From positions 1 to 39,831 of the forward strand of contig NZ_POQU01000027.1 of assembly GCF_002938425.1 (NCBI RefSeq): a stretch of 39,831 bases of DNA, in the 5' to 3' direction. The notes under the pieces were generated by a model, which searched no databases, had not been told where the DNA came from, and saw only the letters and a list, made by a program, of their open reading frames with translations. The translations under genes and the position numbers were made by a program. Origin of the DNA: Blastococcus atacamensis. GTDB taxonomy: Bacteria; Actinomycetota; Actinomycetes; Mycobacteriales; Geodermatophilaceae. Numbering within the stretch: the stretch's first letter is position 1; the number at the start of each line of letters is the position of its first letter. Positions 1-39,831 of this stretch are shown here, piece by piece.

Positions 1-116
1 TTCTTCACTTTTTTACTTCTGTGTTTTGTTTTTTTTGTTTTTTGTGTATGTACCTACGACCACCATGCTCTTCCAAGGGCTCTTCGTCGGCAGCGGCAGG
101 TGTGTATAAGAGACGG
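1..116. other. Non-genomic end: low-complexity sequence plus Nextera/Tn5 adapter
   Basis: Positions 84-116 match the 33-nt Nextera Read 1 transposase adapter (ending in the 19-bp Tn5 mosaic end) with three substitutions. The 83 bases outside it are T-rich and low in complexity, unlike the GC-rich sequence that begins at about 117. This is library sequence, not part of the organism. ORFs running through it are artefacts. Confidence 0.93.
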
Positions 117-275
117 CGGCGCCGGGGCGCCACCGGGGCGCGCACCGACGGGAACCGGCGGCAGCGGCAGACGCGAGCGGGAGCCCTGCGGCGCGCGCTC
201 GGCCGGCGGCGCACCGAGCAGGACGTCGCGACGACCCGACCGGTCGCGGTCCCGGGTGGTCGGATGATCGCTCAT
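117..275 (-). CDS. 5' fragment of an unidentified protein, cut by the adapter
   Basis: A minus-strand reading frame starts with ATG at 273-275 (an in-frame ATG at 279-281 is an alternative) and runs into the adapter, leaving about 53 residues. The peptide begins MSDHPTTRDRDRSGRRDVLL and becomes rich in proline, arginine and alanine. Third codon positions are mostly G or C, as expected for a real gene here. It lies downstream of the DUF3263 gene on the same strand. In mycobacteria the DUF3263 gene is followed by a LytR C-terminal-domain protein, so this could be the disordered N-terminus of such a protein. That is inference; no domain is visible in the fragment. Confidence 0.4.
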
Positions 276-397
276 GCCCATCGCGGGACGCGACCCATCG
301 GGGCCATCGGTCCTGCGCCGCCCAGCGGCTGCAGGAGCGATCCCCTGGTCCGATCCGTCACTGCCTGACACAGCGTGCCTGCCCACGGTGAGCGAAT

Positions 398-736
398 CTA
401 ATCCATGTAATTCGCCTTGCCCAGGACCTGAGACGAACGCGTTCGTTGCCGTGCCGTGCGGAGCCGCCGGAGCCGCCGCACGAGCAACGGGTCGGCGGCC
501 AGCGCCTCGGGCCTCTCGACCAGGGCGTTGAGCGCCTGGTAGTACCGCGTGGGCGAGGTGTCGAAGAGGTCGCGTATCGCCGTCTCCTTGGCTCCGGCCC
601 GCCGCCACCACTGCCGCTCGAAGCCCAGCATCTCGTGCTCGCGGCGCGACAGTCCTACCGCGCCCACCTGCGCGGACGTCTCCCCTGACCCGTCGGCCCG
701 GGGCGGGGAGACCACGGGGGCTGGGTCGCTGCTCAT
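398..736 (-). CDS. DUF3263 family protein
   Basis: A 112-residue protein, starting at the ATG that precedes a short disordered leader (MSSDPAPVVSPP). The conserved part, about residues 27-100, contains LSRREHEMLGFERQWWRRAG, then a segment resembling a helix-turn-helix (KETAIRDLFDTSPTRYYQALNAL), then a basic stretch with RRLRRLRTARQRTR. This is the actinobacterial DUF3263 pattern. The family resembles short DNA-binding proteins but has no assigned function that I know. The reading frame stays open further upstream (to 898), but that extension is Gly/Pro/Arg-rich and lacks conservation, so the internal ATG was chosen. Confidence 0.82.
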   Translation of the reverse strand: MSSDPAPVVSPPRADGSGETSAQVGAVGLSRREHEMLGFERQWWRRAGAKETAIRDLFDTSPTRYYQALNALVERPEALAADPLLVRRLRRLRTARQRTRSSQVLGKANYMD

Positions 737-854
737 CGCTGAATCCGTCTCTGCCGTACCCGCCGCCGGGGTGTCCCGGGCGGCTCGGCACCGACCGTAG
801 CCCCGCCCACCGACACTTCCGGGACCAGAGCTGCGGCGGGCCCCCGGAGACAGC

Positions 855-1772
855 TCAGGGAGTAGCGACCACGGCCTCGCGTGACGTCCGTCGCGCACCC
901 GCCCGGGCGTGTCGCAGCATGTCGACGGTGAAGACCGCCAGCGCGACCCAGACGATCACGAAGCCGGCCAGGCGGGCCGGCGGCATGGGCTCGTCGTAGA
1001 CGAAGACGCCGATCACCAGTTGCATCAGCGGGGTCAGGTACTGCAGCAGGCCGACCGTCGACAGCGGGATGCGCCGCGCCGAGGTGGCGAACAGCAGCAG
1101 CGGGATCGCCGTGGCGACACCCGAGCTCATGAGCAGCAGCGCATGCCCCGCGCCGGCGTTGGCGAACGTTCCCTCACTCCCGCCGTGCAGGACGGCCAGC
1201 GTCGCCGCGGCCGGGACGGCCACCAGCGCCGTCTCCAGGAACAGGCCCGGTGCGGCCTCGACCGCCACCAGCTTCTTCATGGCCCCGTAGAGGCCGAAGC
1301 TCGCGGCCAGGCCGAGCGCGAGCCACGGTGGCCGGCCGTGGTCGATGGTGAGGACCAGGACGGCGACGGTGGCGATGCCCACGGCCGTCCACTGCAGCGG
1401 CCGGAGCCGCTCGGAGAAGACGACGACGCCGAGCAGCACGCTGACCAGCGGGTTGATGAAGTAGCCGAGGGAGGTCTCCACGACCTGCCCCGAGTTCACG
1501 CCGTAGACGAAGATCAGCCAGTTCGCCGCGATGAGCACGGCCGCGCCGGCCAGCACCAGGAGCGTGCGGCGGTCCCGGACGGCCGCGCGCACGTGGCCCC
1601 AGCGGCGCAGGACCGTGAGCAGCAGCCCGACGAACAGCAGCGACCAGAGCACGCGGTGCGCGACGATCTCCAGCCCGCCCGCCGGCTCCAGCAGGGGGAA
1701 GTAGAGCGGGAAGAGACCCCAGAGCGCGTAGGCGCCGAGCCCGGCGAGCACACCCAGGCGCCGTTCGTCCAC
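855..1772 (-). CDS. rarD: RarD-type EamA/DMT superfamily transporter
   Basis: A 305-residue polytopic membrane protein with about ten hydrophobic segments, the usual size of RarD. Typical RarD signatures are the N-terminal GLGAYALWGLFPLYFPLLEP, the segment AANWLIFVYGVNSGQVVETS, and LGYFINPLVSVLLGVVVFSE. The second EamA repeat ends with LLQYLTPLMQLVIGVFVYDE. RarD is named for a chloramphenicol-sensitivity phenotype; the exported substrate is not known, and the family is placed with drug/metabolite exporters. The GTG start is preceded by a TACGGT box six bases upstream, suggesting a leaderless transcript. It is divergent from the DUF5313 gene at 1837. Confidence 0.9.
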   Translation of the reverse strand: MDERRLGVLAGLGAYALWGLFPLYFPLLEPAGGLEIVAHRVLWSLLFVGLLLTVLRRWGHVRAAVRDRRTLLVLAGAAVLIAANWLIFVYGVNSGQVVETSLGYFINPLVSVLLGVVVFSERLRPLQWTAVGIATVAVLVLTIDHGRPPWLALGLAASFGLYGAMKKLVAVEAAPGLFLETALVAVPAAATLAVLHGGSEGTFANAGAGHALLLMSSGVATAIPLLLFATSARRIPLSTVGLLQYLTPLMQLVIGVFVYDEPMPPARLAGFVIVWVALAVFTVDMLRHARAGARRTSREAVVATP

Positions 1773-1778
1773 GGCCGC

Positions 1779-1784
1779 ACCGTA
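1779..1784 (-). promoter_or_regulatory. -10 box for rarD (leaderless)
   Basis: TACGGT on the minus strand ends six bases before the GTG start of rarD. The TAnnnT form at this distance places the transcription start at or next to the start codon. There is no Shine-Dalgarno sequence. Confidence 0.5.
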
Positions 1785-1824
1785 CGCCCGGGCGCCCGCT
1801 CGGCCGCACGCCGCCGGATCGGCC

Positions 1825-1830
1825 TACCGT
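1825..1830 (+). promoter_or_regulatory. -10 box for the DUF5313 gene (leaderless)
   Basis: TACCGT followed by six bases and the GTG start at 1837. It faces the rarD -10 box about 40 bp away, so the two divergent promoters share a very short control region. Confidence 0.5.
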
Positions 1831-1836
1831 CGCAGC

Positions 1837-2235
1837 GTGAGCAGCGCGCGGCCCGATCCCCTGCGGTGGATCTGGTACGCCCTCGGCGGCGGTCTCCCCC
1901 GGCGGCTCTCCCCGTGGGTCCTCGAGGACACCACCCGGCACACCTGGGTGTGGCGGCACCTCGCGCGCGCCGTCGTCCAGCTCTCGCCGATCGTGCTGAT
2001 CTGCCTGCTGGTCGTGCCGGTGCCGCTGGCCTACCGGATCTCGGCCGCGATCGGTGGACTGCTGCTCGGCCTGCTGTTCTCGCTGGCCTACATGGTCGAG
2101 ACCATCGAGCACCGCGTCGCGAAGGCAGGCTACGAGCCCGGGACGGCGGCGCGGGTCCGCGCGGAGCGGGTCGAGCGGCAGCGTCTGGAACGGCTCTCGC
2201 CCTACCGACGCGACGGCGCGGGCAGCTTCGACTGA
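1837..2235 (+). CDS. DUF5313-like small membrane protein
   Basis: A 132-residue protein with an N-terminal segment rich in Trp and Arg (RWIWYALGGGLPRRLSPWVL, then a basic WRHLAR segment). Two hydrophobic helices follow, at about residues 48-64 and 68-86, then a charged Arg/Glu-rich tail. This arrangement matches the actinobacterial DUF5313 family, which has no known function. The GTG start is supported by a TACCGT box six bases upstream. Its TGA stop overlaps the last base of the tRNA-Thr gene that converges on it, so the two 3' ends are fused with no room for a separate terminator. Confidence 0.7.
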   Translation: MSSARPDPLRWIWYALGGGLPRRLSPWVLEDTTRHTWVWRHLARAVVQLSPIVLICLLVVPVPLAYRISAAIGGLLLGLLFSLAYMVETIEHRVAKAGYEPGTAARVRAERVERQRLERLSPYRRDGAGSFD

Positions 2236-2307
2236 GCCGACGAGGGGACTCGAACCCCTAACCGCCCGATTACAAGTCGGGTGCGCTACCAATTGCGCCA
2301 CGCCGGC
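2235..2307 (-). tRNA. tRNA-Thr (anticodon TGT)
   Basis: A 73-nt cloverleaf on the minus strand. Acceptor arms are GCCGGCG and CGTCGGC with one G-U pair, and the discriminator base is U. The D arm has GCGC..AATTGGTA..GCGC. The anticodon stem CCCGA/TCGGG encloses CTTGTAA, giving anticodon UGU (codon ACA, threonine). The T arm GGGG-TTCGAGT-CCCC is intact. CCA is not encoded. Its 3' end touches the stop codon of the opposing DUF5313 gene. Confidence 0.95.
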
Positions 2308-2394
2308 AGACACGGGAACGAGTCCCGGGCCAAGGATAGGGACCCGCCCAGGAGAGCTCGCCGCCTGATCGACCGATCCGCCCGGCCGACGTGC

Positions 2395-4935
2395 TCAGAG
2401 CCGCGGGTCGACCGGCTCGGACTCCAGGGCCAGGACGGCGAACACGCACTCGTGCACCCGCCACGCGGGCTCGCCCCGCGCCAGCCGCTCCAGGCCCTCC
2501 ATGCCCAGCGCGTACTCCCGGAGGGCGAGTCCGCGCTTGCGGCCCAGCGACCGCTCCCGCAGCCGCTCCAGGTGCTGGGGCTCGGTGTAGTCGGGGCCGT
2601 AGATCAGCTGCAGGTACTCCCGCCCGCGGACCTTCAGCCCGGGCTGCACCACACCGCGCCGACCGCGGGTCAGGTTGGCCGCGGGCTTGACCACCATGCC
2701 TTCGCCGCCGGCCGCCGTCATCTCCTCCCACCACGCCGTCGCCGCGGCCTCGTCGGCCGGGTCGGTGACGTCGACACGACGCCAGCGTGTTCCGCGGATC
2801 AGCTCGGGGTCGGCGGCGGCGAGCCGGTCGGCGAGGTCCAGGTGCCAGGGGTGCGGCCGGTCGGCGTAGGTGGCGCCGGCCGTCGCGAGCAGCTGGAACG
2901 GGGCGACGCACACCCCGTCCAGGCCCTCGGTCGGCCAGCAGTAGCGCCGGTAGAGCTCGGTGAACGCACCGGCGTCGGCGACGCGGCGCTGCTGGCGGTC
3001 GAGCAGCTCCGCCACCTCCAGGCCGCGGTCCGCCGCCTGCCGCAGCGCCGTGACCGCGGTCGGCAGCACTGTCCGGGCCGCAGCGCCGACGGCGGCGTAC
3101 TGGTTGCGGATCAGGTTCCCCGCCTTGGCCGACCACGGCATCAGCTCGGCGTCGAGCAGCAGCCAGCCGGTGCCGAGCTCGTCGAACAGGCCGGCGCCCT
3201 CGGCGGCCTGGGCGAGGCGGCTGAGGAACGCGGCGGTGAGGCCGGCGCCGAAGAAGGAGCGGCCCGTCCGGGTGTGCAGCACGCCGGAGCCGCCCCGACG
3301 GACCAGCGCGACCGCCCGGGAGCCCATGTGCTTCTCCTGGCAGACCACCTCGGCCACGCCCTCACCCCGGTAGTAGGCGAAGGCCTCGGCCGGGTGCTCC
3401 AACAGCCCCGGCCGCGTGCTCGTGGCCGACGGGCTCATCGTCGGCGGCAGGTACACCAGCTGCTCGGGCGCGATGGCGAACCGGCTCATCACCTCGATCG
3501 CCGCGGCGGCGTTCTCCTCGCGCACTGTCACCCGGCCGGCCAGCGCCGTCTCGACCACCCGCTTGCCCAGCACGTCGTCCACGTCGAGGACGTCGTCCCG
3601 CCGCGCCGGCGCGGCCGCGGGCGCGGCCCCACCCTCGGGCAGGAAGGGGCGGGCCGGCTCGTAGTACGTCTGCGCCGCGGGGACGCTGACCAGCTCGCGC
3701 TCGGGATAGCGCAGTGCCGTGAGCCGGCCCCCGAACACGCAGCGGGTGTCGAGGCACAGGGTGTTGTTGACCCACTCCGGCGTCGGCACCGGGGTGTGCC
3801 CGTAGAGCACCATCGCCCGGCCCCGGTACTCCGTGGCCCAGGGGTACCGCACCGGCAGGCCGAACTCGTCGGTCTCACCCGTCGTCTCGCCGTAGAGCGC
3901 GAAGCTGCGCACCCGGGCGCTGGCGCGGCCCTGCAGCGACTCCTTGAGCCCGGCGTGCGCGACGACCAGCGCCCCACCGTCGAGCACGTAGTGGCTGACC
4001 AGGCCGTGGCAGAACTCCTCGACCTCGCGCCGGAAGTCGGCGTCCTCCGTCTCCAGCTGGACCAGCGTCCGCTCGAGACCGTGGGTGATCTGGACGTTCC
4101 GGCCACGCAGGGCCTTCACGAGCTTGTTCTCGTGGTTGCCGGGGACGCAGAGCGCGTGCTCCGCCGCGACCATGCCCATGACCAGGCGCAGCACGCCCGG
4201 TGAATCCGGTCCGCGGTCGACGAGGTCGCCGACGAAGACCGCCCGGCGTCCGGCCGGGTGCTCGGCGTCGACGGGCCGGCCGCGCTCGTCCCGGCGCAGC
4301 TCGTAGCCCAGCTCGTCCAGCAGCTCCTCCAGCTCGGCACGGCACCCGTGCACGTCGCCGATCACGTCGAACGGGCCGGTGTCCTCCCGGCGGTCGTTGT
4401 ACTGCTTCTCGTAGGTGATGACCGCGCGCTCCACCTCCTCGGCGCCGTCCAGCACGTGCACCTTGCGGAACCCCTCGAGGGCCAGGCCGCGCAGCCCCCG
4501 GCGCAGGTCGGCACGCTGCCGTCGGATGACGGCGGGAGCGAGGTCCCGGTCGGCCCGGGCCGCGTTGCGGGCCAGGCACTCCCCTTCCGGCACGTCCAGG
4601 ACGATCGCCACGGGCAGCACGTCGTGCGCGCGCGCCAGCCGCACGAGGGAGGCGCGGTCCTCGGCCTTGACGTTGGTGGCGTCCACGACCGTGAGCCGAC
4701 CGCCGGCCAGCCGGACACCGGCGATGTGGTGCAGCAGGTCGAACGCCGCCGGTGTCGCCGACTGGTCGTTCTCGTCGTCGGCCACCAGCCCCCGGCAGAC
4801 GTCGCTGCTGAGCACCTGCGTGCTCCGGAAGTGCCGGCGCTCGAACGTGCTCTTGCCCGAGCCGCTCACCCCGATGAGCACGACCAGGCACAGGTCGGGG
4901 ACGAGGAGGCTGCGCTCCTCGACGGGGGCGGTCAC
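2395..4935 (-). CDS. pnkp: Polynucleotide kinase-phosphatase (Pnkp), RNA end-healing and sealing enzyme
   Basis: An 846-residue three-domain protein, the normal size of bacterial Pnkp. Residues 1-180 form the 5'-OH polynucleotide kinase with P-loop GVSGSGKST at 22-30. Residues about 188-425 are a binuclear metallophosphoesterase with GDVHG (D194, H196), GDLVDRG (236-242), GNHE (266-269), an AHAG motif (326-329) and GHT. It removes 2',3'-cyclic and 3'-phosphates. The C-terminal half is an ATP-dependent adenylyltransferase (ligase) with motif I KHMG at lysine 535. In the characterised Clostridium thermocellum system, Pnkp with Hen1 repairs cleaved RNAs such as toxin-cut tRNAs. Its GTG start overlaps the hen1 TGA stop by four bases (GTGA), so the two are translationally coupled. 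Confidence 0.95.
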   Translation of the reverse strand: MTAPVEERSLLVPDLCLVVLIGVSGSGKSTFERRHFRSTQVLSSDVCRGLVADDENDQSATPAAFDLLHHIAGVRLAGGRLTVVDATNVKAEDRASLVRLARAHDVLPVAIVLDVPEGECLARNAARADRDLAPAVIRRQRADLRRGLRGLALEGFRKVHVLDGAEEVERAVITYEKQYNDRREDTGPFDVIGDVHGCRAELEELLDELGYELRRDERGRPVDAEHPAGRRAVFVGDLVDRGPDSPGVLRLVMGMVAAEHALCVPGNHENKLVKALRGRNVQITHGLERTLVQLETEDADFRREVEEFCHGLVSHYVLDGGALVVAHAGLKESLQGRASARVRSFALYGETTGETDEFGLPVRYPWATEYRGRAMVLYGHTPVPTPEWVNNTLCLDTRCVFGGRLTALRYPERELVSVPAAQTYYEPARPFLPEGGAAPAAAPARRDDVLDVDDVLGKRVVETALAGRVTVREENAAAAIEVMSRFAIAPEQLVYLPPTMSPSATSTRPGLLEHPAEAFAYYRGEGVAEVVCQEKHMGSRAVALVRRGGSGVLHTRTGRSFFGAGLTAAFLSRLAQAAEGAGLFDELGTGWLLLDAELMPWSAKAGNLIRNQYAAVGAAARTVLPTAVTALRQAADRGLEVAELLDRQQRRVADAGAFTELYRRYCWPTEGLDGVCVAPFQLLATAGATYADRPHPWHLDLADRLAAADPELIRGTRWRRVDVTDPADEAAATAWWEEMTAAGGEGMVVKPAANLTRGRRGVVQPGLKVRGREYLQLIYGPDYTEPQHLERLRERSLGRKRGLALREYALGMEGLERLARGEPAWRVHECVFAVLALESEPVDPRL

Positions 4936-5891
4936 GCCGCCACCTCCGCCGAGGCAGCGCGGGTGAAGACGGCCATCTGCGTGGGCGTTCCGACGTCGGG
5001 GGCCTCGTCCCCGACGCCGAGCAGCCGGACCGCGTAGCCGTACCGCTCACCCACGCCGGCCGCCCAGTCGGCGAACTGCTGCCGCGTCCACTCGAACCGG
5101 TGGTCGTGGTGTCGGAACGCGCCGGCCGGCAGCCCCTCGTAGCGCACGTTGAACTCCACGTTCGGTGTGGTGACGACGACCGTCGTCGGCACCGCGGCAC
5201 CGAAGACGGCGTGCTCCAGGGCCGGCAGCCGCTCCGGGTCGAGGTGCTCGATGACCTCCATGAGCACCGCCGCGTCATAGCCCCGGAGCCGGGCGTCGGT
5301 GTAGGTCAGACCGCTCTGCACCAGCTGGATCCGCGCGGCCTGGCGCTCCGGCATCCGGTCCAGGCGCAGCTTCCGGGCGGCCACCTCCAGGGCGTGGGCG
5401 CTGACGTCGACGCCGAGGATCTCGGTGAACGCCGGCTCGGCCAGCAGGGAGGGCAGCAGGGCACCGGAGCCGCAGCCGAGGTCGATCACCCGGTGGGCCC
5501 CCGCCGACCGGAGCGCGGCCAGCACGGCTCCGTGCCGCTGGAGCGCCAGGGGCACCGGCCGATCGGCGGTCTCCTCGACGTCCCCCGCCGGGGGTTCCCC
5601 GACGGCGGCGACCGGCGGGGCGAGCGCGTCGTCGAGTGCCTCGGCGTCGTCGATCTCGGCCAGCCGCTCGATGGCGCGGCGGGTCAGGGACGTCCGGTGC
5701 CGCAGGTACCGGCGCGTGATGAGGTCGCGCTCCGGGTGGGCGGCCAGCCAGCCGCTGCCGGCGCGCAGCAGCTTCTCGATCTCGTCGGCGTCGACCCAGT
5801 AGTGCTTGGCGTCGTCGAGCACCGGGAGCCCGACGTAGAGGTGGTTGAGGGCGTCGGCGACCCGCAGCTCACCGCGCAGGCGCAGGTCCAC
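4932..5891 (-). CDS. hen1: Hen1 C-terminal half: 3'-terminal RNA ribose 2'-O-methyltransferase
   Basis: A 319-codon frame carrying the methyltransferase half of Hen1. It has the linker that opens DLRLRGELRV.ALNHLYV.LPVLDD.KHYW, then the SAM-binding motif VIDLGCGSGALLPSL. The catalytic metal-site pattern is EVIEHL, followed by TTPNVEFN and HHDHRFEW, as in plant and bacterial Hen1. It methylates the 2'-OH at the repair junction so that RNA sealed by Pnkp resists being cut again. The frame continues directly, in phase, from the N-terminal half at 5898-6386; only an amber codon (5898-5900) and the codons for Arg-Tyr separate the amber from the GTG at 5889-5891. Restart at that GTG would give this protein alone, but no Shine-Dalgarno is evident. 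Confidence 0.9.
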   Translation of the reverse strand: MDLRLRGELRVADALNHLYVGLPVLDDAKHYWVDADEIEKLLRAGSGWLAAHPERDLITRRYLRHRTSLTRRAIERLAEIDDAEALDDALAPPVAAVGEPPAGDVEETADRPVPLALQRHGAVLAALRSAGAHRVIDLGCGSGALLPSLLAEPAFTEILGVDVSAHALEVAARKLRLDRMPERQAARIQLVQSGLTYTDARLRGYDAAVLMEVIEHLDPERLPALEHAVFGAAVPTTVVVTTPNVEFNVRYEGLPAGAFRHHDHRFEWTRQQFADWAAGVGERYGYAVRLLGVGDEAPDVGTPTQMAVFTRAASAEVAA

Positions 5892-5897
5892 GTACCG

Positions 5898-6386
5898 CTA
5901 GTCGCCCCACTCCGGGAGCGTCTCGTCCAGCGGGACCGCGGTCGCCTCCACCCGCCAGCCCAGCGGCGCGAAGAACCGGTGCGCCATGTCCGCTCCGCCG
6001 CTGCAGGACAGCGCCGGGATGTGCACCTCCAGCGGCAGGGCGACGTCGACCAGATCCAGCCGCTCCTTGCTCACGCCGCGGCGGGCGCTCGAGAACACCT
6101 TGCCCAGCGCGACGGCCAGCAGGCTCGATGCGGCGTAGGGACGGTCGTTGACGTACTGGGCGAGCGCTGCGCCCTCGGTGCCGCCCGCGCGTGCGGCGCG
6201 CACCAGACCGATGGGATCGACCTCCAGCAGCAGCGCCACGGTGCACCGGTGCTCGTCCGCCTCCGGGTAGAAGACGTGCGCCGTGCCGGTGGAGACCGAC
6301 GTCTGCTGTGCCCGCGCGGGGTTCTTGTGCAGCAGGAAACCGAGGTCCGTGGCGGGCACGTACGTGGTGGACAGGGTGACGAGCAC
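5898..6386 (-). CDS. hen1: Hen1 N-terminal half (ligase-activating domain), ended by an in-frame TAG
   Basis: 162 residues matching the N-terminal Hen1 domain that activates the Pnkp ligase. Features are the start MLVTLSTTYVPATDLGFLLHKNP, the AHVFYPEADEHRCTVALLLEVDP block, and YVNDRPYAASSLLAVALGKVF. The end reads LPLDETLPEWGD-stop. Intact bacterial Hen1 normally continues EWGDSRY-(V/F)DLRL, and here the codon at the serine position reads TAG instead of a likely TCG. This is a single-base change; the downstream reading frame is unchanged. Intact length would be about 484 residues, the family norm. Possible explanations are a sequencing error, a true nonsense mutation, or a functional split of the two domains. 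Confidence 0.88.
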   Translation of the reverse strand: MLVTLSTTYVPATDLGFLLHKNPARAQQTSVSTGTAHVFYPEADEHRCTVALLLEVDPIGLVRAARAGGTEGAALAQYVNDRPYAASSLLAVALGKVFSSARRGVSKERLDLVDVALPLEVHIPALSCSGGADMAHRFFAPLGWRVEATAVPLDETLPEWGD

Positions 6387-6548
6387 GCCGAAGTGTCACC
6401 GAGCGGGGCGCCATGTCGACCAGATTCCAGCCGTGCCAGCCGTCGCGCCGCCTCGGCGGACGTGCTGCCGGCGCCTCGTCCGGATCCGGTCCGGCGGACC
6501 GCGGCGCCATCCTGTGCGCCGTCCGGGCCGGTGGTCGATGCTGCGCGG

Positions 6549-6869
6549 ATGACCTCCGAGGCGGAGAAGGCGCGTCGCAAGCAGCTCAAGGACGACTACC
6601 TCCGGGCCGAGCAGGCCGCCAGCGCGGCGTTCATGCCACTGGACCGGCCACAGCTCGAGTCACTGCTCGAGCACGTCGACGCCGCCGTGGCGGCAGACGG
6701 CTACGACCACAGCCCGCGGGCGGCCGACGACTGGGCCCGGCAGCACGACGTCGACCTCGACCGGCTGCACGAGGGATTGACGGAGTTCGGCGGCTACTGC
6801 GACTGCGAGATCGTCATGAACGTCGACCCCGAGGCGGTCTTCGGCCAGATCCGGCAGCCCCCGCGGTAG
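6549..6869 (+). CDS. DUF2695-like small protein
   Basis: A 106-residue soluble protein starting at ATG. The N-terminus is charged and helical (MTSEAEKARRKQLKDDYLRAEQ). A central part LDRPQLESLLEHVDAAV is followed by CDHS-like and HDVDLDRLHEGLTEFGGYCDCEIVMNV, where the GGYCDCEIVMNV ending is characteristic of DUF2695. The family has no established role. It is divergent from hen1 across 162 bp and converges with the membrane protein at 6880, leaving only ten bases between stops. Confidence 0.7.
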   Translation: MTSEAEKARRKQLKDDYLRAEQAASAAFMPLDRPQLESLLEHVDAAVAADGYDHSPRAADDWARQHDVDLDRLHEGLTEFGGYCDCEIVMNVDPEAVFGQIRQPPR

Positions 6870-6879
6870 CGGGCGGCGA

Positions 6880-7548
6880 TCACGCCGCCTCGGTCTCCGC
6901 GCTCGGGTCGGTCCGCGGCGGTTCGGACCGCACGAAGCCCGCCGGGTCGGCACCGGCCACCGGCCCCGCCGCCATCCACCGGGCGAAGCCGGCCGGGTCC
7001 CGCCGTTCCAGCTCGTCGAGGAGGAGCGCCCGCCGCGCGACCAGGCCCTGGAGCGCTGCGGGAGTGAGCCGGCCCTGGAGGGCCGACCCGCTCCGCAACC
7101 ACTCCTCCGCCAAGTCGCTCGTGCTCAGCGCGTCCACCGCCCGCGCCGGCATCGGAGGGGCGAGGGTGACCGACGACCGGACCGTGGCCTCGGGCACCCG
7201 CGTCCGTCGCTCGCGGAGCCAGCGGCTCGCTCCCCAGAAGGCGCCTCCGAGCGCTACCAGGAGCACCGCCACCCCACCGCCGGCGAGCATCGCCGTCCCG
7301 GCGAGCACCAGTAGCGCGAGCACGGTCGCGGCCGTGGCCAGCAGCGCCGACTCGAGCACCGACCGGCTCCGCGGCTGCGCCGCCTCGCGCGCCACGCCGG
7401 CCGCGACGCAGCCCGCCATGGCGCCGGAGACGAGCACGGCGACCAGGCCCGGACCGCGGAGGGCGATGCCGCCGACGACCGAGAGGGCGGCCACGAGGAC
7501 CAGACCGAGACCGGCGGAGAACCGGAACAGGGGACCACGGACGGGCAC
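6880..7548 (-). CDS. Membrane protein of unknown function
   Basis: 222 residues starting at GTG with a GGAGG ribosome-binding site six bases upstream. Four hydrophobic segments lie at about residues 10-28, 33-50, 67-83 and 85-107, the last ending in WLRERR. The cytoplasmic C-terminal half contains VDALSTSDLAEEWLRSGSAL and LTPAALQGLVARRALLLDEL. That second part (LVARRALLLDELERRDPAGFARWM) resembles a short motif found in several actinobacterial small proteins. I do not recognise the family. It is divergent from fetB at 7694. Confidence 0.7.
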   Translation of the reverse strand: MPVRGPLFRFSAGLGLVLVAALSVVGGIALRGPGLVAVLVSGAMAGCVAAGVAREAAQPRSRSVLESALLATAATVLALLVLAGTAMLAGGGVAVLLVALGGAFWGASRWLRERRTRVPEATVRSSVTLAPPMPARAVDALSTSDLAEEWLRSGSALQGRLTPAALQGLVARRALLLDELERRDPAGFARWMAAGPVAGADPAGFVRSEPPRTDPSAETEAA

Positions 7549-7600
7549 GAGCAGCCTCCACGGCGGACGGAGCGAGCGGCGGACCGCTCCGCCGGTGGGG

Positions 7601-7615
7601 CACTACCCGGTAGTG
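7601..7615. promoter_or_regulatory. Perfect palindrome between divergent genes (candidate operator)
   Basis: CACTACC-C-GGTAGTG is a perfect 7+1+7 inverted repeat in the 145-bp gap between the membrane protein (-) and fetB (+). Just to its left lies a second inverted repeat, CGGAGCG (7568-7574) with CGCTCCG (7585-7591). Symmetry and position suit a dimeric regulator of one or both genes. No family-specific box is recognised. Confidence 0.35.
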
Positions 7616-7693
7616 GGCCGTATTGCACACGACGACGCAGGTGATCACGCGGCTCTCCGCCCCCAGGGGTTCCGACCGGCAGGATCTGGCCCC

Positions 7694-8467
7694 GTGGGTT
7701 CCTCCGTGGTCGACGTCGACGTCCGGCTCGCCGTCGTCCTGGTGCTCCTGACCGCGCTGGCCGCGGCGGGTGGACGCCTGTCGGGCCTCGGTGAGCGCCG
7801 CACGGTTCTCGTGGCCGCCGTTCGCGCCACCGTGCAGCTGGCGGTGGTGTCCGCCCTGCTGCTCGTCGTCGTCCGCTCGCTGTGGCTCTCGGCCGCGTTC
7901 GTCCTGCTCATGGCCTCCGTCGCCACCGTGACGGCCGCCGGCCGGACCACCGGGCAGCCGCTGCGCTCCCCCGGCCCGGCCCGCCGGCTGCTCGCCACCG
8001 CCCTGCCGGTCGTCGGCGGGGCGGCGCCCGTGGTCGCACTGGTGCTGGCCAGCGGAACCGTGCCGATGCGCGGCGAGGCGGTCATCCCCATCGCCGGCAT
8101 CCTCATCGGCGGCGCGATGACCGCCACCTCGCTGGCCGGTCGGCGCCTGCGCGACGAGCTGGCGACCCGCTCCGGAGAGGTGGAGGCGGCCCTCGCCCTG
8201 GGCCTGCTCCCCCGCGACGCGGTGCTCCTCGTCGCCCGCCCCGTGGCCGGCACAGCGCTCATCCCTCCGCTGGACCAGACCCGCACCGTCGGGCTGGTCA
8301 CCCTGCCCGGCGCGTTCGTCGGCGTGCTGCTCGGCGGTGGCACTCCGCTGGAGGCAGGCGCCGCCCAGCTGCTGGTGCTCATCGGGCTGCTGGCGGCGGA
8401 GGTGCTCGCCGTCTGGGCGGTCACCGAGATGGTCGCCCGCGGCCGGCTGCTCCCGGTGCCCTGCTAG
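7694..8467 (+). CDS. fetB: FetB/YbbM-type (UPF0014) ABC transporter permease
   Basis: 257 residues from a GTG with an AGGA element nine bases upstream. About seven transmembrane helices carry the hallmarks of the UPF0014 family: IPIAGILIGGAMTATSLAGRRL in the middle and PLDQTRTVGLVTLPGAFVGV near the C-terminus. In Escherichia coli, FetB is the membrane subunit of the FetAB exporter linked to iron and oxidative-stress resistance. The ATPase partner FetA is not next to it here, so the gene is an orphan in this window. The following gene is the htrA-like protease on the same strand, 110 bp away with its own strong ribosome-binding site. Confidence 0.88.
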   Translation: MGSSVVDVDVRLAVVLVLLTALAAAGGRLSGLGERRTVLVAAVRATVQLAVVSALLLVVVRSLWLSAAFVLLMASVATVTAAGRTTGQPLRSPGPARRLLATALPVVGGAAPVVALVLASGTVPMRGEAVIPIAGILIGGAMTATSLAGRRLRDELATRSGEVEAALALGLLPRDAVLLVARPVAGTALIPPLDQTRTVGLVTLPGAFVGVLLGGGTPLEAGAAQLLVLIGLLAAEVLAVWAVTEMVARGRLLPVPC

Positions 8468-8577
8468 GACCGGCGTCCAGCGGACTCACAGGCTCCGTCC
8501 AGCGGCGGACCAGCACGGCGGCGGACAGTGGTACCGACGGCGCGGCCGGACGGCTGCGCCAGGAGAGGATCGGACCC

Positions 8578-9861
8578 GTGAGCGAGCACCAGCACCCCGG
8601 CCAGGGCCAGCAGTACGGCTGGCAGCCCCCGCGCCCGGCCGGCCAGCAGCCGACCACGCAGCAGACGGCCGTGCAGACCGCCGTCCAGCCCACGCAGCCT
8701 CCGGCCTACCCGGGCTACGGCGGCTTCCCTCCGTCGCCGGCGGCCCAGCCGGAGCGCACCTCACCCAAGGGCGGCCGGCTCCGCATCGGGCTGATCGGCC
8801 TGGTCGCCGGCGCGCTCATCGGTGGCGGCGCCGGCGCGGGCGTCGCCACGCTGGTCGACGGGCCCGGCACGACCGCCGGCTCCGCCGGGCCCGCCCAGAC
8901 GGTGACCATCGAGAACCCGGAGCGGGCCACCACCGCCACCGCGGCGGCCGCCAAGGCCGCTCCCAGCGTCGTCACCGTCTACGTGGCCAGCGGATCGGGT
9001 GCCGGCAGCGGCTCCGGCGTCGTCCTCACCGCCGACGGGTACGTGCTCACCAACAACCACGTCGTCGCCGAGGGCGCGGACGGCGGCAGCGTCCAGGTGC
9101 GCACCGCCGACGGCACCCTGTACGACGCCGAGGTCGTCGGCACCGACCCGGCGTTCGACCTCGCGGTGCTCCGGCTGGAGGGCGCCGACGACCTCACCCC
9201 GGCAACCTTCGCCGACTCCGACGAGGTGCAGATCGGCGACGTCGCCGTCGCGATCGGTGCCCCGCTCGGCCTGTCGAACACCGTCACCGACGGCATCATC
9301 AGCGCCACCAACCGCGCGGTGGCCACCGGCTCCACCCAGGACGACGCGACCGTGCTCGACGCGATCCAGACCGACGCCGCCATCAACCCCGGCAACTCCG
9401 GCGGGGCGCTGGTCGACGGCGCCGGCGAGGTCATCGGGATCAACACCGCCATCGCCACCGTGGCCTCCGGGATGCCCGGCGGGCAGTCGCAGAGCGGCAA
9501 CATCGGCGTCGGGTTCGCCATCCCCGGCAACACCGCCCAGCGGGTCGCCCAGGAGATCATCGAGACCGGCTCGGCGACCCGCGCCTTCCTGGGGGTCAGC
9601 GCCCGCACCGCGGCCGACGACGAGAACAGCGAGGTCGGCACCGGCGCCCAGATCGAGACCGTGGAGCCGGGCAGCGCCGCCGAGCAGGCCGGCCTGCAGC
9701 GGGGCGACGTCGTCACCGCGGTCGGCGACCGCCCGGTGACCACCTCCACCGAGCTCACCGCCGCGGTGCGCAGCCTGGCGCCGGGCGAGGACGTCGAGCT
9801 GACCGTTCGCCGGGGCTCGGACACCCGCACCGTCGAGGTCACCCTCGGCGAGACGGGCTGA
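8578..9861 (+). CDS. htrA: HtrA/PepD-type membrane-anchored serine protease with PDZ domain
   Basis: 427 residues from a GTG preceded by AGGAGAGG at 8561-8568. Residues 1-62 are a cytoplasmic Gln/Pro-rich tail. Residues 66-93 form one transmembrane helix rich in Gly and Ala. The trypsin-like domain (about 120-320) has the triad His161 in TNNHVV, Asp194 in FDLAVL and Ser274 in GNSGGAL. A PDZ domain follows (about 335-420) with AEQAGLQRGDVV. This is the layout of mycobacterial PepD/HtrA, an extracytoplasmic chaperone-protease acting in envelope stress. The start chosen gives the usual tail and best ribosome site. Two direct copies of GTCCAGCGG (8475-8483, 8497-8505) lie upstream. Confidence 0.93.
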   Translation: MSEHQHPGQGQQYGWQPPRPAGQQPTTQQTAVQTAVQPTQPPAYPGYGGFPPSPAAQPERTSPKGGRLRIGLIGLVAGALIGGGAGAGVATLVDGPGTTAGSAGPAQTVTIENPERATTATAAAAKAAPSVVTVYVASGSGAGSGSGVVLTADGYVLTNNHVVAEGADGGSVQVRTADGTLYDAEVVGTDPAFDLAVLRLEGADDLTPATFADSDEVQIGDVAVAIGAPLGLSNTVTDGIISATNRAVATGSTQDDATVLDAIQTDAAINPGNSGGALVDGAGEVIGINTAIATVASGMPGGQSQSGNIGVGFAIPGNTAQRVAQEIIETGSATRAFLGVSARTAADDENSEVGTGAQIETVEPGSAAEQAGLQRGDVVTAVGDRPVTTSTELTAAVRSLAPGEDVELTVRRGSDTRTVEVTLGETG

Positions 9862-9891
9862 GGGCCGGAGCGGCTTCCCGGACCCGGTCCC

Positions 9892-9897
9892 TACGCT
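9892..9897 (+). promoter_or_regulatory. -10 box for the DUF445 gene (leaderless)
   Basis: TACGCT followed by seven bases and the GTG at 9905. This supports that start and its own promoter, separate from htrA 43 bp upstream. Confidence 0.45.
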
Positions 9898-9904
9898 GGG
9901 CCGG

Positions 9905-11185
9905 GTGGCCGCTCCCCCGCTGACCGTGCCCCTGGCCGGGTCCCTCGACGACCCGGCCCGCGCGCGCGACCTCACCCGCATGAAACGGCTCGCGACCGGG
10001 CTGTTCCTGCTCGCCGCCGCCGTCTTCCTGGGCTGCGTCCTGCTCGGCGAGGACGCCGGCGCCTGGGTCGGGTACGTGCGGGCCACCGCCGAGGCCTCGA
10101 TGGTCGGTGCGCTGGCCGACTGGTTCGCCGTCACCGCCCTGTTCCGGCACCCGCTGCGGCTGCCGATCCCGCACACGGCGATCATCCCGCGCAAGAAGGA
10201 CCAGATCGGCGAGAGCCTGGGCGCCTTCGTGCAGGAGAACTTCCTGACCCGCGCCGTCATCGAGGAGAAGCTGACCACGATCGACGTCCCGGGCCGGCTG
10301 GGCGGTTTCCTCGCCGCCCCCGGGCGGGCGGAGCGGCTGGGCGGCGACGCGTCGAAGGTCCTCACCGCCCTCACCGAGCTGCTCAGGGACGAGGACGTGC
10401 AGCCCGCCGTCGCCGCGCTGGTCGACCGGAAGCTGCACGAGACGCCGGCCGCGCCGGGCGTGGCCCGGGTGCTGGAGCTCGCGGTGGACGGCGACCGGCA
10501 CCAGGAGGTGCTGTCGGCGGCGCTGCGGCTGCTGGCCCGCTTCCTGGACGAGAACCGGCTGGTGTTCCGCGCGCAGCTGGGCGACGCCTCCCCCGCCTGG
10601 GTGCCGGACTGGGTCGATGACCGGGTCTTCGACAAGGCGTTCGCGGGAATCCACCGGTTCCTCGCCGAGGTCGGGGACGACCCGCGCCACGAGCTGCGCC
10701 GCTCCTACGACGTGCGCCTGCGGGCCTACGTGCACGCGCTGCGCACCGACCCCGAGACGGCGGCGCGGGTCGAGGAGTTCAAGAAGGAGGTCCTCGAGCA
10801 CCCGGCGATCCGCGAGTGGTCGGGGTCGCTGTGGACCACGGCGAAGAACGCGCTGCTCACCGCGGCGGCCGATCCCACCTCACCGCTCCGGGGCCGGGTG
10901 ACGGCGCTGATCGCCGACGGCGCGAAGCTGCTGCAGACCGACCCCACGGTGCGCGAGGTGGTGCAACGGCACAGCCGCCGCGCGGTGGGCTACGCCGTCG
11001 AGCGGTTCTCCGGCGACCTCGCCGACCTGGTGAGCAGCACCGTCGCACGCTGGGACACCGAGGAGACCAGTCGCCGGATCGAGCTCCAGGTCGGCCGCGA
11101 CCTGCAGTGGATCCGGGTCAACGGAACGGTCGTCGGCGGCCTCGCCGGCCTGGTGATCTACACCCTCGCGCAGCTGATCGGCTGA
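9905..11185 (+). CDS. DUF445 family membrane protein (YjiN-like)
   Basis: 426 residues. After a short leader, an N-terminal helix (MKRLATGLFLLAAAVFLGCV) is followed by the family signature ASMVGALADWFAVTALFRHP and PIPHTAIIPRKKDQIGESLG. A long helical region follows, with VVQRHSRRAVGYAVERFSGD and VSSTVARWDTEETSRRIELQ. A final hydrophobic helix INGTVVGGLAGLVIYTLAQL-type segment closes the protein. DUF445 proteins occur widely; their biochemical role is not settled. The GTG start is supported by a -10 box seven bases upstream. The gene converges with rlmB across a palindrome-rich gap. Confidence 0.9.
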   Translation: MAAPPLTVPLAGSLDDPARARDLTRMKRLATGLFLLAAAVFLGCVLLGEDAGAWVGYVRATAEASMVGALADWFAVTALFRHPLRLPIPHTAIIPRKKDQIGESLGAFVQENFLTRAVIEEKLTTIDVPGRLGGFLAAPGRAERLGGDASKVLTALTELLRDEDVQPAVAALVDRKLHETPAAPGVARVLELAVDGDRHQEVLSAALRLLARFLDENRLVFRAQLGDASPAWVPDWVDDRVFDKAFAGIHRFLAEVGDDPRHELRRSYDVRLRAYVHALRTDPETAARVEEFKKEVLEHPAIREWSGSLWTTAKNALLTAAADPTSPLRGRVTALIADGAKLLQTDPTVREVVQRHSRRAVGYAVERFSGDLADLVSSTVARWDTEETSRRIELQVGRDLQWIRVNGTVVGGLAGLVIYTLAQLIG

Positions 11186-11191
11186 CCGCTC

Positions 11192-11224
11192 CCCGTGATG
11201 ATCAGGAGACCTGATCATCACGGG
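11192..11224. terminator. Perfect 15-bp hairpin between convergent genes
   Basis: CCCGTGATGATCAGG, loop AGA, CCTGATCATCACGGG: 15 of 15 paired, seven bases after the DUF445 stop and facing rlmB. Perfect symmetry makes it usable from both strands. There is no clear U tract, as is common in GC-rich actinobacteria, so a terminator role is likely but not proven. Confidence 0.6.
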
Positions 11225-11275
11225 TCCTGGCTCAGTACCGACGGTGAGCCAGGACCCTGGATCGTGAGCCAGGAC
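11223..11275. repeat. Inverted plus direct repeat of GGTCCTGGCTCA
   Basis: GGTCCTGGCTCA (11223-11234) pairs with TGAGCCAGGACC (11245-11256) around a ten-base loop. A further direct copy TGAGCCAGGAC lies at 11265-11275. The first arm shares two bases with the preceding 15-bp hairpin, so the two structures cannot both be fully extended. The arrangement looks like a REP-type dispersed element or a compound terminator. Confidence 0.5.
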
Positions 11276-11295
11276 GACGGACGGTGATGCGAGGA

Positions 11296-12261
11296 TCAGC
11301 CGCGGCGGGCGGCCGCCGCCTGGTACAGCGCGATGCCGGCCGCCACGCTGACGTTCAGCGACTCGGTGTCGCGCCCGATCGGGATGCGCACGACGACGTC
11401 GCACTTCTCCCGCACCAGCCGCGAGAGCCCCGTGCCCTCGGCGCCCACGACGAGCGCCACCGGGTCGGCGAAGCCGTCGTACTCGTGCAGGTCGACGTCG
11501 CCGTCGCCGGCCAGGCCCACGGTCTGCAGCCCGGCGTCCTGGTAGGCGGTGAGGGCGCGCGGCAGGTTGACCGCCCGGGCCACCCGCAGCCGCGCCGCCG
11601 CACCGGCGCTGGTGCGCCAGGCCGAGGCGGTCATGCCGACCGCCCGGCGCTGCGGGACGACGACGCCGTGGGCGTCGAACGCGGCGGCCGAGCGCACGAC
11701 GGCGCCGAGGTTGCGCGGGTCGGTCACGCCGTCCATCGCGACGATGAGCGGAGCCCGGCCGGAGTCCCGGGCGGTGGCCAGGAAGTCCTCGGGGTGGGCG
11801 TACTCGTAGGGCGGCACCTGCAGGCCGATGCCCTGGTGCAGCGCGCCCTGCGACATGCGGTCGAACTCACCCTTGCCCACCTCGAGCAGCGGCAGCCCGC
11901 GGTCGGCGGCCAGACCGAGGGCCTCGGTGATGCGCTCGTCGGCACCGGGACGGGTGGTGTCGCCGGTGACGACGTAGAGCGCCGTCGCCGGGATCCGGGC
12001 GCGCAGCGCCTCGACCACCGGATTGCGGCCGAGCAGCAGCTCGGGCTGCTCCTCGTTGCGCTGGCGGGCGCGGGCCCGGTCGGCGCGCTGCCGGGCCTCG
12101 GTGGCGGCGCGCCGCTGGGCCGGGTGCCCGGTGCGCGCCTCGGCGGGCGGGGTGGCGCCACGACCGGCGAGCGAGCGCCGGTTCTTGCCGCCGGTGCCGG
12201 CGGTCGCGGTCTTCTTGCCTGCGCCGTCGCTACGGCCTCGGCGCTGGCTGTTGCCGGCCAT
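11296..12261 (-). CDS. rlmB: 23S rRNA 2'-O-methyltransferase of the SpoU/TrmH family (RlmB)
   Basis: 321 residues. An unusually long basic, disordered N-terminal tail of about 75 residues precedes the substrate-binding domain that starts at [14 protein letters not shown]. The trefoil-knot SPOUT catalytic domain contains [20 protein letters not shown] (motif 1), [19 protein letters not shown] (motif 2) and [20 protein letters not shown] (motif 3). It is expected to methylate the guanosine equivalent to G2251 in 23S rRNA. The ATG overlaps the cysS stop by one base (TGATG), so the genes form one operon, as in mycobacteria (Rv3579c). Confidence 0.93.
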
Positions 12262-13664
12262 CAGCGGCTCAGCTCCCATCGGGTTCCTTGCGGGGTGTCC
12301 TCGACCGTGAGGCCGAGGGCGGCGAGCTGGTCGCGGATCGCGTCCGCCGCCGCGAAGTCCTTGCGCGCGCGGGCCGCCTGGCGCTGCTCGAGTGCCAGCG
12401 CCACCAGCCCGTCGGTGGCCTGGGCCAGCCGGTCGTCGGCACCGGCGGCTGCCCACTGCGGGTCCAGCGGGTCCAGGCCGAGGACGCCGAGCATGGCGCG
12501 GACCGAGCCCAGCGTGCCCGCCACCGCCCGCTCGTTCCCCTCGGCCAGCGCGGTGTTGCCCTCGCGGACCATGTCGTGGATCGCCGCGATCGCAGCGGGG
12601 GTGGCCAGGTCGTCGTCGAGGGCGTTGGTGAAGTCGGCGCAGAGCACCGGTGCGCCCGCGTCCGCGCCCACCCGCTCGGCGGCCCGCTTCACGAACGCCT
12701 CGATCCGGCGGAACGCCTGACCGGCCTCCTCCAGCGCCGCGTCGGTGAACTCGATCGTCGACCGGTAGTGCGGGGCGACCAGGTAGTAGCGGAGCTCGAT
12801 CGGACGGACCCGCTGCACGACCTCGTCGACCAGCGCGGTGTTGCCCATCGACTTGCTCATCTTCTCGCCGCCGAGGGTGACCCAGCCGTTGTGCATCCAG
12901 TACGAGGCGAAGTCCGCACCGGCCGCCCGGGACTGGGCCTGCTCGTTCTCGTGGTGCGGGAAGCGAAGGTCCAGGCCGCCGCCGTGGATGTCGAAGGCCT
13001 CGCCGAGGTAGCGCCCGGCCATCGCCGAGCACTCCAGGTGCCAGCCCGGGCGGCCCCGCCCCCAGGGCGTGGGCCAGGAGGCGGTGTCCGGCTCGCCGGG
13101 CTTGGTGCCCTTCCAGAGGGCGAAGTCGCGGGGGTCGCGCTTGCGCTCGTCGGTGTCGGTGTCCGCCGCGGGCTCCAGGTTGTCCAGCCGTTGACCGGTG
13201 AGGGCGCCGTACTCCGGGAACGAGCGCACGTCGAAGTAGACGTCGCCGTCGACGGCGTAGGCGTGCCCGCGCTCGATGAGCCGCTCCATGAGCGTGACCA
13301 TCTCCGGGACGTGCCCGGTGGCCCGCGGCTCGTAGGTGGGCGGGAGCACACCGAGGGCGTCGTAGGCGCGGGTGCACGCGCGCTCGTTCTCGTACGCCCA
13401 GGCCCACCACGGCACGCCGTGCTCGGCGGCCTTGGTCAGGATCTTGTCGTCGATGTCGGTGACGTTCCGGACGTAGGTGACGTCGAGCCCGCCCGCCGTC
13501 AGCCAGCGGCGCAGCACGTCGAAGGAGACCGCCGCCCGGATGTGCCCAACGTGCGGGCGGCCCTGCACGGTCAGACCGCAGACGTAGACGGACGCCTGAC
13601 CGGCACGCAGGGGCGTGAAGTCGCGGACCGCGCGGGCGGCCGTGTCGTACAGGCGGAGGCTCAC
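12261..13664 (-). CDS. cysS: Cysteinyl-tRNA synthetase
   Basis: 467 residues, normal CysRS length. The class I HIGH-type motif is [11 protein letters not shown], after the zinc-site cysteine in [10 protein letters not shown]. The KMSKS motif is [10 protein letters not shown], and [27 protein letters not shown] carries further zinc ligands and the CysRS signature. The C-terminal part holds the DALR and anticodon-recognition helices. The alternative product MshC (mycothiol ligase) is excluded by the full C-terminal tRNA-binding part and the genomic setting beside ispF and rlmB. A TAGACT box sits seven bases before the GTG start. Confidence 0.96.
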
Positions 13665-13671
13665 TGGGGGG

Positions 13672-13677
13672 AGTCTA
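13672..13677 (-). promoter_or_regulatory. -10 box for cysS (leaderless)
   Basis: TAGACT on the minus strand, then seven bases, then the GTG of cysS. The box overlaps the last codon and stop of ispF upstream, so cysS-rlmB can be transcribed separately from ispD-ispF. Confidence 0.5.
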
Positions 13678-14202
13678 CGGAGCCCCGCGCCCCTGTCGTA
13701 CCGCCTCGGCGGTGCTCTCCCCCGTCCGGACCACCAGAGCGGTGGCCACGGCCGCCCGCCCCTCGCCCCGGCCGGTGAGACCGAGCCCGTCGGTCGTGGT
13801 AGCGGTCACGCTGACCGGGGCGCCGAGCGCCGCCGACAGCGCCGCCTCCGCCTCACCCCGGCGGGGACCCAGCTTCGGACTGGTGGAGACGAGCTGGACG
13901 GAGGCGTTGCCCACCCGCCAGCCCGCGGCGTCGAGCACCTCGCGGACGTGCACCAGGACGTCGGCACCGCGGGCGCCGGCCCAGCGCGGGTCGTCGGTGC
14001 CCAGGAGCCCGCCGATGTCGCCCAGCCCCGCGGCCGACAGGACGGCGTCGGTCAGTGCGTGGGCGACGATGTCGCCGTCGGAGTGGCCGGCGCAGCCGTC
14101 GACGCCGGGCCACTCCAGACCGGCGAGCCAGCAGGGGCGGCCGGCCTCGATCGGGTGGACGTCGGTGCCGACGCCGACCCGGGGCAGCTCGGGGAAGGTC
14201 AT
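13675..14202 (-). CDS. ispF: 2-C-methyl-D-erythritol 2,4-cyclodiphosphate synthase
   Basis: 175 residues, slightly longer than the usual 155-160. Metal and substrate motifs are GVGTDVHPI (Asp and His zinc ligands near the start), [17 protein letters not shown], and [13 protein letters not shown]. The C-terminal [19 protein letters not shown] closes the domain. IspF converts CDP-ME 2-phosphate to MEcPP in the non-mevalonate isoprenoid pathway. The start ATG overlaps the ispD stop by four bases, consistent with coupled translation. A short extra C-terminal tail (about 15 residues) is present. Confidence 0.96.
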
Positions 14203-14888
14203 CGGGCCACCGTGCCAGACGGACCGTCGAGGGTGACCGCGAGCTCGGCGAGGGTCAGGTCGTGCGACACCGTCACCTTGGCCGACCGCTCGTCACCCGG
14301 GACGGTGATCACCGGCACGCCCGCCGCCCGCACCACGGCGGCGTCGTCGGTGAGCTCGGCGCCGTCCGGCAGGGCGGCGTACGCCCGCACGAGGGTCTGC
14401 AGGTCGAAGCCCTGCGGTGTCTGCACGCGCCGCAGCGGGGCGCGGGGCACCGCCTCGGCGATGACGCCGTCCTCGCCCACCAGCACGGTGGTGTCGACGA
14501 CGGGGAGCACCGGGACGACCGCGGGCGCACCGGCCGCCAGCGCGGTCAGCACCCGGGCGACGACGTCGGGCGGGGTGAGCGGCCGGGCGGCATCGTGCAC
14601 CAGGACGGCGGTGGCGGCCGGATCGGCCGCGGCGAGGCCCGCCCGCACCGACGCGGTGCGGGTGGCGCCCCCCTCGACGACCAGGACCCCGGCGGGCAGG
14701 ACGGCCTCGAACTCGGCGCGGTGCGCAGCCGGGATCGTCACCACCACCTCGGTCACACCACCGGCGAGCAACCCGTCGACGGCCCAGCGCACGAGGGGGC
14801 GGCCGGCGAGCGGGACCAGCGCCTTCGGCCGGTCGGCGCCCAGACGCGAACCGCTCCCGGCCGCTGCGACGATGCCGACAGCGTGCAC
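14199..14888 (-). CDS. ispD: 2-C-methyl-D-erythritol 4-phosphate cytidylyltransferase
   Basis: 229 residues starting at GTG. The nucleotide-binding motif is [20 protein letters not shown] at the N-terminus. [16 protein letters not shown] and [16 protein letters not shown] are typical IspD segments, followed by [11 protein letters not shown] and the [12 protein letters not shown] ending. It makes CDP-methylerythritol from MEP and CTP, the step before IspE in the pathway that IspF continues. It overlaps ispF by four bases and lies 47 bp downstream of carD, so it is probably read from the carD promoter as well. Confidence 0.96.
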
Positions 14889-14935
14889 GGGAGCGGTTCG
14901 GTGGCTGCGTGGAGGGAGAACGCCCGGGAGCGGAC

Positions 14936-15418
14936 TCAGCTGGCGAGGACCTCGTCGAGGAGGATCTCGGCCTTGTCCTCGTTCGTGCCCTCGGCGAGCG
15001 CGAGCTCGCTGACCAGGATCTGACGAGCCTTGGAGAGCATCCGCTTCTCCCCCGCGGAGAGCCCGCGGTCCTTGTCGCGACGCCAGAGGTCGCGGACGAC
15101 CTCGGCGACCTTGTTCACGTCGCCCGAGGCCAGCTTCTCGAGGTTGGCCTTGTAGCGGCGCGACCAGTTGGTCGGCTCCTCGGTGTGCGGGGCGCGCAGC
15201 ACCTCGAAGACCTTGTTCAGGCCCTCCTGGCCGACGACGTCACGGACGCCGACGATCTCTGCATTGTCGGCCGGTACGCGCACCGTGAGGTCGCCCTGGG
15301 CGACCTTCAGCACGAGGTAGGCCTTCTCTTCGCCCTTGATGACCCGCTTCTCGATCGCCTCGATCAGAGCAGCGCCGTGGTGCGGGTAGACGACGGTCTC
15401 GCCGACAGTGAAGCCCAT
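14936..15418 (-). CDS. carD: CarD family transcription regulator (RNA polymerase-binding)
   Basis: 160 residues, standard for actinobacterial CarD. The N-terminal Tudor-like RNA polymerase interaction domain is [20 protein letters not shown] through [16 protein letters not shown]. The DNA-binding C-terminal helices include [20 protein letters not shown] (with the conserved Trp that wedges the promoter bubble) and [20 protein letters not shown]. CarD stabilises open complexes, mostly at rRNA and other vegetative promoters. An AAAGGGG ribosome site is ten bases before the ATG. Position upstream of ispD-ispF matches mycobacteria (Rv3583c). Confidence 0.97.
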
Positions 15419-15440
15419 GTGAATGTGACCCCTTTCGCTG

Positions 15441-15469
15441 CCTCTAGGTTAGCACGGCACACTGTCCAA
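15441..15469 (-). promoter_or_regulatory. Candidate carD promoter
   Basis: On the minus strand, TTGGAC (15464-15469) is 17 bases from TAGAGG (15441-15446). An alternative extended -10, TGCTAACCT, overlaps at 15446-15454. Either would give a leader of roughly 15-25 bases with the AAAGGGG ribosome site. The hexamers are only moderate matches. Confidence 0.35.
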
Positions 15470-15539
15470 CGGATCGGACCCGGGCAGTAAATCTGCAGGT
15501 CAGAGCCTTGATGCATTGGCCTCAGGGGGTTGACAGAGC

Positions 15540-16397
15540 GTGATTGGTGTGCCTGCGCGAGGGGCGCGACCACCCTCGCTGCTGCGCGCGCTCGCCTCCG
15601 CCACGCACCCCGGTCCGGCCGTCGCGGTCACCGCCGCCGGCACCCTGCTCGCGGTGGCGGCGGGCATCCCGGCGGGGCGCACCGCACTGGTCTGCGCGGC
15701 CGTCGTCGCAGGTCAGGCCTCCATCGGTTGGAGCAACGACTGGCTCGACGCCGACCGCGACCGCGCCGTCGCCCGGGCCGACAAGCCGGTGGTCCAGGGC
15801 GCCGTGAGCCCCTCGCTGCTCCGCGCGGCCGCCCTCCTCTCGGCCGCCGCTGCGGTCGCCCTCTCCCTGCTGCTCGGCATCGTGCCCGGGCTGCTCCTCC
15901 TGCTGCTGGTGGCCAGCGGCTGGGCCTACAACGCCGGCCTGAAGCGCACGATCTGGTCCTTCACGGGCTACGTTGTCGGTTTCGGCGCCCTCCCGGCCGG
16001 GGTGGTGGCCGCGGCCCCCGGGAGCGGCGCGGCCCCCTGGTGGCTGGTCGCCGCGGGCGCGGCGCTCGGTGGCGCCGCCCACCTGGCCAACGTCGCCCCC
16101 GACCTGGAGGACGACCTGGCGACGGGCGTCCGTGGCCTCCCGCACCGGCTCGGCGCCCGTGTCTCGGCGGTCACGGGCGCGGCGCTGCTCGGCGCGGCGT
16201 CGCTCGCGCTGGTCCTGGGCCCAGCCGGTCCTCCGACGACCACCGGCTGGGCGGCCCTGGCCCTGGCCGTGCCGGCGGCCGTCGTGGCCGGTTCCGCGGG
16301 CCGTCCGCGGTTCCGCCGCCTGGCCTTCCCCGCCGTCATGGTGCTGACCGTCCTGGACGTCGTCCTGCTCGTCCTCGGGGGGGCAGCACTGTCCTGA
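15540..16397 (+). CDS. UbiA-family prenyltransferase
   Basis: 285 residues with about eight or nine transmembrane helices. The first Asp-rich motif is NDWLDADRDRAVARADKP and the second is the DLEDD stretch in ANVAPDLEDDLATGVRGLP. Both bind the Mg-prenyl diphosphate. The acceptor cannot be read from the sequence: menaquinone-like, haem-like or other acceptors are all possible. The first motif, ND..DA..D...ARADKP, differs from typical MenA and CyoE, so it is one of the less characterised actinobacterial UbiA proteins. The GTG at 15549 is an alternative start. It is divergent from carD. Confidence 0.85.
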   Translation: MIGVPARGARPPSLLRALASATHPGPAVAVTAAGTLLAVAAGIPAGRTALVCAAVVAGQASIGWSNDWLDADRDRAVARADKPVVQGAVSPSLLRAAALLSAAAAVALSLLLGIVPGLLLLLLVASGWAYNAGLKRTIWSFTGYVVGFGALPAGVVAAAPGSGAAPWWLVAAGAALGGAAHLANVAPDLEDDLATGVRGLPHRLGARVSAVTGAALLGAASLALVLGPAGPPTTTGWAALALAVPAAVVAGSAGRPRFRRLAFPAVMVLTVLDVVLLVLGGAALS

Positions 16398-16531
16398 CGC
16401 GTCGTCGGGGCCGAGGACGCGACCTGCCGCCGCTCCCTGCGGGCGACCGGAGCGGGCGACCGATACGCTCGGCACGTCTCCGCGCCACCGATCCCCGGTG
16501 GCCGGCACGGTCCTGCTGGAGGTCGACAGCT

Positions 16532-17209
16532 GTGAACCGCGCTCTGCGCGCCGCCACCATGGGCGTTCTGCTCCTCTCCCCGCTCGCCCTCTCGGCCTGC
16601 AGCGCCGGGCAGGTCACGCAGACCGCCACGCAGGAGCGCGACAAGGTCGGGGCCATGGCCGCGGTCGGCGACATCACCCTCCGCAAGGCGAACCTCGAGT
16701 ACCCCCCGGGCGGCGTCTACGAGGCCGGCGACGACGCCGTCCTGACGCTGGCCATCGCGAACGGCAGCAACGAGGACGACACGCTGACCGACATCACGGG
16801 CGAGGGTTTCGCCGAGGCCGTCATCAGCACCTCGGGCGCCGCCAGCCCCTCGACCAGCAGCGCCCCGAACGCCCCTGGCGGCTCGGCAGCGACCACCAGC
16901 GCGACCCCGTCCGGGAGCGCCGCCTCGGCCGAGCTGGAGATCCCGGCGGAGTCCTCGGTGTTCATCGGCGGCCAGGACTCCCCCACCATCACGCTGACCG
17001 ACCTCGACGAGGAGCTGACCACCGGTCAGTACGTCGAGCTCACCCTCACCTTCGAGAACTCCGGCGAGGTGACCATGCGGGCGGGAGTGGGCACCCCCAC
17101 CCGCGTGCTCGAGCGCGGCGAGCCCTTCGACTTCCACGGCGACGAGGAGCACGGCGAGGCCACCACCGAGGAAGGCCAGGAGGGCGAGCAGCAGGAGGGC
17201 GGGGAGTGA
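16532..17209 (+). CDS. lpqE: LpqE-like lipoprotein
   Basis: 225 residues from a GTG with GGAGGT eight bases upstream. A signal peptide with lipobox LALSAC places the mature protein on the outer face of the membrane. After it, AVGDITLRKANLEYPPGGVY and GDDAVLTLAIANGSNEDDTL suggest a beta-sandwich like that of PCuAC-type copper-binding and LpqE proteins. A Ser/Ala/Thr/Pro-rich linker (about residues 100-130) interrupts the domain, and the C-terminus is extremely acidic (Glu/Gln/Gly). It occupies the lpqE position between carD/ubiA and radA. The methionine/histidine copper motif of PCuAC is not evident, so metal binding is doubtful. Confidence 0.7.
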   Translation: MNRALRAATMGVLLLSPLALSACSAGQVTQTATQERDKVGAMAAVGDITLRKANLEYPPGGVYEAGDDAVLTLAIANGSNEDDTLTDITGEGFAEAVISTSGAASPSTSSAPNAPGGSAATTSATPSGSAASAELEIPAESSVFIGGQDSPTITLTDLDEELTTGQYVELTLTFENSGEVTMRAGVGTPTRVLERGEPFDFHGDEEHGEATTEEGQEGEQQEGGE

Positions 17210-17253
17210 CCTCCCGCTGAACCACACCTTCTGAGCACCACCTGAGCTTCTCG

Positions 17254-17285
17254 GCCACGGCGGTCCCGATCGGGGCTGCCGTGGC
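17254..17285 (+). terminator. Hairpin downstream of lpqE
   Basis: GCCACGGC (17254-17261) pairs with GCCGTGGC (17278-17285), enclosing a CCCGATCGGG inner palindrome. It lies 45 bases after the lpqE stop and before the radA promoter. There is no U tract. Confidence 0.45.
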
Positions 17286-17317
17286 GCGTTCGCGCAGGAA
17301 CTGTCGGTGGTCGCGGT

Positions 17318-17323
17318 TAGCGT
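17318..17323 (+). promoter_or_regulatory. -10 box for radA (leaderless)
   Basis: TAGCGT, then seven bases, then GTG at 17331. It favours 17331 as the radA start over the in-frame GTG at 17307. Confidence 0.45.
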
Positions 17324-17330
17324 CGACGTC

Positions 17331-18698
17331 GTGCCGCCCGCAGGAGTGAAGCCCGCCCGTCCCGCCCACCGCTGCACCGAGTGCGGGTACGCCTCGGCGA
17401 AGTGGGTCGGGCGTTGCCCGGAGTGCCAGGCCTGGGGCACCCTGCAGGAAACGGGTGCCCCCACGACGGGACTGCGCGCCGTCTCGGCGGGGCAGGTCAC
17501 CGCCCCGGCCCGGCCGATCGCCCAGGTGGAGCTCGCGGGCGCCCGCGCCGTCCCCACCGGCATCGCCGAGTTCGATCGCGTCCTCGGCGGCGGGCTCGTG
17601 CCGGGCGCGGTGCTGCTGGTCGCGGGCGAGCCGGGCGTCGGCAAGTCCACCCTGCTGCTGGAGGTCGCCCAACGGGTCGCCGCGAGCAACGGCCCCGCCC
17701 TGGTCGTCTCCGGCGAGGAGTCCGCCGGTCAGGTACGGCTGCGGGCCGAGCGGATCGGCGCCCTGCACGACCAGCTGTACCTCGCGGCGGAGACCGAGCT
17801 GTCCGCGGTGCTCGCGCACGTCGAGGCCGTGAAGCCCTCGCTGCTCGTGTTGGACAGCGTGCAGACCGTCCGGTCCCCGGCCGCCGAGGGGACCGACGGC
17901 GGGTCCACCCAGGTGCGGGCCGTCGCCTCGGCGCTCACCGGGGTGGCCAAGAGCCGCGGCATGACCACGATCCTCGTCGGGCACGTCACCAAGGACGGCG
18001 CCATCGCCGGGCCCCGCACCCTCGAGCACCTGGTCGACGTCGTCATCTCCTTCGACGGCGAGCGCCACTCGACGCTGCGCATGGTCCGCGCCACCAAGAA
18101 CCGCTTCGGCCCCGCCGACGAGATCGGCTGCTTCGAGATCGGCGACCGCGGCGTGGTCGGCGTCCCCGACCCGTCGGCGCTGTTCGTCTCCCGCCGGGCC
18201 GATCCCGTGCCGGGCAGCTGCGTCACCGTCACCCTCGAGGGCAGCCGCCCGCTGCTGGCCGAGGTCCAGGCGCTGGTGGCCAGCTCGGGCGGTGGCGGGT
18301 CACCGCGCCGGGCGGTCAGCGGCCTGGACAGCCAGCGGGTCGCCATGGTCAACGCGGTGGTCGAGCGCCGCGGCCGGGTGAAGCTGGCCGACGCCGACGT
18401 CTTCGCCGCCTCGGTCGGCGGCGTGCGGATCGCCGAGCCGGCCGCCGACCTCGCCCTCGCCCTCGCTATCGCGTCGGCGTCCAAGGACACCCCGCTGCCC
18501 GCGGGCATGGTGGCTCTCGGCGAGGTGGGCCTCTCCGGGGAGATCCGCCGGGTCGGTGGAACCGGCCGCCGGCTGGCCGAGGCCGCCCGCCAGGGGTACC
18601 GGACGGCCCTCGTCCCCCCGGACGCCGGCACCGCCCCGGCCGGGATGCGGTTGATCGAGGTCCCCGACCTGGGAGCCGCCTTCCACCGCTTGTTCTGA
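17331..18698 (+). CDS. radA: DNA repair protein RadA (Sms)
   Basis: 455 residues. A N-terminal C4 zinc finger (CTECGY...GRCPECQ) is followed by the RecA-like ATPase core with Walker A GEPGVGKST, and the RadA-specific KNRFG motif. A C-terminal Lon-protease-like domain without the catalytic serine has LALALAIASASKDTPLP and LGEVGLSGEIRRVGGTGRRL. RadA is a helicase promoting branch migration in recombination. The start at 17331 is supported by a TAGCGT box seven bases upstream; an in-frame GTG at 17307 has an AGGAA element and would add eight residues. disA follows 108 bp downstream, the usual actinobacterial pairing. Confidence 0.96.
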   Translation: MPPAGVKPARPAHRCTECGYASAKWVGRCPECQAWGTLQETGAPTTGLRAVSAGQVTAPARPIAQVELAGARAVPTGIAEFDRVLGGGLVPGAVLLVAGEPGVGKSTLLLEVAQRVAASNGPALVVSGEESAGQVRLRAERIGALHDQLYLAAETELSAVLAHVEAVKPSLLVLDSVQTVRSPAAEGTDGGSTQVRAVASALTGVAKSRGMTTILVGHVTKDGAIAGPRTLEHLVDVVISFDGERHSTLRMVRATKNRFGPADEIGCFEIGDRGVVGVPDPSALFVSRRADPVPGSCVTVTLEGSRPLLAEVQALVASSGGGGSPRRAVSGLDSQRVAMVNAVVERRGRVKLADADVFAASVGGVRIAEPAADLALALAIASASKDTPLPAGMVALGEVGLSGEIRRVGGTGRRLAEAARQGYRTALVPPDAGTAPAGMRLIEVPDLGAAFHRLF

Positions 18699-18766
18699 GC
18701 CCGTAAGGTCTCGGAACGGACGGCGGGCGGCGCACGCGAGGCGAGCCCGGCCTCCGTCCGGAGACG

Positions 18767-18772
18767 TAGACT
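18767..18772 (+). promoter_or_regulatory. Possible -10 box upstream of disA
   Basis: TAGACT 34 bases before the disA GTG. It would give a short leader carrying the AGGAG ribosome site. No good -35 is visible, so disA may also be read with radA. Confidence 0.3.
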
Positions 18773-18806
18773 CAGACGCCGCACCACTCGACCGTCAGGA
18801 GCGCTC

Positions 18807-19892
18807 GTGCCCGCCCCCGTGGACCCCGAGATCGCTCTGCGCGAACTCCTCGGGCGCATCGCTCCCGGCACGGCGCTGCGGGACGGCCTGGAGCGCATCC
18901 TCGCCGGTCGGACCGGGGCGCTCATCGTGCTCGGCTACGACCGCGTGGTCGAGTCCATCTGCACCGGCGGCTTCGCCCTGGACGTGGCCCTCTCGGCCAC
19001 CCGGCTGCGCGAGCTGGCGAAGATGGACGGCGCGGTGATCGTGTCCTACGACGGCACGCGCATCGTGCGGGCCGGAGTCCACCTGATGCCCGACCCGACG
19101 GTTCCGACGGAGGAGTCCGGCACCCGGCACCGCACGGCGGAGCGCGTGGCCATCCAGTCCGGCTTCCCGGTCATCTCGGTCAGCCAGTCGATGCACATCA
19201 TCAGCGTCTACGTGGCCGGCCGCCGCTACACCCTCGAGCACCCCACCACCATCCTGGCCCGCGCGAACCAGGCCCTCGCGGCGCTCGAGCGCTACAAGCT
19301 GCGCCTGGACGAGGTGGCCAGCACGCTCTCCGCGCTGGAGATCGAGGACCTGGTCACCGTCCGCGACGCGATGAGCGTCAGCCAGCGGCTGGAGATGGTC
19401 CGCCGGATCGCCGACGAGATCGAAGGTTTCGTCGTGGAGCTCGGCACCGACGGCCGGCTGCTGGCGCTGCAGCTGGACGAGATGCTGGCCGGCGTCGAGG
19501 AGGACCGCGGCCTGCTGGTCCGCGACTACATGCCCTCGGGCGGTCGCCGTCCGCGCACCATCGACCAGGTCCTGACCGATCTGCGGGCGCTCAGCGCCAC
19601 CGAGCTGCTGGACCTGTCCGCCGTCGCCCGGTGCTACGGGCTGCCGACCTCACCGGACGCTCTGGACTCCCCCGTCAGCCCACGTGGTTACCGACTGCTG
19701 GCCCGGGTGCCCCGGCTGCCCGCCGGGATCATCGACCGCCTCGTGGACCACTTCGGCGGGCTGCAGAAGCTGCTGGCGGCGACGATCGAGGACCTCCTCG
19801 CGGTCGAGGGCGTCGGCGAGGCCCGTGCCCGCGGCATCCGCGAGGGGCTCTCCCGCCTCGCCGAGACCTCGATCCTCGACCGCTACAGCTGA
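18807..19892 (+). CDS. disA: DNA integrity scanning diadenylate cyclase DisA
   Basis: 361 residues, the normal DisA length. The N-terminal DAC domain carries the catalytic DGA (74-76, in AKMDGAVIV) and RHR (107-109, in [12 protein letters not shown]). A helical spine follows, and the C-terminal helix-hairpin-helix DNA-binding domain has [20 protein letters not shown] and [20 protein letters not shown]. DisA makes c-di-AMP from two ATP and is inhibited by branched DNA, and RadA is known to modulate DisA activity in other species. The GTG has AGGAG six bases upstream. Its 3' end converges with the Rv3587c-like gene across a copy of the stop-adjacent stem-loop family. Confidence 0.97.
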
Positions 19893-19895
19893 CGG

Positions 19896-19946
19896 CTCCC
19901 CTCCAGGGGCCCGCCGCGAGCTCGCGAGTGGTGGGGAGGAGGGAGG
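19896..19946 (-). repeat. Stop-adjacent two-stem repeat, copy 1
   Basis: Outer arms CTCCCCTCC (19896-19904) and GGAGGGAGG (19938-19946) pair with one mismatch and one G-U. Inner arms CCCGCCGC (19910-19917) and GTGGTGGG (19928-19935) pair with two G-U wobbles. The loop is GAGCTCGCGA. It begins eight bases past the stop codon of the minus gene at 19955, with the conserved AAGGA just before the stem in the minus direction. It is also only three bases from the disA stop. Confidence 0.75.
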
Positions 19947-19954
19947 TCCTTCGA

Positions 19955-20659
19955 CTACTGCAGCGTGAGCGGGGCGTCCGCGGACACCTTGGTGTCCAGT
20001 CGGCCGCGCAACAGGTAGGCACCCGGCGCGGGTGCTCCGCGGGGGGCGGTGCAGGTCGGCTCGCTGGTCAGGCCGCCCCAGACCACGGGAACCACCACGA
20101 CCTCTCCCGGCGCGAGGGTGCGGGGCTCGTCGCTGCTCTCCGGAAAGCAGTCGTTGCTGCCCCAGACCCGGTTGCCGCCCGCGCCGACGAGCACGAGCTC
20201 CTGCAGCTCCTTGTCGAGCGCCCGCACGCACGGGACGCTCCCGGTGTTGCCGACGACGAGCTGGAACGTGGGCTTGCTGCCCACTGCCGCCTGCCCGGGC
20301 GTCCGGACCTCGAGGAGCAGGACGTCGTCGGCGCACGGCCCACCGGCCGGCCGCGCCGGCGCGGCCGGGGCGCTGGGGGGTGATGTGGGCTCGCTGGGCG
20401 CCGCGGGCGTCCGCACCGCAGCGGCCGCCGACGGCACCACCCGGTCCAGGGCCGGCAGCTCGGTGGGCCGGGCGGTGGTCGTCGATGCGGCCGCCTCGCT
20501 GACGCCGGACCGCCGGTCCAGGAACCACACGGTCCCCCAGCCCAGCCCGCCGACGACCGCGACCAGGAGCACCAGCACGACCAGTCGCCGCCGCCAGTAG
20601 ACAGCTGCGGGCAGCGGGCCCACCGGGTGCAACACGCCCGGAACGGTAATCGGCGGCAT
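19955..20659 (-). CDS. Membrane-anchored secreted protein, Rv3587c-like
   Basis: 234 residues from the ATG opening MPPITVPGVLHPVGPLPAAVYWRRR. One transmembrane helix (VLVLLVAVVGGLGWGTVWFL) is followed by a Ser/Pro/Ala/Thr-rich linker. The external domain, from about residue 125, contains LLLEVRTPGQAAVGSKPTFQ and LVVGNTGSVPCVRALDKELQ, has three cysteines and the look of an immunoglobulin-like beta sandwich. Its place between disA and mutY matches Rv3587c of M. tuberculosis, whose function is not established. An ATG 36 bases further upstream is possible but extends into unconserved sequence. Confidence 0.75.
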   Translation of the reverse strand: MPPITVPGVLHPVGPLPAAVYWRRRLVVLVLLVAVVGGLGWGTVWFLDRRSGVSEAAASTTTARPTELPALDRVVPSAAAAVRTPAAPSEPTSPPSAPAAPARPAGGPCADDVLLLEVRTPGQAAVGSKPTFQLVVGNTGSVPCVRALDKELQELVLVGAGGNRVWGSNDCFPESSDEPRTLAPGEVVVVPVVWGGLTSEPTCTAPRGAPAPGAYLLRGRLDTKVSADAPLTLQ

Positions 20660-20712
20660 CGTCGTCGTCCCCCTCGGCGCGCCGCACCGGGCCAACGGCA
20701 GACTGGGTTCCC

Positions 20713-21606
20713 GTGACGTCCGCGACCGCTGCCGAGCCCGACGACGCCGCCGGTGAGGCGATCGTCGACTGGTACGCGACCGCGGCCCGCGACCTCCCCT
20801 GGCGCACCCCTGGGGTCGACGCCTGGGCCGTGCTGGTCAGCGAGGTCATGCTGCAGCAGACGCCGGTCGCCCGGGTGGAGCCGGTGTGGCGCGAGTGGAT
20901 GGACCGCTGGCCGGCCCCGGCGGACCTGGCGGCCACGCCGCCGGGCGAGGTCATCCGCGCCTGGGGCAAGCTCGGCTACCCCCGCCGGGCCCTGCGGCTG
21001 CGCGAGGCGGCCGCGGCGATCGCCGAGCGCCACGGCGGCGTCGTCCCGGCCGACGTGGCCGCCCTGGAGGCGCTCCCGGGGGTCGGCACGTACACGGCCC
21101 GCGCGGTGGCGTGCTTCGGCTACGGCCAGCGACAGCCGGTCGTGGACACCAACGTGCGGCGCGTCGTCGCGCGACTGGTCCACGGCCAGGCGGAAGCCGG
21201 CAGCGCCCGGGCCTCCGACCTCGCCGACATCGCCGCCCTGGCCCCGGCCGACCACGACCGGGCGGTGCGGTTCTCCGTCGCCGTCATGGAGCTCGGAGCG
21301 CTGGTCTGCGCGGCCCGAACGCCGAGGTGCGGCGTCTGCCCGGTCCGGGACCGGTGCGCCTGGCGGCAGGCCGGCTCCCCCGCGCACGACGGGCCGCCGC
21401 GACGGGTGCAGAGGTTCGCCGGCACCGACCGCCAGGTGCGCGGCCGGTTGCTGGACGTGCTCCGAGCGGCGTCCGAGCCGGTGGACGCCGCCGCTCTGGA
21501 CCGGGCCTGGGACGAGCCCGCCCAGCGCGCCCGCTGCCTGGACTCCCTGCTCACCGACGGCCTGGTCGAGCAGACCGCCGACGGCCTCTTCCGGCTGCCT
21601 TCCTGA
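20713..21606 (+). CDS. mutY: A/G-specific adenine glycosylase MutY
   Basis: 297 residues. The catalytic Glu44 lies in SEVMLQQT, the helix-hairpin-helix is LPGVGTYTARAVA (121-133), and catalytic Asp145 is in VVDTNVRR. The [4Fe-4S] cluster pattern C-x6-C-x2-C-x5-C is complete (C199, C206, C209, C215). It removes adenine paired opposite 8-oxoguanine. As in many actinobacteria, the C-terminal MutT-like 8-oxoG recognition domain is short. About 70 residues follow the cluster, ending in a winged-helix-like LLTDGLVEQTADGLFRLP. The GTG start leaves 53 bp to the divergent gene. Confidence 0.95.
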   Translation: MTSATAAEPDDAAGEAIVDWYATAARDLPWRTPGVDAWAVLVSEVMLQQTPVARVEPVWREWMDRWPAPADLAATPPGEVIRAWGKLGYPRRALRLREAAAAIAERHGGVVPADVAALEALPGVGTYTARAVACFGYGQRQPVVDTNVRRVVARLVHGQAEAGSARASDLADIAALAPADHDRAVRFSVAVMELGALVCAARTPRCGVCPVRDRCAWRQAGSPAHDGPPRRVQRFAGTDRQVRGRLLDVLRAASEPVDAAALDRAWDEPAQRARCLDSLLTDGLVEQTADGLFRLPS

Positions 21607-21612
21607 CACGAC

Positions 21613-21648
21613 GGAGGCCGCCCCACCCGAGCGGGTGGAGCGGCCTCC
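21613..21648. terminator. Bidirectional hairpin between mutY and clpC
   Basis: GGAGGCCGC and GCGGCCTCC enclose CCACCC-GAGC-GGGTGG, with one C/A mismatch between the two stems. It starts six bases after the mutY stop and ends 18 bases before the clpC stop, so it can serve both genes. Confidence 0.6.
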
Positions 21649-21666
21649 GAAGGACCTGCGGCGGTC

Positions 21667-24207
<2,541 letters not shown>

Positions 24208-24440
24208 CTGCTGCTTCTCCTCTGACCGGCTGGTCCGGCACTGCTCTCCCCGGAGATGGGGAGGAACACCCGACGTCCGTCGGCGCGCGGGGGCACCGGT
24301 CTTTCCACTGTAGTCGCGGACCACGCCGTCCCGTCGCCGCGCGGCGGGTCGGTGGGTGGCTGCCTGGTCCAACGGCCCCGCGCCCACGGCTGTTCCGTGC
24401 CCGTTACGCCGTGAGCGGACGCCGCGTGGCGACCCCAGGA

Positions 24441-24487
24441 ACGTCGCCAGGCCCGGCTCCCCACACGGGAACCAGGCCTGGCGACGT
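24441..24487. terminator. Long hairpin in the lsr2-clpC gap
   Basis: ACGTCGCCAGGCC (24441-24453) pairs perfectly with GGCCTGGCGACGT (24475-24487). Inside, GGcTCCC and GGGAaCC extend the stem around a CACAC loop with two mismatches. It lies just beyond repeat copy 2 in the direction of lsr2 transcription. The remaining sequence to the clpC ATG (24208-24440) holds the clpC leader and probably its promoter, but I see no convincing -35/-10 or ClgR box. Confidence 0.55.
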
Positions 24488-24498
24488 GACGTCAGCGG

Positions 24499-24549
24499 CC
24501 TGCCTGCAGGGGCCCGCCGCGAGCGTTCGAGCGGTGGGGGGCAGGCAGG
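24499..24549 (-). repeat. Stop-adjacent two-stem repeat, copy 2
   Basis: Outer arms CCTGCCTGC (24499-24507) and GCAGGCAGG (24541-24549) are perfectly paired. Inner arms CCCGCCGC (24513-24520) and GCGGTGGG (24531-24538) pair with one G-U. The loop is GAGCGTTCGA. The conserved TAG-AAGGA runs from the lsr2 stop codon straight into the outer stem. Confidence 0.8.
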
Positions 24550-24554
24550 TCCTT

Positions 24555-24905
24555 CTAGTGAGCGGCCTCGTAGGCCTCGACGACGCCGGCCGGGATGCGG
24601 CCGCGGTCGCTGACCGCGTGACCGTTCTTGCGGGCCCAGTCGCGGATGGCGCCGGCCTGCTCGCGGTCCATGCGGCCGCCGGTGGCACGGGAGCGCCCGC
24701 CGCCGGAAGCGCGGTTGCCACTGCCGCGGCCGACCTTGCGCGCCGCCGAGACGTAGCGGGCGAACGCCTCACGCATCTCCGTGGCGTTCTTCTCCGCCAG
24801 GTCGATCTCGTACGAGGTCCCGTCCAGCGAGAAGCTGACGGTCTCGTCGGCCGGGAGATTCTCGTCGAGGTCGTCGCTCAGGATGACCTGGACCTTGCGC
24901 GCCAT
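24555..24905 (-). CDS. lsr2: Lsr2 nucleoid-associated silencer
   Basis: 116 residues. The N-terminal oligomerisation domain is [20 protein letters not shown] with [21 protein letters not shown] Gly/Arg/Ser-rich linker follows ([13 protein letters not shown]). The C-terminal DNA-binding domain carries the RGR AT-hook-like motif in [15 protein letters not shown] and WARKNGHAV. Lsr2 bridges DNA and silences AT-rich, often foreign, genes, like H-NS. The upstream 150 bp is by far the most AT-rich genomic stretch in this window, fitting autoregulation. It is followed directly by repeat copy 2. Confidence 0.97.
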
Positions 24906-24941
24906 TCGTTCCTCGCTTTTCGCAGCGACCCCGGGAGGCCG

Positions 24942-24976
24942 ATCGATAATTCACACCCCGCGGGTGCGAATCGATT
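24942..24976. promoter_or_regulatory. Imperfect palindrome in AT-rich lsr2 upstream region
   Basis: CACCC-CGC-GGGTG (24954-24966) extends to TTCaCACCC/GGGTGcGAA and is flanked by ATCGAT on both sides (24942-24947 and 24970-24975). On the minus strand a -10-like TATCGA falls within it, 16 bases from TTCGCA. It is the best candidate for the lsr2 promoter and operator. Confidence 0.35.
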
Positions 24977-25054
24977 AAAGCACAAGCCTCTTCCATTAGA
25001 GACATTGCACCCCTGCGACATCTGCCCTTTTGTGATGACCGAAGCGGTCGCCGA

Positions 25055-26575
25055 TCAGGTACTAATTGGTCTCACCAGCGGAAACAGGATGGTCTCGCGG
25101 ATTCCCAGACCGGTGAGGGTCATCATCAAGCGGTCCATGCCCATACCGACGCCGCCCGTGGGCGGCATTCCGTACTCCAGCGCCTCGAGGAAGTCCTCGT
25201 CCAGCGCCATGGCCTCGGGGTCGCCGGCCGCGGCCAGCAGCGCCTGCTGGGTGAACCGCTCGCGCTGGACCACCGGGTCGACGAGCTCCGAGTAGCCGGT
25301 GCCCCGCTCGATCCCCCCGATGTAGAGGTCCCACTTCTCGGCCACGCCCGGCTCGGAGCGGTGCGCGCGCGTCAGCGGCGAGGTGTCCACGGGGTAGTCC
25401 ATGACGAACGTGGGGTCCTGCAGCGACGGCTGGACGAGGGCCTCGAAGATCTCCTCGACGACCTTGCCGTGGATCCAGGCGGGGTCGATGCCGATCTCGT
25501 GGCGTGCGGCCAGGGCGCGCAGCTGCTCGATCGGCGTCTGCGGGGTCACCGTCTCCCCCACCGCCTCGCTGACCAGGTCGAAGAGCTTCACCTGGCGCCA
25601 CTCCCCCGAGAGGTCCACCTCGGTGCCGTCGTGGTGCCGGGCGACGTGGTCGCCGAACAGCGCCGCACAGCTCTCCTGCACCAGTTCGCGGGTGATGGTC
25701 GCGACGTCCTGGTAATCGGCGTAGGCCGCGTAGAACTCCAGCATCGCGAACTCCGGCGAGTGCGAGCTGTCCGCGCCCTCGTTCCGGAAGTTCCGGTTGA
25801 TCTCGAAGACCCGGTCCAGCCCGCCGACGATGCACCGCTTGAGGAACAACTCGGGGGCGATGCGCAGGTAGAGGTCGAGATCGAAGGCGTTCATGTGCGT
25901 GCGGAACGGCCGCGCCGCGGCACCTCCGTGCACGTTCTGCAGCATCGGCGTCTCGACCTCGATGAAGTCGCGCCCACCGAGCCCGGCCCGCAGCGTCGAC
26001 ATCACGGTGGCCCGCTGGCGCACGGTCCTGCGCGCCTCGTCCCGGACGATGAGGTCGACGTAGCGCCGGCGGACCCGCAGCTCCTCGCTCATCGGCTTGT
26101 GCGCGACCGGCAACGGGCGAAGCGACTTGGCGGTGAGCTGCCAGGAGTCCGCGAAGACCGACAGCTCGCCGCGACGCGACGTCCCCACCTCCCCCTCGAC
26201 GAAGACGTGGTCACCGAGGTCGACGTCGGCCTTCCAGGCCGCCAGCGCGTCCTCGCCGACGCGGTCGCGGGACAGCATCACCTGCAGCTCGGCGTCGCCC
26301 TCGCGCAGCGTCGCGAAGGCGAGCTTGCCGGTGTTGCGGGAGAAGATGACCCGGCCGGTCACCCCGACCCGCTGCCCGGTCATCGTGTCGGGCTCCAGCT
26401 CCGGGTGGGCGGCCCGGACGGCGGTCAGCGTCGTCGTCCGCGGCACCGAGACGGGGTAGGGGTCGACGCCGGCGTCGCGCAGCCGGTCGAGCTTCGCGCG
26501 GCGCACACGCATCTGCTCGGGCAGCTCCTCGCTGCCGTCGTCGCCGTTGCCGGGGCCGTTCGGTCCTTCGCTCAC
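25055..26575 (-). CDS. lysS: Lysyl-tRNA synthetase, class II
   Basis: 506 residues. An N-terminal OB-fold anticodon-binding domain has [20 protein letters not shown]. The class II core has motif 1 around [20 protein letters not shown], motif 2 [20 protein letters not shown], and motif 3 [20 protein letters not shown]. The GTG start is eight bases from a TACGCT box; an acidic Gly-rich leader of about 20 residues is present. Its position downstream of coaX and before lsr2 is as in mycobacteria (Rv3598c). Confidence 0.97.
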
Positions 26576-26583
26576 GGGGGGAA

Positions 26584-26589
26584 AGCGTA
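26584..26589 (-). promoter_or_regulatory. -10 box for lysS (near-leaderless)
   Basis: TACGCT on the minus strand, eight bases before the lysS GTG, in the 22-bp gap after coaX. It would allow lysS to be transcribed apart from the pan/coa operon. Confidence 0.4.
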
Positions 26590-26597
26590 CGGGCGGC

Positions 26598-27392
26598 TCA
26601 GCGGGCGGCTTGCGCCCGATGCCGGGCGAAGGCCAGCCGCAGCCCGTGCACGGTCAGGTCGGGCTCCCGCGAGCCGATCGACGCGCAGCTGTCGACCACC
26701 ACGGGGGCGAGCCCACCGGTCGCCACGACGACCGGCGCGGTGCCGAACTGGGCGACCAGCTCCGCGGCGATCCGGGTGACCAGCCCGTCGACGAGACCGG
26801 CGAACCCGAGCACCAGCCCCGACTGCAGCGCGGCCACGGTGTTCTTGCCGATCGCCTGCGGCGGACAGGTCAGCTCGACCGAGCGCAGCTGCGCGGCCCG
26901 GCTGGCCAGCGCGTCCAGGCTGACCTCGACGCCGGGCGCCAGCGCGCCGCCGAGGAACTGCCCGTCGGGACCGACGGCGTCGACGTTGGTGGAGGTGCCG
27001 AAGTCGACGACGACCACCGGCCGGCCGCGCCCGACGGCGTCGCGGCCGAACAGCTCGTGGGCGGCGAGGGCCGTGACGACCCGGTCGGCGCCCACCTCGC
27101 GCGGGTTGTCGACGTGCAGCGGGACGCCGGTGCGCACCCCCGGCCCGATCAGCACGACCGGCACCTCGAGGGAGTCCAGCAGCTGGCGCAGGGAGGGCAG
27201 CAGCGCCGGCACGGTCGAGCAGGCCGCGACGCCGGTGACCTCGGTGTCGCGGAGCAGGCCCCGCCAGACCATGCGGAGCTCGTCGGCGGTGGCCCGGGCC
27301 GCGGTGGTCACCCGCCAGGAGCCCACCCGCCGGTCGCCGTCGAAGGTGGCGAGGACGGTCTGGCTGTTGCCGACGTCGACGGTCAGCAGCAC
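26598..27392 (-). CDS. coaX: Type III pantothenate kinase
   Basis: 264 residues. The ASKHA-fold phosphate motif is [19 protein letters not shown] at the N-terminus, and pantothenate-site segments are [11 protein letters not shown] and [16 protein letters not shown]. The adenosine motif [20 protein letters not shown] follows. It phosphorylates pantothenate, the first step of CoA synthesis. It starts four bases after the panD stop. Mycobacteria also have a CoaA outside this cluster; whether this organism does cannot be seen here. Confidence 0.95.
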
Positions 27393-27396
27393 CGGG

Positions 27397-27822
27397 TCAC
27401 CGGATCGGGACGCCGAGGTCGCTGCGCTGCTGGTCGGGAGCGCCGGGGACGGGGGCCGAGGGGTCCCCGCCCAGCTCGACGACGCGGTTGGCGCCGTCGA
27501 CGTGCACGACCCGCGGGATGTAGCTCTTGGCCTCGGTCTCGTCCATCACGCCGTAGCTGATGAGGATGACCATGTCGCCGGGGTGCACCAGGTGCGCGGC
27601 CGCGCCGTTGATGCCGATGACCCCGCTGCCCCGCTCACCGGGGATCACGTAGGTCTCCAGCCGGGCCCCGTTGGTGATGTCGACGATGGCGACCTGCTCG
27701 CCCGGGATCAGGTCGGCGGCGTCGAGGAGGTCCTCGTCGACCGTCACCGAGCCGACGTAGTGCAGGTCGGCCTGGGTCACCGTGGCGCGGTGGATCTTGG
27801 ACTTGAGCATCGTGCGCATCAT
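27397..27822 (-). CDS. panD: Aspartate 1-decarboxylase (pyruvoyl enzyme)
   Basis: 141 residues. The self-cleavage site is Gly24-Ser25 in [11 protein letters not shown], which yields the pyruvoyl cofactor on the alpha subunit. Other conserved segments are [23 protein letters not shown] and [22 protein letters not shown]. It makes beta-alanine for PanC, the neighbour whose stop overlaps this start by four bases (ATGA). The C-terminal tail is about ten residues longer than the compact E. coli form, as in mycobacteria. Confidence 0.97.
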
Positions 27823-28676
27823 CGGGGGTCTCCCAGCTGGACTGCGGTGTTGTCGAGGAGTCGGGTGCTGCCGGCGCGGACGGCGACGAGCAGGCGGGCG
27901 GGACCGGTGGCCGGCACCGGCCCGAGGTCGGTATCGGTGAGTTCGAGGTAGTCCTGGACCAGTTCGGGGTGGCGGTCCAGCACGGCACGCGCGGCGGCGA
28001 GGACCGCGCCGAACCCCTGCGCTCCGGCGGCCGCCCCGGCGCGCAGCGCGGCGGAGACGGCGGCCGCAGTGGCCCGCTGCTCCGGCGAGAGGTACCGGTT
28101 GCGGCTGGACAGCGCCATGCCGTCGTCCTCGCGGACGGTGGGCACGCCGACGACCTCCACGCCCAGTGCGAGCTCACGGGCCATGCCCCGGACGAGGGTC
28201 AGCTGCTGGTAGTCCTTCTCGCCGAAGAAGGCCAGCTCGGGCCGGACGAGCCCGAACAGCTTCGCGACGACGGTGAGCACGCCGGCGAAGTGGCCGGGCC
28301 GCACCGCACCCTCGAGAACCGCGCCGAGCGGGCCGGGGTCCACCGTGACCCCCAGCGCCCCGCCCGGGTAGATCTCCTCGACCGGCGGGTGGAAGACGAC
28401 GTCGGCGCCCTCCTCGGCCAGCGCGGCCAGGTCGGCGTCCCAGGTGCGGGGGTAGCGGTCGAAGTCCTCGCCGGGGCCGAACTGCGTCGGGTTCACGAAG
28501 ACCGAGACGACGACGCTCCCCGCGCGCTCCCGGGCGGCCCGGACCAGCGTCCGGTGCCCCTCGTGCAGGGCGCCCATCGTGGGGACCAGCGCGACCGGGC
28601 CGGGCAGCTCCGCGAGGAGCGCCCGCAGGTCCGCGACCCTCTCGGCGACGGCGGGACGCGTGCCCAGGGCCGTCAT
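27819..28676 (-). CDS. panC: Pantothenate synthetase
   Basis: 285 residues. ATP-binding motifs are [18 protein letters not shown] (HIGH-like) and the KMSKS-like segment near [11 protein letters not shown]. Also seen are [20 protein letters not shown] and [20 protein letters not shown]. It joins pantoate and beta-alanine. It overlaps the DUF2520 gene upstream by four bases and panD downstream by four, making a tightly coupled operon with coaX. Confidence 0.97.
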
Positions 28677-29617
28677 GGCCGGTCCGCCGGCTGACTGGGT
28701 GAGGAGCTCAGCAGGTCCAGCAGCGGGGCACCCTCGTGCCGCTTGAGCCGGCCGGCGACCAGTGCCCGCTCCGTGGTGCGCCGGGCCATCGCCACGTAGG
28801 CGGCGACCGCCTCGGGCGCCCGTTCCGCCAAGGTGTCGAGGTGGGCCCCGACGGTGCCGACGTCGCCGCGGCTGACCGGTCCGGTGAGCCCGCGATCCCC
28901 GCGGCGGAGGCCGTTGTCCAGAGCCGCGGTGAGCAGCGGGGCGAGCACGCGGGCGGGCTCGGCGACGCCGGCGGTGCGGAGGAGGTCGGCCGCCTCGGCC
29001 ACCAGGGTGACCAGGTGGTTGGCACCGGTGACCAGCGCCGCGTGGTACAGCCCGCGGTCGGCCTCGGCGACGAAGAACGGCTCGCCGCCCATCTCCAGCA
29101 CCAGGGTCTCGGCGACCGGCCGGTGCTCGGGGCGGCTGGTGACGCCGAACGGGGCGCCGTCGAGCCGGTCGGCGTCCTCGGGGGCACCGGAGAACGTCAT
29201 GGCCGGGTGGAGGGCGAGGGCGAGCACCCCGGACTCCGCGGCGGGGGCGAGGACGGCCAGGCCGTGCGCGCCGGAGGTGTGGAAGGCCAGCTGGCCGGCA
29301 CGCCAGGCACCGGTCTCGGCCAGCCCGGAGACCAGGCCGGCGAGCGTGTCGTCGGGAACGGCGAGGACGATCAGGTCAGAGGCGGCGACGACGGCGTCGG
29401 CGGGGACCAGCGGGACGCCGGGCAGCAGTCGGGCGGCGCGCTCGGCGGAGGCGGCGGAGAGGCCCGAGGCGGCGACCACGTCGTGACCGGCGGCGGCGAG
29501 AGCGGCACCGAGGACGGCGCCGACGCGGCCGGCGCCGATGACCCCGACGCGCAGGCGCGCGGGTGCTTCGGACGCGGGAAAGAGCCCGGCGGCTCGGGTC
29601 CTGCGTGCAGTAGGCAT
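28673..29617 (-). CDS. Rossmann-like/DUF2520 NAD(P)-binding protein
   Basis: 314 residues. The N-terminal Rossmann motif is [20 protein letters not shown], with [20 protein letters not shown] after it. [11 protein letters not shown] is the typical DUF2520 segment, and the C-terminal helical domain has [20 protein letters not shown]. The family occurs beside panC in actinobacteria (Rv3603c) and resembles ketopantoate reductase or ProC-like dehydrogenases. A role in pantoate formation is suggested by position only. The ATG selected follows a GAGAGG element; the open frame upstream is not conserved. Confidence 0.9.
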
Positions 29618-29663
29618 CGGTGCACCTCTCGTTCCAGTCCCGTGCGGGTACCGGACGTCGGTC

Positions 29664-29762
29664 GGCCACCGGGGTCGGTGGCCGCGTTGCTGTCGTGCGG
29701 GTCGTGCGTCGGACGGCGCCCACTGCAACCGGATGTGTCACGCGGGCGACGTGCCGCCCGCG
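29664..29762. other. Two hairpins in the gap between divergent genes
   Basis: GGCCACCG-GGGT-CGGTGGCC (29664-29683) and CGCGGGCG-ACGTGC-CGCCCGCG (29741-29762) are perfect 8-bp stems in the 280-bp space between the DUF2520 gene (-) and the SDR (+). They could be operators or leader structures of the pan operon. A TACCGT box at 29862-29867 is a possible SDR -10. Nothing else is recognisable here. Confidence 0.35.
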
Positions 29763-29897
29763 AGTGTGGAACCGCTCCGGGCAGCGCGCAACGCCTGGGG
29801 GCTGTGCCCTAGCTCACCCGTGTGCCGCTCACCCGCGCGACGCGACGGGCGGTCCCCGACCTACCGTGACCCCCGGCACACCGACGAAGGAGGCACC

Positions 29898-30650
29898 GTG
29901 CGCACGTTCGAGGGACGCACCGCCCTGGTCACCGGCGGCAGCCGGGGCATCGGGCTGGGCATCGCCAGGAGCCTGGTGGACCGCGGGGCGCGGGTGGTCC
30001 TGACCGCCCGGAAGCCCGACGCGCTGGCCGAGGCGGTCACCGAGCTGGGCGGCCCCGAGGTAGCCGTCGCCGTCCCGGGGAACGCCGGTGACCCCGCGCA
30101 CCGCGCCGAGGCGGTCCGCACCGCCGTCGACACCTTCGGCAGCCTCGACGTCCTGGTCGGCAACGTCGGCATCAACCCGGCCTACGGGCCCCTGATGGAC
30201 CTGCAGCTCGACGCCTTCCGCAAGATCCTGGACACCAATGTCGTGTCCGCGCTGGGGCTGGTGCAGGAGGCGTGGCGGGCCTGGATGTCCGAGCACGGCG
30301 GGTCGGTGCTGTTCGTCGCCTCGGTGGCCGGGCTGCGCTCCTCGCAGGAGATCGGCGCCTACGGCGTGAGCAAGGCCGCGCTGATCAACCTGACCACTCA
30401 GCTGGCCGTGGAGCTCGCACCCACGGTGCGGGTGAACGCCGTCGCCCCGGCCGTGGTGAAGACGCGGTTCGCCGGCGCGCTGTTCGAGGGCCGGGAGGCC
30501 GAGGCGGCGCAGGCGTACCCGATGGCCCGGCTCGGGACACCGGAGGACATCGGCGAGGCGGCGGCCTACCTGCTCGGCGAGGGCGCCGGCTGGGTCACCG
30601 GCCAGACGCTGGTCATCGACGGCGGCGGGCTCTCGCGCGGACCCCGCTGA
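29898..30650 (+). CDS. SDR family oxidoreductase
   Basis: 250 residues from a GTG with AAGGAGG. The cofactor motif is TGGSRGIG; NVG replaces the usual NAG in LVGNVGINPAYGP; the catalytic Ser/Tyr/Lys are in FVASVAG and YGVSKAAL. The C-terminal half ends GWVTGQTLVIDGGGLSRGP, typical of FabG-like classical SDRs. It may be a 3-oxoacyl-ACP reductase-like or general alcohol dehydrogenase. The asparagine-valine-glycine variation is common in actinobacteria and does not imply loss of activity. The substrate is not predictable. Confidence 0.9.
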   Translation: MRTFEGRTALVTGGSRGIGLGIARSLVDRGARVVLTARKPDALAEAVTELGGPEVAVAVPGNAGDPAHRAEAVRTAVDTFGSLDVLVGNVGINPAYGPLMDLQLDAFRKILDTNVVSALGLVQEAWRAWMSEHGGSVLFVASVAGLRSSQEIGAYGVSKAALINLTTQLAVELAPTVRVNAVAPAVVKTRFAGALFEGREAEAAQAYPMARLGTPEDIGEAAAYLLGEGAGWVTGQTLVIDGGGLSRGPR

Positions 30651-30673
30651 GAAAGGGCCACCGAGCCGTGCGG

Positions 30674-30724
30674 CCCTCTCGCAGGGTCCCGCCGCGAGCC
30701 TGCGAGCGGTGGGGGGCGAGGGGG
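30674..30724 (-). repeat. Stop-adjacent two-stem repeat, copy 3
   Basis: Outer arms CCCTCTCGC (30674-30682) and GCGAGGGGG (30716-30724) pair with one G-U. Inner arms CCCGCCGC (30688-30695) and GCGGTGGG (30706-30713) pair with one G-U. The loop is GAGCCTGCGA. The minus gene at 30733 ends TAG-TAG-AAGGA and runs into the outer stem. The SDR stop is 23 bases to the left. Confidence 0.8.
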
Positions 30725-30732
30725 TCCTTCTA

Positions 30733-32319
30733 CTAGTCGCGGCCCAGCACCCGGGCGAGGACGTCGTCGGAGTCGCCGTCCTCGCGGTAGCGGCGACGCC
30801 GCCGGCCGCCCGACGGCGGGGTGACCCCGTTCTCGGCCAGGATCCGCGCCAGGTCGTCGGAGGTGTCGGGCCCGGTTGGCGGAGCCGGCGGTGCCGACGG
30901 CGCGGACCAGGCGGGTGCGGCGGCCGGGTGCTCGGTGGTGGGCGCGAACTCCGGAGCGGGCGACCAGGCGGGCGGCTCGTCGGTGCGCCGGCGGCGGAGG
31001 GCGTCCTCCGGGGCGGACGGCGCCGGAGGCGGGTCGAGCAGCGACCGGGCGGCCAGCCAGTCCATCGGCGTCTGCGGTCGCTCAGGCGGCGCGGGCGGCA
31101 TCACCGGGGACGACGTGACGACCGGCGAGGCCACCGTGTGCGGCGGGGCGGGCGGCTGGTCCGCGACCGGGGACCGCGAGGAGCCCAGGTAGGGGTCGGA
31201 CTCGTGGGCGGCGGCCCGAGGGTGCCGGTCGAACGCCGGGGGGACCTCCCGGACCGGCGGGCGCACGGGCTCGGGCGGCTCGGAGGCGTAGCGGGCGTCG
31301 GAGAGGTAGCTCGGCAACGGCTCGTACGCCGTCGGCTCGGACCGCCCCGGAACCAGCGGTCCGAGGGGCACCACCGTCGGCGGGGCCGGGGGCACCGAGG
31401 GCCGCGGAGGCGCCGCGGCCTCCGGGGGGACGACCGGGAACGCGGTCGTCGGCGGTGCCGCCTGGTAGGGCGAGGAGGTCCACGACGGGCCACCCCGCAC
31501 CTGCTCGAACTGCTGGGTCCTCGGTGGCTCGTCCAGCCGGATCGCCGGCCATCCCCCGGTCAGCTCCCGCGGCGGCGACTCGTCGCTCCACCCCGCGCCG
31601 TCCAGAGTGCGCGACGGCCCGTCGATGCGGGACGCCTCCCCCGGCAACCGGCCGGCCTGGGTGCGCATGACGATCCGCTCGACCAGCATCTCGCTGGACA
31701 GCTGCTCGGAGAGCTCCAGGCGCAGCCGGCCCATGTCCTCGCGCAACGCGCCGATCTGCCCGAGGTCGCCCCGCAGCGCGGTCAGCTCGGCGACGTCATC
31801 GCGCAGGGCGGCCACCCGGGCGATCTCGTCGCGCAGGCCCGACAGCGAGGCGATCTCACCGCGCAGTGCGGACACCCGGGCGACGTCGTCGCGCAGGGCC
31901 GCCACCCGGGCGATCTCGTCGCGCAGGCCCGACAGCGAGGCGATCTCCCCCCGCAGCGCGTCGAGCTCCTCGCGCATGAAGTCCTCGGCCTCGCGGCGCA
32001 GCTCGTTCTCCAGCTCCAGCTCGTACTCGCGGCGGGCGACGACCTCGCGGTCGAGCTCCGCCTCGTAGGCCCGGCGCAGGTCCGCCTCGCGGGCGGCGGC
32101 GCGGACCCGGTCGGTGCCGCGGCGACCGGCCGCGAACGTGGCGAGGACGAACGCCCAGGCCACGGCCACGACCGCCAGTCGCAGCAGCTGCGGGTTGCTG
32201 GTCAGGAACACGACCAGCGTGGCGGCGGCGGCGAGCGCGAAGCCGCCGATCTGCACGAGGACGCGGCTGTCGGGGAGGACGGGGCCACGGGCGACGTCGT
32301 CGTCCTCGCGGCGGGGCAT
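30733..32319 (-). CDS. Membrane protein with decapeptide-repeat coiled coil (DUF6779-like, Rv3604c position)
   Basis: 528 residues. Two N-terminal transmembrane helices (about 20-40 and 44-64) are followed by a charged helix (AYEAELDREVVARREYELEL). Next come about eight tandem ten-residue repeats of the form (A/G)LR(D/G)(E/D)(I/V)AR(V/L)x, about residues 115-200. The rest is a long Pro/Ala/Glu-rich disordered tail, with a short conserved end DDLARILAENGVTPPSGGRR and VLARVLGRD. Its place before the DUF2520 gene matches M. tuberculosis Rv3604c. Function unknown; it could be a cytoplasmic scaffold on the membrane. A TACGCT box is six bases before the ATG. Confidence 0.75.
   Translation of the reverse strand: MPRREDDDVARGPVLPDSRVLVQIGGFALAAAATLVVFLTSNPQLLRLAVVAVAWAFVLATFAAGRRGTDRVRAAAREADLRRAYEAELDREVVARREYELELENELRREAEDFMREELDALRGEIASLSGLRDEIARVAALRDDVARVSALRGEIASLSGLRDEIARVAALRDDVAELTALRGDLGQIGALREDMGRLRLELSEQLSSEMLVERIVMRTQAGRLPGEASRIDGPSRTLDGAGWSDESPPRELTGGWPAIRLDEPPRTQQFEQVRGGPSWTSSPYQAAPPTTAFPVVPPEAAAPPRPSVPPAPPTVVPLGPLVPGRSEPTAYEPLPSYLSDARYASEPPEPVRPPVREVPPAFDRHPRAAAHESDPYLGSSRSPVADQPPAPPHTVASPVVTSSPVMPPAPPERPQTPMDWLAARSLLDPPPAPSAPEDALRRRRTDEPPAWSPAPEFAPTTEHPAAAPAWSAPSAPPAPPTGPDTSDDLARILAENGVTPPSGGRRRRRYREDGDSDDVLARVLGRD
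31801..31947 (-). repeat. 90-bp direct duplication inside the coiled-coil repeats
   Basis: A segment of about 57 bases starting at 31801 recurs, nearly identical, starting at 31891. The period of 90 bases equals three decapeptides (30 residues), showing recent in-frame duplication within the repeat array of the membrane protein. Confidence 0.8.
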
Positions 32320-32325
32320 GGGTCC

Positions 32326-32331
32326 AGCGTA
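32326..32331 (-). promoter_or_regulatory. -10 box for the coiled-coil membrane protein (leaderless)
   Basis: TACGCT on the minus strand, six bases before the ATG at 32317-32319. Confidence 0.5.
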
Positions 32332-32421
32332 GCGACGAGTGGCGTTCACGGGGAGCATCCGCGCCCGTGCCCACGGTTGCCGCCGTCGGATGAGCGCCGT
32401 CCCGGGTGGGACAGTGACCCG

Positions 32422-33030
32422 GTGAGCCTGACCCTGCTGGACTGGCGGCGCCGAGTCGCCGCGCTGCACGCCGCCGTCCGGAACTCCGCCGACCCCGAGC
32501 AGGGCTGGCAGCGGTGGCGGGACGGCCGCGACGAGCTGTTCGCCGGCCATCCGCAGTCGCCCCTGGACGCCGACGCCCGCGCCGGCTTCACCGGGCTGCC
32601 GGTGGCCCCCTACGACCCGGCATTCCGGTTCGAGCCGGCCCTGGGAGCCGCGGAGCCGCTGCGGCGGGAGGTGCCCACGGCGGCCGACGGCGTCGTGCCG
32701 CTCGAGCGGATCGGCGCCGTCGAGCTCCCCGGCGTGGGACGGCTGGACGTCTGGTGGGTGGCGCTCTACGGCGGCGGCGTCTTCCTGCCGCTGCGGGACG
32801 GCACCGCGGGCGACACCACCTACGGCGGCGGCCGCTACCTGCTGGACACCGTCAAGGGCGCCGACCTCGGTGGGGCCGACGGCCGGCTGGTGGTCGACCT
32901 GAACTTCGCCTACCACCCGTCCTGCGCCTACGACCCGCGGTGGTCCTGCCCCCTGGCCCCGGAGGGCAACCGGGTGCAGACGCCGGTCACCGCCGGGGAG
33001 CAGCTGCCCCCCGGCGGCTGGTACGCGTGA
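32422..33030 (+). CDS. DUF1684 domain protein
   Basis: 202 residues from a GTG. Conserved DUF1684 elements are the early WRRRVAALHAAVRN and WQRWRDGRDELFAGHPQSPL, then YDPAFRFEP. LPLRDGTAGDTTYGGGRYLL and the ending DLNFAYHPSCAYDPRWSCPL with PEGNR complete the pattern. The cysteine, histidine and aspartates of the YHPSCAYD segment are invariant in the family as I know it. Function is not established. It is divergent from the coiled-coil gene and converges with proX through repeat copy 4. Confidence 0.87.
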   Translation: MSLTLLDWRRRVAALHAAVRNSADPEQGWQRWRDGRDELFAGHPQSPLDADARAGFTGLPVAPYDPAFRFEPALGAAEPLRREVPTAADGVVPLERIGAVELPGVGRLDVWWVALYGGGVFLPLRDGTAGDTTYGGGRYLLDTVKGADLGGADGRLVVDLNFAYHPSCAYDPRWSCPLAPEGNRVQTPVTAGEQLPPGGWYA

Positions 33031-33043
33031 CCCGCTGGAACGG

Positions 33044-33094
33044 CCGCCCTTCAGGGGCCCGCGCCGAGTGTGCGAGGCGTGGGGGGAAGGGCGG
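33044..33094 (-). repeat. Stop-adjacent two-stem repeat, copy 4
   Basis: Outer arms CCGCCCTTC (33044-33052) and GAAGGGCGG (33086-33094) pair perfectly. The inner arms are changed on both sides, CCCGCGCC (33058-33065) with GGCGTGGG (33076-33083), and still pair with one G-U. The loop is GAGTGTGCGA. The proX stop TAG-AAGGA leads into the outer stem, as in copy 2. Confidence 0.82.
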
Positions 33095-33099
33095 TCCTT

Positions 33100-34089
33100 C
33101 TACTGGGCGACCGAACCGTCGGTGGTGAACACCAGACCGATGGACACCTCGCCCTGCTGGATCGCCGCCTTGGTCAGCGGGCCACCGGCGTCGAACTCCT
33201 GGAAGCCCGCGAAGTCGAGGCCGTAGGTGTCCTCCAGGCCGGGCTGGCAGAACGGCCGGGTCGGGCACTCACCCGGACCGCCGAGCACGAGCGATCCGTC
33301 ACCGCAGGCGTCGGCCAGCTCCGACAGCGTGGTGACCCCCAGGTCGTCGGCGAACTCCCGGGTGACGGCGAATGCGTTCTGGTTGGCGGCGTCGGAGGGC
33401 TCGCCGAAGACCAGCCCGGCCTCCTCGGCCAGCGGCGTGAGCGCTGCGACCGTCTCGTCGACGTCGCTGGACGCCACCTGGGTCGCCTCGTCGCCCTCGA
33501 GGAACTCGGTGACCGTCGCGAGGTACTCCGGGTGCACCTGGATCTCACCGCGCTGCAGGGCGGGCAGGTAGAGCTCGCGGTTGCCGGTGGGCTGCACCGT
33601 CGCGGAGAACCCGGCCGCCTCCAGCACGTCGGCGTAGATGTTGGCCAGGATCGTCGGCTCGGAGAAGTTGCCGCCGCCGACGACGATCTCCCCGCTGCCC
33701 TGCTCCAGGCCGCCGGTGTCGACGTTCTCCTCGACCCAGGCGGCGGCGGCGTCCTCGGGGCTCTGCCGCTCCACGTCGACGGCGACGTTCAGGTTGCCCA
33801 GCGCTTCGAGGGTCAGCGCCTCCGACACCGCGTCCAGCGCCGGCACGAGCGCGGGGTTGGCCTCGGCGGCCGCGGCGTTGACCGCCGGGATGAGGTTGTC
33901 GGCGTTCTGCAGCCCCTGGTCGTCCTCGAGGACGACCAGCTGGTCGCCGGGGACGGGCGCGCAGGCGTTCCCGGAGGCCTGCGTGGTGTCCGCTCCCCCG
34001 CCGGTGCCGGAGGAGCCCGACTCGCCGCACGCGGCCGTCGTCAGGGCGACCAGTGCGAGAGGAACGATGTACCGGATACGCGTGCGCAT
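33100..34089 (-). CDS. proX: Glycine betaine/osmoprotectant-binding lipoprotein with permuted domain order
   Basis: 329 residues. A lipoprotein signal peptide ends at TTAAC (Cys21). Residues about 50-125 (LVVLEDDQGLQNADNLIPAV, then LDAVSEALTLEALGNLNVAV) match the C-terminal part of normal OpuAC/ProX proteins. Residues about 134-329 (IVVGGGNFSEPTILANIYAD, NRELYLPALQRGEIQVHPEY, then ending IGLVFTTDGSVAQ) match the normal N-terminal and middle parts. The order is therefore circularly permuted compared with, for example, M. tuberculosis ProX. It should deliver betaine-like solutes to the two permeases upstream. It is separated from proW by 135 bp containing small inverted repeats. Confidence 0.88.
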   Translation of the reverse strand: MRTRIRYIVPLALVALTTAACGESGSSGTGGGADTTQASGNACAPVPGDQLVVLEDDQGLQNADNLIPAVNAAAAEANPALVPALDAVSEALTLEALGNLNVAVDVERQSPEDAAAAWVEENVDTGGLEQGSGEIVVGGGNFSEPTILANIYADVLEAAGFSATVQPTGNRELYLPALQRGEIQVHPEYLATVTEFLEGDEATQVASSDVDETVAALTPLAEEAGLVFGEPSDAANQNAFAVTREFADDLGVTTLSELADACGDGSLVLGGPGECPTRPFCQPGLEDTYGLDFAGFQEFDAGGPLTKAAIQQGEVSIGLVFTTDGSVAQ

Positions 34090-34224
34090 GGCCCCGCCTT
34101 CTGTGTCCCGTGGTCGCTGCTCGACCACGCGTGTCTGGCGGGTGGACCCCGCCCGACCATGGAACGCCGCAGGTCGGTCGTGCGCAATCGGTCGGGTGGG
34201 CTGTTAGCGATCCGTGACCTCACC

Positions 34225-34953
34225 TCAGAGCGGGACGCCGCTCGACGTGGGTTCCGGCACCGGATCGGCGCGCCGGGCGCGCAGGAACGGCAGCCGCTTC
34301 TCGCCCGGCACGACCGCCCAGGTGACGGCCACCAGGAGCAGCTCGGTCAGCACGGCCAGCACGGCGACCAGGACGGCGCCGGCGATCACGGTCCCGTCGT
34401 TCTGCTGGGCGAAGCCCAGGGTGATGATCCGCCCCAGCCCGCCGCCGGCGACCAGGGCCGCCAGCGTCGCCGTCGCCACCACCTGCACGGCCGCGGTGCG
34501 GACGCCGGTCATGACCAGCGGCGCGGCCAGCGGCAGCTCGGCGCGCAGCAGGACCTGGCGGCCCTGCATGCCCATCGCCCGGGACGCCTCGACGACGTCG
34601 CGGTCGACCGACCGGAAGCCGACGTAGGTGTTGGTGAGGATCGGCGGGACGGCGAACACCGCGAGGGCGATCGTGGTCGCGGTCGGGCCGAAGCCGATCG
34701 GGCTGACCGCGAAGAGGGTGAGCAGCGCGAGGGTGGGCACGGCCCGCGAGACGTTGGACAGGGCCACGGTGAACCCGCCGCCCCGACCGGTGTGGCCGAG
34801 CACCGCTCCGACCGGCAGGGCGACGAGCATGGCCACGAGCACCGCGACCGCGGAGATCCGCAGGTGCTCGACGAGCAGGTCGGCGATCCCGCCGGGACGT
34901 GTCCAGTTGAACGGATCGTTGAGGTAGCGGTAGGCCTCCTCGAACCGGTTCAC
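34225..34953 (-). CDS. proW: Osmoprotectant ABC transporter permease 2
   Basis: 242 residues from a GTG overlapping the stop of permease 1 by four bases (GTGA). An upstream in-frame extension exists but would overlap permease 1 heavily. About six transmembrane helices. The BPD-type EAA loop is VEASRAMGMQGRQVLLRAEL, and GGGLGRIITLGFAQQNDGTV is typical of ProW/OpuCB-type permeases. The C-terminal tail is short and cytoplasmic. Confidence 0.9.
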   Translation of the reverse strand: MNRFEEAYRYLNDPFNWTRPGGIADLLVEHLRISAVAVLVAMLVALPVGAVLGHTGRGGGFTVALSNVSRAVPTLALLTLFAVSPIGFGPTATTIALAVFAVPPILTNTYVGFRSVDRDVVEASRAMGMQGRQVLLRAELPLAAPLVMTGVRTAAVQVVATATLAALVAGGGLGRIITLGFAQQNDGTVIAGAVLVAVLAVLTELLLVAVTWAVVPGEKRLPFLRARRADPVPEPTSSGVPL

Positions 34954-35648
34954 GTCGCGGCCCGTCTCGTCCACGGCGTGAGCAGCCGCTCCGCGCCGGC
35001 CAGGAGGAGGTCGGCGAGCAGCGCGAGCAGCACGCACCCCAGCGCCCCGGTGACGATCGGCGCCCGGTAGAAGTTCGCGTTGAACCCTCCGGTGATGAGC
35101 TGGCCGAGACCGCCGTGCCCGACGATCACCCCCACCGTGACCAGCGCGACGGTGGAGACGGTGGCGATCCGCAGGCCGGCCATGAAGGCCGGCACCGCCA
35201 GCGGCAGCTCGACCTGCCAGAACAGCCGCCCGGATCCGTACCCCATCCCGCGGGCGGCCTCGCGCACGTCCGCGGGGACGGCCTGGAGACCGGCCAGGAA
35301 GTTGCGCACCAGGACGACCAGCGAATAGAGCACCAGGCCGATCAGGACCGTCGTGGTCGTGAGACCGGTGATCGGTGCGACGAAGGCGAACATCGCCAGC
35401 GACGGGATCGTGTAGACGAGGGTGGACAGGCCGAGAACCGGTCCCGCGAGCCAGCGGCTGCGTCGGGCCAGCACCGCCAGGGGCAGTGCCAGCAGCGAAC
35501 CGAGGACGACGGCGCCGACCGTGAGCCTGACGTGCTCACCGAGGTGGCCCATGATGGTGTCCCAGTTGGACGTCACGTAGGACGGGTCGAACCAGGGGTT
35601 CGGCGCCGCATCGACCGCGAGCAGCTCCACGCTCGCCGCCCTCAGCAC
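34950..35648 (-). CDS. proW: Osmoprotectant ABC transporter permease 1
   Basis: 232 residues with six transmembrane helices. The helix STLVYTIPSLAMFAFVAPIT and the EAA loop VREAARGMGYGSGRLFWQVE identify it as a ProW/OpuCB/OpuCD permease, and VGVIVGHGGLGQLITGGFNA is the matching conserved segment. The GTG at 35648 is only 26 bp from the divergent proV start. A second in-frame GTG (at 35630) and an ATG (35552) are alternatives; the 35630 start would keep the whole family core. The two permeases are expected to form a heterodimeric channel. Confidence 0.9.
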   Translation of the reverse strand: MLRAASVELLAVDAAPNPWFDPSYVTSNWDTIMGHLGEHVRLTVGAVVLGSLLALPLAVLARRSRWLAGPVLGLSTLVYTIPSLAMFAFVAPITGLTTTTVLIGLVLYSLVVLVRNFLAGLQAVPADVREAARGMGYGSGRLFWQVELPLAVPAFMAGLRIATVSTVALVTVGVIVGHGGLGQLITGGFNANFYRAPIVTGALGCVLLALLADLLLAGAERLLTPWTRRAAT

Positions 35649-35674
35649 GGGGCGGGTACCAGGAAGGCCACCTC

Positions 35675-36856
35675 GTGGACGCTACTGCTCCCCCCGGCCC
35701 GTCCGCAGCCCGCGCCGAGGAGATCCGGCTCGAGGGGGTCGGCAAGGTCTTCGCCGACGGGACCGTGGGCGTCGCGGAGCTCGACCTGACCTTCACCGCG
35801 GGCGAGCTGACCGTGCTGGTGGGCCCGTCGGGTTGCGGCAAGACGACCACGATGAAGATGATCAACCGGATCATCGAGCCGACGACCGGCCGGATCCTGC
35901 TCGGCGGCGAGGACGTCACCGGAGTGGACCCCGTGCTGCTGCGCCGCCGGATCGGCTACGTGATCCAGAACGTCGGGCTCTTCCCCCACCAGACGATCCG
36001 GGCCAACATCGGCACGGTGCCGCGGCTGCTCGGTTGGGACCGGGCGCGTACCCGGGAGCGGGTGCAGGAGCTGCTCGGGCTCGTGGGCCTGGACCCCGCC
36101 GTCCACGCCGACCGCTACCCCCACCAGCTCTCCGGTGGGCAGCGGCAGCGCGCCGGCGTCGCGCGGGCTCTGGCCGCGGACCCGCCGGTGCTGCTGATGG
36201 ACGAGCCGTTCTCCGCCGTCGACCCGGTGGTCCGCGAGCGGCTGCAGACCGAGTTCCTGCGGCTGCAGGAGACCGTGCGCAAGACCATCGTGTTCGTCAC
36301 CCACGACATCGAGGAGGCCGTGCGCATCGGCGACCGCATCGCGGTGATGAGCAGCGGCGGACGGGTGGAGCAGTACGCGCCGCCCGCGGAACTGCTGGGC
36401 CGGCCGGCCAACGAGCTCGTGGCCGACTTCGTCGGAGCCGACCGGGGGCTCAAGCGGCTGGCCGTCACGGGGATCGACGTCGCCGACCTCGAGCACCCCC
36501 CGGTGGTCCGCGTCGACGACCCGCTGACCGAGGCGCGCGCCGCCCTGGTCCGCACCGGCGCCCGCTGGGCCGTCGTCCTCGACGACCGGGAGCACCTGCA
36601 CGGCTGGCTGTCGGTGGAGCGCGCCTCCGGCAGCGGCACGGTGCGCGACGTCTGCCGTCGGATGGAGGCCTGGGTGCCGGCCGGGGCGACGCTCAAGACC
36701 GCGTTCGCGCAGATGCTGCAGCTGGAGGCCGGCTGGGTCGCCGTCCTGGACGGCGACCACTTCCTCGGGGTGCTGACCCCCGAGTCGCTGCACGCCGCCC
36801 TCCGCCGCTCGGTCGAGGGCACGGTGCCCGAGACGGCCGGCGCGGCGCGCTGCTAG
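35675..36856 (+). CDS. proV: Betaine/osmoprotectant ABC transporter ATP-binding protein with CBS domains
   Basis: 393 residues from a GTG preceded by AGGAAGG. Walker A is GPSGCGKTT (50-58), the signature LSGGQRQR (152-159), Walker B VLLMDEPFSAVD, and the H-loop FVTHD (His210). The C-terminal tandem CBS domains (about 280-385; VRVDDPLTEARAALVRTGAR and LQLEAGWVAVLDGDHFLGVL) are ionic-strength or nucleotide sensors in this family. It is transcribed away from its permeases, unlike the usual operon. The stop overlaps the stop of the reductase gene on the other strand (CTAG, 36853-36856). Confidence 0.94.
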   Translation: MDATAPPGPSAARAEEIRLEGVGKVFADGTVGVAELDLTFTAGELTVLVGPSGCGKTTTMKMINRIIEPTTGRILLGGEDVTGVDPVLLRRRIGYVIQNVGLFPHQTIRANIGTVPRLLGWDRARTRERVQELLGLVGLDPAVHADRYPHQLSGGQRQRAGVARALAADPPVLLMDEPFSAVDPVVRERLQTEFLRLQETVRKTIVFVTHDIEEAVRIGDRIAVMSSGGRVEQYAPPAELLGRPANELVADFVGADRGLKRLAVTGIDVADLEHPPVVRVDDPLTEARAALVRTGARWAVVLDDREHLHGWLSVERASGSGTVRDVCRRMEAWVPAGATLKTAFAQMLQLEAGWVAVLDGDHFLGVLTPESLHAALRRSVEGTVPETAGAARC

Positions 36857-37395
36857 GAGCGGTCCTCCAGCAGCGGCCCGGTGACGCGGTAACGGGCGCC
36901 GACGAAGGCACCGTTGACGCCCGCCTCCACCAGCTGGAGGTCCAGCCTGCGCGGCAGCAGGGGCCGCCCCGCGCCGAGGGTCACCGGCGCGATGGAGACG
37001 ACGACCTCGTCCAGGAGCCCGGCCTCGGCGAACTGCCCGGCGAGGTCTCCCCCGCCCACCAGCCACAGACGCCTGCCGCCCGCCGCGGCGGTCATCGCCG
37101 CGTGCACCGGGCGCACGTCCCCGGAGGCGAACCGGATGTCCGCGCCGTCGACCAGGGCTGGGTTCCGGCTGGTCATCACCCACGCCGGCAGGGAGTAGGG
37201 CCAGTTCCCGCCTTCGTGGGCGAGCACCCACTCGTAGGTGGTCGAGCCCATGACGACCGCCCCGACGCCGGCCATGAAGGCGTCGAACCCGAACGGGCCG
37301 TCCTCGTCGTGCGGCTGGCGGAGCAACCAGTCGAGCGAGTCCTCGGGGTCGGCGAGGAAGCCGTCGAGCGTCGTGGCGGTGTAGTAGGTCAGCAC
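36853..37395 (-). CDS. Dihydrofolate reductase-like / RibD C-terminal domain protein
   Basis: 180 residues from a GTG overlapping the AraC-type gene's stop by seven bases. Family marks are the start LTYYTATTLDGFLADPEDSL, then VVMGSTTYEWVL, PAWVMTSRNPAL and LWLVGGGDLAGQFAEAGLLD, and the ending VEAGVNGAFVGARYRV. These short RibD_C proteins are NADPH-dependent reductases of unknown substrate. Overlap with the regulator suggests co-expression; the 3' end converges with proV sharing the same four bases. Confidence 0.9.
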   Translation of the reverse strand: MLTYYTATTLDGFLADPEDSLDWLLRQPHDEDGPFGFDAFMAGVGAVVMGSTTYEWVLAHEGGNWPYSLPAWVMTSRNPALVDGADIRFASGDVRPVHAAMTAAAGGRRLWLVGGGDLAGQFAEAGLLDEVVVSIAPVTLGAGRPLLPRRLDLQLVEAGVNGAFVGARYRVTGPLLEDRS

Positions 37396-38312
37396 GGTGG
37401 TCCTCCCGGTAGGGCGACGGATCTGCGGAGCCAGTCGATGGGGTCGCCGGTGTCGACCTCCCGGCCCGCGGCGCGGAGCATCTGCCGGACGAGCTGCCGG
37501 CGGTGCGCTGAGTACGTGAGGACGTGCGCGACGACGCTGCTGAGCACGAAGCTCTCCGGCGGATCGCACAGCGCGTCGATCAGCCGGTCGTCCCAGCCGC
37601 CCCGCCTGTCGACGTCACGGACGACCGCCAGCCAGCGCGGTGCGGCGGCGTCGTGCCGCTCCAGCAGCCGGCCGGGGGCGGGATCGTCGTCGCGCCCGGG
37701 CAGGTCCCGGCCCTCGATCGAGGCGAGCCAGACCTCCACGGTGAACACCAGGTGGTCGAGCACCGCCTGGACCGTCTCCTCGGGTCCGTCCCAGGGCTGC
37801 ACCACCAGGCCGGGCAGCCGGGTCGCGCGGAACTCCTCGTCGGTCAGGCCCGTCGCCTGCTCGATCACGTGCCGAGCGTCGTCCAGGCCGTGCGCCACCA
37901 GTTGCTCGGTGAGCGGGTTCATGGCGTGCTCCGTGCTCTGCACCCACAGCGACGTGGGCGGGTGGAAGTGGATGCCGTTGGGTGCCGGCAGCCAGTGGCC
38001 GGTCGTCGCGTCGACCGTGCTGGGAGCCCGGCCGAAGGCGCGGGCGAAGGCCCGGCTGAACCCCTCGACGGACTCGTAGCCCGCCGCCCAGGCGACGTCG
38101 GTGACGCTGCGGCCCTGCCGCAGCTCCCAGGCGGCGCGCTCCAGCATCACCCGCCGTCGCATGGCCACGGGCGGCTCCCCGGCGTCCCGGGTGAGCACCC
38201 GGGTGAAGTGGAACGGCGAGGTGTACGCGTCGCCGGCCATGTCGGAGAGCGTCCGGTTGTCCTCGTCGAGCACCGCGTCGAGGAGCTCGCGCAGGCGGTC
38301 CCGTCCGGTCAT
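37389..38312 (-). CDS. AraC-type regulator fused to a DinB-like domain
   Basis: 307 residues from the ATG of MTGRDRLRELLDAVLDEDNR. The N-terminal 110 residues are an AraC/XylS DNA-binding domain (HFTRVLTRDAGEPPVAMRRR and VTDVAWAAGYESVEGFSRAF). The rest has a four-helix DinB-like metal fold, with LDHLVFTVEVWLASIEGRDL and FVLSSVVAHVLTYSAHRRQL. Such fusions may sense small molecules or thiol/redox signals, but this is inference. A CAGACT box is six bases before the ATG. It overlaps the reductase gene downstream, its probable target or partner. Confidence 0.88.
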   Translation of the reverse strand: MTGRDRLRELLDAVLDEDNRTLSDMAGDAYTSPFHFTRVLTRDAGEPPVAMRRRVMLERAAWELRQGRSVTDVAWAAGYESVEGFSRAFARAFGRAPSTVDATTGHWLPAPNGIHFHPPTSLWVQSTEHAMNPLTEQLVAHGLDDARHVIEQATGLTDEEFRATRLPGLVVQPWDGPEETVQAVLDHLVFTVEVWLASIEGRDLPGRDDDPAPGRLLERHDAAAPRWLAVVRDVDRRGGWDDRLIDALCDPPESFVLSSVVAHVLTYSAHRRQLVRQMLRAAGREVDTGDPIDWLRRSVALPGGPPC

Positions 38313-38318
38313 GCCGTC

Positions 38319-38324
38319 AGTCTG
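38319..38324 (-). promoter_or_regulatory. -10 box for the AraC/DinB gene (leaderless)
   Basis: CAGACT on the minus strand, six bases before the ATG. It departs from TAnnnT in the first base, so it is weaker than the others. Confidence 0.35.
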
Positions 38325-38365
38325 GTGCGCCGCCGCCCCGAGGTGCCCGACCGATCTTGCGCAGC

Positions 38366-38881
38366 TCAGCGGACGGGTCGCTCCTCGCCCGCCGGCGGGC
38401 TCGGCGGAACGCGGCACACCGTCTCCAGCCACAGCGCGGCCGCCGTCAGCGCGGCCGAGCAGGCCAGCCCGATCACCCCGACGACCGTGTCGTTGCCGGC
38501 GGCGGCCAGCCGGCCGACTGCGGGCGCCACGTGCAGCAGCACGCCGCCCCAGATCCCGGCGAGCACCGCGCCGAGGTAGGCGCTGGCCTGCGCCAGCACG
38601 GCCAGCCGGGCCACGAGCATCGGCTCCACCGGGCGCAGCACGGCCGCCCGGCCCTCGACCGCCGTGGGCCCGCGACCGGCGCGGGCCTCCCGCTCAGCGG
38701 TCAGCCGCGACCGCAGGGTGCGGGCACCCAGGGCCTCGGCGATGGCCAGCACGCCCAGCGGCGCAGGCTGCCACCAGCGCAGCGGGGGCAGGTCCCCGTA
38801 CCAGGTGCGCACGAGCAGCCAGGCCGCGACGGCCAGGCCGGCGGCGAGGGCGACCAGGTCGCGACGACGGACGGGGGTCAC
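38366..38881 (-). CDS. DUF3180 membrane protein
   Basis: 171 residues from a GTG. Four transmembrane helices form two pairs: VALAAGLAVAAWLLVRTWYG and PLGVLAIAEALGARTL, then LAVLAQASAYLGAVLAGIWG and VVGVIGLACSAALTAAALWL. The EPMLVARLAVLAQASAYLGA block is typical of DUF3180. In actinobacteria it follows folK (Rv3605c in M. tuberculosis), seven bases downstream here. Function unknown. Confidence 0.87.
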   Translation of the reverse strand: MTPVRRRDLVALAAGLAVAAWLLVRTWYGDLPPLRWWQPAPLGVLAIAEALGARTLRSRLTAEREARAGRGPTAVEGRAAVLRPVEPMLVARLAVLAQASAYLGAVLAGIWGGVLLHVAPAVGRLAAAGNDTVVGVIGLACSAALTAAALWLETVCRVPPSPPAGEERPVR

Positions 38882-38888
38882 GGGCGGC

Positions 38889-39395
38889 TCAGTGCAGGTG
38901 GTCCCAGCGCTCGACCGCGGCGACCTCGGCCGGGTCGAGGGCGGCGACCAGCTCGGCGACCCGGCCGCGGCCCGGGAGCACGGCGGTGGGCTCGACGACG
39001 TCCCACGGGACGAGCACGAACGCGCGCTCGTGCGCCCGGGGGTGGGGCAGCGTCAGCTCCGGGTCGTCGGAGACCACCGGCTCCCCGTCGTCCCCGGTCA
39101 CGGCGACCACGTCGACGTCGAGGGTGCGCGCGCCCCAGCGGACCTCGCGGGTGCGGCCGGCCGCCCGCTCCAGCTCCTGGGCCCGTGCCAGCCAGCCGCG
39201 TGCGTCCACGTCGCCACGCACGACGGCGATCGCGTTCAGGTACGGCGGCTGCTCCACCGGTCCCCACGGCGGCGTCTCGTACAGCGTCGACCGGGCGACC
39301 AGCACGCCGTCGTCCTTGAGGGCGGTGAGCGCCGCTCGCAGCGCGGCGGCCCGGTCACCGAGGTTGGCGCCCAGCGACAGGACGGCGCGGGTCAT
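38889..39395 (-). CDS. folK: 6-hydroxymethyl-7,8-dihydropterin pyrophosphokinase
   Basis: 168 residues. Signature elements are the start RAVLSLGANLGDRAAALRAA, YETPPWGPVEQPPYLNAIAV, RTREVRWGARTLDVDVVAVT (metal-binding Asp pair) and LTLPHPRAHERAFVLVPW. It transfers pyrophosphate from ATP to the pterin made by FolB. The start overlaps the folB stop by four bases. Confidence 0.97.
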   Translation of the reverse strand: MTRAVLSLGANLGDRAAALRAALTALKDDGVLVARSTLYETPPWGPVEQPPYLNAIAVVRGDVDARGWLARAQELERAAGRTREVRWGARTLDVDVVAVTGDDGEPVVSDDPELTLPHPRAHERAFVLVPWDVVEPTAVLPGRGRVAELVAALDPAEVAAVERWDHLH

Positions 39396-39737
39396 GCGCG
39401 CGCTCGGCGGATGCTGACGGCCACGTCCTCGAAGGGGACGCCCAGCTCGGCCTCGGGCTTGTGCACGGTGATCTCCACGGCGTCGACCAGCTCGTCGGCG
39501 AGGCAGAGGTCGGCCAGCCGCTGGGCCAGGGTCTCCAGCAGGTTCACCGGCTCCCCGGCCAGCACGTGCTGCAGCTTCTGCGCCAGCTCGGCGTAGTTCA
39601 CCGTCCGCGCCAGGTCGTCGCCGGCGGCGGCCGCGGACGTGTCGAGCTCGAGCACGGCGTCGACGAGGAACAGCTGCCCGCGTTCGCGCTCGAACGCGTA
39701 GACGCCGTGGTGGGCGTGCGCACGGATGCCGCGGACG
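39392..39737 (-). CDS. folB: Dihydroneopterin aldolase, 5' end cut by the adapter
   Basis: 115 codons of FolB remain: VRGIRAHAHHGVYAFERERG, then DAVLELDTSAAA, TVNYAELAQKLQHVL, NLLETLAQRLADLC and VDAVEITVHKPEAELGVPFE. The catalytic region HHGV and the Glu-Lys pair are present. An apparent ATG (39752-39754) lies inside the Nextera adapter and is not the real start; about five native residues are missing. It makes 6-hydroxymethyl-dihydropterin for FolK. Confidence 0.93.
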
Positions 39738-39831
39738 CTGTCTCTTCTACCCATCTGACGCTGCCGACGAAGAGGATAGTTGAGAACTCGGTGGTGGAAG
39801 ATTCATAAAAAAAAAAAAATACATCAGACAA
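39738..39831. other. Non-genomic end: adapter plus low-complexity sequence
   Basis: Positions 39738-39770 are the reverse complement of the Nextera Read 1 adapter with two substitutions. The following 61 bases end in a run of A and are unlike the genome. The same adapter type occurs at both ends, in opposite orientation. Confidence 0.93.

Follow-up and report, generated by a model that had tools for sequence, protein, structure and literature searches.

A hairpin element at four gene ends

The window, by which we mean the whole stretch of DNA analysed (39,831 nt; positions 1-39,831 of the forward strand of Blastococcus atacamensis contig NZ_POQU01000027.1, assembly GCF_002938425.1), carries four copies of one hairpin element, each lodged at the end of a minus-strand gene (Table 1). 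Copy 1 sits between a convergent disA-like gene on the plus strand and a minus-strand gene without a Pfam match; copy 2 lies directly beyond the lsr2 stop (TAG, 24557-24555 on the minus strand); copy 3 is flanked by a convergent plus-strand gene that ends at 30650 and by a DUF6779 gene on the minus strand, and copy 4 by a convergent DUF1684 gene on the plus strand and a proX-like gene on the minus strand. By a codon-bias gene caller, sites 1, 3 and 4 all fall between convergent genes. An earlier, sequence-only reading had named the anchored genes as Rv3587c-like, lsr2, coiled-coil and proX: Pfam bears out Lsr2 and ProX (an OpuAC domain), finds no match in the copy 1 gene and so lends nothing to the Rv3587c assignment, and places DUF6779 in the gene described as encoding a coiled-coil protein. 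The proX-like gene starts at 34089 according to the codon-bias caller, versus 34128 in the longest ORF. A similar G+C-rich hairpin to the one beyond lsr2 and copy 2 (Table 1) recurs at lsr2 loci, by eye, whether the element is present or absent.

Table 1. Copies of the element, the genes they anchor and a neighbouring hairpin in the window
Feature	Coordinates	Strand	Remarks
Copy 1	19887..19954 (stems 19896-19946)	+ (better-folding strand)	74.0 bits
Gene without Pfam match, anchored by copy 1	19955..20623	-	start by codon-bias gene caller
Separate hairpin, probable terminator, downstream of lsr2 and copy 2	24441..24488	-	
Copy 2	24490..24557 (stems 24499-24549)	+	81.2 bits
lsr2, anchored by copy 2	24555..24905	-	Pfam Lsr2 match
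Copy 3	30665..30732 (stems 30674-30724)	+	82.0 bits
DUF6779 gene, anchored by copy 3	30733..32319	-	start by codon-bias gene caller
Copy 4	33035..33102 (stems 33044-33094)	+	82.1 bits
proX-like gene (OpuAC domain), anchored by copy 4	33100..34128	-	longest-ORF start

All four copies are where the sequence-only reading had put them and follow the plan that it gave, and a covariance model (R1, trained on 36 copies whose outer stem has 9 bp) returns exactly these four in the window. The common plan consists of a 9-bp outer stem, a 5-nt spacer, an 8-bp inner stem, a 10-nt GAG....CGA loop and a 2-nt spacer; read 5' to 3' on the plus strand, (GAA)CGG is followed by the outer arm, AGGGN, the inner arm, the loop (GAGCNTGCGA or similar), the inner arm, two bases, the outer arm and TCCTTC, with TCCTT adjoining the minus-strand stop. 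Stems and loop occupy 51 nt in the window copies and the model 68 positions: the element is longer than first described, since the left-hand GAACGG can form pairs with the right-hand TCCTTC on either side of a C·C mismatch, though the three outermost pairs of this extension form in only 19, 25 and 25 of 36 copies. Two details of the original description need adjustment. The inner stem has all of its 8 bp on the plus strand, where one pair is G·T, but not in the minus-strand mRNA, where an A·C mismatch takes its place in four of four copies (twice in copy 1); and copy 3 does join its stop through TAG-AAGGA, but the gene has already stopped at the codon before (TAG TAG AAGGA). A core pattern allowing up to three mismatches matches three times in the window (copy 4 escapes) versus zero times in 100 shuffles; Rfam 15, at the gathering score, reports only a tRNA (2235-2307) in the window and nothing at the four sites.

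Covariation and the preferred strand

The arms differ among copies and continue to pair, as had been claimed from four examples: in 36 copies, 12 of 22 pairs show two-sided changes, 89.1% of cells pair, and double-change cells number 64 versus 16.1 after shuffling (0 of 500 shuffles reach 64), with slid structures at 48-62%. In named relatives, 106 copies outside the model are 93.0% paired and carry 174 double changes versus 37.6 in shuffled data, in an alignment fitted to R1 and hence leaning towards it.

On which strand does the element fold? Compared with shuffles, the folding energy of the plus strand stands out in copy 2 (z -2.76) and copy 4 (z -3.83) and is unexceptional in copy 3 (z -0.92) and copy 1 (z 0.17). 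It is the strand antisense to the anchored gene that folds better, with G·U there and A·C in the gene's mRNA: energy is lower on the plus strand in 65 of 71 copies, equal in one and worse in five. Among these 71 copies, which came from a pattern search biased towards GT, the inner pair reads GT in 49, GC in 12, AT in 6 and AC in one; another pair, not covered by that pattern, is GT in 32/36 copies and in 95/105, with AC in none of either set. The inner G·T was not used in the relatives, at least 80 of whose loci were fetched by the exact core pattern, a selection that fixes it there. Tandem G·A pairs in the loop are, by inspection, possible only on the plus strand. The variable outer pairs lean the same way weakly (GT:AC 20:10, hand count; p 0.05), so that the strand preference may partly reflect shared ancestry. 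These near-fixed wobbles and the possible loop G·A pairs suit the strand opposite to the minus-strand mRNA, and the idea of a device acting mainly in that mRNA is accordingly not supported. Folding of single-stranded DNA would likewise be compatible with this asymmetry. The lack of a U tract, another part of the original description, applies to the mRNA strand: UCCUUC trails the stem on the folded strand only, and a terminator consensus scan finds nothing at the four sites.

A dispersed family with rapid turnover

The element is a dispersed extragenic palindrome: R1 finds it at 148 or more places in the 3.9-Mb genome (E up to 0.01, 150 candidates scored), and of the 111 copies placed relative to genes only 7 lie inside a gene call. 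The core pattern alone matches 75 places genome-wide versus 0 for a reversed-pattern control. Close pairs are few and most copies are solitary; occasional pairs stand tail to tail. Matches occur in 101 of 112 Geodermatophilaceae genomes (E up to 1e-5), about 60 of which reach at least 45 scored candidates, and are missing from 11 (G022, G045 and nine genomes of genera g22-g24). Counts within the genus run 0, 2, 4, 13, 24, 36 and up to at least 129, and genomes of many species carry well over 100 copies. Across a phylum sample of 296 genomes, the element is found in its own genome and as one marginal single match (E 5.2e-5) among the 295 others, which leaves it nearly confined to the one family. 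A phage-borne repeat was considered and rejected, one exact core pattern having 0 matches in viral_contigs.

Turnover of copies is fast. G000 and its near relative G013 share 22 syntenic sites (a comparison covering 800 kb of G013), and 16 of these give no model match in G013, although the unmatched sites may reflect loss of older copies by deletion; C75:41391, one of them, looks degenerate, and there may be remnants at C75:14675 and C138:14436 (by eye). The other sites hold the element in the same orientation (three), in the opposite one (two) or, at lsr2, as a composite of the two; at C151:4981 the orientation is shared with G013 and both stems are replaced. Across the genus the element is present, by eye, at 12 of 22 lsr2 loci and 6 of 21 proX loci. 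Filled and empty pairs yield no clear target duplication and no exact insertion boundary. Such rapid gain and loss does not support a 3' element that these genes retain over time, and points instead to a mobile, REP-like repeat.

Placement at stop codons

The position set comprises the first 134 of the 148 or more places, less 23 without a fetched flank, leaving 111 (8 with less than 900 nt on one side); neighbour classes and distances come from our own codon-bias gene caller, not from annotation. An opposite-strand stop lies within 12 nt of TCCTT in 81 of the 111 copies, and in 77 of these 81 at -3 to +4 nt. Distances are strongly uneven: d=0 in 24, d=+2 in 28 and d=+1 in none. A 7-nt interval at the stop holds 73 of 82 copies versus 16.9 expected if copies were spread evenly over these gaps; where a gap leaves 30 nt or more of room, the figures are 48 of 57 versus 5.1. 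The named relatives (108 of 123 matches) repeat this, with 78 of 85 at d -2 to +5, 45 of them at +2 and 4 at +1.

Orientation is skewed as well. One hundred of the 111 copies can be classed: 54 are antisense between tandem genes, 28 between convergent genes, 14 sense between tandem genes and 4 between divergent genes; of the rest, 7 are those inside a gene call and 4 lack a neighbour. Thus 96/100 occupy the tandem or convergent settings typical of REPs. Antisense outnumbers sense between tandem genes by 54:14 here and 48:8 in the named relatives; convergent gaps account for 28/100 copies versus 44/300 background gaps of at least 50 nt and divergent gaps for 4/100 versus 61/300, the background (gaps and stop codons alike) being drawn from the same fetched loci, anchored genes included. 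Between convergent genes, 26 of 28 copies hug the gene to which they are antisense, and 12 of 28 are within 15 nt of the other stop. After tandem genes, 7 of the 14 sense copies are within 5 nt of the stop, so proximity is not restricted to one orientation. The genome-wide preference for stop codons and strand that the sequence-only reading predicted is therefore present when scored with a covariance model, and the findings that it said would tell against it (no such preference, no covariation, a mobile element with conserved arms) were not seen as worded.

The end of the element can shape the stop itself. TAG is enriched among anchored stops (26/81 versus 82/511 in the background), and CTA, that is, TAG on the gene strand, directly follows TCCTT in 24 of 111 copies, including 5 of the 30 away from a called stop; the preceding base makes GTAG in 9 of the 18 copies with TAG at d=0. 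Where the element sits at the proX stop (four loci) the codon is TAG in three and TAA in one, versus TGA in 12 and TAG in 3 of 15 element-free loci; the 12 filled lsr2 loci have TAG in 2 and TGA in 10. At one site shared by G000 and G013, the gene ends in what we take to be a GroEL-like tail, with TAG as its stop in G000 and TGA in G013. These comparisons indicate that the element can bring a TAG stop but often does not. A fixed target word, TCA at d=+2, was rejected: TGA occupies that distance in 28 of 81 anchored copies, but TCA is found there in only 1 of 30 others. Neither a target word nor tolerance alone explains placement within a few bases of the stop.

Search for a mobilising enzyme and comparison with known repeats

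REPs and REPINs are usually associated with RAYT transposases, and this route was rejected: PF01797 (Y1_Tnp) was found in 0/24 and then in 0/112 family genomes, with controls positive in 5/14. An autonomous parent element was sought between 11 close copy pairs, the called genes being scanned in 5/11, and rejected as well. The intervening genes (one each on C163, C85, C75 and C136, two between window copies 3 and 4) are ordinary: an NAD-binding dehydrogenase, DUF1206, a nucleotidyl transferase, AhpC/TSA, DUF6779 and DUF1684.

Among the closest relatives in kind are the GTAG and CGTC REPs, which are reported to lie downstream of ORFs and near their 3' ends, in gaps between tandem or convergent genes, to supply the TAG stop often from the repeat terminus and, in the case of CGTC REPs, also to occur without a dedicated transposase (PMC3733652). 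The element shares with them the many palindromic copies, the 3'-end location and the TAG from its terminus; it differs in being about 60-70 nt long rather than 20-40 bp, with two stems, no invariant tag and a mostly solitary habit, and in its strong antisense orientation and nucleotide-scale spacing to the stop. Its copies have no invariant GTAG left unpaired at one end, and those listed show, by eye, neither the constant CGTC beside the stem nor the paired HH arrangement. Length, solitary habit, the lack of either tag, the failure to find a mobiliser and the want of a readable target duplication or exact insertion boundary count against a REP-like reading, and the absence of an element at some sites may be due to deletion of an older copy. 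With REP/RAYT systems and REPINs (PMC2817692) it shares small palindromes, variable copy number and occasional pairs, but it is unlike them in having no Y1_Tnp gene in 112 family genomes. In E. coli, REPs situated less than 16 nt from a stop are reported to reduce translation and cause ribosomes to stall, and 446 of the 4,072 predicted there are within 15 nt of one (PMC12306157); the present hairpin is likewise close enough to meet a terminating ribosome, unlike E. coli REPs in that most of its copies are near a stop (77/111 at -3 to +4 nt, opposite-strand stop).

Two further classes invite comparison. Like intrinsic and bidirectional terminators, the element is a G+C-rich hairpin between convergent genes with a UCCUUC tail on one strand; unlike them, it recurs as a family of related sequences whose loop is conserved, has a U-poor tail and is not retained at orthologues. 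Like bacterial MITEs, it is short and non-coding with partly inverted ends (CTGGAACGGCC / CTAGAAGGACC, by eye), but it has no visible target duplication and no parent transposon was found. The repeat is described nowhere in the titles and abstract openings searched, a scope that excludes subscription journals and preprints; the text of PMC3733652 contains no mention of actinobacteria, Geodermatophilus, Blastococcus or Frankia, and the repeats named in the excerpts of PMC3035280 and PMC9686282 concern assembly, CRISPR or isoprene units.

What the element may be

The explanation that we think probable is that the element is a new, family-specific REP-like family without the usual RAYT, kept just past stops in the orientation antisense to the gene. 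It would spread as a small non-autonomous mobile palindrome by means of an enzyme other than RAYT, and copies would be retained where the antisense-facing hairpin, with UCCUUC after its stem, exerts no polar effect on the gene or operon. If the element is polar in the sense orientation, this would explain the 54:14 and 48:8 ratios. The plus-strand hairpin and its UCCUUC tail could halt an RNA polymerase running against the gene at the stop codon, creating a non-polar 3' boundary that ends antisense or convergent transcription; the weaker mRNA hairpin, at most 15 nt from the stop, may slow terminating ribosomes, an effect considered here by analogy because the copies lie within the near-stop range of E. 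coli REPs. A bolder version is possible, if speculative: the translation stop itself might guide insertion or retention, so that a palindrome without a known transposase settles 0-3 nt past the stop, antisense, and sets a non-polar 3' boundary on roughly a hundred genes per genome across the family.

Could the element instead belong to the minus-strand mRNA, as a specialised sense terminator, stabiliser, ribosome-release or coupling element? Its tight spacing to that gene's stop is what one would expect, and a hairpin forms in the mRNA strand too (z -2.88 in copy 2, -3.32 in copy 4); the A·C mismatches at near-fixed places, the weaker fold of that strand (65/71 better on the other), the absence of a U tract on that side, the loss of copies at orthologous genes and the separate hairpin beyond the element at lsr2 all weigh the other way and make this unlikely. 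An intrinsic terminator dedicated to the antisense direction, insulating 3' ends and spread by selection and recombination more than by transposition, would agree with the folded strand, the UCCUUC after the stem and the over-representation of convergent genes. A simple terminator scan, however, is empty at the four sites, and fast turnover together with zero copies in some family genomes would be odd if the signal were essential; we doubt this reading, too.

Pairing could also be kept without any selection on structure if the arms copied each other during replication. Outer stems do differ in their entirety from one copy to another, including at a single shared site (C151:4981 versus G013), as such template correction would have it. 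Correction should erase G·T pairs, yet one outside the search pattern is near-fixed (95/105), and the conserved loop would be left unexplained, which renders this account distinctly improbable. Integron attC sites, folded single-strand recombination sites that abut a stop codon and whose folded strand is antisense to the gene, have the same geometry, with the stop at the boundary and variable arms; here the copies are scattered beside ordinary chromosomal genes rather than in cassette arrays, and inspection by eye shows none of the usual core-site boxes, so kinship with attC is very hard to credit.

If the REP-like reading is right, it adds such a family to a high-G+C actinobacterial group for which the literature search found none, and one with two traits sharper than in the REPs of the cited papers: stop anchoring at the scale of nucleotides and strong antisense orientation. 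Should the boundary role prove true, the element would exemplify, in testable form, a selfish repeat tamed to serve as a 3'-end signal, and would offer a way towards finding what mobilises palindromes without RAYT.

Stop-codon spacing and arrangement of the element

Copies anchored to an opposite-strand gene almost never use a spacing of +1 nt between the element's TCCTT and that gene's stop codon (0/81 in the source genome, 4/85 in relatives); spacings peak at 0 and +2 in the source genome and at +2 in the relatives. Immediately 3' of the lsr2 stop in three relatives (G013, G012, and G005), elements form tail-to-tail pairs, the sense copy preceding the antisense one.

Other repeats

In several relatives whose proX stop has no element beside it, a different hairpin (GTCCTGGCTCACC ... 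GGTGAGCCAGGAC and TGATCAGGT(C)ACCTGATCA-like) recurs at the proX 3' end; loci L281, L282, L283 and L289 are examples. A second palindrome distinct from the element, GGCCGAAATGGCCATNTNGGCC, occurs in four exact copies in the G013 stretches examined; at two sites that hold the element in the source genome, near variants of this palindrome are present.

Positions of paired elements and other repeats
Feature	Locus	Positions	Genome or site
Tail-to-tail pair	L305	15272-15394	after lsr2 stop
Tail-to-tail pair	L312	4440-4560	after lsr2 stop
Tail-to-tail pair	L337	15272-15402	after lsr2 stop
Non-element hairpin	L281		proX 3' end
Non-element hairpin	L282		proX 3' end
Non-element hairpin	L283		proX 3' end
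Non-element hairpin	L289		proX 3' end
GGCCGAAATGGCCATNTNGGCC, exact	L346	6857-6878	G013
GGCCGAAATGGCCATNTNGGCC, exact	L349	16263-16284	G013
GGCCGAAATGGCCATNTNGGCC, exact	L355	11589-11610	G013
GGCCGAAATGGCCATNTNGGCC, exact	L372	8886-8907	G013

The DUF6779 gene beside copy 3 of the element contains six 30-nt direct repeats (window 31731-31970), which, being in register, give its protein a 10-residue repeat.
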